Positions 1 to 64,000 of a stretch of DNA of 64,000 nt are shown piece after piece. How positions within the stretch are numbered: the stretch's first letter is position 1; the number at the start of each line of letters is the position of its first letter. A program made the translations under genes and the position numbers. The stretch is from contig CP092079.1 of assembly GCA_022226955.1 (NCBI GenBank), positions 2,099,188 through 2,163,187 on the forward strand, read 5' to 3'. Source of the DNA: Nitrospira sp. (GTDB lineage Bacteria; Nitrospirota; Nitrospiria; Nitrospirales; Nitrospiraceae). The notes below the pieces were generated by a model. That model made no database searches, had not been told where the DNA came from, and saw only the letters and a program-made list of their open reading frames with translations.

Positions 1-33
1 ACCAAGGCGGGCTTGCGGAGCGCAAAGCCATGA
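1..33 (+). CDS. IS3-family orfA, 3' end only (partial)
   Basis: The first 33 bases read TKAGLRSAKP-stop, matching the C-terminus of the complete orfA at 1327-1626 (TKVGLRSAKP). The stop overlaps the orfB start as ATGA, as in copy 2. The remainder lies outside the window. Confidence 0.75.
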   Translation, partial: TKAGLRSAKP

Positions 34-860
34 TCGATCGCACCCATCCACTGCCTGTACGGCGGCAATGCCAGCTGCTGAAACTGGCCCGCTCGACCGC
101 CTACTACCACCCGACGCCGGTATCAGAGACGGTGCTCGTACTGATGCGACGGATCGATGAGCTGCATCTGGCCCATCCGTTTGCCGGCGCCCGCATGCTG
201 CGCGATCTCTTGCGGCAAGAGGGCCAGACCATCGGGCGGCGGCATGTGGCCACCCTGATGCGCCGCATGGGTATTGAGGCCCTGTATCGGAAGCCGCACC
301 TCAGCCACCGGCATCCTGCCCACCGGGTCTATCCCTATCTCCTGCGCGACCTGGCGATCATCCGCCCCAATCACGTCTGGGCCGCCGATATTACCTACAT
401 CCCAATGGCGCGGGGCTTCGTGTATCTGTTCGCCGTGCTCGACTGGGCCAGTCGCCGGGTGTTGGCGTGGCGGTTGTCCAACACGCTGACGACCGATTTC
501 TGTCTCGAAGCGGTGCAGGACGCCGTGGGCCGCTATGGCCCACCGGAGATCTTCAATACGGATCAAGGGTGCCAGTTCACCAGCCAGGAGTTCACGGGGC
601 TCCTGAACAACCACGGCATCCAGATCAGCATGGACGGGAAAGGCTGTTGGCGGGACAACGTGTTCGTGGAACGACTGTGGAAAAGCATCAAATACGAGGA
701 GGTGTATCTGCATGCGTACGAGACCATCAGCGCCGCCCACCAGGGGTTAGAGCGCTACCTGACGTTCTACAACCAGACCAGGCCGCACCGAGTGCTTGAC
801 GGCCAGACGCCTGACCAGGTGTATTATGACCATCTGACGACACGGCGGACCGCCGCGTAA
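30..860 (+). CDS. IS3-family transposase orfB (DDE integrase), copy 1
   Basis: A 276-residue transposase catalytic subunit that cuts and joins the IS ends. The N-terminal part resembles the HTH_21 region of IS3 OrfB proteins. The rve/RNase H-fold core follows, with the DDE triad visible as Asp in ADITY, Asp in NTDQG and Glu in VERLWKS. A conserved YNQTRPH-type motif sits near the C-terminus. The start codon overlaps the orfA stop (ATGA), which suggests translational coupling or a frameshifted OrfAB fusion as in other IS3 elements. The frame is intact and the catalytic residues are present, so activity is plausible, but the left half of the element cannot be assessed here. Confidence 0.9.
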   Translation: MIDRTHPLPVRRQCQLLKLARSTAYYHPTPVSETVLVLMRRIDELHLAHPFAGARMLRDLLRQEGQTIGRRHVATLMRRMGIEALYRKPHLSHRHPAHRVYPYLLRDLAIIRPNHVWAADITYIPMARGFVYLFAVLDWASRRVLAWRLSNTLTTDFCLEAVQDAVGRYGPPEIFNTDQGCQFTSQEFTGLLNNHGIQISMDGKGCWRDNVFVERLWKSIKYEEVYLHAYETISAAHQGLERYLTFYNQTRPHRVLDGQTPDQVYYDHLTTRRTAA

Positions 861-930
861 TCAGCAACACGCCAGGCGCCACTTAAGGAAGGGATTACAC
901 TGTCCAACCAACCGGAGCCACCTCTGGCCG

Positions 931-1230
931 ACCATCCCTGCCGATGCCAGAAACAATCTTAATGAGTTCATTTTCAAACCCTTTCATTTCTTAGGAACGC
1001 CATGACCAAGCACGTGGAACGTTCAGAGAGGATAGATCCTGCATCAACAGACTGTGTCAGTGGGACGACACTGAATTTTGGCTATGGTGATATTCTGAGC
1101 GACCATTTTAAAGTTTTGTACATCACAGCCATTGACCATCCTCAACCAGAATCCGCGTCAGCACCATACTGATCAACTGGTGTGCTTTTTGTGGTTCAAG
1201 CGTTTAAACACTTTCACGAATACTAATAGA
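931..1230. other. Inter-IS spacer, no gene seen
   Basis: About 300 bp between the right end of IS copy 1 and the left end of copy 2. No open frame has a convincing start or family resemblance. It may be chromosomal DNA trapped between two independent insertions, or debris of an older element. Confidence 0.5.
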
Positions 1231-1264
1231 TCGGCAGAGAGGGCTCCGGAAATTCGGACAGTGT
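1231..1264 (+). repeat. IS left terminal inverted repeat (IRL)
   Basis: Contains GGCTCCGG (1242-1249), six unmatched bases, then GGACAGTGT (1256-1264). The reverse complement of the copy 1 right end has the same GGCTCCGG-N6-GGACAGTGT pattern, which identifies this as the matching terminus. Confidence 0.7.
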
Positions 1265-1326
1265 GCTAAGTGGTAGCCTGGCTTCACCGAAGCCACCAGC
1301 AGGTGGCGAACCAGAGGAGCGAGGCA

Positions 1327-1626
1327 ATGAAGAGAACACGACGGAATCACGGGGCCACGTTTAAGGCGCAAGTCGCCTTGGCGGCGGTCAAAGGCGACAA
1401 GACCCTTGCCGAACTAGCCGAGCAATTTGGCGTCCATCCCACCCAGATCACCGAATGGAAGCAGCAATTGCTGGCGCGAGCGGCGGACGTATTTGGCGGG
1501 ACCAAACCGACGGCGGACACGCCGGATCTCAAGACCCTTCACGCGAAGATCGGCCAACTGGCCCTGGAGAATGATTTTTTAGCCGGGGCGCTCACCAAGG
1601 TGGGCTTGCGGAGCGCAAAGCCATGA
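1327..1626 (+). CDS. IS3-family orfA (HTH protein), copy 2
   Basis: A 99-residue OrfA. The N-terminal half has the HTH of the transposase_8 type (FKAQVALAAVKGDKTLAELA, then FGVHPTQITEWKQQLL), which binds the IS terminal repeats. The C-terminal half is leucine-rich and probably coiled-coil (LHAKIGQLALENDFLAGAL), used for multimerisation in IS3 OrfA proteins. The ATG at 1327 is preferred because GAGGAGCGAGGCA lies directly upstream. The stop overlaps the orfB start as ATGA. Confidence 0.9.
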   Translation: MKRTRRNHGATFKAQVALAAVKGDKTLAELAEQFGVHPTQITEWKQQLLARAADVFGGTKPTADTPDLKTLHAKIGQLALENDFLAGALTKVGLRSAKP

Positions 1627-2453
1627 TCGATCGCACCCATCCACTGCCTGTGCGGCGGCAATGCCAGCTCCTGAAGCTGGCCCGGTCCACCGCGTACTAT
1701 CAGCCGACGCCGGTGTCAGGGGGAGAGCTGGCGCTGATGCGGCGGCTGGACGAACTCCACCTGCTTCATCCGTTTGCCGGTGCCCGCATGCTGCGCGATC
1801 TCTTGCGGCAAGAGGGCCAGGCCATTGGAAGGCGACATGTGGCGACCTTGATGCGACGCATGGGCCTTGAGGCCCTGTATCGCAAGCCGCGCACGAGCCA
1901 CCGGCATCCGGCCCACACCATCTATCCCTATCTCCTCAGGGATCTGACGATCAGTCGCCCCAATCACGTCTGGGCGGCGGATATCACCTACATTCCGATG
2001 GCGCGGGGCTTCGTATATCTGTTCGCCGTGCTCGACTGGGCCAGTCGTCGGGTGTTGGCGTGGCGGCTGTCCAACACGCTGACCACCGACTTCTGCCTGG
2101 AAGCAGTCCAGGACGCCGTGGTCCGCTATGGCCCACCGGAGATCTTCAATACGGATCAAGGGTGCCAGTTCACCAGCCAGGAGTTCACGGGGCTCCTGAA
2201 GCACCACGACATCCAGATCAGCATGGACGGGACAGGGTGTTGGCGGGACAACGTGTTCGTGGAACGACTGTGGAAAAGCATTAAATACGAGGAGGTCTAT
2301 CTGCACGCCTACGAGACCGTCGGCACCGCACACCAGGGCTTGGAGCGCTACCTGATATTCTACAATCAGCAGCGACCACACCGGGCGCTTGACGGCCAGA
2401 CGCCAGACCAGGTGTACTATGACAACCTGCCTGCACGGCTCACCGCCGCATAG
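1623..2453 (+). CDS. IS3-family transposase orfB (DDE integrase), copy 2
   Basis: A full-length 276-residue OrfB with the same organisation as copy 1. It has an HTH_21-type N-terminus, then the RNase H-like integrase core with Asp in ADITY, Asp in NTDQG and Glu in VERLWKS, and a conserved RPHRALDGQTPDQVYY tail. It overlaps orfA by four bases. All catalytic residues are present and both frames are intact, so this copy is potentially autonomous. Confidence 0.92.
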   Translation: MIDRTHPLPVRRQCQLLKLARSTAYYQPTPVSGGELALMRRLDELHLLHPFAGARMLRDLLRQEGQAIGRRHVATLMRRMGLEALYRKPRTSHRHPAHTIYPYLLRDLTISRPNHVWAADITYIPMARGFVYLFAVLDWASRRVLAWRLSNTLTTDFCLEAVQDAVVRYGPPEIFNTDQGCQFTSQEFTGLLKHHDIQISMDGTGCWRDNVFVERLWKSIKYEEVYLHAYETVGTAHQGLERYLIFYNQQRPHRALDGQTPDQVYYDNLPARLTAA

Positions 2454-2489
2454 GCAGAACACGCGAGGCACCACTTAAGAACGACCACA

Positions 2490-2522
2490 TGCTGTCCAAC
2501 CAACCGGGGCCACCTCTGGCCA
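2490..2522 (-). repeat. IS right terminal inverted repeat (IRR)
   Basis: The reverse complement reads TGGCCAGAGGTGG, then CCCCGG, a six-base block and GGACAG. It pairs imperfectly with IRL at 1231-1264 and nearly matches the right end of copy 1 at about 897-928. Confidence 0.7.
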
Positions 2523-3600
2523 AATCCAAGTCTGTCAGCTTAATGACAAACAACCAGCAGGATGCCTGAGTTGAGAAGCAGTAATGGATTCAGAAGCGCG
2601 AGATGCCTTCAGCAGCTCCAACTCAGTCGATTTTGGACCGGATCAAAATGAGCCTGGCAAACAAGAGAGTGGACAACCTGAAATGTAGTCGAATTCCACA
2701 AGGAATTTGGCCCGCGGATAGCGTGCAATGCCGGGTGGCAGGCCCTGGATGATGATTTAACCCATGATCTTGCCAACCGTCTAAACCGCGAGTTCCACCA
2801 TCGGTGGCGCGGTGGTTGCCGAGGTCGAGAATTTCGGAATAGTGCGGTTCACCGCACACACGCCATTCAGCGCATTCGTGTCTGACTAGATCCCCTCGAA
2901 AGTGGAGGAATGGAGCGGATTAGGCTGGGGCCGCCTGTGATCAACTGGGACTAATATCTGACGGCGCATCGTCTGCCGGCCAGCGCAGAAATGAGATCCA
3001 GCGTATCGGGCCTTATGAGCCAAGGCGGAATGTCGCCGCCGTCGATCAGCTTTGGGATCTAGTATGGAAGAAGATTAGAAAGCATGCGTGCGTCCGGTTA
3101 AGCCTTGTACCTCTAGTGACTTTTCTGTATGAAGATGATCTCCTTCATATGTCCAGAAAATCCGTTGAATCGGTCTCATTTTGGAGTTGGCAGGTGAGGT
3201 TTAGGCTGGAGTGGTCCGCCCCCAGGGGTTAGGCCACCAGGCCAGTTTAGTCACGCCAAGAATGAGATTTCACTGAAACCTAGGCCGCTGGAAGTTTTCT
3301 GAAGAAAAGAAGAAAGAGAATTAGTTTCCATATTTTTTGTTATGAATTTGGATCTCGCTGGATTGGCCGATTTGAAAAGTTTCCATATCTTCTATCTTTG
3401 CCAGGATGTATATCAACGTGATATCAATTGGTTAGAAAATTGAAAGTTTCTCTAAATTTTGTAATGCCACACGATCGAAAACCTAACGATCCAACATTTT
3501 TTAAAATCCACAGTTGTAATTTTTATACAACACCATCCAAATATATAGAGTGTAAATATATCAGTAGCTTGAATGATTATAGAAATGGCAAGAGTTTTGC
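2523..3600. other. Gene-free region between IS and lpxC
   Basis: About 1.1 kb without a convincing gene. The first 770 bp have moderate GC and short broken frames, which could be decayed mobile DNA; a 78-codon minus frame at 2623-2859 has no recognisable features. From about 3290 the DNA becomes strongly AT-rich, including TATAAA-like sequences close to lpxC, and probably holds the lpxC promoter. I could not fix a -35/-10 pair with confidence. Confidence 0.5.
3211..3237. repeat. Short imperfect inverted repeat
   Basis: GTGGTCC at the left pairs imperfectly with GGCCAC at the right around a CCCCCAGGGG centre. It may be the end of a decayed transposable element or a small hairpin. No neighbouring gene explains it. 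Confidence 0.35.
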
Positions 3601-3634
3601 TGTATAAAATTGTCACTTGAACTTGGAGGCTCTC

Positions 3635-4564
3635 GTGAGGAATCAGCAAACTCTAGCCGCTCCGATTACCTGCTCTGGCGTTGGGCTTCACTCGGGCCAG
3701 CCAACGACCATTACGCTCAGACCAGCGCCTGTAAATACAGGGGTCGTCTTCGTGAATCGGAACGGAAAGTCAGGAGCCTCTCTCCCTGCATCTATCGAAC
3801 ATTTGGTGCCGACCGAGCTATGCACTGCGATCAGCGGCAATGGCTTCCAGGTTAAGACGATTGAGCATGTGTTAGCTGCCCTGTCAGGACTTGGCGTCGA
3901 CAATGTTTACATCGACGTGACTGCCGGGGAAATCCCTGTTATGGACGGAAGCGCCGCACCGTTTGTTCGATTGATCCAATCCGTCGGATTGACGTCTCAA
4001 TCACGCCGTCAGCCCTATTTGAAAATTATGGCTCCCATCGAAGTATGCGACGGCCAAAAACGTGTGCGTATAGAGCCAGCTTCAACGCCAAAAATCACCT
4101 ATACCATTCACTACAATCATCCAATGATCAAGACACAAGTCTATACACATGACTGTTCCGCGGCTACCTTTGAGCACGATATTGCAGAAGCCCGCACATT
4201 CGGATTTTTGCATGAAGTACAAGCTCTGTGGGCGCGCGGTCTCGGGCAAGGCGGGAGTCTTGAAAATACCGTAGTTCTCTCAGAGAACGGAATCATGAAT
4301 GAATCCGGCCTTCGCTTCTCAAATGAATTCGTCCGCCACAAGGTCCTAGATCTTATTGGCGACTTCTCACTTCTTGGCATGCCTTTTATCGGCCACCTCA
4401 TCGCCGAACGGTCCGGCCATGCGCTCCATACCCGCCTTGTCGAGCAAATCTTGGAACAGCCTGAAAAATGGATTCTACTCAACACAGAGTCCACTTCCGC
4501 TGAATCCAGGAAGCCGGTTTCGATCAGCCGGTCGCAGCCAGCCGTCGCACTTCAGGCCTCGTAA
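3635..4564 (+). CDS. lpxC: UDP-3-O-acyl-N-acetylglucosamine deacetylase LpxC
   Basis: Catalyses the committed, zinc-dependent deacetylation step of lipid A synthesis in the cytoplasm. The protein is about 309 residues, the usual length. It has the family opening (ITCSGVGLHSG), the zinc ligand His in TIEHVLAAL, the MDGSAAPF motif, and the second ligand set in HKVLDLIGDFSLLG, followed by a catalytic His in RSGHALHT. I place the start at the GTG at 3635 because GGAGG lies five bases upstream; a TTG at 3617 in the same frame would add six residues and has no ribosome binding site. The gene stands alone here, not in a cell-division cluster. Confidence 0.95.
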   Translation: MRNQQTLAAPITCSGVGLHSGQPTTITLRPAPVNTGVVFVNRNGKSGASLPASIEHLVPTELCTAISGNGFQVKTIEHVLAALSGLGVDNVYIDVTAGEIPVMDGSAAPFVRLIQSVGLTSQSRRQPYLKIMAPIEVCDGQKRVRIEPASTPKITYTIHYNHPMIKTQVYTHDCSAATFEHDIAEARTFGFLHEVQALWARGLGQGGSLENTVVLSENGIMNESGLRFSNEFVRHKVLDLIGDFSLLGMPFIGHLIAERSGHALHTRLVEQILEQPEKWILLNTESTSAESRKPVSISRSQPAVALQAS

Positions 4565-4645
4565 CCACTCATTCATATTGAGATTAACTTCGCACGGGAC
4601 GGGGAGCAGGTTGCTGCGCCTTCACAAGGCACGATCATGAGTAAA

Positions 4646-4675
4646 CGCCGAGAGCGAGTGGCCTCACTCTCGGCG
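4646..4675 (-). terminator. Hairpin behind the minus-strand microORF
   Basis: CGCCGAGAG and CTCTCGGCG form a nine-base perfect stem around a short loop. It begins about 16 bases after the stop of the microORF on the minus strand and is followed there by only TTT, so it is a weak intrinsic terminator. It could also serve lpxC from the other side. Confidence 0.6.
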
Positions 4676-4691
4676 AGTCGTACTCGGCGGG

Positions 4692-4733
4692 CTACTTCTT
4701 CTTTTTCTTTGCTGCTGCTTTCTTCGTTGCCAA
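4692..4733 (-). CDS. Lysine-rich 13-residue microORF behind the HARE-HTH gene
   Basis: Reads MATKKAAAKKKKK-stop from a TTG at 4733. An in-frame GTG at 4742 would give MRLLATKKAAAKKKKK. The case for translation is the leader: GGAGAGGAGGTGAG, a nearly perfect anti-Shine-Dalgarno match, eight bases before the TTG. The ORF starts about 38 bases after the stop of the HARE-HTH gene on the same strand and is followed by a hairpin, so it looks like the last cistron of that transcript. The composition resembles the lysine/alanine tails of bacterial histone-H1-like proteins. The function is unknown. Peptides this short are easily missed or spurious. Confidence 0.5.
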   Translation of the reverse strand: MATKKAAAKKKKK

Positions 4734-4771
4734 GAGTCTCACCTCCTCTCCTTTTAAATGAATACGACAAC

Positions 4772-5284
4772 TTACACCGCTTGAACCAACACATCCTCAA
4801 GTGCTTCAAACGTATTCGGACCGACTTTCCTAAATCGCTTGTCCCGCTTCAGTGACGTCGCCACAGAAGTCAGCGGCGTTTTCCCTTTGATCTGCAACCC
4901 ACCTTCTGCAAGTCGTTGCAACAATTCCTTCGCATGCATGGGACGGTGGGACTCGCGTAAGATTTCATACGTCGCTTCGGGAACGCTCTTTCCGACGTAC
5001 TTGCTACGGCCTAAGAGAATTTCACGCGACTGATCCGTGACGTCCGTCACCGGAAGAGTCCGCACGCCCTTATTATCATCGGGAATAATTTGACTGGAGA
5101 GACTGGCAAGCTTCGCTTTATCCGCTTCTACTCGGTAAAGCGTCTCGGCAAGTTCGAGGTACTTCTTGATCGTTGCGATCTCATCATCCAGCCGACGTTT
5201 CTTTTTCTCAAGTTCTTGAAACCTATTCTTATAGGCGTGAATTCGCTGCCCAAGACCTACAAGAATATCAGTTAATTCGTCCAC
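4772..5284 (-). CDS. HARE-HTH domain protein with N-terminal coiled coil
   Basis: A 170-residue protein in two parts. Residues 1-65 are a charged heptad-like helix (NRFQELEKKKRRLDDEIA and on), probably a coiled coil. Residues about 95-165 form a winged-helix HARE-HTH domain (SVPEATYEILRES, MHAKELLQRLAEGG, SVATSLKRDKRFRKVGPNTF). That domain is also found in the RNA polymerase delta subunit RpoE of Firmicutes and in chromatin or restriction-associated proteins. This suggests a DNA- or polymerase-binding regulator that dimerises, but no target can be assigned. It is divergent from the suhB-like gene, and the lysine-rich microORF follows it. Confidence 0.75.
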   Translation of the reverse strand: MDELTDILVGLGQRIHAYKNRFQELEKKKRRLDDEIATIKKYLELAETLYRVEADKAKLASLSSQIIPDDNKGVRTLPVTDVTDQSREILLGRSKYVGKSVPEATYEILRESHRPMHAKELLQRLAEGGLQIKGKTPLTSVATSLKRDKRFRKVGPNTFEALEDVLVQAV

Positions 5285-5469
5285 GTCGCCCTCAATCCAA
5301 GCATGCTTGCTTTATAGCATTGCATGCAAGAATTGTCAATCGTCAACAGCATAATAAAATATTGCAGTAGTAACTTATATTCATTCGTAAAAATCATTCC
5401 GGCTATTTATGAATAAGGAGCTTGAATATAGCCAAACCGTCTCCATCTGGCCTTGTGCTATGATTCGCC

Positions 5470-6306
5470 ATGCTTGACTCATCTCTCCCCATTGAAATAC
5501 CTGTTTCCTTGCTCTTGGAAACTGCCATTCATGCCGCGAAACAAGCAGGTGCAGTTCTCTCGCATTACACACACACGGGTTTCCGAGTCGAAAACAAGAG
5601 TGCTCTTGATCTCGTCACAGAGGCAGATCATGCCGCCGAGCAATGCGTCATCGATACGATTCTTGCCAGCTATCCCGATCACGGATTTCTCGCAGAAGAA
5701 CGAGGACGAATTGGACAAATGCAGTCGCCCTATGTCTGGATTATTGACCCACTCGACGGCACCACAAATTTTGCCCATGGCTTTCCTACATATTGCGTAT
5801 CCATTGGCCTTGAATACAACAAGGAGTGTGTGCTTGGCGTTGTGTACGATCCTACTCGCGACGAACTATTCAGCGCCACACGCGGTGGCGGAGCGCGAAT
5901 CAATGATCGGCCAATTCATGTCTCTCAAACCGCACAACTAGATCGGGCCCTCTTGGTAACAGGCTTTGCTTACAACATTCGAGAAACCCCGAATAACAAT
6001 CTCGATCACTTTGCTCGCTTTGCGCTTCGAGTCCAGGGGCTTCGCCGCACAGGATCAGCAGCCCTCGATCTGTGTTATGTCGCAGCAGGGCGATTCGATG
6101 GATTTTGGGAAGTACAACTTAACCCGTGGGATATGGCAGCAGGGGTGACGATTCTTAGAGAAGCCGGAGGAAAAGTAACAAATTTTCGCGGGCGATCGCA
6201 CTCGCTCTACGAGCAGGAGTTGGTCGCAAGTAATGAGCGTCTCCACGATGCTATGATTTCGGTAATTCAGGAATCCTTAGACAGCCACGCTTCATCGCCC
6301 CGGTGA
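5470..6306 (+). CDS. Inositol monophosphatase family protein (SuhB-like)
   Basis: A 278-residue magnesium-dependent phosphatase of the IMPase/FIG superfamily. Visible motifs are KSALDLVTEAD, FLAEE with metal-binding Glu, the WIIDPLDGTTNF signature (motif A), GSAALDLCYVAAGRFDGFWE and PWDMAAG (motif B). All metal ligands appear present. In bacteria, relatives act on inositol-1-phosphate or other sugar phosphates, or as SuhB in rRNA antitermination; the sequence alone does not separate these. It is divergently arranged with the HARE-HTH gene. Confidence 0.88.
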   Translation: MLDSSLPIEIPVSLLLETAIHAAKQAGAVLSHYTHTGFRVENKSALDLVTEADHAAEQCVIDTILASYPDHGFLAEERGRIGQMQSPYVWIIDPLDGTTNFAHGFPTYCVSIGLEYNKECVLGVVYDPTRDELFSATRGGGARINDRPIHVSQTAQLDRALLVTGFAYNIRETPNNNLDHFARFALRVQGLRRTGSAALDLCYVAAGRFDGFWEVQLNPWDMAAGVTILREAGGKVTNFRGRSHSLYEQELVASNERLHDAMISVIQESLDSHASSPR

Positions 6307-6420
6307 AGCGACCTCCTTCTTCTTCACTCCGTCACCCTCCCCCAACAGGCCGGTCCCCCGTATACAGCAAGCCGATCCGTACGCTAAGATTGAGCAACCC
6401 ATTTGCTGGAGCATATCACC

Positions 6421-6705
6421 ATGGCAACATCAACGCCTCCCTCAGATCCAATGAACAGCCACCAGACAGGCGAGAACCCCAGCGACAAAGCCACCTGGGA
6501 CGTAGAGCTTCTGCGCGTCCTCGTGAGCCGACAAGGAACTCGGGTCGATGCGCAATGGGCGATCCATCCTCAATTGAAACAGGATCTGCTTCCGGAAGAG
6601 TGGAAAGAAGTGACCGACCTGATGGCCAAGGTCACCGATATTGTCGGCACTCGCTTCTCTGAAGTTCTACAGAATGTTGAGCCCGATCCTCCCGGTCATG
6701 CCTGA
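6421..6705 (+). CDS. Hypothetical protein, 94 residues
   Basis: I do not recognise the family. The protein has a polar, Pro/Ser/Thr-rich N-terminus (about 25 residues), then a mixed helical region (LLRVLVSRQGTRVDAQW, LKQDLLPEEWKEVTDLMAKV) and a short C-terminal tail. The ATG at 6421 is chosen because GGAG lies nine bases upstream; an in-frame TTG at 6403 is an alternative. It has no signal peptide, membrane segment or cysteine. It lies 70 bp before the AhpD-like gene on the same strand and may share its transcript. Confidence 0.6.
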   Translation: MATSTPPSDPMNSHQTGENPSDKATWDVELLRVLVSRQGTRVDAQWAIHPQLKQDLLPEEWKEVTDLMAKVTDIVGTRFSEVLQNVEPDPPGHA

Positions 6706-6775
6706 CCCTGAACAAGCACACCCAGCTTCCCGCATCGTTCATTCTCATTCCCCGTACAGCCAAAGGAGCTGAACT

Positions 6776-7108
6776 ATGGAATCGTATTATCACGCACACG
6801 ATTTGGGTAAATTCTCCGAGATGGGTAAGGGTAATAAGGATCTCTGGGACAAGTTCATGAGCTACTACAGCGCGGTATTCGCGGAGGGAGCCTTGACGGA
6901 GCGGGAGAAGGCGTTAATTGCCCTCGCCGTCGCACATGCCGTGCAATGCCCCTATTGCATCGATGCCTACACGCAAGCATCGCTTGAGAAGGGGTCGAAT
7001 ATTGAGGAAATGACCGAAGCGGTGCATGTCGCCTGCGCGATTAGGGGAGGCGCGTCGCTCGTGCACGGGGTCCAGATGCGGAATGTCGCCGAGAAGCTGT
7101 CGATGTAG
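6776..7108 (+). CDS. AhpD-like / carboxymuconolactone decarboxylase family protein (arsenosugar-type peroxidase-like)
   Basis: A 110-residue all-helical protein with the AhpD redox motif: Glu in FAEGALTEREKALIA, the CPYC pair, and His in EAVHVACAIRGG. It closely resembles the family annotated as arsenosugar biosynthesis-associated peroxidase-like proteins, which usually accompany the radical SAM enzyme ArsS. No arsS or arsM gene is visible nearby, so its partner is unknown. An AAAGGAG leader sits seven bases before the ATG. Confidence 0.8.
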   Translation: MESYYHAHDLGKFSEMGKGNKDLWDKFMSYYSAVFAEGALTEREKALIALAVAHAVQCPYCIDAYTQASLEKGSNIEEMTEAVHVACAIRGGASLVHGVQMRNVAEKLSM

Positions 7109-7150
7109 GGCGACCAGACGAGCCTTCTAGCGACCGGCAGCTAGGCAGGC

Positions 7151-9010
7151 TCAGAGAAATTGGTTTTCCGGAATCGCGAGCGTGAAATATTTCTCCCGCT
7201 CTTCATAGAGGATGCGACGGCTCGTCAAAACATCCAGCGCATCGCGCAGCTCGTCATCGGACAATGCCATCCCACGCTTCGCTTCTTGCAGCGCGACCCG
7301 AATCTGATCCTTGCTCTTTGCCGCTTCATTGCAGGCTTCGATGATGCCTGCGGCGGGCCAATCGAACCGCTGTCTCGTCGGAGCCTGGGGGTCCCGCCCG
7401 TCGTAGACCGTAATATAATCCATCGCCTTGGAGTAATACAGAAAAGGCCTGTCGCTGCCACGCGCTCGTCGCTGCCATTCCTCTACAAGCCCGACCAATT
7501 CCTGATAGAGATGCGGATCCACCGGCCAGTTGTCGAGTTCATACTCGAAGTCGTACGCAACTTTCAGCAGATCGAGGCGCCTGGCATCATAGACATACTC
7601 ATAAGCCATCCCCGGCCCCGTAATCCGCACGCCATATTCATGCGGCCGCGTGAAGTAGGGACTGAACCGCTGCAGCCAAAATTTCCCGGTCGCTTCCGGC
7701 GCCTGCAAATGAAAGAGCGACGGAAGCAACTCGATCTGCCGCCGATAATCCGCGTTTGTCTCGCCGGGAAATCCGAGTAGAATATTCCAAGACACCGCGA
7801 CGCGGTAATAGTTGCTCCACTTCAGGCACACGATATTCTGCATGGGCGTCACGCCCTTATCCATCGCCTTGAGCTGCGTCGGACTGAGGCTTTCGAGTCC
7901 CGGTTGCATGCACTTCACGCCGCCGACCGCCAATGTGCGGATCTGACTTTTATGGAGATTGCTCTTGGTTTCGATAAATATATCGAGATCGCAATGCGCC
8001 TCGGCAAACTGGCCGAACAGATTCTCGACGTACTTCATGTCGATAATGTTATCCACCAGCCTAAACCGGGCGGTGTCGTATCGGCTGGAGAGGGCCGTCA
8101 TCTCGCGCGCGGCCTGATCGGGCGTTTTCGAGCGAAACTTCATACTCTGGGCATTCAAGCCGCAAAACGTGCAATGGTGCTTCTCCCCCCACCAACAGCC
8201 GCGCGAACCTTCATAGAGCAGAATGCGGTCCAGGCCCTGCGCCGCATCGCCGAGCTCGGCCAGCAGATGGTAATAGTCGTCATAGTCCGGTGGACCAGTC
8301 TGAGCAAACTCCGAAAACAGCGCCGGGTTCGGCGTAAATCGAATCCGATCCTGCTCTCTAAAAATCACACCGTTCGGAACCGCTTCAGACGCATCCTCGA
8401 CGACATGACGCACGAGGGCAGGGACAACCGCCTCTCCTTCGCCCACCACGACATAGTCGATAAAGGGGAAGGCCCGAAAATATTCCATTCCCATCTCACC
8501 GTCGTAGTTCGCTCCGCCGAAGACGATCTTCACCTCCGGATACAAATCTTTGATCATCTTCGCCAGCGTCAGGCTCGCCACATTCTGATCGAACGTCGAG
8601 GTAAAGCCGACGAGTTTGTACTGCCCCCAATCGATTGCCGTCATGGCCCAAGTCAGGAACTGCGGCGCCGTCCTTGTCGCCATGTCTTCAAAAAACGAGA
8701 GCGGCTGCCCGCTCTCCTGAGCCACTTGCTCGAAGACCGGCTTAAAGACCCGAGGGTATTCCGCGCGCTTGGGATTGTCGCGAAACAGAAGATGGGAAAA
8801 GATCCACTCGCCAAACAGCGCGCGCTTTTCGCAGATCATTTCATAGAGAGGGACGCCGATCTTGTGGGCGAAACGAACGTTCAAATGGTGGCAGTCGACC
8901 GAAACACCCTTCGACTTCAGCAGTGCCGACAGCGTCCCAAGCTGAATCGATGGGTACTTCGAATAGCTGAACGGCATGTTGACGAGCGCCACCTGGGCCT
9001 GACCGCTCAT
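7151..9010 (-). CDS. B12-binding radical SAM protein, RiPP-maturation C-methyltransferase type
   Basis: A 619-residue enzyme. Residues 1-210 form a cobalamin-binding-type domain (NMPFSYSKYPSIQLGTLSALL, later VGFTSTFDQN, IVFGGANYDG and VVVGEGE). Residues about 260-470 are the radical SAM barrel with the [4Fe-4S] motif in SRGCWWGEKHHCTFCGLN (C-x7-C-x2-C). Helical C-terminal extensions follow. The SRGCWWGEKHHCTFCG signature is typical of the radical SAM family that methylates unactivated carbons in ribosomal peptides. No cyclodehydratase, peptidase/ABC exporter or obvious leader peptide is adjacent, so its substrate is open. It lies 39 bp downstream of the pterin dehydratase gene on the same strand. 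Confidence 0.85.
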   Translation of the reverse strand: MSGQAQVALVNMPFSYSKYPSIQLGTLSALLKSKGVSVDCHHLNVRFAHKIGVPLYEMICEKRALFGEWIFSHLLFRDNPKRAEYPRVFKPVFEQVAQESGQPLSFFEDMATRTAPQFLTWAMTAIDWGQYKLVGFTSTFDQNVASLTLAKMIKDLYPEVKIVFGGANYDGEMGMEYFRAFPFIDYVVVGEGEAVVPALVRHVVEDASEAVPNGVIFREQDRIRFTPNPALFSEFAQTGPPDYDDYYHLLAELGDAAQGLDRILLYEGSRGCWWGEKHHCTFCGLNAQSMKFRSKTPDQAAREMTALSSRYDTARFRLVDNIIDMKYVENLFGQFAEAHCDLDIFIETKSNLHKSQIRTLAVGGVKCMQPGLESLSPTQLKAMDKGVTPMQNIVCLKWSNYYRVAVSWNILLGFPGETNADYRRQIELLPSLFHLQAPEATGKFWLQRFSPYFTRPHEYGVRITGPGMAYEYVYDARRLDLLKVAYDFEYELDNWPVDPHLYQELVGLVEEWQRRARGSDRPFLYYSKAMDYITVYDGRDPQAPTRQRFDWPAAGIIEACNEAAKSKDQIRVALQEAKRGMALSDDELRDALDVLTSRRILYEEREKYFTLAIPENQFL

Positions 9011-9049
9011 CTGTTCCCTCGTCCGTTCATCATGGCAAGATTGCCTGGC

Positions 9050-9400
9050 TTAGGATACTGCGGATCGGAATGGCTCGAATTCCCGGTTGGCTTTTGCCGC
9101 GAGATAAAAATCGCTTTCCGTCAGGCCGTTAATCTTGTGCGTCCAGATTTCGACCTTGCACTTCCCCCAGGCCAGATAGAAGTCCGGATGATGCCCTTCG
9201 GCCTCAGCGATCGCACCCACCTTATTCACATAGGCCAACGCCTGCGCAAAGTCAGTGAAGGTATAGAGTCGTTCAAGATGCCCCAGCGGGTTCAGCGTCC
9301 ACCCCGGTCCTAATTCTTTCAAAAGAGCCTGCGCACGATCCGCGGAAACCGGCGGCACCGCACCGCGGCAGGGGATGCACTGATTATCGGCAAGACCCAT
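9050..9400 (-). CDS. 4a-hydroxytetrahydrobiopterin dehydratase (PCD/DCoH family)
   Basis: A 116-residue pterin-4a-carbinolamine dehydratase. It shows the family core AEAEGHHPDFYLAWGKCKVE followed by WTHKINGLTESDFYLAAK, which includes the paired active-site histidines and the later TH. The family dehydrates 4a-hydroxy-tetrahydropterins so that the cofactor can be recycled. The start at 9400 is supported by AAGGAGG about six bases upstream, while a longer in-frame start would add an arginine-rich, non-conserved tail. No aromatic amino acid hydroxylase is visible nearby, so the biological substrate is uncertain. Confidence 0.9.
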   Translation of the reverse strand: MGLADNQCIPCRGAVPPVSADRAQALLKELGPGWTLNPLGHLERLYTFTDFAQALAYVNKVGAIAEAEGHHPDFYLAWGKCKVEIWTHKINGLTESDFYLAAKANREFEPFRSAVS

Positions 9401-9525
9401 GGCGGCCTCCTTGGGTAAGAAAGGTATTGTAAAGGGGCCATGAGCGGAGAAACAAGGCGGGGACAGCTCAATACACAAGACTGCACGAGCGCGCCGCCTT
9501 GCCTCGCCACCCATTTCCGCGCATC

Positions 9526-10884
9526 ATGCCGGCGACCATGCCATCCACCTCGTTGCAACCGGATCGATCCACACCGCTGCGCATCGGCTGGTTTACCGCT
9601 TCCTGCGTGCTCGTCAGCAATATCGTCGGAGGCGGCATCTTCACGACGACCGGCATTATGGCCAGGGACCTCGGCGATCCGCAGTTGATTCTCCTCTTAT
9701 GGTTCATGGGCGCGCTCTTCGCCGTCGGCGGCGCGATGATCTATGGCGAGCTGGGCTCGCAGCTGCCCCATGCCGGAGGAGACTATGTCTACCTGCGGGA
9801 AGCCTATGGGCCGCTCGTCGCGTTCCTCAGCGGCTGGACCTCCTTCACCATCGGCTTTGGCGCTGCGGTGGCCGCGTCGGCCATCAGTTTTTCCTCTTAT
9901 GCATTGCGCGTTGTTCCGGCCCATGATGAATCGGGATGGATTGCCAAGAGTCTCTCGCTTGGGCTGCTTTGGAGCGCCACCCTGATCCATTGCCGAGGCA
10001 TCCAAACAGGCGGCCGACTACAGTTGGCACTCACCACCACCCAAGTTGTGGCTATCGGAGGGTTGATTCTTGGCGGACTGTCGTCCGTGATCGAGCAGGG
10101 GCGCCCTTTCCCGGCCGCACCCATTGCACAAGAACCGACGCTTGGCGCAGCCGCCGTCGCCCTCGTCATCGTGACCTATTGCTACCTCGGCTGGAATGTT
10201 GCGGGCTACATCGCCGCCGATATCGAGAACCCTCAAAAGACCTTGCCCAGAATTATGATCGGGGGCACGACCTTCGTCGCTGCGATGTATCTCTTGCTGA
10301 ATGTAGTGTACTTGTCAGCCCTATCCATCGCGGAACTGGCGCAGGAGCCGATTGTGCCTGTAGCGGAGAAAGCCGCCGCGGCCTTGTGGGGAGCGCAGAG
10401 CGGGCAATCAGTTGCCGCACTCCTGTGTCTCTCTATCGCGGGAGCCGTCAGCGCCATGACCTGGGCCGGACCCCGTGTCTATTGGGCCATGGCTCGCGAC
10501 GGCATGATCGGCCCCTGGCTCGCCCAGATACACCCTCGAACCAATGCACCGGTCCGCGCAATCGTCTTTCAAAGCCTCTGGGCCTCGCTGCTGATTCTCA
10601 GCGGTACGTTCGAGCAACTGCTGATCTACAGCGGCCTCGTGCTCTCGCTTTTCATGGCCCTGACGCTCTCCACCATCTTCCGTCTCCGCCAGAAAGCGTC
10701 CACTCACTCATCGCATTTTCGCGCGCCCTTTTACCCCATCTTGCCGATTGCACTCGTCTGCGGAGCGACGGCCCTGGTTATTTCTAGCGTCCTCGAACGA
10801 CCGGCGGAATCGCTGTACGGCGCGGCCACTGTTCTGAGCGGCATCCCGCTCTACTACGTCTGGCGCAGACCGACAGTCAAATGA
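9526..10884 (+). CDS. APC-superfamily amino acid permease
   Basis: About 452 residues with roughly 12 hydrophobic segments. The first carries the APC signature SNIVGGGIFTTTG, where the unwound TM1 binds the substrate backbone. GGAMIYGELGSQLPHAGGDY and the FLSGWTSFTIGFG region are also typical of LAT-like exchangers or permeases. The substrate cannot be read from sequence. ATG codons at 9526 and 9538 are both possible; an upstream TTG at 9499 is less likely. It is divergent from the pterin dehydratase gene. Confidence 0.85.
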   Translation: MPATMPSTSLQPDRSTPLRIGWFTASCVLVSNIVGGGIFTTTGIMARDLGDPQLILLLWFMGALFAVGGAMIYGELGSQLPHAGGDYVYLREAYGPLVAFLSGWTSFTIGFGAAVAASAISFSSYALRVVPAHDESGWIAKSLSLGLLWSATLIHCRGIQTGGRLQLALTTTQVVAIGGLILGGLSSVIEQGRPFPAAPIAQEPTLGAAAVALVIVTYCYLGWNVAGYIAADIENPQKTLPRIMIGGTTFVAAMYLLLNVVYLSALSIAELAQEPIVPVAEKAAAALWGAQSGQSVAALLCLSIAGAVSAMTWAGPRVYWAMARDGMIGPWLAQIHPRTNAPVRAIVFQSLWASLLILSGTFEQLLIYSGLVLSLFMALTLSTIFRLRQKASTHSSHFRAPFYPILPIALVCGATALVISSVLERPAESLYGAATVLSGIPLYYVWRRPTVK

Positions 10885-10991
10885 ACGCGAGCATGCTTAG
10901 ACATCAATCGCAGCGCTGCGGTTTCAGTATGGTGAGGGGAGCGCGAAGTGCCGACAAAGCTGATGGGGTATTTCTGTCGATGAAAAAACAG

Positions 10992-11029
10992 CACGGGCGG
11001 CCTTGCACTATGGTGGGAGGCCGCCCGTG
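10992..11029 (-). terminator. Rho-independent terminator (minus strand)
   Basis: CACGGGCGGCC and GGCCGCCCGTG form an eleven-base perfect stem. On the minus strand it is followed by TGTTTTTTCA, a typical U-tract. The only minus-strand gene upstream is PPK2, ending 550 bp earlier, so either PPK2 has a long 3' UTR or an unannotated minus-strand RNA ends here. Confidence 0.8.
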
Positions 11030-11579
11030 AGTGGCGCTTAGGACGCCTAAGATGCCTGTTCCGATGTCGCGGCCCGAAGGACCCACGCGATGAGAACTGC
11101 GTTGTGTTTCTAGCCGGAGGAGACCGCGCCGATGCCCAATGGCTCAGATGCCGGTACTCCCGCCCTGCGTAGACTCTCCGTTTCGATCAGACCGATACCA
11201 GAGGTCCTGAATCCTTCACGGTACGGTCTTGAGAGAATCGACTAGAACGACCGACGAGAAACCCGCCTTCGCATCGGCGGGCCTGACGGACCAGGTGGCG
11301 TTGCGTCGCTCATACCCACCCTCCTCTCCGATGAAATCAGCGAGAAACCAGGATAGCAGTCGCGCGCGCTGCCAGATTTCCCGCACATCCGAAAATCATG
11401 AGCCGCAATTCCGATCTACGCCCATTAGAAAACTCTGTCAATGGGGAAATGTGCGCGGCTGTAACCAAGAGGCTTCGCATCGATATCGCATCCAAACCAG
11501 GCACGTGCCGTGCCGCACCGAATGAACAGGGGAAAGGCCTGACAGCAGTTCTCCCTTCTCCGGCGCGACGGCCACGGTC
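11030..11579. other. Gene-free region downstream of PPK2, with a second hairpin
   Basis: About 550 bp between the terminator and the PPK2 stop, with no convincing protein gene. It contains a CCCGCC/GGCGGG hairpin at 11262-11281, followed on the minus strand by TTTCTCG, which could be a first, leakier PPK2 terminator. Otherwise I see nothing assignable. Confidence 0.45.
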
Positions 11580-12398
11580 CTACACAATCGCGATCTTGGA
11601 AAAATCGACGCCTTCAGGCCCTGGTGGCGTCGTGAGCTTCAAGCCTTCAAGCGCCTCAACGACATGCCCCGCCACCACCAGATTGCGGTACCATTTCCGG
11701 TTCGCCGGCACAATGTACCACGGCGCGTATGTCGTGCTGGTCGCCGAGATTGCATCTTCGTAGGCCTGCACATATCCATCCCATAATTTCCGCTCTTCTA
11801 AGTCGCTGGCACTCCATTTCCAGCGCTTTCCTGGATCGGCAATGCGGGCTTCGAGCCGTTCCTTCTGTTTCTCTTTTGAAATATGGAGAAAGAATTTCAG
11901 GATCACCGTGCCGTTCTCGTACAGCAGCTCTTCGAATTCCTTGATCCGATTGAAGCGCCGCTTGACAGTGGCATCCGACACCCACCCATGCACCCGCGTG
12001 ATAAGCACGTCTTCGTAATGGGAGCGGTTGAAGATCCCGATATGCCCGTTCGGCGGGACTTCACGATGGATGCGCCAGAGAAAGTCGTGCGCCAGCTCCT
12101 CTTTCGACGGCGTCTTAAAGGACGCGACGCTGCATCCCTGCGGATTCACGCCATACATCACACTCCGAATCGTCCCGTCTTTGCCGCTTGTATCCATGCC
12201 TTGCAGCACTATGAGCACAGATCGTGTGGCATTGGCATAGAGGCGCTCCTGCAATCCCGCAAGCCGGGCAATCAGTTTCGCCGTATCCGCTTTGGCCTTA
12301 TCCTTGCCTTGATCCGTCTTCTTGTACTCACCGGTCTCATCGGGATCATAGGCCTTCAGCTTAACCTTTCCACCTGAGGTCACTGCATACGATTTCAT
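11580..12398 (-). CDS. Polyphosphate kinase 2 family protein (PPK2)
   Basis: A 272-residue cytosolic nucleotide kinase that moves phosphate between polyphosphate and nucleoside mono- or diphosphates. The P-loop is seen as VLQGMDTSGKDGTIRSV (Walker A) and the lid and Walker B region as IGIFNRSHYEDVLI. The conserved basic stretch GKRWKWSASDLEERKLWDGY follows, and the APWYIVPANRKWYRN segment is typical of PPK2. Length and single-domain form fit the one-domain class. The subclass (AMP- or ADP-phosphorylating) is not decided here. It is followed by long untranslated DNA with two hairpins. Confidence 0.92.
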   Translation of the reverse strand: MKSYAVTSGGKVKLKAYDPDETGEYKKTDQGKDKAKADTAKLIARLAGLQERLYANATRSVLIVLQGMDTSGKDGTIRSVMYGVNPQGCSVASFKTPSKEELAHDFLWRIHREVPPNGHIGIFNRSHYEDVLITRVHGWVSDATVKRRFNRIKEFEELLYENGTVILKFFLHISKEKQKERLEARIADPGKRWKWSASDLEERKLWDGYVQAYEDAISATSTTYAPWYIVPANRKWYRNLVVAGHVVEALEGLKLTTPPGPEGVDFSKIAIV

Positions 12399-12520
12399 TT
12401 CGATGCCCTTTCCCTGACATGGTCAGGATGAACCCTCATTGCTTCGAGATCGCCTATGCACCACTATGGGCGAGTAAGAAAGAATGATCTTGTCCGGGAT
12501 CGGAAGATGTCTGAACCGCC

Positions 12521-13747
12521 CTACGGCAGTTTAGGCACGTCCTGCGCGCAGCGAAATCCGACATTGGGATCTTGCTCGGTCGGATCCCCCTTCGTTCGAA
12601 ACGAGGAACGCAACCGATAGAGATTGTTGATATACGATCCGCCGCGCTGAACTTTCGCCGTCCCTTCGCTCGGGCCTCGAGGATTGATCGCCGGACTCTT
12701 GGCAAAGTTTGCGTAGAAATCCTCCGCGTACCAATCCATGACCCACTCATAGAGATTGCCGGCCAGGTCGTGGACGCCGTACACGCTCTTCCCTTTGTCG
12801 CGATTGCCGATGGGCGAAACCGTTTCGCCACCGCCTTCCTTCAAGCCAAACACCGCATGAGTCGGCGTCGGGGCCTCGTTTCCCCAGGGGTAGATGCGTC
12901 CATCCGTCCCGCGGGCCGCTTTCTCCCATTCCGCCTCCGTCGGCAACCGTTTGTCGGCCCAGAGGCAATACCCCATCGCATCCATCCAGCTCACCCAGCG
13001 CACCGGCCGGTCCGCGTGAACCACCGGCGTATCCTTATCTGAAAACCCCCAGGGCGGCTCACTCTGGATGGCCTCGACGAATTTGGCGAAGCGCCCGTTG
13101 GTGACTTCAAATTTGTCGAGATACAGCGTATCGACATAGACACGATGCACGGGAGACTCATCATCGTCACCCTTATCGCTGCCCATCGTAAACTCGCCGG
13201 CCGGCACCAGCACCATGGGCGCCCCATCCTTCCCGACAATCTCCGCAGGTGGCTGAACCACGGACTTGGAGGCAGCCGAACCATTGACGGAAGGTGAGCC
13301 CTTCGCCGAAGGCTTGCTCTCGCTCTCTTGCGCTTTGGGTTTCGGCATCGGCGATTCTGGCTTTATTGGAGCAGACTCCTTCCCCCCGTTATCTACCGGA
13401 CTGCTAGAAGAAGCCGGCGCCTTGACTGAAGGTTTTGCCTCGCCTTCTTGCGGCTTGGGTTTAGATGGCGTCGGAGTCGATTCGGTTTTTCCAGGAGCCG
13501 TTTCTTTGCCTGAGCTTTCCGCCGGTACTCCAGAAACCGGTGCCTTGACCGGAGGTTTCGTCTCCGTATCTGGCGCAAGGGGTTTTGGCGGGACAAGGGT
13601 CGGCGCCGACACAGCGGGCGCGGGAGAAGTTGGACTTGGAGTCGATTCAGACTTGGGCGCGGCCGTTTCATCCGCCCATGCAGGTGCGGCGGCACAACAC
13701 AGTCCCACCGTCACCAGCAACGCCGTCATCGTCGATCGAATGTCCAT
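12521..13747 (-). CDS. Exported FGE/SUMF1-domain protein with repetitive Pro/Lys/Ser linker
   Basis: About 408 residues. Residues 1-26 are a signal peptide (TMTALLVTVGLCCAAAPAWA then DE). Residues about 27-170 are a low-complexity linker of three imperfect repeats of about 40 residues built on KPx(A/P)x(E/T)xxxKPSVKA and GKExAPxKxES patterns. Residues about 175-405 form the formylglycine-generating-enzyme-like C-type-lectin fold (VLVPAGEFTMGS, DKFEVTNGRF, KRLPTEAEWEKAARG, DLAGNLYEWVMDWY, RGGSY, VGFRC). Many such domains are ligand-binding rather than catalytic; true FGE needs a cysteine pair not evident here. The ATG at 13747 is preferred over a TTG 24 bases upstream. Probably a periplasmic or surface protein of unknown role. 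Confidence 0.85.
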   Translation of the reverse strand: MDIRSTMTALLVTVGLCCAAAPAWADETAAPKSESTPSPTSPAPAVSAPTLVPPKPLAPDTETKPPVKAPVSGVPAESSGKETAPGKTESTPTPSKPKPQEGEAKPSVKAPASSSSPVDNGGKESAPIKPESPMPKPKAQESESKPSAKGSPSVNGSAASKSVVQPPAEIVGKDGAPMVLVPAGEFTMGSDKGDDDESPVHRVYVDTLYLDKFEVTNGRFAKFVEAIQSEPPWGFSDKDTPVVHADRPVRWVSWMDAMGYCLWADKRLPTEAEWEKAARGTDGRIYPWGNEAPTPTHAVFGLKEGGGETVSPIGNRDKGKSVYGVHDLAGNLYEWVMDWYAEDFYANFAKSPAINPRGPSEGTAKVQRGGSYINNLYRLRSSFRTKGDPTEQDPNVGFRCAQDVPKLP

Positions 13748-13969
13748 CCGTTCATCTCTCTTGGATTTCAACGACCCGGCAATGACAACACTCAGCTACC
13801 TAATATATCAATCTTAAGTGGCCAAAACGAGGCCGACAAACCTACGACATCCATCATGTAAAACATCTTCATGCCAATATCACAGACGGGAATACGCTGA
13901 CCCACCGTCAACGTGGCTGTTCAAAAGCACTCCGACAGGCTCAGGCAACGAGAATCGGCCAGCACGAAC

Positions 13970-14533
13970 CTATCCAACTCGTGTCACCTGGTTGGCGTCC
14001 GTGTGATGGAAAATCTCCTTCTGCCCCTTGATCTTCAATTGCGTGTCCTCTCTATACGTGAAGCTATTCTGGCCATGCACGGTAATCCTCAGCTCATACC
14101 GGACGGTCTTGAACTCCCGGTCGAGAAACTTGTTGGAGCAAATCCCATAGGTATCCGACCCCGCTTCCGCAGAAATCTCAAACGCCTTCGCATCGGGCTC
14201 AACCGTCCCGCCAGCCAGCACCGCAACTCCGCGCGGTACAGCCAAACAACGCAAGACCTGTTTTGCCGCTGCATCCCACAGCCAATACCCGGTGTCTTCG
14301 TGAAACGGCGCGTCCTCGCCTAGGCGCCAGACCGTCCGTGCACACCGTAGTCCATAGAGTTCCTGCTCATGATTCTTCACCGGCCCAAACGGCTCAAAGA
14401 TCAGCCGTTCACGAAACACCGTTTGTTTCGTACCCCGGTCACCCGATGGCGCCACATCGTCTCCCTTGTCGCCTTCCCATACACCAGCCAGCGCCGACAA
14501 CGGCCCCAAATGCTGCAAAATATCGCCGTTCAT
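13970..14533 (-). CDS. Heme-binding beta-barrel protein (nitrobindin / FABP-like family)
   Basis: A 187-residue protein of the THAP4/nitrobindin-like family. It has the family opening GPLSALAGVWEGDKGDD, RERLIFEPFGPVKNHEQELYGLR, and HEDTGYWLWDAA with LAVPRGVAVLAGG. The C-terminal strands end in YREDTQLKIKGQKEIFHHTD. Relatives bind a ferric heme through a conserved C-terminal His and react with NO or peroxynitrite. It has no signal peptide, so it is probably cytosolic. A GGGGAG leader precedes the ATG at 14533. Confidence 0.8.
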   Translation of the reverse strand: MNGDILQHLGPLSALAGVWEGDKGDDVAPSGDRGTKQTVFRERLIFEPFGPVKNHEQELYGLRCARTVWRLGEDAPFHEDTGYWLWDAAAKQVLRCLAVPRGVAVLAGGTVEPDAKAFEISAEAGSDTYGICSNKFLDREFKTVRYELRITVHGQNSFTYREDTQLKIKGQKEIFHHTDANQVTRVG

Positions 14534-14712
14534 AACGCGCTCCCCTCACGTAGTTGTAGTTCATGACTTCGGTCCAAATGCCAACCCAAGCAGGTTCTTC
14601 TAGCAAAGTTCTCTACGGGGAATCAATTCGAGAAATCGGGAGCGGCGGCCTGGAACCATAGACATCACCACTGCGCGTGGAAGAGGAAGAAAACGAGGTG
14701 CATCGCGCCAGT

Positions 14713-15057
14713 TCATCCCTCCACGGGAGACGTGGGTGTATCGAACAGCCGTTGATAGAAGGCCAGATCCAACCAACGGCCGAATTTAAAGCCCACCTGC
14801 GGCAATGTACCGACATGTGTGAAGCCCAGGCGTTGGTGCAGCGCGATGCTCCCGGCATTGGCCGCATCGATTCCGCCTATCATGGCATGCAGGCCTTGCT
14901 GCCGGGCTTCGCCAATCAGCGCATGCATGAGCTGGCTCCCTAAACGGGGTTGATAGTCGAAGAGGGCCGTGGAATGCGCGATGGCTTCGTTAAAGATATC
15001 CAGGATGGCATTCGCATGCTTCTCGAACGTGCACTGAACGATGGTGTAGGGCGTCAT
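14713..15057 (-). pseudogene. GNAT acetyltransferase with internal in-frame deletion
   Basis: A 114-residue remnant of a GNAT of the phosphinothricin-acetyltransferase-like type. The N-terminal segment (LDIFNEAIAHSTALFDYQPR) runs directly into the end of the acetyl-CoA-binding region (LGSQLMHALIGEARQQG). The C-terminal core (GGIDAANAGSIALHQRLGF and KFGRWLDLAFYQ) is intact. From general knowledge of this family about 50-60 residues are missing between them, including the central strands and the start of motif A with its Q/RxxGxG/A pyrophosphate loop. The frame is preserved, so a protein could still be made, but acetyltransferase activity is unlikely. Confidence 0.75.
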
Positions 15058-15109
15058 GAGCGACTCCTAAAAAGAAGCGACTGAGTAAAGAATTGCATCT
15101 CGGTCGAGA

Positions 15110-15661
15110 TTGCACAACAATTACCATGTGAGAACCAGCAAAGCGACTCGAACCTCCCTGACAGAAGCCATCATCTTCAATGATGCCGATCAACCGTTCA
15201 GTCGAATCAATTGGCCTGCGGCCAAAATTTGGCGAACCGAACAAGCCCCGCTTTCTGACAACTTGCCCGAATGCGTTCAGACCGATCTCACGATGACCGT
15301 CGAGGGGCGTAACTTCACCATCCGGCGCAAGCTTCTGACCAATAAATTCTTTTGGAATGATTTTACCGTCTCGATGTTCGACGAGCAGAACAACCTAGTG
15401 AGCGTTGCCCATATCCCAGGATTCGGACGGCGGATACACATCGAGCAGGATGGAAAAACCTATGCTCTTAAGCGGAACGGCTGGTTCAACTTCGACTTCA
15501 CGCTCGTGGAGGATGGGCAAACGATTGCCCATTTCATTGAAACCACGCCGTTCTTGACTCTCTCCAGCAAGAGAGAATTCGCCATTGTTTCGCGCGACGT
15601 ACCCACCGCCGCTACGTTGATCTCCTTTAGCTTCTTCTTAGCGCATAATTGGTTTTTTTGA
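15110..15661 (+). CDS. Hypothetical protein, possible LURP-one/tubby-like fold
   Basis: Up to 183 residues. The region from about residue 60 reads as alternating beta strands (MTVEGRNFTIRRKLLTNKFF, FTVSMFDEQNNLVSVAHIPG, RRIHIEQDGKTYALKRNG, NFDFTLVEDGQTIAHFIE). This suggests a LURP-one or tubby C-terminal-like beta barrel, though that is a guess. The C-terminus is aromatic (FFLAHNWFF). The start is uncertain: TTG at 15110 and GTG at 15128 are in frame, and neither has a good ribosome binding site. The function is unknown. Confidence 0.55.
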   Translation: MHNNYHVRTSKATRTSLTEAIIFNDADQPFSRINWPAAKIWRTEQAPLSDNLPECVQTDLTMTVEGRNFTIRRKLLTNKFFWNDFTVSMFDEQNNLVSVAHIPGFGRRIHIEQDGKTYALKRNGWFNFDFTLVEDGQTIAHFIETTPFLTLSSKREFAIVSRDVPTAATLISFSFFLAHNWFF

Positions 15662-15932
15662 TCCGTCCATTTCTAGAACCAGATCGCACCGCATTGGCCT
15701 GAGGGCGCGAGCCGGGGATTTGGCCAGACGATGCCTCGCCCCACGCATTGATGCCCGCGCCTACAGTCGCGGCGCTTCCCATTGCGCGCATTCACCAGCC
15801 CATCCATCTGGCGCAGCCCGCAAGTCATATGGCGCGGATCGCATATCATGCATCGGTGGGAATGTTTTAAACTCCTTCCATGCTCACGAAAACATCGCGA
15901 GTATTTCTCTCAAACTTACAAAGGAGTTCATC

Positions 15933-16682
15933 ATGACTCATCCAGTCGCTCTCATCACCGGCGGTGCTACCGGCATCGGGAAAGCCGTTGCCCTGAAACT
16001 TGTCGCCCGTGGTACAACGGTTGTCATCAGCGGACGCCGACGGAACGTCGGTGAGGCCGCCGTTGCCGAGATCGCAGCGTCGGCACAACACGGCGCTCAG
16101 GTTCGCTTCGTCCAAAACGATGTCTCTGACGAGGCTGCCGTCAAGATGATGATCGAGGGTATCGTCGCCGAATTCAGCGGCCTCGACATGGCAGTCAACA
16201 ATGCCGGGATCTTCAATGAGTACTGCTCAGTGGATCAGTCGGACACACAAAAATTCAGTGACATGCTCGACATCAACGTCATGGGGCTATACTTCTGCAT
16301 GAAATATGAGATCGCACAGATGCGCAAACAAGGGCACGGCTCGATCGTAAACCTGGCCTCGATCGCCGGCCTAAACGGCATTCCTTGGGGCGGCACCTAC
16401 GCGGCGACCAAGCATGCTGTGGTGGGCCTGACGAAATCCTCCGCATTGGACCATGCCGCGGAGGGAATCCGCATCAATGCCGTCGCGCCTGGCGCGATCC
16501 GCACCGACATCATCGCCGACCAGTTGAACAACAATCTGGCCGAGCTTGAAGCGATGCACCCGATGCGGCGCGTCGGCAAGCCGGAAGAAATCGCCAATGC
16601 GATCTGCTGGCTGCTGTCGGACGAAGCCAGCTTTGCCACCGCCCACGTCCTGAATGTGGACGGCGGATTCCAGGCAAAGTAA
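15933..16682 (+). CDS. SDR-family oxidoreductase
   Basis: A 249-residue classical short-chain dehydrogenase. It has the nucleotide motif TGGATGIG, NNAG after the third strand, the catalytic Ser in NLASIAG and YAATK for the Tyr-Lys pair, and a C-terminal VLNVDGGFQAK typical of FabG-like enzymes. The start at 15933 has AAAGGAG seven bases upstream; a much longer upstream frame is not conserved. The stop is four bases before the AraC regulator gene, so the two form an operon. The substrate is unknown. Confidence 0.9.
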   Translation: MTHPVALITGGATGIGKAVALKLVARGTTVVISGRRRNVGEAAVAEIAASAQHGAQVRFVQNDVSDEAAVKMMIEGIVAEFSGLDMAVNNAGIFNEYCSVDQSDTQKFSDMLDINVMGLYFCMKYEIAQMRKQGHGSIVNLASIAGLNGIPWGGTYAATKHAVVGLTKSSALDHAAEGIRINAVAPGAIRTDIIADQLNNNLAELEAMHPMRRVGKPEEIANAICWLLSDEASFATAHVLNVDGGFQAK

Positions 16683-16686
16683 GGCC

Positions 16687-17715
16687 ATGAGCAACCAGGC
16701 GGCGGACAAAATCAGGCTTCCCGAAGCGCTTTGGGACGGCATCAAACGGGCAGGGCTTGCGCGAGCTGACGTGGTGCGGGAGGCACACATTCCGCTAAGC
16801 GTCATACGCGATCAGGCCCCGCTGTCCACGGCGCAGTTCTTTCTGCTGTGGCAGGCGCTGGTCAACCTCAGCCACGATCCTGCGATCGGCTTGCGCATCG
16901 CCACCGGATTGGAGAGCACCGCGATGCCGCCCTCGTTCATGGCGGCGTACCATTCACGAGACTTCCGCGATGCCCTGCAGCGTGTGGCGCGCTTCAAGCG
17001 CCTATGCGCACCGGAAGAGGTGCGCATCGAAGAGCGCGAGAGCCGTTGCGAGATCGTCGTAGAGTGGACACATGCCGACGGACAGGCCACTCCGCCGGCG
17101 TTGGTGGATGCCACATTCGCGTCGCTCGTTGAATTGGGACGCAAAGGCACCGCCACGCCGCTATCTGCCCTGACGGTTGAACTGGCGCGGACGAAAGGCA
17201 CCAAAGCCGACTATGAACGCTACTTCGGCTGTCGCGTGCGCGTTGGCTCGGAGCGGGACTGCCTGACCCTCCATCGCGCCGATCTCGACAAGCGATTCGT
17301 CAGCTACAATGCCGAGCTACTCGAAATCCTGACTCCTGAACTGGATCGGCGATTGGAGCAACACACCCACAGCACCACGCTCGCCGAACAGATCCGCTGG
17401 GTCTTGCGGCGGCGACTCACAGCCGGCCGCCCCGACATCCGCTCTGTTGCAACCGAACTGGCCATGAGCGAGCGCTCCTTGCAGCGCAAGCTGACCGATG
17501 AAGGATTGACCTTCCAGATCCTGCTCAGCGAAACACGCCATCAGCTCGCATTGGAGTATCTGACTGATCCAACGCTGGCGATCATCGAAGTCGCCTACAT
17601 GCTGGGCTACGAAGACCAGAACTCCTTTTTCCGCGCCTTCCGGCAATGGGAAGAGCTCACCCCCGCAACATGGCGCGCCAACCGCCGGCCGAAGCACACA
17701 GGGCAAACCAAATAG
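16687..17715 (+). CDS. AraC-family transcriptional regulator (OruR/PF12625 type)
   Basis: A 342-residue regulator. Residues 1-215 form the Arabinose_bd-type sensor domain seen in OruR and related regulators (AQFFLLWQALVNLSHDPAIG). Residues about 240-335 form the double-HTH AraC domain (RPDIRSVATELAMSERSLQR, IEVAYMLGYEDQNSFFRAFR, TPATWRA). Both HTH motifs are intact. It lies four bases after the SDR gene and probably controls it and itself in response to a metabolite. The ATG at 16687 gives the family-typical N-terminus. Confidence 0.9.
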   Translation: MSNQAADKIRLPEALWDGIKRAGLARADVVREAHIPLSVIRDQAPLSTAQFFLLWQALVNLSHDPAIGLRIATGLESTAMPPSFMAAYHSRDFRDALQRVARFKRLCAPEEVRIEERESRCEIVVEWTHADGQATPPALVDATFASLVELGRKGTATPLSALTVELARTKGTKADYERYFGCRVRVGSERDCLTLHRADLDKRFVSYNAELLEILTPELDRRLEQHTHSTTLAEQIRWVLRRRLTAGRPDIRSVATELAMSERSLQRKLTDEGLTFQILLSETRHQLALEYLTDPTLAIIEVAYMLGYEDQNSFFRAFRQWEELTPATWRANRRPKHTGQTK

Positions 17716-18039
17716 AGTAGATGAGCGCAAAGGCAATTCCCGATAAACCGGGCATGCAGGCTCAATCGCCAGTATCCGAGTATTTTTCCGACGAGCGAAA
17801 GAAACACAGCTGATCCCGAAACGCTCACCGTTCATCACTGACCAGGTACTGATCGAACATTGCTTCGAGCGGTGAGCGGCGCCTCCTTCAAACGGCCAGG
17901 CATGAACAGAAAACCTCTGGCGTCTTCTGCAAGTTGATTGGCGTCTTGTGCCGGTCATTGAGAACAGTGAATCGGTATCATTTGCCCATGCAATTCGAGA
18001 CACGTTGCTTCGAACAGTTGAACTGAAGGTGAGGCCCTC
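17716..18039. other. Intergenic region before the epimerase-family gene
   Basis: About 320 bp with no credible ORF and no clear hairpin terminator. It presumably carries the 3' end of the AraC operon and the promoter of the next gene, but I could not assign a -35/-10 pair. Confidence 0.4.
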
Positions 18040-18708
18040 ATGAACATCCTGATATTTGGCGCAACCGGCATGGTCGGCCAAGGCGTGCTGCACGAATGCC
18101 TGACCGCTCCTGATGTTGACCAAGTCATGACCGTCGGACGCACGCCTGTTGAACAGACCCACTCCAAGCTCAAGCAACTGGTCCAGGCAGATCCGATGGC
18201 GCTGGATACCTGCGAACAGGAGCTGCAGGGCTTTGATGCCTGCTTCTTTTGTCTGGGCGTCTCCTCGTCAGGCATGAGTGAGGCTGCCTATCGGCGGATC
18301 ACCTATGACGTGACGCTGCATGCGGCCACTGTGCTGGCACGTGTGAATCCGGGAATGTGCTTCATCTATGTTTCGGGGGCCGGCACGGACAGCAGCGAAC
18401 AGGGGCGCAGCATGTGGGCGCGAGTCAAGGGCAAGACCGAAAACGACCTGCAGAAACTCCCATTTCGTGGCGTCTACCTGTTCCGCCCCGGAGTCATTCA
18501 ACCTCTGCACGGCATCCAGTCGAAAACTTCGTCCTACCGGATTTTCTATCGCTTGGCAAATCCATTCCTATCGTTGATTCGTCGAGTGTGTCCCTCCGCG
18601 ATCACGACCACGGCGGACATCGGGCAAGCGATGCTGCATGCCGCGCGGCAAGGAGATGCACGAAGAATTATTGAGGCGAAAGACATCAACCGACTCGCTC
18701 GTGGTTGA
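18040..18708 (+). CDS. NAD(P)-binding epimerase-family protein
   Basis: A 222-residue Rossmann-fold protein. The N-terminal MNILIFGATGMVGQGVLHEC has the GxxGxxG nucleotide loop of extended/atypical SDRs. CFFCLGVSSSGMSEAAYRRI and FIYVSGAGTDSSEQG follow, with a lysine in WARVKGKTEN where the Tyr-x3-Lys helix would lie. The typical catalytic Tyr is not evident, as in many NmrA or HIM1/TIP30-like relatives that act as redox sensors. A GAAGGTGAGG leader sits upstream. A second SDR follows after 61 bp on the same strand. Confidence 0.75.
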   Translation: MNILIFGATGMVGQGVLHECLTAPDVDQVMTVGRTPVEQTHSKLKQLVQADPMALDTCEQELQGFDACFFCLGVSSSGMSEAAYRRITYDVTLHAATVLARVNPGMCFIYVSGAGTDSSEQGRSMWARVKGKTENDLQKLPFRGVYLFRPGVIQPLHGIQSKTSSYRIFYRLANPFLSLIRRVCPSAITTTADIGQAMLHAARQGDARRIIEAKDINRLARG

Positions 18709-18769
18709 AACAATCCAGACGCGTATAGCTGAGCGCGTGCTCAATCGCATCAACGAAAGGAAACTCGCA

Positions 18770-19645
18770 ATGCAGGACCTGAAGAACAAGGTGTTTCTGG
18801 TGACCGGTGCCACGGATGGCATCGGCAGGGCCGCTGTCACGGAATTCGCCAGACGCGGGGCATCGGTGACCCTTGTTGGCCGAGACAAGGAGAAGACGGA
18901 GCGCGTGGTTGCCGAGCTGAAGGCATCGACTGGCAACGAAAACCTGGCTTATCTCCTCTGCGACCTCTCGCGCATGGCGGACGTCAAACGCGCGGCTGAA
19001 ACTTTCAAGGCGACGCACGACCGACTGGATGTTCTGGTCAACAACGCGGGGGCCACCTTCAAGAAGCCCGTGCTTGGCCCAGATGGATACGAGTTGACCT
19101 TTGCCGTGAATCACCTGGCGTACTTCCAGATGACCGCGTCGCTCCTCGGCCTCATCCGGAAGACGCCTGGCGCGCGAGTGGTTTCCACGTCAAGTTCAAT
19201 GCAGACACGCGGCAGGCTTGACTTGGAAAAGACGCCGACCTCGCTTGAGGGAACAGGCCCCCATGCCTACGCGACGTCCAAGCTCGCCAACATCCTTTTC
19301 ACCAAGGAGCTTCAGCGACAGTTGTCCGGGACAACGGCCACAGCCAATTGCTTCGAGCCGGGCATAGTACGCACTCAGTTTGGTGGATTTGGGTCAGACC
19401 AGGGGTTGCTGTTGAATGTCGTGTACGCGCTGGCGAAACCGTTCTCAAGCACACCAGAGCAAGGCGCTGACTCTCTGATCTGGCTGGCCACTTCGCCGGA
19501 GGCGGCTTCACTTAGAGGAACGTATATTTCAAAGCGAAAACCTGTCACGCCATCGGCACAGGCATTGGACCAGAAGCTCGCTGCCGACCTATGGCTGCTC
19601 AGCGAAAAGCTTTGCGCAACGGCTGTGTCCAGGGAAATTGGGTGA
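18770..19645 (+). CDS. SDR-family oxidoreductase (retinol-dehydrogenase-like)
   Basis: A 291-residue short-chain dehydrogenase. It has TGATDGIG for NAD(P) binding, NNAG, the catalytic Ser in VVSTSSSMQ and Tyr-Lys in YATSKLAN, with the extended C-terminus seen in retinol-dehydrogenase-like and WW-domain-oxidoreductase-like bacterial SDRs. The ATG at 18770 is chosen because GAAAGGAAA lies about nine bases upstream and the preceding in-frame residues are not conserved. It probably forms a transcript with the epimerase-family gene. The substrate is unknown. Confidence 0.88.
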   Translation: MQDLKNKVFLVTGATDGIGRAAVTEFARRGASVTLVGRDKEKTERVVAELKASTGNENLAYLLCDLSRMADVKRAAETFKATHDRLDVLVNNAGATFKKPVLGPDGYELTFAVNHLAYFQMTASLLGLIRKTPGARVVSTSSSMQTRGRLDLEKTPTSLEGTGPHAYATSKLANILFTKELQRQLSGTTATANCFEPGIVRTQFGGFGSDQGLLLNVVYALAKPFSSTPEQGADSLIWLATSPEAASLRGTYISKRKPVTPSAQALDQKLAADLWLLSEKLCATAVSREIG

Positions 19646-19733
19646 CGCAGAGCACTCAAGGCTCTTTCCGACGGCATCAAAACGGCTGGCACGCACGACG
19701 TACAGAAAATACTGGATGAGGCTCATCTCGTCG

Positions 19734-19763
19734 CCCGGAGCCATCTGTAAGAAGGGCTCCGGG
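19734..19763 (-). terminator. Hairpin just downstream of tmRNA
   Basis: CCCGGAGCC and GGCTCCGGG form a nine-base perfect stem beginning about 17 bases after the tmRNA 3' CCA end on the minus strand. No U-tract follows, so it may act as an RNA-processing or weak termination structure. Confidence 0.6.
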
Positions 19764-19779
19764 TCGAGCGAGCTCTGTT

Positions 19780-20130
19780 TGGTGGAGGCGAGGGGAGTTG
19801 AACCCCTGTCCGAAGATCGTCCGTGCACTGTGTCTACATGTGTAGCCGACGATTTAAGTTTCGCAGCCATCCACGCCCATCGGCAGGCTTAGAACAGCCA
19901 CTAGCCCAGTATTGTCTCATCCTCGACCGCTGAGCACCGGCCTTGGACCAGCCCGCTGCATCGCGCCATTCCACCCCCGCGGGCCTCAGATGGAACGACG
20001 TCTCAGCCTAAATTAGGCTGCGAGTGCCAGTTCTTGATTGGCAGTTGCGTTTTTCTCGGACTTTTACGAGTTCCCGAGAGCTCGACATGCGACAGTGACC
20101 TCAGTATCCCCGTCGAAACCGGTCGCCCCC
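19780..20130 (-). ncRNA. ssrA: tmRNA (transfer-messenger RNA)
   Basis: A 351-base tmRNA. The 5' end GGGGGCGACC pairs with the 3' acceptor strand CGCCTCC before ACCA (one G-U pair). The T-arm reads GGGGTTCAACTCCCC, and the 5' domain has the conserved GGTTTCGACGGGGA. The tag frame ends GCACTCGCAGCCTAA, giving a peptide that reads about (S)EKNATANQELALAA. The ALAA end is the usual ClpXP degron. The exact resume codon is not certain. The tmRNA rescues stalled ribosomes together with SmpB, encoded at 47111-47584. Confidence 0.97.
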
Positions 20131-20164
20131 TTTCGTCGCGATAAGATTAACGTTCGGCCTTATC

Positions 20165-20194
20165 AATAGATGACCATCATACCCTACAGGTCAA
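20165..20194 (-). promoter_or_regulatory. Possible ssrA promoter
   Basis: On the minus strand TTGACC (20189-20194) lies 18 bases before TCTATT (20165-20170), about 35 bases ahead of the mature tmRNA 5' end. This would leave a leader for RNase P removal. A TATGAT at 20176-20181 is an alternative -10 without a good -35. Confidence 0.35.
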
Positions 20195-20263
20195 GGAGAT
20201 GCCAGGCCGCGGAGGCTTCTCCTTTCCGTCCAAGTCAGCGATGTGGGTGGAATCCGCCTCGGT

Positions 20264-20310
20264 TGACGTTGACAATTCCATTTATCATACATTGACAATA
20301 CATTGACAAT
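20264..20310 (+). repeat. Repeated ATTGACAAT-type sites upstream of a wHTH regulator
   Basis: ATTGACAAT occurs at 20291-20299 and 20302-20310, eleven bases apart, with related GTTGACAAT at 20269-20277 and TTGAC at 20264. Each nonamer is nearly palindromic (ATTG-A-CAAT). The array ends 16 bases before the GTG start of the wHTH-ATPase gene, so it may be an autoregulatory operator. Confidence 0.55.
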
Positions 20311-20326
20311 ATGACACCGTTTTCTG

Positions 20327-21358
20327 GTGGACACAAAGCAAAAACTTCTAACCTTTCTTTCAAAACGATCGTCTGCCACCGGAGGAGAACTGCGCGAACA
20401 CCTCCGGCTCAGCCGGCAGGCCTTGAGCCTTCATCTCCGCAGCCTCCTGGAAACACACACCATCGTCCGATCGGGAGTCACCAGAGGAGCGCGATATCGC
20501 CTAGCGGGAACCTCTGAGAAAACGGCGACGATCTCCCGCGTGCTCACGATCCGAGGCTGCAATGAGGATCGCGTGTGGGATCAAGTTGCCACCCAGCTCA
20601 ACTTTCAACGAACCCTGCGAGCCAACGTGGTGGCCATCGTTCGCTATGCGTTCACAGAAATGCTGAACAACGCCATCGACCATTCGAAGACAGAGCGTTG
20701 CTCCATTCATGTCGCGCTCACGCCAAGCCTCGTCAGCTTTGACATCCACGATGCTGGAATCGGCGTGTTTCGCTCTATCGCAGCCAAATACCATCTGCGG
20801 GACGAAGAGACGGCTATGATTGAACTGCTCAAGGGAAAAACAACGACCATGCCAGAGGCGCATGCAGGGGAGGGCATCTTTTTTACCTCCCGCGTCGGCG
20901 ATACGTTTACCATCCGATCTCACCGTATTCAGATTGAATGGAAGCGAGCCAAACGCGATGTCTTCGTGTCGCAGCAGCGGCAGAGGACCGGAACAGCCGT
21001 TCACTTTGCGTTGCATCTCAGCGCCAGGCATAAACTCGAAGAGGTGTTCGCCGAGTTCGCCCCTGCGGAGTACGATTTCCAGTTTCAGAAAACAAAAGTC
21101 TTGGTGAAACTCATTCAACCCGACTATGTCTCTCGCTCAGAAGCAAAACGCTTGCTGGCCAATCTGGAAAAATTCAAAGAAATCGGCCTGGATTTCCGTG
21201 ACGTGCGCTCCGTCGGGCAGGGATTTGCCGATGAAGTCTTTCGCGTGTTTGCCCAGCGCCATCCCGGCATCGTCATCCATCCTGAACAAGCCAGCCCTGC
21301 CGTCCTGACCATGATCAAACACGTCCGCCGCGAAGCATCCGGAGCCAGCACCCCGTAA
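20327..21358 (+). CDS. wHTH - GHKL ATPase - STAS-like (DUF4325) fusion regulator
   Basis: A 343-residue three-domain protein. Residues 1-62 form a winged helix (LTFLSKRSSATGGELREHLR, RQALSLHLRSLLE). Residues about 85-235 form a Bergerat-fold ATPase: the N box in FTEMLNNAIDHS, DAGIGVF as the G1 box, and GEGIFFTSRVGD as the G2/lid region. Residues about 255-335 match the STAS-like alpha/beta DUF4325 domain (VSRSEAKRLLANLEKFKEIG, VGQGFADEVFRVFA). This fuses the kinase and antagonist-like parts of a partner-switch to a DNA-binding domain. The start codon is GTG with no strong ribosome binding site. It is not linked to a receptor or sigma factor here. Confidence 0.82.
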   Translation: MDTKQKLLTFLSKRSSATGGELREHLRLSRQALSLHLRSLLETHTIVRSGVTRGARYRLAGTSEKTATISRVLTIRGCNEDRVWDQVATQLNFQRTLRANVVAIVRYAFTEMLNNAIDHSKTERCSIHVALTPSLVSFDIHDAGIGVFRSIAAKYHLRDEETAMIELLKGKTTTMPEAHAGEGIFFTSRVGDTFTIRSHRIQIEWKRAKRDVFVSQQRQRTGTAVHFALHLSARHKLEEVFAEFAPAEYDFQFQKTKVLVKLIQPDYVSRSEAKRLLANLEKFKEIGLDFRDVRSVGQGFADEVFRVFAQRHPGIVIHPEQASPAVLTMIKHVRREASGASTP

Positions 21359-21360
21359 TG

Positions 21361-21558
21361 ATGAACGGATAGCACCCGCTCTACGAGCAGAACCATCTGG
21401 CCTTACTCGCTGACGCCCTCGCAGCTCAGCCAACCAGGCCGACAAATCTCCTGGCCGCTCAAGGCTACGCGCGCATCAAGCGGTACCTCCGTCTACTGGA
21501 GAGAAACACGCCACTCTTCCCGGGACGACTCCTCAGCTTCGTTTGCGCCCACACATAG
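21361..21558 (+). pseudogene. Possible small broken gene with in-frame amber stop at codon 4
   Basis: An ATG at 21361 just after the regulator's stop opens a 65-codon frame interrupted only by TAG at codon 4, then running HPLYEQNHLALLADALAA and on to ERNTPLFPGRLLSFVCAHT-stop at 21556-21558. The composition looks coding (amphipathic helices), but I recognise no family. It may be a decayed fragment or chance. Confidence 0.25.
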
Positions 21559-21632
21559 CTGTCAGCCTTACTACATTTCCGGCACCGAGACCACAGCTGA
21601 GTCCTCAAACAACCGAAAGGATCAAGGGGATA

Positions 21633-21899
21633 CTACCGCCCTTGCCCAGCCAAAAGAATTAGCCGCTGTACTATCATGATCCCAGCAACAACGATTAGAA
21701 GAATTCCAAAAACATACGCCGCGTATTTCTCAACTCTCTTCCCGAGTAGCTGCCAGAAAAATGACCGTTCACCTTCCATGTTGAGAAAGAAGTTCCACCC
21801 GCCCTTCGTAGCAACCACGACAATAAGACCTACTAACAGAAATATTACATTCAAGAGTATTTCAAATATCAGCTGAGGACGGCTTATGCTATTCATCAT
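21633..21899 (-). CDS. Small two-helix membrane protein
   Basis: About 88 residues with two hydrophobic segments, residues 10-30 (IFEILLNVIFLLVGLIVVVA) and 61-82 (YAAYVFGILLIVVAGIMIVQ), joined by a polar loop. I do not recognise the family. The start at ATG 21899 begins MMNSISRPQL; an upstream TTG at 21932 would add eleven residues. It probably sits in the inner membrane and is not clearly linked to neighbours. Confidence 0.5.
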   Translation of the reverse strand: MMNSISRPQLIFEILLNVIFLLVGLIVVVATKGGWNFFLNMEGERSFFWQLLGKRVEKYAAYVFGILLIVVAGIMIVQRLILLAGQGR

Positions 21900-21983
21900 G
21901 ATACCTGCGTCGGCGAATAGTTCAAACGACAACGAAGCGGCTCAGGGATCCTACTTTAAATACTTTCCTCATAGACTCTGATC

Positions 21984-23618
21984 CTACGCACTCTTGAAGC
22001 GCGTCACCTTCGCAAAGACGATAGCAGCCAAGGGCAGGGCTAATCCTAACAACAATTGCGCGACGAGGAGCGATCCGAGCTGGCTATAGTCGGCAGGGGA
22101 TTGAATCGCACCGGTCGCGGCATCCTTTACTTCTCGCGTGACCACATAGAGATCGTTCAAATATTTGGTCCCGAGCTGGCTCAACGACAGCGCCAGATTT
22201 GTGAACGAGGCCATCACGGCAAAGAAGGTGGCTTTCAAATTGGCCGGCGCCGAGTTGGCAATCCAAGCCAGCATCGGAATCATGGAGATCTGGCCAAGCG
22301 GCGACTCCAGCGCCGTATCGATCAAGGCAATGAAGCGCGCATCGACGATCCCGCCCGTCATCCGCGCTGTCCATTCGTGCAACCCGTAATACATGCTCAC
22401 GACCGGAAGAGTCAGAACGGTCCCCACGACGGTCAGAAACCCCACCACGTAAGCGATGGATCGCTCGGCCATGAAGCGGCGAAAAATAAACATGCCGGCC
22501 AGCGTCAAGGTGCCTCCGATGAGGGAGAGGATCGACAGAAACTGCTGATCGAATTTCAGATCATCGATCATCCACCAGGTCGCGCCAGGACCAGCCCCAG
22601 GAATCGCTCGGAAAATGAAAATGACCACCGCAGTCCCGACCAAAGTGAATCGCTTGTCCGGTTCCAGCTCGCGCATGAGCTTCGCCATGAGAAACAGCAC
22701 AATGCCCATCGAGCCGGCAAACACGATTTCCTCACTGTAGGAAAATCCGCCGAGCCCAACGGTCACCGTAAACAGCGCAAAGATCAAGCTCCCGCCAAGC
22801 ACCCACCAATCGGGAGTCGTTGCTTCACTGCCATCGCCCCGGGCGTCCACCATCTGCTCGACTTGCTCGCGTGAGAATCCTTGCTGAATCAGCGCGGCCT
22901 TCTGCCGTCGCTGCAGCAGCCAGGCGACGCCGACGCCAAGGACCGAGACGAAGGGAATCACCAGCGCCATCAGGTAGACTTGCTTGTACAGCCGAACCAG
23001 CTCCGCCTGCGGCAACCCCTCGGTGCCGCTGAAGACATACACATTAATCATCGCCACCAGAATGCCGCCGCCCACGATCGCCACCCGCCCGAGCGTCTGC
23101 ATCGTCGTATGCATGAGCTTGCGCGTCGGCTCATCGAACGGCTGTCCCCGCTCATCGACCCGCGGCACGGCTTCGACGGTCATCGCATCCGCTACCGCGT
23201 CCTGAATCACATAACCGATAGGCGCGAGCAACGCGCTCAACACAAACCAGACTTCCGCCGACAGCACGGCCGTCATGGCTTCACGCTGGCCAATCAGCGC
23301 AGCCATGATCCCCAGGCTCACCGCCAGCAGCCCGGCCCCCACGCCAACGAGCCAGCTCTTCCATCGCCACAAGAGATCCACCGCATGCCCGATCGGCATC
23401 TTTAGTGCCCAGGGAATGCCGGCCCAGAATCCGAGCGCCGCCAGAAACGAGGCCGAGAGGCCAAGATAGTCTTTGACGAAGAAGGTGCCGACAATACCGG
23501 TCAGGCCGGAGATGCCGTACGCCATGTAGACCATGAGCGGCGGCAGATACGACAGCCGCATGTCGCGGCCTAAGGAAAGAATATTGCGATCAATCCACGC
23601 AAGGAGGGAATTCGCCAT
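21984..23618 (-). CDS. MFS-type transporter, resembling folate/biopterin (BT1) transporters
   Basis: A 544-residue membrane protein with about 12 hydrophobic segments. The first part, GISGLTGIVGTFFVKDYLGL followed by WAGIPWALKMPIGHAVDLLW, resembles the folate-biopterin transporter (BT1) group of the major facilitator superfamily. GYVIQDAVADAMTVEAVPR adds a conserved QD-ADAM-type motif also seen in that group. A central cytosolic loop of about 50 residues divides the two halves. Substrate assignment to pterins is tentative; the pterin dehydratase gene at 9050-9400 is not linked. It lies 79 bp downstream of the ferredoxin-MBL gene on the same strand. Confidence 0.75.
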   Translation of the reverse strand: MANSLLAWIDRNILSLGRDMRLSYLPPLMVYMAYGISGLTGIVGTFFVKDYLGLSASFLAALGFWAGIPWALKMPIGHAVDLLWRWKSWLVGVGAGLLAVSLGIMAALIGQREAMTAVLSAEVWFVLSALLAPIGYVIQDAVADAMTVEAVPRVDERGQPFDEPTRKLMHTTMQTLGRVAIVGGGILVAMINVYVFSGTEGLPQAELVRLYKQVYLMALVIPFVSVLGVGVAWLLQRRQKAALIQQGFSREQVEQMVDARGDGSEATTPDWWVLGGSLIFALFTVTVGLGGFSYSEEIVFAGSMGIVLFLMAKLMRELEPDKRFTLVGTAVVIFIFRAIPGAGPGATWWMIDDLKFDQQFLSILSLIGGTLTLAGMFIFRRFMAERSIAYVVGFLTVVGTVLTLPVVSMYYGLHEWTARMTGGIVDARFIALIDTALESPLGQISMIPMLAWIANSAPANLKATFFAVMASFTNLALSLSQLGTKYLNDLYVVTREVKDAATGAIQSPADYSQLGSLLVAQLLLGLALPLAAIVFAKVTRFKSA

Positions 23619-23697
23619 CGTTACCCGTACAAATCCTTCTCACACTCAGGAACCCCGTTGCCTCCGGCATATCGTTATACACTGCTTCCATGCCGGC

Positions 23698-24573
23698 TCA
23701 CCCTTGCCTTAACGACCGCCTTGCCAGCAGCGCCGCAAGTTCGCCTCGCATCGTCTCCGGATCGAGTTGCACAGGATGGCCATGGCCGGCCAAGACCCAT
23801 TCGATTCGATAGGGGAGCAACCGTTCAATCGACCGCAAGAGATGCCTCTCGTTCCAAACTAGCTGCCTGGGCGAACCCAATCGTTGGCCCTTCGGCTCCC
23901 ACCAGAGATGATCGCCGGTAAAGAGGATGCGCCCGTCATACAGCAGCGCGCAACTACCCGCCGTATGGCCGGGCACCGGGATCAGCTCGAACTGAGGCGC
24001 CAGGCGGACCGGATCCCAGCCATCAATGATCCGCTCCGCGTCCGGCATGGCAGCGGCATCCTCGCGATGGATGATCCGCTCCGCGCCGAAATGACGCGCG
24101 TAGGCCGCCGCATCCGCCACATCGTCTTCATGCGTCAGGAAAATATATCGCACGCCGCCCAACCTGGCATAGGCGTCCACTAGGTGCTTGAGGTATCGCG
24201 GGGAATCGATCAACCAGTTACCGTCCGGATGCTGCACAAAGAAACTATTGGCGCCGAACGATTTCTCCGAATTGAATCCGCAGTAGTACACCCGCTCTGT
24301 CAGACGAAGCGGGAAACTGTCTTTTGCCTGCTTCAGTAACGCCGGATCGCCTCGCTCCGTGCCGATGGAGCCGACCGGACAGGCCACCAGCGCTCGATAG
24401 GCCTGCACCATCTCCTCTTCGGTACGCGGCTGCCGCGTGACGGTCGAGTAGTCTCCGCCTTCATCGAAACTGGTAGGGGCCAGCTGCCGGCAGGCATCGC
24501 AGTCGATGCAGGTGGAATCCACATAGAAATTCCCCGGCACGTTCGAGTTCAACCGTTTCTTGGGATCCGCCAT
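23698..24573 (-). CDS. Ferredoxin - metallo-beta-lactamase fold fusion protein
   Basis: A 291-residue protein. Residues 1-75 are a small ferredoxin-like domain (FYVDSTCIDCDACRQLAP, then ACPVGSIG), giving four cysteines in C-x2-C-x2-C...CP order, suited to a single [4Fe-4S] cluster. Residues about 90-285 form an MBL-fold hydrolase or oxidase domain with THEDDVAD in the HxHxDH position, VPGHTAGSC, FTGDHLWW and HGH. Note that the metal motif reads T-H-E-D-D, so one usual His is replaced by Glu. The start at 24573 (MADPKKRLNSN) is preferred over an arginine-rich extension. Substrate unknown. Confidence 0.82.
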   Translation of the reverse strand: MADPKKRLNSNVPGNFYVDSTCIDCDACRQLAPTSFDEGGDYSTVTRQPRTEEEMVQAYRALVACPVGSIGTERGDPALLKQAKDSFPLRLTERVYYCGFNSEKSFGANSFFVQHPDGNWLIDSPRYLKHLVDAYARLGGVRYIFLTHEDDVADAAAYARHFGAERIIHREDAAAMPDAERIIDGWDPVRLAPQFELIPVPGHTAGSCALLYDGRILFTGDHLWWEPKGQRLGSPRQLVWNERHLLRSIERLLPYRIEWVLAGHGHPVQLDPETMRGELAALLARRSLRQG

Positions 24574-24601
24574 ATTCCTGGTACTCGATCCACATCCGCG
24601 A

Positions 24602-24787
24602 TCAGCGTAATGACGATATCGCGCCCGGGTCCGGCGGCGTCCTCTTTGCCAAATCGACCGCGCGCCAGAGAGCCCAGGCCGCGACGGTCCGATAGGGCCG
24701 CCATCGCTCTCCATATCGTAACACGTCCTTGGGACTGGGCAGGGTCCGATGCGATGCGAGAACGCCGCTGACGGCCGATTTCAACAT
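24602..24787 (-). pseudogene. C-terminal remnant of a DNA-3-methyladenine glycosylase (AlkA-like)
   Basis: A 60-odd residue open frame whose centre reads LPSPKDVLRYGERWRPYRTV followed by AAWALWRAVDLAK. This is the characteristic C-terminal helix region of AlkA-type base-excision glycosylases. The catalytic HhH-GPD motif and catalytic Asp lie in the missing N-terminal part. Upstream, the frame meets the end of the RidA gene at 24792, so the rest has been deleted. It is almost certainly non-functional. Confidence 0.7.
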
Positions 24788-24791
24788 CCTG

Positions 24792-25178
24792 CTAGTGCGG
24801 CGCAATGGCGTCCGCCTCGATCTCGACCAGCATATCCGGATCGATCAAGCGCTGCACCTCCACCATCGTCGTCGCGGGCCTGATGTTGCCGAAAACTTCC
24901 CCATGCGCGCGGCCGACCTCCTGCCATTGATCGATGTTGGCCATGTAGATTCGGGTCCGGACCACATCGGCGAGCGACACCCCGGCTTGCCGGAGCGCCG
25001 ACTCGATGGTCTTGAACGTCTGGATCGTCTGCGCATAGGGATCGCCCTTGCCGACCAGGCCGCCTGGCGTCATCGCCGTAGAGCCGGATACGGACACGTA
25101 GGCGCCGACCCGGACCGCGCGTGAATAGCCGATCTTGGCTTCCCAGGGACCGCCAGTGGAAACATTCTGCCGTACCAT
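24792..25178 (-). CDS. RidA/YjgF/YER057c family protein
   Basis: A 128-residue trimeric RidA-family protein. Visible features are YSRAVRVGAYVSVSGSTAM, the VVRTRIYMANIDQWQEVGRA block with the conserved Arg that binds the carboxylate of imine or enamine intermediates, and EVQRLIDPDMLVEIEADAIA at the end. Canonical RidA deaminates reactive 2-aminoacrylate; many paralogues act on other enamines. AAGGAGC precedes the ATG at 25178. It is the last gene of a minus-strand series that begins with an RND efflux pump, separated by 168 bp from the SDR gene. Confidence 0.9.
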   Translation of the reverse strand: MVRQNVSTGGPWEAKIGYSRAVRVGAYVSVSGSTAMTPGGLVGKGDPYAQTIQTFKTIESALRQAGVSLADVVRTRIYMANIDQWQEVGRAHGEVFGNIRPATTMVEVQRLIDPDMLVEIEADAIAPH

Positions 25179-25346
25179 GCTCGCTCCTTTGTCTGATTGC
25201 CGTTAGGTCAGGGAAATGCGGTGCTTGTTCTGCCCCAACCACGCTTCACACGTCAAGGGGGCAAGAATGGAGGTAATGCGCGGTCGGCAAGGACAAGAGG
25301 CTTGCCGGGTCATCTCCGACCGCCGGCGGCCTGTTTCAACCTTCTG

Positions 25347-26078
25347 TCACATGACGATCCCGCCGCCGGCTTGAATCGTCTGCCCTGTCACCCATCGGGC
25401 CTGCTCGCTCACGAGAAATGCCACGACATCCGCAATATCCTGCGGCAGGCCCAATCGCTTGAACGGGGACGCCTCGAGCCCCATCTTCTTATAGAGATCC
25501 GTCAACACACCTGTGTCCGTGAAACCAGGCGCCACCGCATTGACCGTGATCCCACGCGGCGCCAGTTCCTGCGCAATGCCTTGCGTGAATTGTTCGAGCG
25601 CGCCCCGGCTCCCGAGATAGGCCGTCGCGCCGTAATAGTGCAGCTTCGTCCCCGCGCTGGAAATATTTACGATGCGCCCGTGATCGCGCATCACCTTGGC
25701 CGCTTCCTGCATCGCAAAGTAAGGGCCCTTGGCATGCAGATTCATCAAGGCATCGAAATCCGCTTCCGTCGTGTCCGCCAGCGGCTTCGGCGCAAACTTT
25801 CCCGCGTTGTTGACCAGAATGTCCAGCCGTCCGAATCGCGCAACGGCATCCGCAATCAGCCGCCGCGCATCCGTCATCACGCTCATGTCGGCTTGTACTG
25901 CAACCGCGGTCCCGCCTGTCGCCTGAATACCGGCGGCCACCGCGCGAGCCTTGCGCTCGCTCCGAAGATAATTCACCACCACTAGAGCCCCGTCCGCCGC
26001 AAGCCGTTCCGCAATCGCTTGACCGATTCCGCTCGATGCGCCGGTCACGATCGCGACCTTGCTGCTTAACGGAGCCAC
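25347..26078 (-). CDS. SDR-family oxidoreductase (FabG-like) with Tyr-x3-Arg
   Basis: A 243-residue classical short-chain dehydrogenase with TGASSGIG, NNAG, the catalytic Ser in NISSAG, and a C-terminal GLPQDIADVVAFLVSEQARW followed by VTGQTIQAGGG. The usual Tyr-x3-Lys reads YLGSR, with Arg in place of the catalytic Lys; the codon is CGG. This might reduce or alter activity. It lies 12 bp after the nitroreductase gene and is very likely cotranscribed with it and the RND efflux genes. Confidence 0.88.
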   Translation of the reverse strand: MAPLSSKVAIVTGASSGIGQAIAERLAADGALVVVNYLRSERKARAVAAGIQATGGTAVAVQADMSVMTDARRLIADAVARFGRLDILVNNAGKFAPKPLADTTEADFDALMNLHAKGPYFAMQEAAKVMRDHGRIVNISSAGTKLHYYGATAYLGSRGALEQFTQGIAQELAPRGITVNAVAPGFTDTGVLTDLYKKMGLEASPFKRLGLPQDIADVVAFLVSEQARWVTGQTIQAGGGIVM

Positions 26079-26090
26079 TGATTTGTCCCC

Positions 26091-26702
26091 TTACGAACGG
26101 CGGGGCGGAAGAGCGATGCCCCACTGTCCTGCATAGACGAGCTCGGCCAGCGGGTTGCGTTCCCGAGGAGCCGCTTCGCGCTGCTGAAGATAGTCTGACA
26201 GAAGCGCGGCCTCGCCGGGATAGCCCACCGCCACCATGGCGACCGGCTCGAAACCGGAAGGGATTTTAAGATCCGCCTGAGCCTGCTTACCATCGAACCC
26301 CGCCATGGGATGCGCAACCAGGCCCAGCGCCGTCGCTTGGAGGAGAAGATTTTCGAGCGCCATTCCAGCGTCATGCAAAGCATACCGGTTCGGCTTGCCG
26401 TCCTCTTCGAAATACATCCGCGCGACGGACAAGAGCAACACGGGCGCGCGAAATGCCCACTTCCGGTTGCCGTCCAGCAGACAAGCTAGAAGACGATCAT
26501 ACGTCGCCAGGTCGTCCTTCGTCGCGACGATAAACCGGCAAGGCTGCTCATTGCTCGCCGATGGAGCCCAGCGTGCCGCCTCGAACAGGCTGACCAATTT
26601 GTCGGGTTCTACAGGCCGTTCGGCGAATGCCCTGGGACTCCACCGGCGCGCGAGAAGATCATGAATCGGCACCTGAGTCGCAGCGAGTTTCTCCATGGCC
26701 AT
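26091..26702 (-). CDS. Nitroreductase-family flavoprotein
   Basis: A 203-residue FMN-dependent oxidoreductase. RRWSPRAFAERPV has the N-terminal R(x)SxRxF motif that contacts FMN phosphate, AARWAPSASNEQPCRFIV is the second conserved block, and ALHDAGMALENLLLQATALG with the later VAVGYPGE completes the fold. The family reduces nitroaromatics, quinones or other electrophiles with NAD(P)H. The ATG at 26702 shares its A with the stop of the NodT gene (TGATG), so translation is coupled to the efflux operon. This supports a detoxification role. Confidence 0.88.
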   Translation of the reverse strand: MAMEKLAATQVPIHDLLARRWSPRAFAERPVEPDKLVSLFEAARWAPSASNEQPCRFIVATKDDLATYDRLLACLLDGNRKWAFRAPVLLLSVARMYFEEDGKPNRYALHDAGMALENLLLQATALGLVAHPMAGFDGKQAQADLKIPSGFEPVAMVAVGYPGEAALLSDYLQQREAAPRERNPLAELVYAGQWGIALPPRRS

Positions 26703-28117
26703 CAACTTTTTCCAGACTCCGGCTTGCGATCCATCTCGGGCGACCAGCCGCCGCCCAACGCTTTGTATAACTGCACGACCGACACCACATGCAAGCGTCG
26801 CGTCGCCGTCAACGCCAATTCGGCCTCGAAGAGATTTCTTCGAGCGACCTGCACGTCGAGATAATTGGCCAGCCCGCCTTTGTAGCGCAGGTCCGCCAGC
26901 TTCAGCGCCGATTGCAGCGCCGCGACTTGCTGCATCTGCGCCTCGCTCTGCACCCGCGCGGTGCGCACCGCGACCAGCGAGTCTTCCACTTCCCGGAACG
27001 CCGTCAGCACGGTCTTCTCATACTGTGCCAGCGCTTGCCTGGCTTGCGCCTCAATCGCTTCCTGCTGAAACCCAAGCACCGACGCATTCAACAGCGGCGC
27101 GGCTAATCCCATCCCTCCGACACCGAAGGACGCGGGATCCTCAAACAGCTTCGAGAGCTGCGGGCTGGCCGCGCCGAGCAATCCCGTGAGCGTGAACTTG
27201 GGAAACCGCTCCGCCTTGGCCGCGCCGATGCGCGCCGTAGCCGCCGCCAATTGCTGTTCCGCGTCAAGCAGGTCCGGCCGTCGTTGCAACAGCTCCGAAG
27301 GAAGCCCGGCGGGAACCGACGGCGGCACCATCTGATCGTTCAGCAACCGGCCGCGTGGAATGGCGAACGGTTTCCGGCCGAGCAGCACACTCAGCTGGTT
27401 TTCCGCCTGCACCATCTGCCGTTCGAGTTCCGCCGCCCGCGCCGCCGCGTTGGCCCGCTCCGCGTCGAATTGATCGGTGTCCAAGCGAGAGGTCATGCCC
27501 TGCTTGAGTCGGGCCTGGGCGATCCGCACCGACTCTTCCCATGAGCGCAAGGTCCGCCTCGCGATATCGAGCTGGTCGTCGAACTGCAACAGATTGAAAT
27601 AGCTTTCGGCCACGCCGCTCACCAACTGCAGCACGACCGCCCGCCGGTTCTCTTCTTTAGAAAGGAGATCCGCACGGGCCGCTTCATTCGACCGCCGGAT
27701 GCGCCCCCAAATATCCAGCTCCCACGACAAATTGCCTTGCAGATAGTAGTTGAACGGACTGGCGAATCCGGGAAACAGAAAGCTCGATTTCCGCCCGAGA
27801 TTCGGTGCGCTGGCCGACGCCGTGATGTTGGGGAAGTAATCGGTTTTGGCGGTCAGCGCGCGGGCTTGGAATTCTTCGACGGCCGCCACCGCTTTTTGCA
27901 GATCCTTATTCTCGACCAGCGCGATCTTGATCAGCGCCTGCAGCTGCTCGTCTTTCAACAGTTCCCACCAGGCCAGATTCGCCAGCGACGGCGCGTCGGC
28001 AGGCGCTTCCGCCATTCGGAAGGCCTCCCCCGCGTCCATCTTAGGCCGCTCATAATCCGGCCCCACCGCGCAGGATGCGAACAGCAACGAAAATCCGATG
28101 ACTAGTGGCTTACGCAT
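26702..28117 (-). CDS. RND efflux outer-membrane lipoprotein (NodT/OprM family)
   Basis: About 471 residues. The lipoprotein signal ends in LLFASC-AVGPDYERP, the typical NodT/OprM lipobox and first mature residues. Two outer membrane efflux (TolC-like) repeats follow, with WELDIWGRIRRSNEAARADL in the first and RPDLLDAEQQLAAATARIGA before the second. The ATG at 28117 overlaps the stop of the RND permease gene by eight bases, and a longer upstream reading lacks the signal structure. It forms the outer-membrane channel of the tripartite pump with the two preceding gene products. Confidence 0.93.
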   Translation of the reverse strand: MRKPLVIGFSLLFASCAVGPDYERPKMDAGEAFRMAEAPADAPSLANLAWWELLKDEQLQALIKIALVENKDLQKAVAAVEEFQARALTAKTDYFPNITASASAPNLGRKSSFLFPGFASPFNYYLQGNLSWELDIWGRIRRSNEAARADLLSKEENRRAVVLQLVSGVAESYFNLLQFDDQLDIARRTLRSWEESVRIAQARLKQGMTSRLDTDQFDAERANAAARAAELERQMVQAENQLSVLLGRKPFAIPRGRLLNDQMVPPSVPAGLPSELLQRRPDLLDAEQQLAAATARIGAAKAERFPKFTLTGLLGAASPQLSKLFEDPASFGVGGMGLAAPLLNASVLGFQQEAIEAQARQALAQYEKTVLTAFREVEDSLVAVRTARVQSEAQMQQVAALQSALKLADLRYKGGLANYLDVQVARRNLFEAELALTATRRLHVVSVVQLYKALGGGWSPEMDRKPESGKS

Positions 28118-31100
28118 GATGAGACTCATCCTCCGATGAAGGCAGTATGGGAACCGCTTCATGCTCCACCCCTTCGGATGCCCGACGTTTGGCCAACCGA
28201 CGAGTGACAACATAAAAGAGCGGGACGAAGAAGATCGCCAGGAAGGTCGCCGCGAGCATGCCGCCCATGACTCCCGTGCCGATCGACTGGCGGCTGGAGG
28301 CACCGGCCCCCTGCGCCATGACCAGGGGAATCATCCCAAAGATAAACGCCATCGAGGTCATGATGATGGGACGGAATCGGAGTTTCGCCGCTTCCTTTGC
28401 CGCTTCCAGCAGCGGAACGCCAGCCTCATAACGAGAGTTGGCGAACTCGACGATCAGAATCGCGTTCTTCGCCGAGAGGCCGATCAAGGTCACCAGCCCG
28501 ATCTGGAAGTAGACGTCGTTTTCGAATCCGCGCAGAAAGACGGCAACGAGCGCCCCGAAGATCGCAAACGGAACAGACAGAATCACGGCAAAGGGAACCA
28601 CCCAGCTCTCGAACTGCGCGGCCAAGACCAGGAACACCATCAAGAGCCCGACCACGAACACGATATTGGACTGCCCGCCAACCCGGCGCTCCTGAAACGA
28701 AATGTTGCTGTAATCGATCGCATAGCCCTGCGGCGCCAGCACCTCTTTGCCGATGCGGTCCAGCGCTTCGAGCGCCTGTCCCGAGCTGTAGCCTGGGGCC
28801 GCCGCGCCCAGCACCAGCGCCGTATTGTAGCCGTTGAAGTGATTCACCGGATCCGGCCCGCTCTTATACTCCGGCGTCACAACCGTATCGAGCGTGATCA
28901 TGTTCGCGCCTTGAGCGGTTTGCGCGCGCACATAGATCTTCGACAAATCTTGAGGGGTGGCCCGGTAGTCCGCCTCGGCCTCGGTCTGAACATGATACAC
29001 GCGGCCGAATTTCACGAAGTCGTTGATATAGAAATTGCCGAAATAGGCCTGCAACGTATCAAAGATGTCGGAGATCGGAACCCCCAGCGCTTTGGCCCGT
29101 TCCCGGTTCACATTGACATACAGCCGGGGAGAGGACACGCGGAAATTCGTCCCGACCCGGCCGATCGCCGGGTCCTGCTGCGCCCGTTCGACGAACTGCT
29201 GCGCCACCGCGGCGAACTTCTTAAAGTCCCCGCTGCTGGGATCTTGCAACTGCGCGGAGAATCCCCCCACCGACCCCACACCTTGAATCGCCGGCGCATT
29301 GAAGGCCAGGATTAGCGCTTCGGGAATTTTGGCGAACTCCGCGTAGGCCGCGCCGACCAGCGCCTTGGCATGACTCTGCGGCTCGGGGCGCTCGTCCCAG
29401 CGCACGAGCGGCACAAACATGGTCGCCGCATTCGCCCCGCGTGTGCCGAACACAAAGTTCTGGCCGGACAAGGCATTGGTCGAGTTCACCGCGGGATTGC
29501 CTTGGAAATAGCGCTCGATCCGTTCGAGCACCGCATCGGTCCGTTGCTTCGACGCGCCGTCCGGCAACTGCGCCACCACAATGAAATACCCCTGGTCCTC
29601 TTCGGGAAGAAAACTCTTCGGCAAGGCCTTGAACAGCCCGGCGGACAAGACCAGCAGCACGCCGAAGAGCAGCATGACGAAGACCGGCCTGGCCAGAAAC
29701 GAGCCGACCACGCGGGAAAATCCCCGTTCCGTGCGCCCGAAGTTCCGATCGAAGAAGGCCCAAAATCCGCCGCGCGCTTCATGTTGCGGGAGCAGCACCA
29801 TCGCGCACAGGGCCGGGCTCAAGGTCAACGCCACAAACCCGGACACGGTCACCGAAATGGCAATCGTCGCGGCAAACTGTTTATAGAGCGCGCCGGTAAT
29901 CCCGCCGACAAATCCGACCGGCACAAAGACCGAGACCAGCACCAGCACGATCGCGATGATCGGGGAGGTCACTTCGCTCATCGCCCGCTTGGCGGCGATC
30001 TTGGCCGAGACGCGGCCTTCGCGCATATGGCGCTCGACGTTTTCGACGACGACAATCGCATCGTCGACCACGATCCCGATGGCCAGGACCATTCCAAAGA
30101 GCGTGATGGTGTTGACGGAGAACCCCAAGGCAGAGAGCCCAATGAACGTGCCAATCAACGACACCGGCACCGCCACGGCGGGAATGATGGTGGCTCGCCA
30201 GCTCTGGAGAAACACATATACGACCAGGACCACGAGGACCATGGCTTCCGCCAGCGTCTTCACCACTTCCTTGATCGACACCTCGATGAATCGCGTCGTG
30301 TCGTAAGGAATGTCGTAGGACACGCCGGCCGGGAAGTTCTTGGCCAGCTCATCCATCTGCTCGCGGGCGCGGCGGATGGTATCCAGCGCGTTGGCTCCCG
30401 GCGAAAGGAACGTCAGAATAAAGGTCGTGGGAGTGCTGTTCCAGCGGCCTTCCAGCGAATAGGATTGGGCGCCCAGCTCGATGCGCGCGACGTCCTTGAG
30501 CCGCACCGTCGAGCCGTCCGGCAGGGCCCGCACGATCAGCTCCTCGAAATCCTTCACGTCGGTCAGCCGGCCTTTCGAGATGATCGGGATCGTCAGCTCG
30601 GTGCCTTTCGGCGCGGGTTCCCGTCCAACCGTCCCGGCGGGATAATCGCGGTTCTGCTCGCGGATGATCGCGGAGATGTCGCTCGGGATCAAGCCGAACT
30701 TCGCCATTTGCGGCGGATTGAGAATGATCCGCATACTGTAATTCTGCTGGCCGAACACCTCCGCGTCGCCTATGCCCTTGACCCGCTTCAGGTCGTCGAC
30801 CACGCGCAGCGTGGCATAGTTCGAGAGAAACACGGCATCGTGGCGGGGATCGGTGGACTTCAGCACGATGACCGCCACGAGATCGGGGGACATCTTTTTG
30901 ACGGACACGCCCTGGCGGATCACTTCCGTCGGCAGCTGCGGCTCCGCCAGCTTTTCACGGTTCTGGGTCTGCACTTGAGCAATGTCGGGGTTGGTTCCGA
31001 TCTCGAACGTCAGCTTGATGGTCACATGGCCGTCGTTGCTGCTGGTCGACTCGAAATAGAGCAGATTGTCGATGCCGGGAAGCATCACCTCGATTGGACG

Positions 31101-31289
31101 GGCAACCGCTTCGGCGGCCACCTCCGCGCTGGCCCCCGGATAGTCGGCATCGATTTGCACCACCGGAGGGGTGATTTCAGGAAACTGCGCGATCGGCAAG
31201 AACTGCAGCGCGAGCAGGCCCATCACGACAATGACGATGGACACCACCGACGCCAGGATCGGCCGGTCGATAAAGACATGCGATGTCAC
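28110..31289 (-). CDS. RND multidrug efflux permease, HAE1 (AcrB/MexB) type
   Basis: A 1059-residue inner-membrane proton/drug antiporter. The N-terminus FIDRPILASVVSIVIVVMGL and QFPEITPPVVQIDADYPGAS are characteristic. The central VLAIGIVVDDAIVVVENVER contains the TM4 Asp-Asp pair required for proton relay. The second half has GLMVFLVLAAQFES-type sequence and the TM10-11 region LIGLSAKNAILIVEFA with the conserved Lys. Full length fits the family. It lies three bases after the adaptor gene and overlaps the NodT gene, in standard adaptor-pump-channel order. The C-terminal tail is acidic. Confidence 0.96.
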   Translation of the reverse strand: MTSHVFIDRPILASVVSIVIVVMGLLALQFLPIAQFPEITPPVVQIDADYPGASAEVAAEAVARPIEVMLPGIDNLLYFESTSSNDGHVTIKLTFEIGTNPDIAQVQTQNREKLAEPQLPTEVIRQGVSVKKMSPDLVAVIVLKSTDPRHDAVFLSNYATLRVVDDLKRVKGIGDAEVFGQQNYSMRIILNPPQMAKFGLIPSDISAIIREQNRDYPAGTVGREPAPKGTELTIPIISKGRLTDVKDFEELIVRALPDGSTVRLKDVARIELGAQSYSLEGRWNSTPTTFILTFLSPGANALDTIRRAREQMDELAKNFPAGVSYDIPYDTTRFIEVSIKEVVKTLAEAMVLVVLVVYVFLQSWRATIIPAVAVPVSLIGTFIGLSALGFSVNTITLFGMVLAIGIVVDDAIVVVENVERHMREGRVSAKIAAKRAMSEVTSPIIAIVLVLVSVFVPVGFVGGITGALYKQFAATIAISVTVSGFVALTLSPALCAMVLLPQHEARGGFWAFFDRNFGRTERGFSRVVGSFLARPVFVMLLFGVLLVLSAGLFKALPKSFLPEEDQGYFIVVAQLPDGASKQRTDAVLERIERYFQGNPAVNSTNALSGQNFVFGTRGANAATMFVPLVRWDERPEPQSHAKALVGAAYAEFAKIPEALILAFNAPAIQGVGSVGGFSAQLQDPSSGDFKKFAAVAQQFVERAQQDPAIGRVGTNFRVSSPRLYVNVNRERAKALGVPISDIFDTLQAYFGNFYINDFVKFGRVYHVQTEAEADYRATPQDLSKIYVRAQTAQGANMITLDTVVTPEYKSGPDPVNHFNGYNTALVLGAAAPGYSSGQALEALDRIGKEVLAPQGYAIDYSNISFQERRVGGQSNIVFVVGLLMVFLVLAAQFESWVVPFAVILSVPFAIFGALVAVFLRGFENDVYFQIGLVTLIGLSAKNAILIVEFANSRYEAGVPLLEAAKEAAKLRFRPIIMTSMAFIFGMIPLVMAQGAGASSRQSIGTGVMGGMLAATFLAIFFVPLFYVVTRRLAKRRASEGVEHEAVPILPSSEDESHHA

Positions 31290-31292
31290 AAT

Positions 31293-32519
31293 TTATCCTT
31301 GTTTAGGAGTGGAGGGAACGGGATCGGTCTCCGGCTCCGCCGCCGATTTCCACGGGACCGCCTTGACCGGCGCGCCGGGACCGATCGTCATCAGACCGTT
31401 GACCACGACACGATCGCCGGCGCTCAATCCGCCATCGATCATCCATTGATCGCCCTTCCAGTTGGAGGCCACGACATCGCGGATCTGGACCTTTTCGTCC
31501 GAACCCACCACATACACGAAGGGGCCTTGCGGACCCTGCAGGACCGCGCGCTGGGGAATCAAAACGGCATCCGTCTTCGTATCTCCCGTAAAGCGCACCT
31601 TCACAAACTGGCCAGGCAGCAAGGATCGATCGGGATTGGGAAAGGTGATCCGGGTCTGGCGAGAACCGGTCTCGGTGCGCAACCCCGGCTCCAGCAGATC
31701 CAGCACGCCCTCATGGGGATAGGCCGTGTCGTCCATCATCGTGAGGCGGCCCCGCAACTGATAGGTGCCTGGATGATGGATTTTCTTCGTCTCGATATCG
31801 CGCCGCCGCTTCAAGATGAAGTTTTCCGGCACGTTCACTACGACGAACATCGGATCGACGCGATGGACCACCGTCAGCAAATCGGTTTGCGCCGAGACGA
31901 GGCGTCCTTCGTAATACCGGCTCCGCTCGATCAGCCCGCTGATGGGCGCCGTAATGAGTGTGTTGTCCAAATCGAATTGAGATTTGATCAGATCCGCTTT
32001 CGCGCCTTGGAGAGTGGCTTTCGCCGAAAGCTCCTGCGCCACGGCATCGTCGACATCTTTCTGACTCACCGCCTGGTCGGCCAGCAACGGCTTCACCCGT
32101 TCCAGATCCTGCTTGGCTTGAACCAGCTTGGCTTCCGCCTGGGCAATCTTGGCCTTCGCGCTGGCAACCGCCGCTTGAAACGGCACCGGGTCGATCTGAT
32201 ACAGCCGGTCGCCTTTCTTGACGTCCCGCCCTTCCGGGTAGAGCACCGCCTTGAGCAACCCCGTCACCTGGGAACGGATTTCAACCGGACGCGAGGCTTC
32301 CGCCTGGCCGATGAATTCCGGTTCATCCGGAACGGTCTGAGTCGTCACGGTGATGACTTCCACCTGGGCCATCGGCTGCGCCGGCGGAGCCGATCCGGCT
32401 TCCTCTTTGCAGCCGGATAGAGCGGCCAAGAGACACGAAAGCGCCAGCGCTGTTCGTATCGGTGGACGTAACATCATTGGAAATCTGGCTTCTGACGGCA
32501 ACGGCATATGGTTCACCAT
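31293..32519 (-). CDS. RND efflux periplasmic adaptor (membrane fusion protein)
   Basis: A 408-residue lipoprotein. The signal ends LLAALSGC-KEE, giving a lipidated Cys. The core runs biotinyl/lipoyl-like strand (SRPVEIRSQVTGLLKAVLYP), alpha-hairpin about residues 110-190 (AKAKIAQAEAKLVQAKQDLE), second lipoyl half (LITAPISGLIERSRYYEG), and beta-barrel (LLPGQFVKVRF, AVLIPQRAVLQGPQG). It couples the inner-membrane pump to the outer-membrane channel. The ATG at 32519 has AGGAG nine bases upstream. First gene of the tripartite pump, 90 bp after the STAS gene. Confidence 0.94.
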   Translation of the reverse strand: MVNHMPLPSEARFPMMLRPPIRTALALSCLLAALSGCKEEAGSAPPAQPMAQVEVITVTTQTVPDEPEFIGQAEASRPVEIRSQVTGLLKAVLYPEGRDVKKGDRLYQIDPVPFQAAVASAKAKIAQAEAKLVQAKQDLERVKPLLADQAVSQKDVDDAVAQELSAKATLQGAKADLIKSQFDLDNTLITAPISGLIERSRYYEGRLVSAQTDLLTVVHRVDPMFVVVNVPENFILKRRRDIETKKIHHPGTYQLRGRLTMMDDTAYPHEGVLDLLEPGLRTETGSRQTRITFPNPDRSLLPGQFVKVRFTGDTKTDAVLIPQRAVLQGPQGPFVYVVGSDEKVQIRDVVASNWKGDQWMIDGGLSAGDRVVVNGLMTIGPGAPVKAVPWKSAAEPETDPVPSTPKQG

Positions 32520-32609
32520 GAATACGTTCTCCTGCGATTCTGACGCAATCTTAGTGGCCCGATGACCTGCTCCGCAAGGCGTCGAGCGCCATGACCGGCC
32601 AGCGGACAG

Positions 32610-32927
32610 TCACTGATTCGAGGAATTCTTCGCGATACGGTTCGACGGAGCGGATCGACCCGCCGACATAATGTCCTCCAAGACAGACCGGGAGCAACAT
32701 CCGGCCACCAGCAATTCCGCTCCATGCAGCCACATCCTGCTCAAGAGCCCCTTTCCCGCTTGCTCGATGTATGTGACGCCCGTCAGGTCCACGACAAGAG
32801 AGTTCGTGCTCGATTCCTTGCCTTCTCGCCACACCCGCTCAAGCTCTTCCACCCACGGCCCGGCCAATCGCCCTTCCAGCACGAGTCTCGTCGAGTGTTC
32901 TGTGGTCTGTGGCGTAATCTTCAGCAT
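32610..32927 (-). CDS. STAS-domain protein lacking the phosphorylatable serine
   Basis: A 105-residue single STAS domain (RLVLEGRLAGPWVEELERVW, LVVDLTGVTYIEQAGKGLLS, GAELLVAGC). The fold resembles anti-sigma factor antagonists such as SpoIIAA, but the site normally occupied by Ser in D-S-S-G reads IEQAGK, so control by serine phosphorylation seems absent. It starts ten bases after the DedA-rhodanese gene and precedes the RND adaptor, so it may be part of that transcript. Its partner is unknown. Confidence 0.78.
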   Translation of the reverse strand: MLKITPQTTEHSTRLVLEGRLAGPWVEELERVWREGKESSTNSLVVDLTGVTYIEQAGKGLLSRMWLHGAELLVAGCCSRSVLEDIMSAGRSAPSNRIAKNSSNQ

Positions 32928-32937
32928 CGCTTTGTCC

Positions 32938-33906
32938 TCACACTCCCATGTCCATGATCGCCACGGCCCGGCCGATCACAGGCGCCGGGCCCGCGCCGAC
33001 AGCGCTGTGCTTCCGCCAGGCTTCAATCCCGCCGGCCAGCGGCCACACCCGCGTGAATCCCTGCTTGTGCAACAGCAGCGCGCCCTGAGCGCTCGCAAGA
33101 TCGTTCGGGCATCCGCAATACAACACCACATCGCGATGGCGCGGCAGTTCAGAATGGCGGCGAACCAATTCGTCCAGCGACATCAAGACGGCGCTCGGGA
33201 TCCCCGGTTCGGCCTCCGCACTCGCTCTCGACCGTACATCGATTAACAGGGGAGGCTCCTCCGCCAACAGCTTGTCCGTCAGCTGCTCGATCGTTACCCG
33301 CGGTACGCCGAGAAGCTGCCGGCGGCGCACGATGGCCTTGTACAGAATGTAGAACAGGACCGCGGCAAGGACCGCACCGGTCGCCGTCGGCGCAACCCGT
33401 TCCACGTAGGCGACGGCCTGTTCGAGTTGATCGCTGAAAATGGAGCCGATCACCAGACCGGAGCCAGCCCAGATCGTCGCGCCGAGGCCGTCGTAAAGGA
33501 GAAAAATCGGAGTGCCTAGCCCGACGATGCCGGCAAGGGATGGGGCAACCGTGCTCAACCCAGGAATGAACTTGGCCGCCATCAGCGAATGAGGGCCGTG
33601 CTTGATGAAAAAATCCTCCGTCTTTCTCACGCAGGTGTCTGGTTCCAGAGCAATGCGGCACAGCACATCGAGCACCCGGCGGCCCTGGCGGCGGCCCAAT
33701 TCGAACCAGATCCAATCCGCCACGAGCGTGACCGCCACCGCGCCGCCGAGTGCGACCCAGAGATTCATGCGCCCCATGCCAGCCAATACTCCGGCTGCGA
33801 TCAAGACTGGAAAAGCCGGCAAGGGAAAACCAATCTGCTCGATGAATACGACAGCGAACAGCACCAGCAATCCGTACTCTGTTAAAAACTGAATGGCTTC
33901 ATTCAT
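32938..33906 (-). CDS. DedA-family membrane protein fused to a rhodanese domain
   Basis: A 322-residue fusion. Residues 1-200 are a DedA/VTT protein (FIEQIGFPLPAFPVLIAAG, WIWFELGRRQGRRVLDVLCR, KFIPGLSTVAPSLAGI) with about five or six membrane segments; the family includes lipid scramblases. Residues about 215-310 form a single rhodanese domain (LLIDVRSRASAEAEPGIPSA, VVLYCGCPNDLASAQ) with the active-site Cys loop CGCPND, facing the cytosol after the last helix. Rhodanese-DedA fusions are known but their substrate is not. It is the first gene of the group leading to STAS and the RND pump. Confidence 0.9.
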   Translation of the reverse strand: MNEAIQFLTEYGLLVLFAVVFIEQIGFPLPAFPVLIAAGVLAGMGRMNLWVALGGAVAVTLVADWIWFELGRRQGRRVLDVLCRIALEPDTCVRKTEDFFIKHGPHSLMAAKFIPGLSTVAPSLAGIVGLGTPIFLLYDGLGATIWAGSGLVIGSIFSDQLEQAVAYVERVAPTATGAVLAAVLFYILYKAIVRRRQLLGVPRVTIEQLTDKLLAEEPPLLIDVRSRASAEAEPGIPSAVLMSLDELVRRHSELPRHRDVVLYCGCPNDLASAQGALLLHKQGFTRVWPLAGGIEAWRKHSAVGAGPAPVIGRAVAIMDMGV

Positions 33907-34123
33907 AACGTGCCTGCGATTCGTCTATTCGAACTTCCCTAATACATCGCAAAGGCTGTTCCGCCTAATCCTTGATCGATCGAAACCCATAACTCATTGT
34001 ACTCAATGGAGATTTATCATTTGCCAGCGCAACAGCCAATGAACTGGCGAAACTCGGTCAGCCGATATTTCGGCACTCGCCGAAGTTTCGGCACGCCTCG
34101 ACGTCGATCTCTCTTCGTCCTGG

Positions 34124-36580
34124 TTACAGAACCCTAGCTTGCTGAAGCCGCAAACTGTTCGACACCACGCTCACGGAACTAAACGCCATCGCCGCGCTGG
34201 CCAGAACGGGACTCAGCAACAGTCCGAATGCCGGATAGAGGACCCCTGCCGCAATTGGGATCCCGACGACGTTATAGACAAATGCCCAGAACAGGTTCTG
34301 CTTCATCACCCGCATTGTCCGGCGCGCCAGCAGAATCGTGGAGACGACCGCTCCCAGATCCGGCCGCATCAACGTGACGTCGCTGGCTTCCCGGGCAATG
34401 TCCGCTCCGGCCCCCACCGCAATGCCGACATCGGCTTGCGCCAGAGCCGGCGCGTCATTGATGCCGTCACCGACCATCGCCACTACTTCTCCGGCTTCCT
34501 GCAACCGTTTGATCTCCGCCACCTTGCCCTCCGGCAGCACGCCCGCCACGATCCGGCCGATCCCGGTCACTCGCGCCACGGCCTCCGCCGTCCCTTGATG
34601 GTCGCCCGTAAGCATGGCAACCGTGAGGCCCAGCCGCTTCAGCCGCTCGATAGTCTCCGGCGAGCCAGACTTCACCGCATCGGCAATGGCAATCACGGCT
34701 GCAAGCCGCCCGTCGATCGCGACATACACCGGCGTCTTGCCTGCCGTGGCAAATTGTCCAATCTTTTCTCCGGTAGCGCTCGTGTCGACCGAATAGTCCG
34801 TCATCAGCCTGGCATTGCCCACCGCTACCGCATGCCCTTCAACAACCCCGGCAACGCCGCGCCCGCTCAACGACTCGAACGACTCCACCATCGATGCGAT
34901 GCCGGCTGAACGGTCTCTGGCATACCGCACGATCGCATCGGCGAGCGGATGTTCCGACAAGGCTTCCACAGCCGCAACTAGCCTCAATAAATTCGGTTCA
35001 GTCCAACGGGATGCCTCTTGCAGAACCACATCGGTGATAGATGGAAACCCCTCCGTCACCGTGCCGGTCTTGTCGAGGACGACGGTGGTGACTTGACTGG
35101 CTCGTTGCAACGCTTCTCCGCCTTTCATCAGGATGCCGAGTTGCGCGCCTTTCCCAGTCGCCACCATCACAGCAGTCGGGACGGCCAGGCCCATCGCGCA
35201 GGGGCAGGCGATAATCAAGACGGCTACCGCGGCGGCGAAGGCCCGGACCACCGGAGCCTGATCGGCGGCCAAAAACCAGGCCGTGAAGGTCGCCACCGCC
35301 AGAGACAACACCACCGGCACGAAAATCCCGCTCACCCGATCGGCCAGTTTCTGAATCGGGGCGCGCGAGCCCTGCGCTTCGCGCATCAGAGACATGATGT
35401 GAGCGAGCACGCTCTCGGCGCCGACCCTGGTGGCTCTGTAACGGATCGCCCCAGTCTTATTGATCGTGCCGCCGATCACGCGATCGCCTGCCCGTTTCGC
35501 GACCGGCAGCGGCTCGCCGGTCAGCATCGATTCGTCCACGGAGCCGTTCCCCGAGATCACATCGCCATCCACCGGAATACCCTCGCCGGGGCGGACCAAA
35601 ATAATGTCTCCGGGACGGACCTCTTCAACCGGCACATCGGTATCAGCTTGCTCCCCGACAACCCGCGCCTGCTTCGGCTGGAGAGACGCGAGGCCCCGCA
35701 GGGCGAGGGAGGTCTGCCGTTTGGCTCGGGCTTCCAGCGCATTGCCCGTCAGGATCAGCGCGACGATCATGATGACGGCTTCATAATAAAGATCCGGCGC
35801 GACTCCGCGAGAAAGAAAGAACTCTGGTGCCAGCGTGGCAATGAGCGAATAGAGAAATGCGGCGGCAGTCCCCACCGCGACCAGCGTATTCATATCCGCC
35901 GCATGGTGGCGGAAGGCTGTCCAGGCCCGCACATAAAAATGCCGTCCTGCCCAGGCCATGACGAACAGCGTGGCCAAAAGCAGGGCAAGTGAGAGCAGGA
36001 GCGGCGGCACTGTAAACAGCCAGGGGGCCATCCACATCAAGATCGGAGACAGCGCCTCCACGGTCCATCGCATGACCGGGTCGTGAGCGGAGCCGGTCCC
36101 TCCCATCAGCGGCACCGACAACAGCATCGCCAAGAGGCCGATGACCCCGCTCACTGCCGCCTTCACTCGCAGGTTGCTGAACTCTTCTTCCTGCGCCGCA
36201 TCGCGGGCATCTTGTTCTTCCCATGCAGTCCGGCCCGGCACAATACGCTCCACGTCGTACCCGGTGTCGCGCACCAGCGCGGCGAGCCTGTCCGGCGACG
36301 TGGCGGCCGGATCATAGGTCACGTCCGCGGTCTTCAAGAGCAGGTTGACCGAGGCGTCCAGCACCGCCGGTTCCTGCTCAAGCGTCCGTTGCACCCTGGC
36401 TTGGCAGGCTGCGCAGGTCATGCCTTCGATGGTGAAGCTCGCCCGCTTTCGCCCCGCCAGCCCCTCGCTCTTGGGCTGGCCCGTCTGCAACCCACGTGGC
36501 TTGGAGAGGAAAAAGTACCAGTTGATCCAGACGATGGCGGCAATGCCGACGCCGATCACGAGCCAATCTATCCTAGTCAT
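34124..36580 (-). CDS. copA: Copper-exporting P1B-type ATPase
   Basis: An 818-residue heavy-metal pump. Unusually it opens with a membrane helix ([17 protein letters not shown]), followed by one heavy-metal-associated domain at about residues 45-110 with TCAAC. The core contains the TGEP actuator motif ([10 protein letters not shown]), the CPC metal site in [11 protein letters not shown], the phosphorylation motif [11 protein letters not shown] in [10 protein letters not shown], and [10 protein letters not shown]. The CPC motif and HMA domain indicate Cu(I) export. It overlaps the copZ-like gene by four bases. The leading extra helix before the HMA domain is a modest departure from the E. coli layout. 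Confidence 0.95.
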
Positions 36581-36795
36581 GCGGCCCTCTCAGCGGCTCG
36601 GGCCTCATAGCCTGCCTGTTTCACTGCCTCGATAATTTCCGTCAGGGTCACGGCTTCCGGATCGTAGCTCAACCCAGCGTTGCCGACGGTCACCCGATGC
36701 GTTTGCACACCATTCAATCGCGCCAGGGCATTGCGCACCTGCCCGACACAATGCCCGCAGCTCATGCCATCGATCTTCAACGTTACGTCGTTCAT
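36577..36795 (-). CDS. copZ: Heavy-metal-associated domain protein, CopZ-like copper chaperone
   Basis: A 72-residue single HMA domain with beta-alpha-beta pattern and the metal-binding motif [10 protein letters not shown], then [11 protein letters not shown]. It would shuttle Cu(I) to CopA, whose gene overlaps by four bases (ATGA). The start at 36795 has GAAGGAGG eight bases before it; a longer upstream reading is not conserved. No CueR- or CsoR-type regulator is visible next to it. Confidence 0.9.
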
Positions 36796-36905
36796 GGTGT
36801 CCTCCTTCGGTGTTAGATTGGCCTCCCGGTGATCGAAAGGCCCTGTCATCTCACAGACGGAAGAGCAGGCCGATTATTACAGTGGAGAAATCGGAAGGAG
36901 AGAAT

Positions 36906-37091
36906 ATGGCTATGGCCGCGGGCCCAGGCGAAGCCGTGAAGAAAGGCAATGCCATCAGATTGGACAACATGATGGTAGGGGACAAGAAAGACTGGCGAGC
37001 GATTGAATCTGCGAAGAAGCTCAGTTTGGGCGGGAGATCCCCAGCTTCTGCATCTTGGATTGGAGCGTCGTGCGTTTCATGCCGAGCCTGA
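36906..37091 (+). CDS. Doubtful small ORF with strong ribosome binding site
   Basis: A 61-codon frame ([20 protein letters not shown] and on) preceded by GGAAGGAGA six bases before ATG 36906. The last third overlaps, in antisense, the 3' end of the sigma-54 activator gene. I recognise no family. The strong leader is the only argument for translation. Confidence 0.3.
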
Positions 37092-39642
37092 CGGCGGCTC
37101 CCGATGAACCTCCGATGACCCACTGGGTTTCACGGAGCGTTTTCAGAATATGGTCCCGTTCCGCCTGTTCGAGCGTCGCCGTCCCGGATGGCGCCGCATG
37201 GTTCTGCGGCCGCTTCAATTCGGCGACTGGAACGAAGAGATCCGTCCCATGGGTCAGAATCACGGCGCGCTCGATGAAGTTTTCAAGCTCCCGCACATTG
37301 CCCGGCCAGGAATACCGCTGGAGCGCCTTCATGGATTCCGAGGGAATCGTCTCGACGCGCTTGCCCATGCGCAGCGCGAATTTCTGCGCGAAATGCCTGG
37401 TGAGCGCAGGAATGTCCTCCGCGCGCTCACGCAGCGGGGGCATCGTAATCGGAAACACATTGAGCCGGTAGTACAGATCGCTGCGAAAAGCCTTGTCCTC
37501 CGCCAGCTGCGCCAGATCGCGATTCGTCGCGGACAGCACGCGGACATTGACGCGAATGGTGCGGGTGCTCCCCAATCGCTCGAACTCCTGCTCCTGCAGC
37601 ACGCGAAGCAGTTTCACTTGCAGCTCCAGAGGGATTTCACCGACTTCGTCGAGGAAGAGGGTGCCGCCGTCAGCCGATTCAAACCGGCCGATCTTCGTGG
37701 CAATCGCTCCAGTGAACGCCCCTTTTTCATGCCCAAAGAGCTCGCTTTCGAGCAGACCCGTCGGAATAGCCGCGCAGTTGAGCTTGACGAAGGCCCGCTC
37801 CCGCCGGGCGCTCAGATTGTGGAGCGCCCGCGCGACCAGTTCCTTTCCGCCGCCCGTTTCGCCCAGAATCAGCACAGTGGAATCGGTCGCCGCCACGGTC
37901 TTGACCTGATTCAACACCCGTTTTAGCGCGTGGCTGTCGCCGACGATTTCCTCGAAGTTGTACCCCGTCTGAATTTCCTCCTCGAGATAGAGCTTTTCCT
38001 TTGCCAGTTTGTCCTTGAGCGCGGCGATCTCCTGGTAGGTTAGTGAATTGGCGACGGCCAGCGCGATCTGCCGCGCCACCTCGCTCAACATCCAGACATT
38101 CGCCTGCGTGAAGACTCCTTCCTGAAAGCTGCCGATATTCAAGGTTCCGAGTGTCCGGTCCCGTAACAGCAGGGGAATGCAACAGACCGATGCGACTCCT
38201 TCGGCCACGAGCCGTTTGGAGACCGCGCTCTCCGATCGATCGAGCTCCTGCCGGCTGAGCACCACCGGTTCTCGCCGCGCGATCGCCGCGCCCGCCGGAC
38301 ATTCGCTCAGCGCGTAGACCGTGCCTTCTTCGAGAAATTCCTTTCGTCCGGGAAAGTCCAAGGCATACAACTTCAATCGGTTCAGCTCGGGATCCAAGAG
38401 AGTCAAACTGATGACATCCGCCTTGAGCACGCGGCGGATGCTGGCCGTGATCGAGGCAAATAGATCCCGCACTTCCAGATGGGAGGCGACCGCATGGTTC
38501 GTCTCCAGCAACAGCTGCAGTCGGTCTCGCTCCCTGGCCAATTCCTGGCGGGCGTTGAGGACGTGGCCGTAGTTCAGCGCGTTTTCGACTGCGATAGCAA
38601 TCTGTTTGGCCACCTCTTCCAAGAGCGCGACGTCGCCGTCCTCGAACGTCTGCTCGGTCAGGTTGCTGATCGTTAACACGCCGACGGCACGATCGTGCAA
38701 GAGCAGCGGAAAACAGTAGGCCGATTGAATGCCTTCCGCCAGCAGCCGGTCGGCGATATCGGAGCGAAACCCCTGGAGATCCGCTTTGACGTAATAAAAC
38801 GGTTTGCGGGAGCGAAGGGCGATCCCTGCCGGAGTGCCGTCGACCGACGTCAGCTCTCCTTCCGACAGAAACCCCTTCGTAAGGTCGAAATTGAGCGCAT
38901 GCAGCCTGAACCGCTCGTGATCCGGTTCGTACAAGAGCAACGCAGTCCGTTCATGCGGCATGACGCGGCGAAGCGACGCGGCAATCGCCGAGAGCAGTTG
39001 TTTGAGGTCGAGCGTCGCATTGACGGCATGATTGATTTCCAGCAGCAGATTCAAGCGGTCTCGTTCCCGGACCAGCGCGCGCTGCGACACGGTGGCGCTG
39101 GCAAAATTGAGCGCATTATCCACGGCGACGGCGACCTGTTTTGCCACCTGATCGAGCAGCGCCAGGTCTTTGGAGTGGAAGGCATGAGGCTCAAGGCTCC
39201 CGAACCCAATCGCCCCCAATCGAGACATCGCGGTGGTTAACGGCAGGAGGCACACGGATTGGACTCCGATCCCTCGGAAGGCCGCAATGCCCTTTGCGAA
39301 CCGGGTTTCGCCGGCAAACGACGGGATGATCAACGGTTGCTGATGGGTCCAGACCCAGCCGGTCGCCGATTCCTCGACTGGCAGCTCAAGTCCATCGAGT
39401 CCGGTCTCATAGGAACGGGCCATCGCCGTTTCCAGCACATGGACCTTCATCAGATGCCTTTCAGGATCGTGGAGAACCAAGCCGATGAAATCGAAGGGCG
39501 TCACAGCGGGAAGGCGTTGCGCAAGATCTCGGAACAGGGAGGGGAGATCGCGGTGAGCGGCGATGGCCTCGGACACTTTCAGCAGCGCGCAGAGTCGGGC
39601 CTCGTCTGTCTCGGCGGTCTGTGCGGGGGCACCCTCGTCCAT
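37021..39642 (-). CDS. Sigma-54-dependent activator with three GAF domains (FhlA-like)
   Basis: An 873-residue enhancer-binding protein. Three GAF sensor domains occupy about residues 10-180, 195-365 and 375-535, each ending in a [12 protein letters not shown]-type helix. The AAA+ domain follows at about 560-800: Walker A GETGGGKE, the sigma-54-contacting GAFTGA loop, and Walker [13 protein letters not shown] Fis-type HTH ends the protein ([20 protein letters not shown]). Walker A has Gly where Thr is usual in GETGTGKE. The ATG at 39642 starts a conserved-looking N-terminus; the upstream frame is arbitrary. The target promoter is not identified; the neighbouring cop genes lie on the same strand. 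Confidence 0.92.
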
Positions 39643-39850
39643 GTTGGGATAGTATGCCCCGGGGCAATCGGTACGCAACGGCTCTGTTGCAATCTTGGCG
39701 GCAACCGGATGTCTCGCGAGATGTTGGGGCATCACCGGCGCCGCGCAAAATGATTGCGGAACCCGATCGACTCGCCTATTCTTGGCCTCCGGTCAATCGA
39801 CCGCCTCATACGCAATAGACGACTGTGCAAGGAGCAGGCGCGCCCGTACC

Positions 39851-40720
39851 ATGAAAAGAACTCTTGAGTATGCCCTGGTGCGTGTTGCCGACCTGCTCTT
39901 CCATGTGCTGCCGCGCTCGTGGGCCATCGGGCTCGGCGAGCAACTCAGCCTGATCGTCTCGCAGGTCATCACGAAACGGCGCGACCTCGTGCTGCGCAAC
40001 CTGGCACTGTCGTTCCCGGAGAAATCGGACGCCGCGCGCGCGCACATCGCGGAAGAAGTTTGGCGCAACCTCGGCCGGCTTGCCGTCGAATTTTCCCGCG
40101 TGTCCGACTTTGCCGACGGCTCGATCGAACGCCTGGTGGACATTGAAGGCCGTGAATTTGTCGAGGCCGCCCTCAAGGAGGGCAAGGGCATCGTCGGCCT
40201 CACCGCCCATTTCACCAACTGGGAGCTGACCGGCGCGCTGGTGCAGCGCCTCTATGGCAACATGACCGTCATCGCCCGCCCAGTCCGCAATACCTTGATC
40301 GATCGCTGGGTCTATGAAAAGCGCACGGCCAGCGGGTTGACCATCATTCTTCCGAAAGACGCCGTGAAAGCCTCGCTGAAATGCCTCAAGAACAAAGGCA
40401 TCATCGGCATGATGATCGACCAGAGTTTGTCGAGCGGCGGCGTCTTCGTCGAATTCTTCGGCCGCCCGGCTTCCTCAACGACGCTGCCGGCCTTGTTGCA
40501 TCTCCGCACCGGCGCGCCGGTCATGTTTGCCTACCTCATCCGTAACGGCACGCGGTTCCGCCTCGTGTTCGAACCGGTCACATTCCCGCCGGTTGAAGAT
40601 CCGGCGGCACGAATCCAGATCTACACCCAGGTCATGGCCACGCAATTCGAACAGGTCATCCGCCGCCACCCCGAAAGCTGGCTCTGGCTGCACAACCGCT
40701 GGAAACGACAGCCCGAATAG
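39851..40720 (+). CDS. Lysophospholipid/lipid A acyltransferase (LpxL/HtrB family)
   Basis: A 289-residue inner-membrane-associated acyltransferase. The catalytic HX4E motif is seen in AHFTNWE, with the second block in MTVIARPVRNTLIDRWVYEK and the third in IIGMMIDQSLSSGGVFVEFF. The family transfers secondary acyl chains to Kdo2-lipid A precursors or related lipids. The start at 39851 is the natural one (MKRTLEYALVRVADLLFHVL, a hydrophobic N-terminal anchor). It converges with the CDGSH gene, with only eight bases between the stops. With lpxC it confirms lipid A synthesis. Confidence 0.9.
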   Translation: MKRTLEYALVRVADLLFHVLPRSWAIGLGEQLSLIVSQVITKRRDLVLRNLALSFPEKSDAARAHIAEEVWRNLGRLAVEFSRVSDFADGSIERLVDIEGREFVEAALKEGKGIVGLTAHFTNWELTGALVQRLYGNMTVIARPVRNTLIDRWVYEKRTASGLTIILPKDAVKASLKCLKNKGIIGMMIDQSLSSGGVFVEFFGRPASSTTLPALLHLRTGAPVMFAYLIRNGTRFRLVFEPVTFPPVEDPAARIQIYTQVMATQFEQVIRRHPESWLWLHNRWKRQPE

Positions 40721-40728
40721 CGCGCGGC

Positions 40729-40965
40729 TTACAGTGCCTTGTGCGATCCGTCGCAAAACGGCGGGTTCTTCGTCTGCTTGCACTGGCACAACGCCACCGT
40801 TTTCTTCTCGGTCGTCGTGAATTCCATGGGTGTGAACTCGGTGCCCTTGTGCGACCCATCGCAGAACGGTTGATTCTTCGAACGGCCGCACCGGCACCAA
40901 TAATAGGTGCCCGGCTCTAACGACAAGACCGCGGGTTGCTTCGCTGCGATGACTGGCTTCTCCAT
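40729..40965 (-). CDS. Tandem CDGSH iron-sulfur protein
   Basis: A 78-residue protein with two CDGSH motifs, each C-x-C...FCDGSH (YWCRCGRSKNQPFCDGSH and LCQCKQTKNPPFCDGSH). Each can bind a [2Fe-2S] cluster with three Cys and one His, as in mitoNEET-type proteins, suggesting redox or cluster-transfer roles. It is the last of eleven minus-strand genes of the redox cluster beginning at 46898. Confidence 0.9.
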   Translation of the reverse strand: MEKPVIAAKQPAVLSLEPGTYYWCRCGRSKNQPFCDGSHKGTEFTPMEFTTTEKKTVALCQCKQTKNPPFCDGSHKAL

Positions 40966-41018
40966 GAGCTCTCCTTTTGGTTAACGTGTGACGTGAACAA
41001 TGCCCCTGCTGCCGTGAA

Positions 41019-41384
41019 TTACTGCCGTAGCCTATTTACATAGGCCAGGACATCCTGAATTTCCTCCTTCGACAGTTGGCCTTTCCAGGCCACCATGGCC
41101 GTCGACGGCCGGCCATTCTCGATCGTGGCCAGCAATTCGGCATCGGATTTCTTCTTGCTCGCCGCACTCGTGAAATCGGCGGCGGGAGGAATGACCGTCT
41201 TTCCGACAGGACCGTCTCCACGGCCTTGCGGACCATGACAGAGCACGCAGTTTTTCTCGTAGACCGCCTTGCCCTTTCCAACGTCTCCCGCTGCCGCATG
41301 CGCGACGGGGCTATTCACCCCAAGCAGCCACGGGGCGAGGATCGCGAATGCCGCAATACCCATACATACCAGAGCCTTGTTCAT
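41019..41384 (-). CDS. Periplasmic c-type cytochrome (class I)
   Basis: A 121-residue protein. Signal peptide about residues 1-31 (IAAFAILAPWLLGVNSPVAHA then AAGD). The mature part binds one heme c through CVLCH, with a candidate Met ligand in STAMVAWKGQLS near the C-terminus. It looks like a small soluble electron carrier. The start at 41384 (MNKALVCMG) gives a standard signal peptide. It sits 53 bp before the CDGSH gene and 31 bp after the VOC gene. Confidence 0.9.
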   Translation of the reverse strand: MNKALVCMGIAAFAILAPWLLGVNSPVAHAAAGDVGKGKAVYEKNCVLCHGPQGRGDGPVGKTVIPPAADFTSAASKKKSDAELLATIENGRPSTAMVAWKGQLSKEEIQDVLAYVNRLRQ

Positions 41385-41415
41385 GATCGGCCTTTCCACA
41401 GCGTCTGAGATTTTC

Positions 41416-41862
41416 TTAGAGATGCAACGGCTTAATCGGCGACACTACGGCCGCCGGATCGTTCTGCCACACCGACGCCGCCGCATCGACATACACTTCG
41501 ACTTCATTGCCGTCGGGATCCTGGAGATACAGACTTTGGCTCACGGTGTGATCGCTCATGCCGTCGATCGTCACACCGGCCTGCTCCAGCTCACGCTTCG
41601 CAGCGCGCAGTTCATCGAGACTGTCGCCGACTTTGATGCCGATGTGATACAGTCCGCGCCGCCGGCCTTGCAGAGGCCCTGGCGCGTCGCCCACTTGAAT
41701 CAGCAACAACTCGTGATGCGTGCGGCCGGACGTGAGCGCCGCGGCCGCGCCGTTGAAAATTTTTCCCACTTCCTGGAAGCCCAGCAGATCCCGGTAAAAC
41801 GCGAGCGACCGCTGCAGATCCTTCACATAAAACACCACATGGCCGAGATAGTGCGCTTTCAT
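41416..41862 (-). CDS. VOC-family (glyoxalase/dioxygenase fold) protein
   Basis: A 148-residue vicinal-oxygen-chelate protein with two beta-alpha-beta3 modules: YLGHVVFYVKDLQRSLAFYR at the start with metal-ligand candidate His, HHELLLIQVGD in the middle, GLYHIGIKVGDSLDEL, and YLQDPDGNEVEVYVD with Glu. The pattern suits a catechol-dioxygenase-like or glyoxalase-like enzyme, but the substrate is not readable. The ATG at 41862 has GAAGGAG eight bases upstream. Part of the redox cluster. Confidence 0.87.
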   Translation of the reverse strand: MKAHYLGHVVFYVKDLQRSLAFYRDLLGFQEVGKIFNGAAAALTSGRTHHELLLIQVGDAPGPLQGRRRGLYHIGIKVGDSLDELRAAKRELEQAGVTIDGMSDHTVSQSLYLQDPDGNEVEVYVDAAASVWQNDPAAVVSPIKPLHL

Positions 41863-41929
41863 GTCATACTCCTTCGGACGATTGCCGTTGTCCGGTTGTC
41901 CCACATCGCACCGCCCGTCAACAATCCAT

Positions 41930-42337
41930 TCAGGGCTTGTTCGGAGCTGTCGCCTTGAGGAGCGTCCGGACGGCCGCATGGGCCAATCCCACATCCGGGT
42001 CTCGTTGCAACGCATCGTAATAGTGCCGGCCGAAGCCGTCCCCGGATTCCGACGGTGTCAGGAGCGTCCGGACAGACTCGACCTGAGCGCGGACCGCCGC
42101 CTGATCAAACGCTTCTTTATTTGCGTCCAGTTCATCGAGCTTGGCCATCGATTGGGACAGGGGCCGCAGCCAGGCAAACCACGCATCTCCCAACACCAGC
42201 TGAAGAAACGCGCCATTGGTCGGGATCCGTCCATACACCCGCTCATACGTCACCCGCTCACCGTCTAACAAGGCCTTATGCAGGCGCAACAACGCCTGGG
42301 AAAACTGATTTAGATACTCTTTCGTATACTCTTGCAT
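41930..42337 (-). CDS. Hypothetical protein of the redox operon
   Basis: A 135-residue, mostly helical protein (YLNQFSQALLRLHKALLDGE, then LVLGDAWFAWLRPLSQSMAK). I do not recognise a named family. It has no signal, membrane segment or cysteine. The ATG at 42337 has GGGAGGT about eight bases upstream. It lies 16 bp after the SDR gene and 67 bp before the VOC gene on the same strand, so it probably belongs to the same transcript. Confidence 0.7.
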   Translation of the reverse strand: MQEYTKEYLNQFSQALLRLHKALLDGERVTYERVYGRIPTNGAFLQLVLGDAWFAWLRPLSQSMAKLDELDANKEAFDQAAVRAQVESVRTLLTPSESGDGFGRHYYDALQRDPDVGLAHAAVRTLLKATAPNKP

Positions 42338-42353
42338 GACGTGACCTCCCACC

Positions 42354-43058
42354 CTATGCTTTCCCTGCGGCCTTGACCCCGCCATGAGTCCCGATTGGGA
42401 TGGCTGCTCCATTGATCTCGCCGGCCTCATCCGAGGCGAGAAAGACCAATGTCTTTGCAATGGATTCCGGTTTCGTCCAGGTGGAGGGATCCACCTCGGG
42501 CATGCTCAGACGATTCGCCGGAGTATCGATAGTCGTCGGCAGAACCCCGTTGACTGTCACCCCTGAACCTTTCATCTCAAGCGCCACCACGCGAATCAAG
42601 GCCAGCAGGCTCGACTTGGCGACAAGATAGGCCGCCGCGCCAGGAAACGGTTCGACCGCCGCCCAGGCCGCCACATGAAGGATGCGGCCGGCCCCTTGCT
42701 CAACCATGGACGGCACCACGGACTTCGAGAGGAGAAACGCCGCGGTCACGTTCATGGTCAACATCCGTTGCCACAAGACCGCATCCGTCTCCTCCAACCG
42801 GCCCATCGAAAAGCCGCCGACCAAATTGATCAACACATCGAGACGGCCATGCGCGCGGACCACGTCGCCGACCAGGCGCCGGACATCCGTTTCATCCGTC
42901 ACATCGGCCTTCATCGCTGTCCACCCAACCACGTCAGAGGGTGGGTTGCGATCCGCCGTGACGACTTGCGCGCCCGCCTGGATACAGGCTGGAACGACGC
43001 TCTGTCCCAGCGCCCCAGATCCCCCTGCGATCAGGACCACTTTTCCATCGAGTCTCAT
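42354..43058 (-). CDS. SDR-family oxidoreductase
   Basis: A 234-residue short-chain dehydrogenase with an atypical nucleotide loop (IAGGSGALGQ), LINLVGGF in place of NNAG, and YLVAK for the Tyr-Lys pair. The catalytic Ser position reads HVAAWAAV, lacking an obvious Ser. It is therefore a divergent SDR and might be non-classical or NAD-sensing. It is part of the redox operon, 44 bp after the DUF5069 gene. Confidence 0.85.
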   Translation of the reverse strand: MRLDGKVVLIAGGSGALGQSVVPACIQAGAQVVTADRNPPSDVVGWTAMKADVTDETDVRRLVGDVVRAHGRLDVLINLVGGFSMGRLEETDAVLWQRMLTMNVTAAFLLSKSVVPSMVEQGAGRILHVAAWAAVEPFPGAAAYLVAKSSLLALIRVVALEMKGSGVTVNGVLPTTIDTPANRLSMPEVDPSTWTKPESIAKTLVFLASDEAGEINGAAIPIGTHGGVKAAGKA

Positions 43059-43102
43059 CGATCATCTCCTACATGACGGGGCATCCGCCGCGCATCTGTC
43101 TC

Positions 43103-43561
43103 TCAAAAGCGCTTCTCTTCGAGATCGTACACATCGAAATACGCGTAGACGGGGCGATGCTTCGGCACATACTGCGCGATGTAGTCTTCCATATACGCTT
43201 GTACCTGCGTCGACATCTCCGAAAGACGCAGGTCCCGCATCTGGTTGTTCCACTGAATGATCGCCTGCCGGTCCTGCACCTTGCTATGAGCCTTGAGCCA
43301 GGCAGCCAGATCCTCATCGTTCGCCCCGGTAGCCACGATGTCCTTGAATTGCTCCGGCGTGATGCCGGTGAACGAGAACAACATGCCGGCTAACGAGCAG
43401 GGCCAGTAATTGTAGTCCCCATTGATACCCAGAAGAAACGCCCGGCACTTGTCCGCGCAACGCGCGCCGATGACATATCCCCCCAATGTCTCTCGCGGGC
43501 TGCGAGGATAGGTCTTCGTGAGATCTTTCGCCAGCGCCCGCACCGTTTCTAAATTAGGCAT
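43103..43561 (-). CDS. DUF5069-family protein
   Basis: A 152-residue cytosolic protein resembling the DUF5069 family. PRSPRETLGGYVIGARCADK opens the conserved part and FLLGINGDYNYWPCSLAGML follows, with a helical C-terminal region. The biochemical role of the family is unknown. The start at 43561 (MPNLETVRAL) overlaps the stop of the preceding VOC gene by eight bases. Cysteines at ARCADKCRAF and YWPCS are conserved-looking, and a metal- or thiol-based function is possible. Confidence 0.78.
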   Translation of the reverse strand: MPNLETVRALAKDLTKTYPRSPRETLGGYVIGARCADKCRAFLLGINGDYNYWPCSLAGMLFSFTGITPEQFKDIVATGANDEDLAAWLKAHSKVQDRQAIIQWNNQMRDLRLSEMSTQVQAYMEDYIAQYVPKHRPVYAYFDVYDLEEKRF

Positions 43562-44009
43562 CCTGTCGTTCCTTTCTTTGTCTTCGCCGAACAGGTGAAG
43601 GTGTCGCGAATGTAATTCCCGTCTTCTGAACCTCTCGATAGGGAAGCAACCACACGAGCGACTCATCGCTCAGGTCGCCGACTTGAATGCGATTGCCCCA
43701 GGGATCGCGAAAATCGCAGCGGAATCCCGGCTGCATCTTCAGCTTGTACTTCTTCGTCAACTTCTGCCTGACTTCTTCGATCTGCTTGGCGTCGCGAACC
43801 ATCAGGCCGAAATGTTTCATGCGGTCCGGCTGCAGGGTGTCCACCTCGAAGATCGCCAGGAACTGATGTTCGCCGAGCTGGCACCAGGCAGCCCCTTCGC
43901 CGCCCTTAAGCATCTTGAGGCCGAACACATCCGCGTAGAACTTCACCGCCTTCTTGGCGTCGGTGACTTCGATCACGATATGGTTGCACCCATAGACTTG
44001 CACGGCCAT
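43554..44009 (-). CDS. VOC-family (glyoxalase-like) protein
   Basis: A 151-residue vicinal-oxygen-chelate protein (GCNHIVIEVTDAKKAVKFYA, HQFLAIFEVD, KHFGLMVRDAKQIEEVRQKL, CDFRDPWGNRIQVGDL). The ATG at 44009 shares a base with the stop of the DsbA-like gene (TGATG), implying coupled translation. The C-terminus is basic (PVRRRQRKERQDA) and overlaps the next gene. The substrate is unknown, but the placement between DsbA-like and DUF5069 genes suggests an electrophile or peroxide response. Confidence 0.87.
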   Translation of the reverse strand: MAVQVYGCNHIVIEVTDAKKAVKFYADVFGLKMLKGGEGAAWCQLGEHQFLAIFEVDTLQPDRMKHFGLMVRDAKQIEEVRQKLTKKYKLKMQPGFRCDFRDPWGNRIQVGDLSDESLVWLLPYREVQKTGITFATPSPVRRRQRKERQDA

Positions 44010-44671
44010 CACACACCTGCCTTTCGCTCCGGACGATCCGCCGCCGCCCCTGTGAGGACCTGCACGAACGTCTCGACCGGTTGCGCGCCGGAGATCGCGC
44101 GGGCCCCGCCGATCAGGAAATAGGGCACGCTGCGGATGTTCTGCGCATGCCCGGCGGCCGCTTCGGCGTTCACCTCCGGCACGCCGGCATCGCTCTGGAG
44201 AAACCGTTCCGCATCCGGCAATCCTGCCCGCCCTGCCAACTGCGCAAGCACGGGGATCATTCCGATATCCGCGCCTTCCTCGAAATAGCCGCGGAAGAGC
44301 GAATCGACTACCGCATTCTGGCACCCGTTCCTTCCCGCAAACCATATCAGCCGATGCGCCGCGAACGTATTCGGAGCCCGGGCGATCTTGTCGAAGGCAA
44401 ACGTAATCCCTGTCGATGCACCAGCCGCCTGCACCTGCTCCTCCAATTGCCGGAATGAATCCAGGCTCCCGAATTTAGCTTCGAGATAAGCCCTCCGATC
44501 CATCCCGGCGCTTGGCATCGTCGGGTTCAATTGAAACGGTTTCCAGACGACCTGCGTCGTCAGCCGGTCTTTCAATCGATCCAACGCGCGCTCCAGCCGC
44601 CGCTTCCCGACATAACACCAAGGGCAGACCACGTCGGAATAGACCTCGATCTTGAGCGTCGGCTCGATCAC
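44009..44671 (-). CDS. DsbA-family (FrnE-like) thioredoxin-fold oxidoreductase
   Basis: A 220-residue cytosolic DsbA-superfamily protein. The active site is CPWC in VYSDVVCPWCYVGKRRLERA, followed by the helical insertion and the cis-Pro loop in VPYFLIGG. This matches FrnE-like 2-hydroxychromene-2-carboxylate isomerase/DsbA proteins, which often act in oxidative or disulfide stress. It overlaps the pirin gene by four bases (ATGA) and the VOC gene by one base. No signal peptide is present. Confidence 0.9.
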   Translation of the reverse strand: MIEPTLKIEVYSDVVCPWCYVGKRRLERALDRLKDRLTTQVVWKPFQLNPTMPSAGMDRRAYLEAKFGSLDSFRQLEEQVQAAGASTGITFAFDKIARAPNTFAAHRLIWFAGRNGCQNAVVDSLFRGYFEEGADIGMIPVLAQLAGRAGLPDAERFLQSDAGVPEVNAEAAAGHAQNIRSVPYFLIGGARAISGAQPVETFVQVLTGAAADRPERKAGV

Positions 44672-45549
44672 GATAAGTGCCCCATCTTCCCAGCCTGATA
44701 ATCCTGCACCGCCTGAACTAGCTCAGCCTTCGTATTCATCACGAAGGGCCCATACCGGGCGATCGGTTCATTGAGCGGCGTGCCGCTCATGACCAGCAGC
44801 CGACTGTCTTCCTGCGCTTCGATCATGACTTGCGAGCCGCCCCGTTCGCAGACGATGAGTTCGGCTTCGCCTGCCTCGCGAGATCCATTCACTGAGGCGC
44901 GGCCCTGCAAAACAAAGATCGAGCTCGTGTCGCCTTCCGGCACGGTCAATTCCACTCGGCCGCCTGCCTTCAACTGAACGTCGTACAATTGAACCGGGGA
45001 AAACGTGTGCGCCGGGCCGTTGTTCCCGAGATACGATCCGGCAATCACTCGCAACGTTCCACGGCCATCCAGATCGACGGTCGGAATGTCGGCCTTCAAA
45101 ATCGTCTGATACCCGGGCGCCGACATTTTCGACGCGCGCGGCAAGTTCACCCACAACTGAATGGCGTGGAGCGTGCCGCCTTTCTTCGCAAACTCCTTTT
45201 CGTGAAACTCCTCATGGACGATGCCGGACGCCGCCGTCATCCATTGCACATCGCCGGGACCGATGACGCCGCCGCTGCCGGTCGAGTCGCGATGCGCCAG
45301 CACGCCGCCATACACGATCGTCACTGTTTCAAACCCCCGGTGCGGATGCTCTCCGACACCGCGCGGATGGTCGGTCGGCTGGAAATACTGCGGTCCCGCA
45401 TAGTCGAGCATGAGAAACGGATCCACGACTCGGTCGAGATCGTTGCTCGGAAACAGATTCCTGACGGGAAACCCGTCGCCGACCATATGAGCGGAACCCG
45501 GCTGATAGACCCCGAGAACGGCTTTTGCGGTTGTCGTTTCTGTTGCCAT
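44668..45549 (-). CDS. Pirin-family protein
   Basis: A 293-residue bicupin. The N-terminal cupin has the metal motif in GVGEHPHRGFETVTIVYGG and the later VHEEFHEKE His/Glu pair, and the C-terminal cupin is degenerate (FVLQGRASVN, LLVMSGTPLNEPIARYGPFV). Bacterial pirins can oxidise quercetin-like flavonoids or sense redox through iron. Two ATGs are possible (45552 and 45549); the second fits GGGAGGG spacing better. Overlaps the DsbA-like gene by four bases, 22 bp after the NmrA gene. Confidence 0.93.
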   Translation of the reverse strand: MATETTTAKAVLGVYQPGSAHMVGDGFPVRNLFPSNDLDRVVDPFLMLDYAGPQYFQPTDHPRGVGEHPHRGFETVTIVYGGVLAHRDSTGSGGVIGPGDVQWMTAASGIVHEEFHEKEFAKKGGTLHAIQLWVNLPRASKMSAPGYQTILKADIPTVDLDGRGTLRVIAGSYLGNNGPAHTFSPVQLYDVQLKAGGRVELTVPEGDTSSIFVLQGRASVNGSREAGEAELIVCERGGSQVMIEAQEDSRLLVMSGTPLNEPIARYGPFVMNTKAELVQAVQDYQAGKMGHLS

Positions 45550-45571
45550 CATGCCCTCCCTTCGTGAGCCC

Positions 45572-46429
45572 TTACGCCATCCCTCGCAATGCATCGGCAA
45601 GCGTCACCGTGCCCCGCAGGAGCTGCTCGGGATATTCATATGCAATCGTCTTCTTGGCGAACGCCGCATACATCTCTTCGAATAAGGTGGCTGCCTCCGT
45701 CGAGAAGCCATACGACGTGAACGTCGGCACCACCGCACTGAGCGGCGCGAACTGCGCGGACACTGGCTTCCCCAGAATCTGGCTCAGGGCTGCAGCTGCC
45801 TCTGCCGGGCTGTATTCTTCAGGTCCCGAGAGCTCGACGACCTGCCGGCCTTTCCCGCCTGCGATCAACCGTTCGGCCCCTACACGACCGATGTCGCTGG
45901 TCGAGACCATCGGAATCTTGGCCGCCGGCTCGAGGAATGTCGGCAACAGACCCTGACTCTTCGCCATGCCGATTCCCGGCGCCCAATTTTCCATGAAAGA
46001 GGACGGGCGCAGGATCGTGAGATTCTTGGCGACCGCCCCCAGCACCTGCTCTCCATAGCGAGCGGCTCGGATCGGCCCGGTGCCCTCGGCAATGTGGCCG
46101 CCGACAGATGAGAGGAATACCACATGAGAAACCCCGCTGGCTTTCACCGCTTGCGCGGCCTGATCCATCCGTTGCCGCTGCTCCGCCAGCCAGGCCGTCG
46201 CGCCATAGTTCGGCGGCACCAGCAGATAGACGCCAGTTGCACCGGTCAGGGCTTGGGTCATTGCGGGAACATCCTCCAGCGACGCAACGGCCACCTCCGC
46301 GCCCTTCGCTTTCCAGGCAGCGCCTTTGTCCGCTGAGCGCACCACGACACGCACCGGCTGGCGGCGCGCCAGTAACGTCTCCGCAACAACCGACCCTGTA
46401 TGGCCTGTGGCACCCAATACAACAAACAT
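45572..46429 (-). CDS. NmrA-like NAD(P)-binding family protein
   Basis: A 285-residue atypical SDR. The N-terminal loop FVVLGATGHTGSVVAETLLA binds NAD(P), and FLSSVGGHIAEGTGPI and ILRPSSFMENWAPG are typical of NmrA/QOR2-type proteins, which are NAD(P)H quinone reductases or redox sensors. The start at 46429 is backed by AAAGGAG seven bases upstream. It lies 25 bp after DoxX and precedes pirin. Confidence 0.88.
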   Translation of the reverse strand: MFVVLGATGHTGSVVAETLLARRQPVRVVVRSADKGAAWKAKGAEVAVASLEDVPAMTQALTGATGVYLLVPPNYGATAWLAEQRQRMDQAAQAVKASGVSHVVFLSSVGGHIAEGTGPIRAARYGEQVLGAVAKNLTILRPSSFMENWAPGIGMAKSQGLLPTFLEPAAKIPMVSTSDIGRVGAERLIAGGKGRQVVELSGPEEYSPAEAAAALSQILGKPVSAQFAPLSAVVPTFTSYGFSTEAATLFEEMYAAFAKKTIAYEYPEQLLRGTVTLADALRGMA

Positions 46430-46454
46430 CGCGCGCGCTCCTTTCATCTGCGTG

Positions 46455-46898
46455 TCAGAACCGCTCCGCCAACTTGCCATCAATCGATCCCTTGCCGCCC
46501 CCTGTCACCAGCAGGGCCGCCGCGATTCCAATCACCAGCAGATGATACTCATAACCCTCACCCTGTTGCTGGCCCATCCAGTTCATGAAAAATCCATAGG
46601 GGAGGTGCGCCATCGTGATGGCCCCAAGCATGATCACGATCAAAGACCCGGCGCTGAACCTCGTCAGAAATCCACTGATCAGTCCAAGGCTCCCAAAAAA
46701 CTCCCCGATGATAACCAGGAACGCGATGATCCAGGGCAGCCCCAGCTTCTGGGTGAAGAACCCCATCGTGCCGTCGAAGCCGAACCCCCCGAATAATCCC
46801 AGAAGCTTTTGCGCGCCATGCGGAAACATCACTAGTCCTAGCGTCAGCCGCAAGATCAGTCCAGCCCAGCCATCATCTGTTTGAAAAAATGCCTTCAT
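46455..46898 (-). CDS. DoxX-family membrane protein
   Basis: A 147-residue protein with four membrane helices ([61 protein letters not shown]). The HGAQKL motif is characteristic of DoxX/DoxD-like proteins, related to the quinol-oxidising subunit of archaeal thiosulfate:quinone oxidoreductase. In many bacteria such proteins accompany pirins and are induced by redox stress. It is the first gene of the eleven-gene cluster, and its promoter contains an 18-bp palindrome. Confidence 0.9.
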
Positions 46899-46943
46899 AT
46901 CGCACCCCTCTCCATGGTGAGTTCGTTGCCCTATCGCCCCAGA

Positions 46944-46972
46944 AAGATAGTTCTAGCTAGAACTAAAGTCAA
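46944..46972 (-). promoter_or_regulatory. Sigma-70-type promoter of the redox operon with operator in the spacer
   Basis: On the minus strand TTGACT (46967-46972) and TATCTT (46944-46949) are separated by exactly 17 bases. The spacer is filled by the perfect 18-bp palindrome TAGTTCTAGCTAGAACTA (46948-46965), which reaches into the -10 box. This is the classic layout for a repressor that blocks polymerase. It lies about 46 bases before the DoxX start. The palindrome type suits a MarR- or HxlR-family dimer, but no such gene is in the window. Confidence 0.8.
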
Positions 46973-47110
46973 GTCATAAAATAGCGCCCTCCGTTGCCCA
47001 CCGAGTTCTTCGAGCTAAATTGTCGCCTTACAAGAAAAAACCCGCGCGAGCGAGGAAGAGGAAACAGAGGGGTCGGGTGACCGAACGAACGTGCGAGCAG
47101 GCCAGCGGTT

Positions 47111-47584
47111 CTACTTCCTGTCTTTGATGGCCCGCTCGACTTCGCGTCCGGCTTCACGCGCCTTAATGGTTTCTCGCCGATCATAGAGCTTTTTGCCTTT
47201 CGCCAATCCGAGCTCTACCTTTGCGCGACCGCGCTCGTTGAAATACAAGCGGAGGGGAATGAGCGTCAATCCTTTCAGCTGCGTCTTGCCGAGCAACTTG
47301 TCGATCTCTTTCTTGTGCAGCAGCAGCTTTCGCACCCGCATCGGATCGTGATTCATCATGTTGCCGTGGCTATAGGGGCTGATATGGCAATGGTGCAGGA
47401 AGACTTCTCCGTCGCGCACCGACGCATAACTGTCCAACAGATTCACCCGTCCCTCACGAAGAGACTTGACCTCGGTGCCCAGCAGCACAATCCCGACCTC
47501 AAACTTCTCTTCAATAAAGTAATCGTGGTAGGCCTTCCGGTTCGTGACGACGGCTTTATATTGATCGTCTTTTTCTTTCGCCAT
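47111..47584 (-). CDS. smpB: SsrA-binding protein SmpB
   Basis: A 157-residue trans-translation factor. It binds the tRNA-like domain of tmRNA and delivers it to stalled ribosomes. The oligonucleotide-binding barrel shows YHDYFIEEKFEVGIVLLGTE, VKSLREGRVNLLDSYASV and FLHHCHISPYSHGN; the C-terminal tail is basic (LYDRRETIKAREAGREVERA), as required for decoding-centre insertion. Length is normal. The RNA partner is at 19780-20130. A U-tract follows a weak structure near 47035 on the minus strand, but I could not define a good terminator. Confidence 0.97.
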   Translation of the reverse strand: MAKEKDDQYKAVVTNRKAYHDYFIEEKFEVGIVLLGTEVKSLREGRVNLLDSYASVRDGEVFLHHCHISPYSHGNMMNHDPMRVRKLLLHKKEIDKLLGKTQLKGLTLIPLRLYFNERGRAKVELGLAKGKKLYDRRETIKAREAGREVERAIKDRK

Positions 47585-47642
47585 ATCGCTCTCGCTGGGT
47601 CAGCGCCTTGACCCTCTTCATACTCCAAGCCTAAGATGACCT

Positions 47643-48146
47643 ATGGTCGGCTCCGGTCCGTTCGTCTCATTCGGCACAATCCTCTCCGGCCTGGCCAAAC
47701 AACTCGGTTTGGAAACCAGGCTCGTCGAGTTGCGCATCCAGCAACAATGGCCGTCCCTCGTCGGCGAACCGATCGGTTCGCATACCTGGCCAGCCCAGAT
47801 CCGTTTCCACAAACTCTATCTACTCGTCGAAAATTCCGTCTGGCTCCAGCAGTTGACGTTTCTGAAACCGGCACTTCTGGCGAAAATCAATGCCGAGGCC
47901 GGATCGGAACTGCTGACGGACATCGTCCTGCGTGTGGGCGAAATCCCTTCACAAAAACCGGAGCCTGCTCCGGCAGCTCCAATCCTTCTGAACCACGCGG
48001 CGTCCGAGAAAGAACTGGCCGAGCTTGCCGCATATGTCACTGCCATTCACGACCCGAACATCCGCCGGCGCTTCACAGAGGTGATATCGAATTATCCTTC
48101 TCCGATTCAGATTCCGCCGGAAGAGCATCTGTCACCAGCCCCTTAA
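47643..48146 (+). CDS. DciA-like (DUF721) protein, probable helicase-loading factor
   Basis: A 167-residue protein with an N-terminal DUF721/DciA domain (VSFGTILSGLAKQLGLE, then LVELRIQQQWPSLVGEPIGS, VENSVWLQQLTFLKPALLAK). DciA proteins interact with the replicative helicase and replace DnaC/DnaI as loader in many bacteria. The position near dnaA, dnaN and gyrase supports this. The last 74 bases overlap, in antisense, the 3' end of the gene at 48073-48684. Divergent from smpB. Confidence 0.83.
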   Translation: MVGSGPFVSFGTILSGLAKQLGLETRLVELRIQQQWPSLVGEPIGSHTWPAQIRFHKLYLLVENSVWLQQLTFLKPALLAKINAEAGSELLTDIVLRVGEIPSQKPEPAPAAPILLNHAASEKELAELAAYVTAIHDPNIRRRFTEVISNYPSPIQIPPEEHLSPAP

Positions 48147-48684
48147 ATAGCACGCGCGTCGCGGCCGAAAGCTCGCCGGCCTTGGGCAGGGGGCCGATCG
48201 CGCCTTCCTCTTCCTCATCCTGAAGGCGATAATATCCTCGAACCGACCGGTCAAACTCTTTGACGACCGTCGGATCCCCGGCCACGTATTTCGCAAGCAT
48301 TTCTGGATCGGTCCACCCATCATCGTCGAACACATAAATAAGCATGCGGCGATACCGGCCGCCCGCATCGTCCGGAGTGGTGGGACGGATTTTCATGAGG
48401 CCAAAATCGTGTGTCTGGTGCCCGACCTTTCGGAACCGGTTCAACAAGGTTTCGATCCGATGATCCGTGGTCCCCGGAGGCACATGCGTCGCGACGAGAT
48501 AGCCGTTTTGCGACCCGACACTATAGGGGGGAATCGACCGGTCGGGGCGGCTGAGATACATTCCGCCCCAAATCAGCGCAAACGATCCGACAAAGATCAT
48601 GAGCGCTAACTTGACGACCGTATCCAGCGGCTTCTTGGCCTTGGGACCGGCGGGGGACGTTGGGGAAGGTGCCTGCTCCTGCAT
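48073..48684 (-). CDS. Single-pass membrane protein of unknown function
   Basis: A 203-residue protein with a proline-rich cytosolic N-terminus (residues 1-20), one membrane helix (VVKLALMIFVGSFALIWGGM) and an extracytoplasmic domain of about 155 residues (LVATHVPPGTTDHRIETLLN, RYRRMLIYVFDDDGWTDPEM). I do not recognise the family. Its 3' end overlaps the DciA-like gene by 74 bases on the opposite strand. Located 33 bp downstream of gyrA on the same strand. Confidence 0.7.
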   Translation of the reverse strand: MQEQAPSPTSPAGPKAKKPLDTVVKLALMIFVGSFALIWGGMYLSRPDRSIPPYSVGSQNGYLVATHVPPGTTDHRIETLLNRFRKVGHQTHDFGLMKIRPTTPDDAGGRYRRMLIYVFDDDGWTDPEMLAKYVAGDPTVVKEFDRSVRGYYRLQDEEEEGAIGPLPKAGELSAATRVLFKGLVTDALPAESESEKDNSISPL

Positions 48685-48717
48685 GAACGTCTTGTGCGGC
48701 GAGACAGGCTCGCTGGG

Positions 48718-51186
48718 CTAAGCCTCCGACTGGTCCTCGGGAGTCTCCTCAACCACTTCGGCCAATCGGGCGACGCCCACCACGCGATCGTCGTCGCCGT
48801 CCAGGTCGAGCACCCGCACGCCCTGCGTGTTCCGGCCGACTTCGCGAATATCGTCGACTTTGCAGCGCAGCAACTTGCCCTTCGCGGCCATCAACATGAT
48901 TTCGTCGCCTTCGCGCACTTGCAGGAAGCCGACGGCCAAGCCATTCCGCTCAGTGGTCTTGACGCTGATGATGCCTTTTCCGCCGCGGCCCTGGACGCGG
49001 TAATCGTTGACCGGCGTCCGCTTGCCGTACCCGCCTTCCGTGACCGTCAGAATCGCCGTGGTCGAATCGGGCGTGATCGTTTCCATGCCGATCACCTCAT
49101 CGCCGGCTTCGAGTGTAATACCTTTTACGCCATGGGCCGTCCGTCCCATCGATCGGACATCGTCCTCTTTAAAACGGATCGTGATGCCCTGCTTCGTCCC
49201 CAGCAGCATTTCCCGCGACCCATCCGTCACATGCACGGCGATGAGCTTGTCCCCCTGATCCAGCGAGAGCGCAATAATGCCGCCCTGGCGCGGTTTGCTG
49301 TAGGCCGAGAGTTCCGTCTTTTTAATGACGCCCTGTTTCGTCGCCATGACGACGAACCGATCATCGCGATATTCTTTCACCGGCATCGTCGCCGTGACCT
49401 TTTCATCTTTGGACAACGCCAGCAGATTCACCAGCGCCTTGCCCTTCGCGCTGCGGCTGGCTTCAGGGATCTCATGCACCTTGAGCCAGAAGACTTTTCC
49501 GGCATCGGTGAAGAAGAGTAGGGAGTCGTGCGTTGACGCGGTGAACAGCGTCTCGACGAAATCCTCGTCTTTGATCCCCATCCCGATCTTGCCTTTGCCG
49601 CCCCGGCGCTGAGCGCGATAGAGCGAGACGGCGTTCCGCTTGATATAGCCGGTGTGGGAAATGGTGACAACCACTTCTTCTTCGGCAATGAGATCTTCCA
49701 GATTGATCTCCGCTTCCTCTTTGACGATCTGCGTCCGCCGTTCGTCTTTGTAGGCCGTGCGGATTTCAGCGAGCTCGTCCTGAATGATCTGGCGCACCAA
49801 GGCCGGGCTCGCCAGGATGGACTTCAGATACTCGATTTGCTTCAGCACCTCTTTGTATTCTTCGATCAGCTTCTGGCGCTCCAGCTGCGTGAGGCGCTGC
49901 AACCGCATCTCCAGAATGGCGGAGGCCTGGATCTCGCTCAACCCAAACTGGCTCATCAGTCCCGCGCGGGCTTCGTCGGGCGACTGGGCCCGGCGGATCA
50001 GCGCAATGACCGCATCCAAATTATCGAGGGCGATCTTCAACCCTTCGAGAATATGCGCGCGCTCCTCGGCCTTCCGCAGTTCAAACGCCGTCCGGCGCAC
50101 AATCACTTCACGCCGGTGATCGAGGAAGTGCGACAGGATCTGCTTGAGGTTCAAGACCTCCGGACGGTTGTTGACCAGCGCGAGCATGATCACGCCAAAG
50201 GTCGTTTCCAGCTGCGTGTGCTTGAACAAATTGTTCAGCACGATCAGCGGAATTTCACCCCGCTTGAGTTCGATGACGATGCGGACACCTTCGCGATCCG
50301 ACGATTCGTCCCGCAGGTCGGCAATACCCTTGATCCGTTCTTCCTGCACCAGGTCGGCAATCTTCTCGATGAGCTTGGCCTTGTTGACCTGATACGGCAC
50401 CTCGGTGACGATCAACCGCTCGCGGTCGGTCCGCTCATCCGACTCCACGTTGACCTTGGCGCGCACTTTCAGCAGCCCGCGGCCGGTCTCGTAGGCGTCC
50501 TTGATCCCGCTCATCCCATAGATGAATCCCGCGGTGGGGAAGTCGGGGCCGGGAATCTTTTTCATCAGCTGGGCGATGGTCGCGTCGGGATTCTCGATCA
50601 GGAGCAAGAGCCCGTCGATCACTTCGCCCAGATTATGCGTGGGAATGTTCGTCGCGTAACCGACCGCGATGCCGCCGGCGCCGTTAATCAGCAGATTCGG
50701 GACTCGCGTGGGCAAGACGAGCGGCTCTTGCAAGGATTCGTCGTAGTTGGGACCGAAATCGACGGTCTCTTTATCGATATCGGCGAGCAGCTCTTCGGCC
50801 AGCTTCGTCATGCGCGCTTCGGTGTACCGCATGGCGGCGGCGGAATCGCCGTCCATCGACCCGTAGTTTCCCTGGCCGTCCACCAGCGGATAGCGCATGT
50901 TGAAATCCTGCGCCATGCGCACCAGCGTATCGTAGATCGCCGAGTCGCCATGGGGATGATAGTTACCCATGATCTCACCGACGATCTTGGCCGACTTGCG
51001 ATAGGCGCGGTTATGGGCCAGGCCCATCTCGTTCATGCCGAAGAGAATGCGGCGATGAACCGGCTTCAACCCGTCGCGCACATCTGGAAGCGCCCGTCCC
51101 ACGATGACGCTCATGGCGTAATCGAGATACGACGACTTCATTTCATCTTCAATAGCGATATAGCCTAAGCGTTCATCAGGAGGCAT
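48718..51186 (-). CDS. gyrA: DNA gyrase subunit A
   Basis: An 822-residue breakage-reunion subunit. GRALPDVRDGLKPVHRRILF opens the winged-helix domain; the catalytic Tyr is in MRYTEARMTKLAEELL; the quinolone-determining region reads YHPHGDSAIYDTLVRMAQDF, with Ser and Asp at the positions that confer quinolone sensitivity. The C-terminal beta-pinwheel contains the GyrA-box-like QRRGGKGKIG and GRGGKGIISVK. Acts with GyrB to introduce negative supercoils. It follows gyrB after 38 bp. Confidence 0.98.
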   Translation of the reverse strand: MPPDERLGYIAIEDEMKSSYLDYAMSVIVGRALPDVRDGLKPVHRRILFGMNEMGLAHNRAYRKSAKIVGEIMGNYHPHGDSAIYDTLVRMAQDFNMRYPLVDGQGNYGSMDGDSAAAMRYTEARMTKLAEELLADIDKETVDFGPNYDESLQEPLVLPTRVPNLLINGAGGIAVGYATNIPTHNLGEVIDGLLLLIENPDATIAQLMKKIPGPDFPTAGFIYGMSGIKDAYETGRGLLKVRAKVNVESDERTDRERLIVTEVPYQVNKAKLIEKIADLVQEERIKGIADLRDESSDREGVRIVIELKRGEIPLIVLNNLFKHTQLETTFGVIMLALVNNRPEVLNLKQILSHFLDHRREVIVRRTAFELRKAEERAHILEGLKIALDNLDAVIALIRRAQSPDEARAGLMSQFGLSEIQASAILEMRLQRLTQLERQKLIEEYKEVLKQIEYLKSILASPALVRQIIQDELAEIRTAYKDERRTQIVKEEAEINLEDLIAEEEVVVTISHTGYIKRNAVSLYRAQRRGGKGKIGMGIKDEDFVETLFTASTHDSLLFFTDAGKVFWLKVHEIPEASRSAKGKALVNLLALSKDEKVTATMPVKEYRDDRFVVMATKQGVIKKTELSAYSKPRQGGIIALSLDQGDKLIAVHVTDGSREMLLGTKQGITIRFKEDDVRSMGRTAHGVKGITLEAGDEVIGMETITPDSTTAILTVTEGGYGKRTPVNDYRVQGRGGKGIISVKTTERNGLAVGFLQVREGDEIMLMAAKGKLLRCKVDDIREVGRNTQGVRVLDLDGDDDRVVGVARLAEVVEETPEDQSEA

Positions 51187-51224
51187 CTAATTCTCCACGG
51201 ATGCTGAAAATATCCACCAAATTG

Positions 51225-54909
<3,685 letters not shown>

Positions 54910-54934
54910 AACGTCTTCTCCCTCCCGCGATCGC

Positions 54935-56275
54935 TCACCCCCGGAGGATCTGCTCTTTCAATTTTTCCAGCGTCGATTGCATGGCCGGATCCGCGTCCTT
55001 CGCCTTGGCAATCTGACGGCAGGCGTGGATGATCGTCGTATGGTCCTTGCCGCCGAAATGGCGGCCGATCTCCGGATAGGACGCATCGGTCAGCTCGCGG
55101 CAGAGATACATCGCAATCTGCCGGGGATGGACCAGCGTCTTGCTCCGCCGGCGGGACTTCAACTCGTTGATCTTCACATGGAACTGGGTGCAGACCACAT
55201 CCTGAATATCTTCCATCGCCACGATCTTCCTCTTGTCCCCGATCAGATCGCGCAATACCGTCTTCGCCATTTCGAGGGTGATCTTCTGCCCGGTCAACGA
55301 CGCATAGGCACCCAAGCGCACCAGGCTGCCTTCGAGTTCCCGGATATTGCTCTTCAGGGTCGTCGAAAGATACTGGATGACGTCCTCGGGAAGCTGGACC
55401 CCTTCGTCTTCCGATTTCTTCCGCAAGATCGCGATCCTGGTTTCGACATCGGGCGGCTGCAAGTCGGCGATGAGTCCCCATTCGAAACGGGACCGAAGCC
55501 GCTCTTCTATGTCCGGCATCTCTTTCGGAAACCGGTCGCTGGAGAGCACGATTTGCTTATGCCCTTCGTACAACGCATTGAACGTGTGAAAGAACTCTTC
55601 CTGCGTCCGCTCCTTGCCGGCCAAAAACTGAATGTCGTCGATCATTAACATATCGATATGCCGATAGCGCTTCCTGAGATCCACCATCTTATCGTAGCGA
55701 ATCGAATTAATGACTTCATTGGTGAACTGTTCAGTGGTCAGATACGCGATCCGGAGATCGGTCCGTTCGGCCACATGATTGCCGATCGCGTTCAATAAGT
55801 GCGTTTTTCCAAGGCCCACGCCTCCGTAAATAAAGAGGGGGTTGTACGCCTTCCCCGGCTGTTCGGCAACCGCCATGCAAGCGGCATGGGCAAACTGGTT
55901 CCCGGCCCCGACGACAAAATTCTTAAAAATATACTTGGGATTGAGTTGAATCCCTCGCCGAGACTTAGGCTGCGCGACAGTCTTGGCAGCAGTCGTCGCA
56001 GCAACGTGATCTTGCGGCTTGGCCGATTTCTGATCGACTAGGAAAGAGATTGAGACACCTCCCCCACCGCGAGCCGTCGAGACCGCTTCAGCCAGAAGCG
56101 GACCATAGTGAGTTCCCAACCAATCGCCAAAGAACTTATTCGGAACACCGATATGGGCCGTCGAATCTTCAATCCGATCCAGGCGCACGGGAGTGAACCA
56201 GGTATCGTACACCTGCTTCGGCACCTTCCCTTGAATGAAGTGAAGGGCCTCTTGCCATACTGTGTCGATACTCAT
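54935..56275 (-). CDS. dnaA: Chromosomal replication initiator DnaA
   Basis: A 446-residue AAA+ initiator. Domain I (residues 1-85, DTWFTPVRLDRIED) is followed by a variable linker, then domain III with Walker A GGVGLGKTHLLNAIG, Walker B MLMIDDIQFLAGKERTQEEF, and the RSRFEWGLIADLQPPDVETR sensor region. Domain IV carries the DNA-binding signature HPRQIAMYLCRELTDASYPE with GRHFGGKDHTTIIHA. It binds the DnaA boxes directly upstream. First gene of the minus-strand replication block. Confidence 0.98.
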   Translation of the reverse strand: MSIDTVWQEALHFIQGKVPKQVYDTWFTPVRLDRIEDSTAHIGVPNKFFGDWLGTHYGPLLAEAVSTARGGGGVSISFLVDQKSAKPQDHVAATTAAKTVAQPKSRRGIQLNPKYIFKNFVVGAGNQFAHAACMAVAEQPGKAYNPLFIYGGVGLGKTHLLNAIGNHVAERTDLRIAYLTTEQFTNEVINSIRYDKMVDLRKRYRHIDMLMIDDIQFLAGKERTQEEFFHTFNALYEGHKQIVLSSDRFPKEMPDIEERLRSRFEWGLIADLQPPDVETRIAILRKKSEDEGVQLPEDVIQYLSTTLKSNIRELEGSLVRLGAYASLTGQKITLEMAKTVLRDLIGDKRKIVAMEDIQDVVCTQFHVKINELKSRRRSKTLVHPRQIAMYLCRELTDASYPEIGRHFGGKDHTTIIHACRQIAKAKDADPAMQSTLEKLKEQILRG

Positions 56276-56613
56276 AACCCTCTAATATTCCTATACACAG
56301 GGTTATACACATCTGTGGACAACAAACAGCCTCTCTTCATAATTCTGAGTAAAATACCGCCTGAAAGGAATCGCTGATTACCATGTACCCGCGTATATTG
56401 TCGAGTCGGATTTTTTCTATCCACTGCCGCACACACTCTATCCCACCCAATACCGGTGATCTGTGCAGATGAAATCCACAAAGTCATCAGATAGGAATTT
56501 GACTGAATTTCTTTATTTTTCCAATGGAGTGCGAGTTATTCCCGCTATTCTTCTCACTACTACTATTCCTACTACTGCTACGAGTTTCTTATCTTAGTAA
56601 AGATATAAAGAAG
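56276..56613. other. Probable chromosomal replication origin (oriC)
   Basis: AT-rich, gene-free DNA directly upstream of dnaA. It holds DnaA-box-like sites: CTATACACA (56291-56299), TTATACACA (56303-56311), TGTGGACAA on the other strand sense (56314-56322), TCTATCCAC (56416-56424) and AAATCCACA (56472-56480). The AT-rich stretch at about 56490-56520 and the triplet array at 56557-56580 could be where the duplex opens. Position between dnaA and the dsr-type genes fits a standard origin. Confidence 0.78.
56557..56580 (-). promoter_or_regulatory. Candidate DnaA-trio element in oriC
   Basis: CTACTACTA (56557-56565), TTC, then CTACTACTGCTA (56569-56580): eight consecutive triplets, seven of the CTA or CTG type. 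On the minus strand this is a run of TAG-type triplets, the form (3'-GAT-5') bound by DnaA in the basal unwinding element of bacterial origins. Pattern recognition only. Confidence 0.55.
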
Positions 56614-56853
56614 TCAGAGCACAATAACCTTTCCATGAGCAAACACCAATTCCAATAATTCAGCTTCCGTCACGCTGCTCTGAGAAGATACTTCCTTCCT
56701 ATCACTCTTTTGGACAATTTCAGCAAAACTCTTCGAAGAGGAAGGCAACCCTCCTTCAATAAGAAACGCCGATTCAGCATCCAACGGAGCAAAGAGACTC
56801 GATTCAATCCCTTCAAGAGGCTCACGAAGCAGATATAAAGAAGCTGCCATCAT
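56614..56853 (-). CDS. DsrH/TusB-like small protein
   Basis: A 79-residue protein with the DsrH/TusB pattern: SLYLLREPLEG at the start, SAFLIEGGL in the middle, and LLELVFAHGKVIVL at the end. It contains no cysteine, so it cannot relay sulfur itself and may be structural. It is the third gene of a minus-strand trio with two DsrE-fold proteins, 19 bp after the second, and ends at the edge of oriC. Confidence 0.65.
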   Translation of the reverse strand: MMAASLYLLREPLEGIESSLFAPLDAESAFLIEGGLPSSSKSFAEIVQKSDRKEVSSQSSVTEAELLELVFAHGKVIVL

Positions 56854-56872
56854 TATTACTTTCTGATGAAGA

Positions 56873-57214
56873 TCAAAATACGAGCGTCCGATCGACTTCC
56901 GTCAAAAATCGACGAATGTATTCAGAGTTTTGATACTGAACTGCGAATTGTGGCTGGACTAAAGATCGATCGGCATCCGATTGTAAGATAAAAGGAATCT
57001 CAAGATGTTCGATGGAAGGAAGATACTTTTCAAGAATGTCCATATCGATGACATCATCGAGATCTTCAGCCAGCAACCGCGCTGCTTCATTCAATAACAC
57101 AACCGTTGTCTCATGAGTGCCGGCCACCAGCCCAAGTGCAATACGCAAGGCTTCCACCGGACGATGGGTTTTACGGGGATCTTCGCGAATCACCACGGCT
57201 ATTTTCTTCGCCAT
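56873..57214 (-). CDS. DsrE/DsrF-fold protein without cysteine
   Basis: A 113-residue protein with alternating strands and helices of the DsrE/DsrF-like fold (KIAVVIREDPRKTHRPVEAL, ALGLVAGTHETTVVLLNEAA, IEHLEIPFILQ). It has no cysteine, unlike sulfur-relay TusD/DsrE, and therefore is unlikely to carry persulfide. It starts 21 bp after the preceding gene and ends 19 bp before the DsrH-like gene. Function inferred only from fold and neighbours. Confidence 0.68.
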   Translation of the reverse strand: MAKKIAVVIREDPRKTHRPVEALRIALGLVAGTHETTVVLLNEAARLLAEDLDDVIDMDILEKYLPSIEHLEIPFILQSDADRSLVQPQFAVQYQNSEYIRRFLTEVDRTLVF

Positions 57215-57235
57215 CGTCAGTCAGGCACTTTCTCT

Positions 57236-57556
57236 TTATGTAAACGCAAGAAATTGATCGCAGGCGTCGATGATCCCGGATAAGACGACGAGTCCGCATA
57301 ACGAGATCTTTGAGTGGATTCCGTCAGTCGCTACATGATGCTGTTGGCATCCATACGCGCAGGCAAAGAGCTTCACGCCATCTGTTGCCAGTTGCTCATA
57401 CCGAGCGTCGGAAATATTCTTTACCCCTTCGTCGATGAGGTACAAATACACCTCGGTATTGCGCTGCAAAGCCGCTCGTGAAAGACGATACACTGTCTCA
57501 ACGCTTTTATGTGTTGGAGGGACTGAAAGAAGCAGTCCGAGCTTCTTTGAATTCAT
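57236..57556 (-). CDS. DsrE/TusD-like sulfur-relay protein
   Basis: A 106-residue DsrE-fold protein (LGLLLSVPPTHKSVETVYRL, EVYLYLIDEGVKNI, VKLFACAYGCQQHHVA, SLCGLVVLSGIIDACDQFLA). It has cysteines in ACAYGC and LCGLVV, near the position used for persulfide binding in TusD/DsrE. It is the only cysteine-bearing member of this trio. The stretch between it and hisS (57557-57664) is very AT-rich and probably contains its promoter. Confidence 0.75.
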   Translation of the reverse strand: MNSKKLGLLLSVPPTHKSVETVYRLSRAALQRNTEVYLYLIDEGVKNISDARYEQLATDGVKLFACAYGCQQHHVATDGIHSKISLCGLVVLSGIIDACDQFLAFT

Positions 57557-57664
57557 AGGTAATTCACAGGTATTTATATTAAATAATCAATAACTTATAA
57601 TAATTATCAAGAGATGAAAGACTACGAAGTTTTAAAGGGAATGTCAACCGCAAAAACTGCTGAA

Positions 57665-58927
57665 TTAAGAAGCGAGAATGTGAGGAAGGATAGAATCTAC
57701 AAGACGCGAAAGAGAAAGATCCTGTTGATCTTTTGTTTCCATGTTTCTGAGGATCGCCGAGCCTTTATCGAGTTCATCATCCCCGAGAATGAGAGTATAG
57801 CGACAGGCAAACCGATCAGCTTGACGGAGATGGGCTTTTAACGTCGCGGAACGAAAATCCGTCACCGCTCGAATACCGGCCAGGCGGAGGTCTTGAAGGA
57901 TCTTCAAACCTTGCAGCGCGGCCCGTTCACCGAAGGCGGCTATATAGACGGTCTTATTTCCGGCTGGAGGCGGAGTGAGGGATTCCGGAAGCATCATCGA
58001 GATACGTTCAATACCGACAGCAAAGCCGACGGCCGGCGTCTTTGGACCGTCCAGGGTCTCCACCAGCCCATCATAGCGGCCACCGGCGCCCACCGCGTTC
58101 TGCGCACCCAAATTGGTCGTCGTCACTTCAAACGTCGTCAGACAATAGTAATCCAACCCCCGAACCAGCCGATGATTCAGCTGGTAGGGAATACCGATGG
58201 CGCGAAGGCCTTCCAATACATTCTCAAAATAAGTGGCGGCTTCGCCCGACATTGAGCCAGCTAGTGTCGGTGCCGCCTCTGTAGCGGCTCGACAGGCCGG
58301 TACCTTACAATCCAGCACACGTAATGGATTGGTCTCGATCCGTCTTAGGCAATTCGCGCAGAGCTGGCTTTCCTGCTTGCGCAGATAGGCCACCAGCACC
58401 GGTCGATAGGCTTCCCGGTCGCTCGTGTACCCAAGATTGTTGATTTCCAGCGTCAGCGCGGGGAGCTGAAGGTCGGAGAGTAACTGCCATAGCAAGGCAA
58501 TCGTCTCCACATCCGCCCGCGGATCGGCCATGCCGAATGATTCGACGCCGAACTGATGAAATTGCCGCAGGCGACCGGCTTGGGGCCGTTCATGGCGAAA
58601 CATCGGACCCAGATAAAAATATTTTTGCGGGAGCGGATCGGCTGCGCGATTGTGTTCGATGAAGGCCCGGACCGTTCCCGCCGTTCCCTCAGGGCGCAGC
58701 GTCAGCGACGTACCGTCCCGGTCCTGAAACGTGTACATTTCTTTTTCGACAATATCCGTTGAGGCTCCGATACTGCGGGCAAAGAGCGTCGTGAGCTCAA
58801 AGATCGGCAGGCGGATTTCGTGAAATCCGAACGTGGAAGCCCAGAGCCTGGCCTTCTCTTCTATTAGACGCCAGCGCGGAGTCTCCTCGGGAAGGAGATC
58901 TTTCACACCTTTAATACCCTTGATCAT
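57665..58927 (-). CDS. hisS: Histidyl-tRNA synthetase
   Basis: A 420-residue class II synthetase. Motif 1 is around EIRLPIFELTTLFARSIGAS, motif 2 in TLRPEGTAGTVRAFIEHN followed by FRHERPQAGRLRQFHQFGVE, the histidine A loop reads RGLDYYCLTTFEV, and motif 3 reads PAVGFAVGIERISMM. The C-terminal anticodon-binding domain follows (IRAVTDFRSATLKAHLRQAD). All catalytic motifs are present. Located between the dsr-like trio and the ThyX-like gene; divergent from the latter. Confidence 0.97.
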   Translation of the reverse strand: MIKGIKGVKDLLPEETPRWRLIEEKARLWASTFGFHEIRLPIFELTTLFARSIGASTDIVEKEMYTFQDRDGTSLTLRPEGTAGTVRAFIEHNRAADPLPQKYFYLGPMFRHERPQAGRLRQFHQFGVESFGMADPRADVETIALLWQLLSDLQLPALTLEINNLGYTSDREAYRPVLVAYLRKQESQLCANCLRRIETNPLRVLDCKVPACRAATEAAPTLAGSMSGEAATYFENVLEGLRAIGIPYQLNHRLVRGLDYYCLTTFEVTTTNLGAQNAVGAGGRYDGLVETLDGPKTPAVGFAVGIERISMMLPESLTPPPAGNKTVYIAAFGERAALQGLKILQDLRLAGIRAVTDFRSATLKAHLRQADRFACRYTLILGDDELDKGSAILRNMETKDQQDLSLSRLVDSILPHILAS

Positions 58928-59074
58928 CCTCGCTTTTCTCCACGAACAAAACGTCGGGACTATAACGGCGCATTCCGCAGCAAGTCAACGGAGCAACGCT
59001 TGCGCCTCACACAGTCGGGGGGTATAGTTCCACCCTTGTGCGCAAGTCTGTGGCACCATAATGTCCGAGGGTCG

Positions 59075-60562
59075 ATGAGTCAGGATCAATCCAGCCGGCG
59101 CGTGATCGCCGTGGCGCCCATGCCACCGGAGAAATCCGCCTATGCCCTCGCGCGGTACAGCCGCTCGCCGGATTCCATCGAGAGCAGCATTCGCTGGGTG
59201 CATGGCCATTCCTCAGAAAAATTCTGGGACCAATTCTATTTCGACTACGGCCATGCGTCGATTGCCGACCTGGGCCACGTCATCGTCTGTTTCGAAAATA
59301 TATCCGAACTTGCCGCGATTCGCCTCGAAGACGAACCCCTATGGGATGGGCAGGCGAAATCGAGCCGCTATCAAAACTTTGCATCCGGCAGCTGGTATAT
59401 CCCGGATTCGTTGCGCGGATCCGAGACCGAAGGCACCTACGAAGGCATCTTGCGAAGCCTGTCCGAGGTCTATCGCCTCCTGCATCCGCAGCTCACTCAA
59501 TTTCTCGCAGAGCGAGACCCGCGCCCTGAATCGATGAAGCCGGCGGACTACCAGCGCACCATCGCCGCGCGGGCATTCGACGTCACGCGCTATCTCCTGC
59601 CGCTGGCCGCGAAGACCAATGTCGGGCAGGTCGTCAGCATCAGGACATTGGAAAAACAAATTACGCGCCTGCTCTCATCCCAGTTGCCGGAGTTGCGTCT
59701 GATCGCCGACGATCTCAAAGATGCCTGCCAGCGCGCCCCCATGAACATCTGGGGCGAATTGAGTGGCCAGGCGGCGGGGATGATGGAACCGCTGGCTCCG
59801 ACCCTCGCGCGCCATGCCAAACCGAACGACTATCAAGCCTCCGTGTATCAAGAGCTGGGCCGATACGCGAAAGAAGCCCTCAAGGGCACCGGCTTGGATC
59901 AGCCTTCGACCTGGGGCGATCAGGAGCCCGTCGAGTTGATCGAGGGGCATGACCCCATCGATGAAATCGTCACGACCTTGCTCTATCGCGTCACGCACGC
60001 GCCCTATCGGAAGATCCTCGCCGTCGTCCGCGACTGGACCGAGAAGCAGAAGCAGGACGCGATCGATGTGAGCATGAATTCTCGGGGGCCCTACGACGAA
60101 CTCATCAAGGAGTTCCGCAGCGGGTACGCTTTCACGTTCGACATCCTCATGGATATCGGCGGCTGGCGCGACATGCACCGGCATCGGCGCTGCCAGCAGA
60201 TTCAGCAAAACTTCACGACGATCCACGGCTACGACGTGCCGCCGCCGCTTGTGCAGGCGGGATTGGACTCGGAATACCGGCAGGCCATGGATGCCGTGCG
60301 CACCGACATCGAGCAGTTAAAAAAGACCAGCGCAGAAGGCTCGCTCTACGCCATTCCCTTCGGCTTCAAAGTCCGCTGCCTCTTCAAGATGGATTATGCC
60401 GAAGCGGAATACATCGCCAAGCTCAGGTCCGGCGTGAAAGGCCATTGGTCCTACCGCACCATCGCCTGGCTGATGAAACAGAAACTGGCGGCGCGGTATC
60501 CTGTGCTTGGAAATCGTATCCAGGCCACCTCGCCCGACATCGACGACACCTTGACGAGATAA
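59075..60562 (+). CDS. Double-domain ThyX-like (FAD-dependent thymidylate synthase superfamily) protein
   Basis: About 495 residues, roughly twice the usual ThyX length, with two ThyX-like halves. The first (residues about 10-230) carries HGHSSEKFWDQFYFDYGHAS and KSSRYQNF; the second (about 290-490) carries DMHRHRRCQQIQQNF. The catalytic ThyX motif RHRx7S is not reproduced exactly: the second half has RHRRCQQIQQ without the Ser, and the first has SSRYQ. Classical thymidylate synthase activity is therefore uncertain. The start at 59075 (MSQDQSSRR) follows GAGGGTC; a longer reading is possible. Divergent from hisS. Confidence 0.82.
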   Translation: MSQDQSSRRVIAVAPMPPEKSAYALARYSRSPDSIESSIRWVHGHSSEKFWDQFYFDYGHASIADLGHVIVCFENISELAAIRLEDEPLWDGQAKSSRYQNFASGSWYIPDSLRGSETEGTYEGILRSLSEVYRLLHPQLTQFLAERDPRPESMKPADYQRTIAARAFDVTRYLLPLAAKTNVGQVVSIRTLEKQITRLLSSQLPELRLIADDLKDACQRAPMNIWGELSGQAAGMMEPLAPTLARHAKPNDYQASVYQELGRYAKEALKGTGLDQPSTWGDQEPVELIEGHDPIDEIVTTLLYRVTHAPYRKILAVVRDWTEKQKQDAIDVSMNSRGPYDELIKEFRSGYAFTFDILMDIGGWRDMHRHRRCQQIQQNFTTIHGYDVPPPLVQAGLDSEYRQAMDAVRTDIEQLKKTSAEGSLYAIPFGFKVRCLFKMDYAEAEYIAKLRSGVKGHWSYRTIAWLMKQKLAARYPVLGNRIQATSPDIDDTLTR

Positions 60563-60575
60563 ATCGTATTAGCCT

Positions 60576-61613
60576 ATGTCCGACCACCAACGAACTTGTG
60601 AAACCGCGCTCCTTGCCGGGCAATGGGACGCCGCTGAATCGGCTGCTCGCGCCTGGGCCCGCCATCTTCCCGAGGGAAAAGAAAAAGACCCGCGCCCCCA
60701 TTTTGCCTTGAATGCCGTGCATCTCGTGCGTGGGCAGTTCGCCGACGCTTGGCAGACGCATCAGCGTTGTCTTCAAGAACCCGACGACATCGCCGAGGTC
60801 AAGCAGTGGGTGGAAGGGTTCGTCGGCCAGCAGCAGGAGAATGCCCACGCCCACCTGATCATGGGATTGTTCCTTGCCCAGTCCGGCGAGTCGGAGCAAT
60901 CCATGAAGTCGTACAAAGAAGCGGCGAAACTCGCGCCCGAATCGGCCTACCCGCATTACTTTCTCGCGCAGATCCACGAACGGGCGAATCACCTCGAAAT
61001 GGCGATCAAAGAATACCGCGAAGCCGTGCGCCTCGCGCCCGAGTATGCCCCGGCCCGCACCAATCTCGGCGTGGCCTATCAGGAGCAAGGCCGCCTGGAG
61101 ATGGCCATTCCGCAATATCGCGAAGTCATCAAGCTCAGCCCAGACGATCACATTGGCCACGCCAATCTCGCCTGCGCGCTGGCGGAGCAAGGCAAGATGG
61201 AGCCGGCGGTGCAATCGTACAAAACGGCGCTGAAGCTCAACCCGAACGATGCCGAAGTCCATTTCGCGCTGGGCGGATTGTACGAAACGAGGGGACGGCT
61301 GGATCTGGCGGAGAAGGTCTATCGGGACGCGCTGAGCGCCAACGCCGAATTCGGCGCCGCCTATTCCGCGCTGGGCTGGTTGTCGCTTCGCAAGCAGCGC
61401 ATGCAGGACGCGCAGGAACTTTTCAGCCGGGCATTGAAGTGCAACGAAGAAGATCCCCGCGCCTACCACGGCATTGCCGAACTCTACGCCATCCGCGGCA
61501 AGCGCCAGAGCGCGATGGAGAACTACTCCAAAGCGGTCAAGTACTACCGTGACCCCGAAATGCGCAACGCACTCATGAATCAGCTCTTCCAAGAAGGCCA
61601 GGTGCCGGATTAG
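60576..61613 (+). CDS. Tetratricopeptide-repeat protein
   Basis: A 345-residue soluble repeat protein. At least six to seven TPR units of 34 residues run from about residue 90 to 330, for example AHAHLIMGLFLAQSGESEQS, PHYFLAQIHERANHLEMAIK, ARTNLGVAYQEQGRLEMAIP, GHANLACALAEQGKMEPAVQ and AYSALGWLSLRKQRMQDAQE. It has no signal peptide or catalytic domain, so it is a cytosolic scaffold or assembly factor. It begins 13 bp after the ThyX-like gene and is very likely cotranscribed with it. Confidence 0.88.
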   Translation: MSDHQRTCETALLAGQWDAAESAARAWARHLPEGKEKDPRPHFALNAVHLVRGQFADAWQTHQRCLQEPDDIAEVKQWVEGFVGQQQENAHAHLIMGLFLAQSGESEQSMKSYKEAAKLAPESAYPHYFLAQIHERANHLEMAIKEYREAVRLAPEYAPARTNLGVAYQEQGRLEMAIPQYREVIKLSPDDHIGHANLACALAEQGKMEPAVQSYKTALKLNPNDAEVHFALGGLYETRGRLDLAEKVYRDALSANAEFGAAYSALGWLSLRKQRMQDAQELFSRALKCNEEDPRAYHGIAELYAIRGKRQSAMENYSKAVKYYRDPEMRNALMNQLFQEGQVPD

Positions 61614-61642
61614 CGGGATGCTGAAAAATTCCGAAAGCAGTG

Positions 61643-63760
61643 TTAATCGTCAAGAGCATCGCTGCTGTCTGGATTCTTCCCCGCTTTGATCATTTCGTAC
61701 TCTATTAAAAACTGCACGACGGCTTCTTGTGCGAATGAGGAAACTTTTCCTGCTGCTTGTAATGAAACCAAGCGCAGTGCAGAGGCAGAGGTATCGATGT
61801 ACTCCTCCAGCCATTTTGGATTCAGGCGAGGTTGAAGGCGAACAGCCGAATCGCCCATTGTCTGTAATCTGGTATATGAGCAGAACCTTGTGAGGAATGT
61901 GAGCAAACCCTCGTCGGAAGTGGTCACCTCTTCACACCATCTTCGTACCTCGGCTGGTTCAGCCCAGACGCTCCAAGCTGTGAGTAATGACGCAAGTTGT
62001 TTATGTGTCAATAAATGACCACTTCCTACTCGGGTCCGGAGATTATTTAGCCAAGCCGCTTTAAGTTCATCGAGTGCGCTGCCCTCAATCAGCGCTTGGG
62101 TTTCTCCCGCCTCTTCTTTGTTGAAGTAATCCAAAAGTTTAACAAGCAGGTAACGCTGTACTCCAATCCCACGGCCTTCGGCTATTGACGCTTTTAGAAG
62201 CGGTAGCCGCTGGAGTTTCTCGATTCGTTTGAGTAAGTGATATACAACCCTCGTCACGCGTGACTCATTACCAAAATCGAAGAAGCCTTGCTCATCACTC
62301 GCTAGCACGAGATCATCTCCAATATTCAGAAGTACACTGATAAATACGGGGACATGCTTCACGGGGATGTCAGATTCAACGTGGTCCATTATTCGTTCCA
62401 GCAATGCACGGGCCTTCGAGAGTCCATCTGGACGCTTTTCTAGTGTGGCCGCAATCAGCGCTTGCCCTAACGCCGCTGGTGTATCTGCCAGACTCAGAAG
62501 AGTACGTAAATCGCTCCGACGAACGGCACCAGGAGGAACCGTCAGCCGAAAATAAAGTGGGAATAAATCAGGATGACAGACCTGTAGATTTCTACGCCAC
62601 TGCGCCAGCGAATCAGGACCATAACTTGTTCCATCGATCTTTGGGAAAAGACGTTCCATCATTGCTTGTATGCTGACACGCAACTCTTCTGGTAGTTCAC
62701 TTGCCCATTTCTCATGAAAAGTTTTTGGGGTCTCATGGTTTTGGCCGGCAAACATCTCTTGATTTGTGCGAATCACGGCGTAAAGGTCTGGAAGAAAGAC
62801 GCGCAGGGCCTCCAATGCAATGAAATCAACAGGATTTACCTCGCCACGTATCGTCTGATAGGTGACCGATAGTGTATTTGTAAACCTCACGACATCACGC
62901 GGCAGTTTGATTAACGCGTCGATGCCGTCATGAAAAACATTTATCCAGTATGACTGGTCAAAGAGACCTTCTGGCGTCTCTCCAAGTATCTTATCCAATC
63001 GTTTGAAAAGAGCTGCGTGCAATGCCGTCTGGTCGATCGGAGGTAATTCGAAAGGCACCTGAATTATTTTTTCCAGATACCGATCACCGGGTAGTCCAAC
63101 TTGTTGTTCGATGGCATAAGTTGCCACTTCACGATCGAAAGCCAGAAGATATACGACATTAGGAAAGTCACCCAGAGCCTTGATAACCGTAAAAAGTTGT
63201 CTTGTCTCTTCCGGAGTTAGACGGTCAATATCGTCGATGAGAATCAGGATCCGTTTGTCAGCATCTAGTAGAATCTTACTAATCTCGGCCTTAAGTGCTG
63301 GCACGTCTTTAGGTTTTTGTCTCCCGATTATGCCGAGGAGCTTCCCAAGCTTGCTGCCCAGGCCGCCAGTCATGCCCGTTAGGTCAATTAAGCCTCCTAC
63401 TCCCTCAGCAAATTCGCCGAGAAGATTGCTTAGACGTTTGAATTTTTCATTTGTGTTTGGGAGTACAGCTTGTAGCTGGCCAAGAAATGCCCTGGCGAGA
63501 TTGTCCTGTCCTGAAAACCACCAAGGATTGAACGAGATGATAACAGGCCTATCGTTTTTCTCTAACAGTTCTAGGTAATAGCGCACATAGCTCAAAACTG
63601 TCGATTTTCCTGATCCCCACGGTCCATAAAGGGCAAGTACTAGACCATCACTGCTCTGATAATTCCTGATGCTGTTGGCAAGACTTGCAGCGAAGGGCGC
63701 ATGTCCGAATAGATCCTCCTTCGGATCTATACTCGGACGGTCTGCAGAAAGGGCTGTCAT
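61643..63760 (-). CDS. KAP-family P-loop NTPase
   Basis: About 705 residues. Walker A is in LYGPWGSGKSTVLSYV, the family motif VIISFNPWWFSGQDNLARAF follows, and Walker B is LILIDDIDRLTPEETRQLF. FPNVVYLLAFDREVATYAIE is also typical of the KAP fold. The long C-terminal region (residues 330-705) is helical and not assignable. KAP NTPases include PifA of F plasmid, which excludes phage T7, and QatA of the Qat defence system. Visible base composition is more AT-rich than the surrounding genes, suggesting transfer. Start at ATG 63760; TTG 63769 and GTG 63766 are alternatives. Convergent with the TPR gene. Confidence 0.85.
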   Translation of the reverse strand: MTALSADRPSIDPKEDLFGHAPFAASLANSIRNYQSSDGLVLALYGPWGSGKSTVLSYVRYYLELLEKNDRPVIISFNPWWFSGQDNLARAFLGQLQAVLPNTNEKFKRLSNLLGEFAEGVGGLIDLTGMTGGLGSKLGKLLGIIGRQKPKDVPALKAEISKILLDADKRILILIDDIDRLTPEETRQLFTVIKALGDFPNVVYLLAFDREVATYAIEQQVGLPGDRYLEKIIQVPFELPPIDQTALHAALFKRLDKILGETPEGLFDQSYWINVFHDGIDALIKLPRDVVRFTNTLSVTYQTIRGEVNPVDFIALEALRVFLPDLYAVIRTNQEMFAGQNHETPKTFHEKWASELPEELRVSIQAMMERLFPKIDGTSYGPDSLAQWRRNLQVCHPDLFPLYFRLTVPPGAVRRSDLRTLLSLADTPAALGQALIAATLEKRPDGLSKARALLERIMDHVESDIPVKHVPVFISVLLNIGDDLVLASDEQGFFDFGNESRVTRVVYHLLKRIEKLQRLPLLKASIAEGRGIGVQRYLLVKLLDYFNKEEAGETQALIEGSALDELKAAWLNNLRTRVGSGHLLTHKQLASLLTAWSVWAEPAEVRRWCEEVTTSDEGLLTFLTRFCSYTRLQTMGDSAVRLQPRLNPKWLEEYIDTSASALRLVSLQAAGKVSSFAQEAVVQFLIEYEMIKAGKNPDSSDALDD

Positions 63761-63769
63761 AGACACCAA

Positions 63770-64000
63770 CCTATCTTTGATTTCGTATCTTCTTACTTCG
63801 CGTCAGCGCTGAGTAATCGCAAAGGATATCGTGAAGACAGCACGCCGCGAAGCGCCTGTATTCAGGCCAAACATAACAGACTCAGAGGCGACTGAACATG
63901 GAGCGTACGTTACTAGCGTACTGGCGGTTTCAAGCAAGATATGAAATCTTTGCATCTGACTGCGGCAGTCCAAGTAAGCGCATGAAGGTTTCGACGTCGG
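63770..64000. other. Window end, no gene seen
   Basis: About 230 bp upstream of the KAP NTPase gene with no convincing ORF. GTACG and CGTAC at about 63904-63920 form a short inverted repeat. The KAP promoter should lie here, but I cannot assign it. Confidence 0.35.

Follow-up and report, generated by a model that had tools for sequence, protein, structure and literature searches.

A promoter palindrome ahead of the Nitrospira doxX operon is very probably the operator of a distantly encoded MarR-type repressor

In Bacillus, YodB and CatR, regulators of the HxlR family, control quinone-stress genes, including DoxX-like and glyoxalase/dioxygenase genes. To our knowledge, transcriptional control in Nitrospira-type bacteria is little worked out. 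In Staphylococcus aureus and Bacillus subtilis, the quinone repressor MhqR, which is of the MarR type, binds an inverted repeat of 9-9 bp at the mhqRED promoter (PMC6798810). Its operator in S. aureus, TATCTCGAA-aTCGAaATA, lies at -6 to +12, and a quinone precursor inactivates the repressor without a thiol mechanism (PMC6798810). Here, we describe a palindrome in a Nitrospira window (the whole 64,000-nt stretch of DNA that was analysed). From genome comparison, it is very probably the operator at which a MarR-type repressor, with its gene about 81 kb away, controls a probable redox/electrophile-detoxification operon. Text searches of the literature did not find the palindrome as an operator (the only text match came from an unrelated DNMT3A context) and found nothing combining MarR, DoxX and pirin.

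The palindrome, its promoter and the downstream operon

The perfect 18-bp palindrome TAGTTCTAGCTAGAACTA lies on the minus strand at 46948..46965 (46965-46948), 50 bp upstream of the doxX ATG at 46898. It is flanked by a -35 hexamer TTGACT (46967..46972, minus strand) and a -10 hexamer TATCTT (46944..46949, minus strand), both from promoter prediction; TTGACT or TTGACA is kept in relatives. An earlier note on this DNA had reported a perfect palindrome between these hexamers ahead of DoxX, and its sequence and coordinates are correct. The same note had the palindrome filling the 17-bp spacer, TTAGTTCTAGCTAGAAC (46966-46950, minus strand). This is right for 16 of the 17 spacer bases; one base stays free, and the palindrome runs over the first two bases of the -10 hexamer. 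The site thus overlaps the predicted promoter, between -35 and -10 and two bases into the -10 element. Its 18-bp length is within the 16-20 bp range of (pseudo)palindromic MarR-family operators (PMC6798810).

The sigma-70-like TTGACT-17 bp-TATCTT arrangement is the sole promoter predicted on either strand between 46850 and 47150, where shuffled sequences give an expectation of 0.1. A terminator-like hairpin (47041..47054, minus strand) lies 3' of the upstream smpB, between that gene and the promoter, and is consistent with an independent promoter for the doxX operon.

All genes of the downstream cluster are on the minus strand. DoxX (46455..46898; PF07681, 5.8e-21) is the first gene of the operon. 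It is followed by an NmrA-like NAD(P)-binding protein (45572..46429, start codon by inspection; PF05368, 5.6e-21), a pirin (44668..45552; PF02678, 1e-32), a DsbA/FrnE-like thioredoxin-fold protein (44009..44671; PF01323, 5.6e-36), a glyoxalase/VOC-fold protein (43554..44000; PF00903, 1.7e-10), a DUF5069 protein (43103..43561; PF16798, 4.9e-47) and a short-chain dehydrogenase (SDR; 42354..43058; PF13561, 1e-36). The conserved operon protein c13 (41930..42340), present in 14 related loci, had no match in Pfam or NCBIfam and is not assigned to a family. A second glyoxalase/VOC-fold protein (41416..41865; PF00903, 8.6e-20) comes next. The small CDGSH-type protein c16 (40729..40965), whose cluster occurs in 13 loci, is possibly the last or a neighbouring member of the doxX cluster. 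The presence of DoxX, NmrA, pirin, DsbA/FrnE, glyoxalases and an SDR suggests that the operon serves under electrophile or quinone stress.

Conservation of the site and association with MarR

Palindromicity alone is not significant here, because 0.30 perfect palindromes of at least 18 bp are expected per window of the same composition and a second one is present (GCGAACCGATCGGTTCGC, 47764-47781, within the coding region 47643-48146), making two observed. Searches for further copies of TAGTTCTAGCTAGAACTA found none in the window at up to 3 mismatches; in the 3.64-Mb genome, there was none at up to 2 mismatches and one unconvincing match at 3. In the phylum, the palindrome (at most 2 mismatches) was present in 34 of 296 genomes, once in each and nearly always in the same family. 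Performing the family search with promoter context (TTGAC N1-4 palindrome), we found it in 63 of 117 genomes, compared with 1 for the backward control. Most mapped family loci have smpB upstream and the DoxX/NmrA/pirin/FrnE operon downstream of the palindrome. At family loci without DoxX, it precedes NmrA or pirin instead and so stays with the promoter. This family-wide conservation at orthologous promoters is what makes the palindrome significant. The earlier note had held that absence from such promoters would speak against an operator; we find that orthologous promoters retain the palindrome.

Scanning GTDB genomes for TAGTTCTANNTAGAACTA, we obtained 80 readable loci. In 20 of them, the exact palindrome is followed by a MarR start at a distance of at most 200 bp, as against 0.9 such cases expected if positions in these loci were random. 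In four loci of deep-branching Nitrospirota, the promoter of a pyridoxamine-phosphate-oxidase-like gene (named by sequence inspection) contains TAGTTCTATATAGAACTA (or one variant) in the same place. A MarR gene follows that gene in three of the four, and the fourth locus ends at a contig edge.

We then turn to the promoters of MarR orthologs, which were picked by protein similarity alone. They carry the element between TTGAx and TAT, for example TTGACAATCATACTAACTAGAACTATCATG (L208) and TTGACCCTTCATTCTAGTTAGGACTATCCT (L189), and 72% of them score at least 11/16 within 120 bp upstream, compared with 0.6% for dinucleotide shuffles. The earlier note had suggested a search for MarR/HxlR regulators with the palindrome in their own promoters; most of the MarR orthologs have the element there. 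High scores are a matter of selection in loci that were retrieved with the motif; the bias-free sets are these MarR promoters and the operon promoters L254-L265 described below. Scores of only 7-9/16 were obtained for the MarR promoters of the window's own genome and of its closest relatives (L181-L183). The autoregulatory site appears to be lost or unrecognisable there, which would explain why the genome has a single strong site.

The scan brought up further arrangements. In Lactobacillaceae (L082, L101, L106, L126), the exact palindrome lies 49-130 bp upstream of the start of MarR genes of another subfamily. In Gallionella-type MarR promoters (L085, L096, L135), the palindrome is closely followed downstream by a second half site (GGTTCTA-like), which suggests two dimer sites. 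The Paenibacillus matches (L088, L100, L146) were rejected as operators, as they lie within longer hairpins (AAAAGAG...CTCTTTT-like) that are probably terminators.

The regulator and the palindrome are lost together. We counted co-occurrence in 75 genomes that are at least 95% complete. The promoter-context pattern was present in 39 and absent in 15 MarR-positive genomes; among MarR-negative genomes, 1 had it and 20 did not (p=6e-8, shared ancestry ignored). Within the window's own genus, six MarR-positive genomes had the pattern and two did not, and none of the 18 MarR-negative genomes had it (p=1e-4, shared ancestry ignored). These Fisher p-values overstate independence because relatives share ancestry, and the 18 MarR-negative genomes of the genus may reflect few losses. 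The MarR-positive operons without the strict pattern (L254-L265) have a degenerate palindrome in place, scoring 12-15/16; in L266, the contig ends before the promoter. In the ten MarR-negative genomes that keep NmrA-pirin-FrnE (L244-L253), no palindrome was found at the operon, and scores were at the shuffled level. One MarR-negative genome (G077) has a weak remnant of 12/16 without TTGAC. No MarR was detected in five motif-positive genomes, of which four are 70-90% complete and the fifth, at 98% completeness, has 7% contamination. Loss of the regulator together with the operator, while the target genes are retained, amounts to a natural test of the protein-site pairing.

A different, GC-rich palindrome, TTCGGCACSGTGCCGAA, was seen upstream of the NmrA-pirin-FrnE operon in the MarR-less loci L244, L246 and L248-L253 (one with a mismatch). 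It is absent from the window, and in these relatives it is possibly another operator or a hairpin.

The candidate regulator and alternative explanations

The genome encodes one HxlR protein, exactly one classic MarR and two longer MarR-like proteins. At G000:C1:798637-799892 (L032), the sole HxlR gene is divergent from a third pirin paralog, which suggests a separate HxlR-pirin unit. No such palindrome was seen in the intergenic region of this HxlR gene, and we rejected HxlR as the regulator. The two longer MarR-like proteins (L034, L035) were likewise rejected, since they fall outside the clade of palindrome-linked MarRs.

The classic MarR gene (151 aa; G000:C1:2064375-2064827, plus strand) lies outside the window, about 81 kb from the palindrome. 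The earlier note had seen no MarR or HxlR gene nearby, which is true of the neighbourhood. The protein has the MarR winged-helix domain (PF12802, 3.1e-15; PF01047, 3.7e-15; both above cut-off). It clusters with the palindrome-linked MarRs of Betaproteobacteria and Cyanobacteria (support 98/94; 42-53% identity) and shares with them a near-identical recognition helix, L-TKGTLTGV-DRL. Its own promoter has no recognisable palindrome (9/16), so that its link to the site rests on the orthologs. It scores below the cut-off of every named NCBIfam MarR equivalog that it matched and is therefore not an ortholog of a named regulator. The cysteine of this MarR (MTCSEL) is not kept in its cyanobacterial and several of its betaproteobacterial relatives; a conserved thiol switch thus seems unlikely, and a bound ligand is favoured.

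Orthologous promoters, MarR association and joint loss together support, on the MarR side, the earlier reading of the palindrome as a repressor operator of MarR/HxlR type. We infer the following switch, to which we give a probability of about 0.88. A dimer of the genome's classic MarR would bind TAGTTCTA-N2-TAGAACTA. Since the site occupies the spacer and reaches two bases into the -10 element, MarR bound there would deny RNA polymerase access to the promoter and so silence the DoxX-NmrA-pirin-FrnE-glyoxalase operon. Transcription of the operon would start once MarR is released by a small-molecule inducer, for which an electrophile or a quinone-like compound is the likeliest candidate. In sister lineages, MarR would also repress its own gene through the same element.

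Other explanations were weighed against this switch. A chance palindrome without function would agree with the 0.30 expected per window and with the further one in a coding region. However, the same promoter position is kept in 63 of 117 family genomes, MarR-positive operons that miss the strict pattern keep a degenerate palindrome, and operon-bearing MarR-negative genomes are without it. Conservation already contradicts a chance origin, to which we give almost no credence. Alternatively, the association with MarR could be coincidental, and the site could serve as operator for some other protein encoded elsewhere (HxlR, TetR or another family). The control of DoxX/glyoxalase-type quinone genes by HxlR proteins in Bacillus (YodB/CatR) and the one HxlR gene next to a pirin paralog in this genome would fit such a regulator. 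However, the HxlR promoter showed no such palindrome, and the genome search gave no further near copy. MarR is favoured by its genes lying next to the palindrome in 20 of 80 unrelated loci, by the element in MarR promoters and by the joint loss. From this comparison, which covered the MarR and HxlR families, we consider a different regulator unlikely.

An opposite mode of action concerns the spacing of the promoter. MarR or another protein could activate by twisting a long spacer, as MerR does. In several relatives, the -10 element can be read as TATAAT/TATACT at 19 bp from TTGACT, a spacing typical of MerR-activated promoters. However, it can also be read there as TATTAT at 16 bp, which fits these relatives too, and in the window and its genus the 17-bp TATCTT is the only reading with a good fit. 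Moreover, the associated regulators are MarR and not MerR, and the same site is found in the MarR genes' own promoters, as autorepression would predict. MerR-like activation is, in our judgement, very unlikely, and repression by MarR stays the preferred reading.

Wider regulon and comparison with known systems

Adding promoter context to the simple mismatch search, we found a second, weaker site in the same genome, TTGACTT-CAGTCCTAGTCAGTACTA-TCTATG (G000:C1:2239236-2239258, minus strand; 12/16). Downstream of it (L275, around 9235) are a pirin paralog and two isochorismatase-like genes, which lie between urease genes (names by sequence inspection). The cyanobacterium Elainella (L124) has its genes arranged as MarR-[site]-CDGSH-[site]-DoxX-DODA-GST, with CDGSH, DODA and GST named by inspection. 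The CDGSH protein, encoded between the two palindromes, is 48% identical to c16; homology to members of the Nitrospira clusters extends to DoxX (32% identity) and to a SnoaL-like protein of L125 (30% identity). Betaproteobacterial MarRs often stand ahead of cytochrome b561-like and YceI-like genes (by sequence inspection). Across Nitrospira, Cyanobacteria and Betaproteobacteria, the putative target genes point to redox or electrophile stress.

A broader view, for which we see an even chance, is that TAGTTCTA-NN-TAGAACTA may be one operator word common to deeply separated MarR subfamilies: a KGTLTG type (Nitrospirota, Betaproteobacteria, Cyanobacteria), a KSTLT type (deep Nitrospirota, a deltaproteobacterium, a Bathyarchaeota bin) and a Lactobacillaceae type. 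The genes under its control in Nitrospira and cyanobacteria would form an undescribed redox/electrophile regulon that the two groups share in part (DoxX, CDGSH, SnoaL-like); one Nitrospira clade would have lost autoregulation, and another the entire switch. For Nitrospira-type bacteria, the analysis names a probable regulator together with its probable operator and target operon, and the consensus allows this MarR regulon to be predicted in other phyla.

We compared the locus with the described systems. Like E. coli MarR, which is among its nearest solved structures (1.2e-10), the Nitrospira candidate has the winged-helix domain (PF12802/PF01047, 3e-15); it differs in reaching 50.1 bits against the NCBIfam equivalog cut-off of 240. 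With YodB/CatR, the locus has similar target gene classes in common, but those regulators belong to another family, and the HxlR promoter of this genome shows no such operator. The likeness to MhqR lies in the MarR family, in an 18-bp palindromic operator overlapping the promoter (binding is here predicted) and in quinone/electrophile genes. Release of MhqR without a thiol mechanism is also compatible with the non-conserved cysteine of the Nitrospira MarR. However, the candidate regulator is unlinked to its operon, and TAGTTCTAGCTAGAACTA does not match the MhqR operator sequence, which lies around the start site at the positions given above, as against TAGTTCTA-NN-TAGAACTA in the -35/-10 spacer here. 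Judged by these comparisons, the arrangement appears to be an ordinary kind of bacterial MarR-type switch, newly traced, with an operator sequence and a regulator that differ from those of MhqR.
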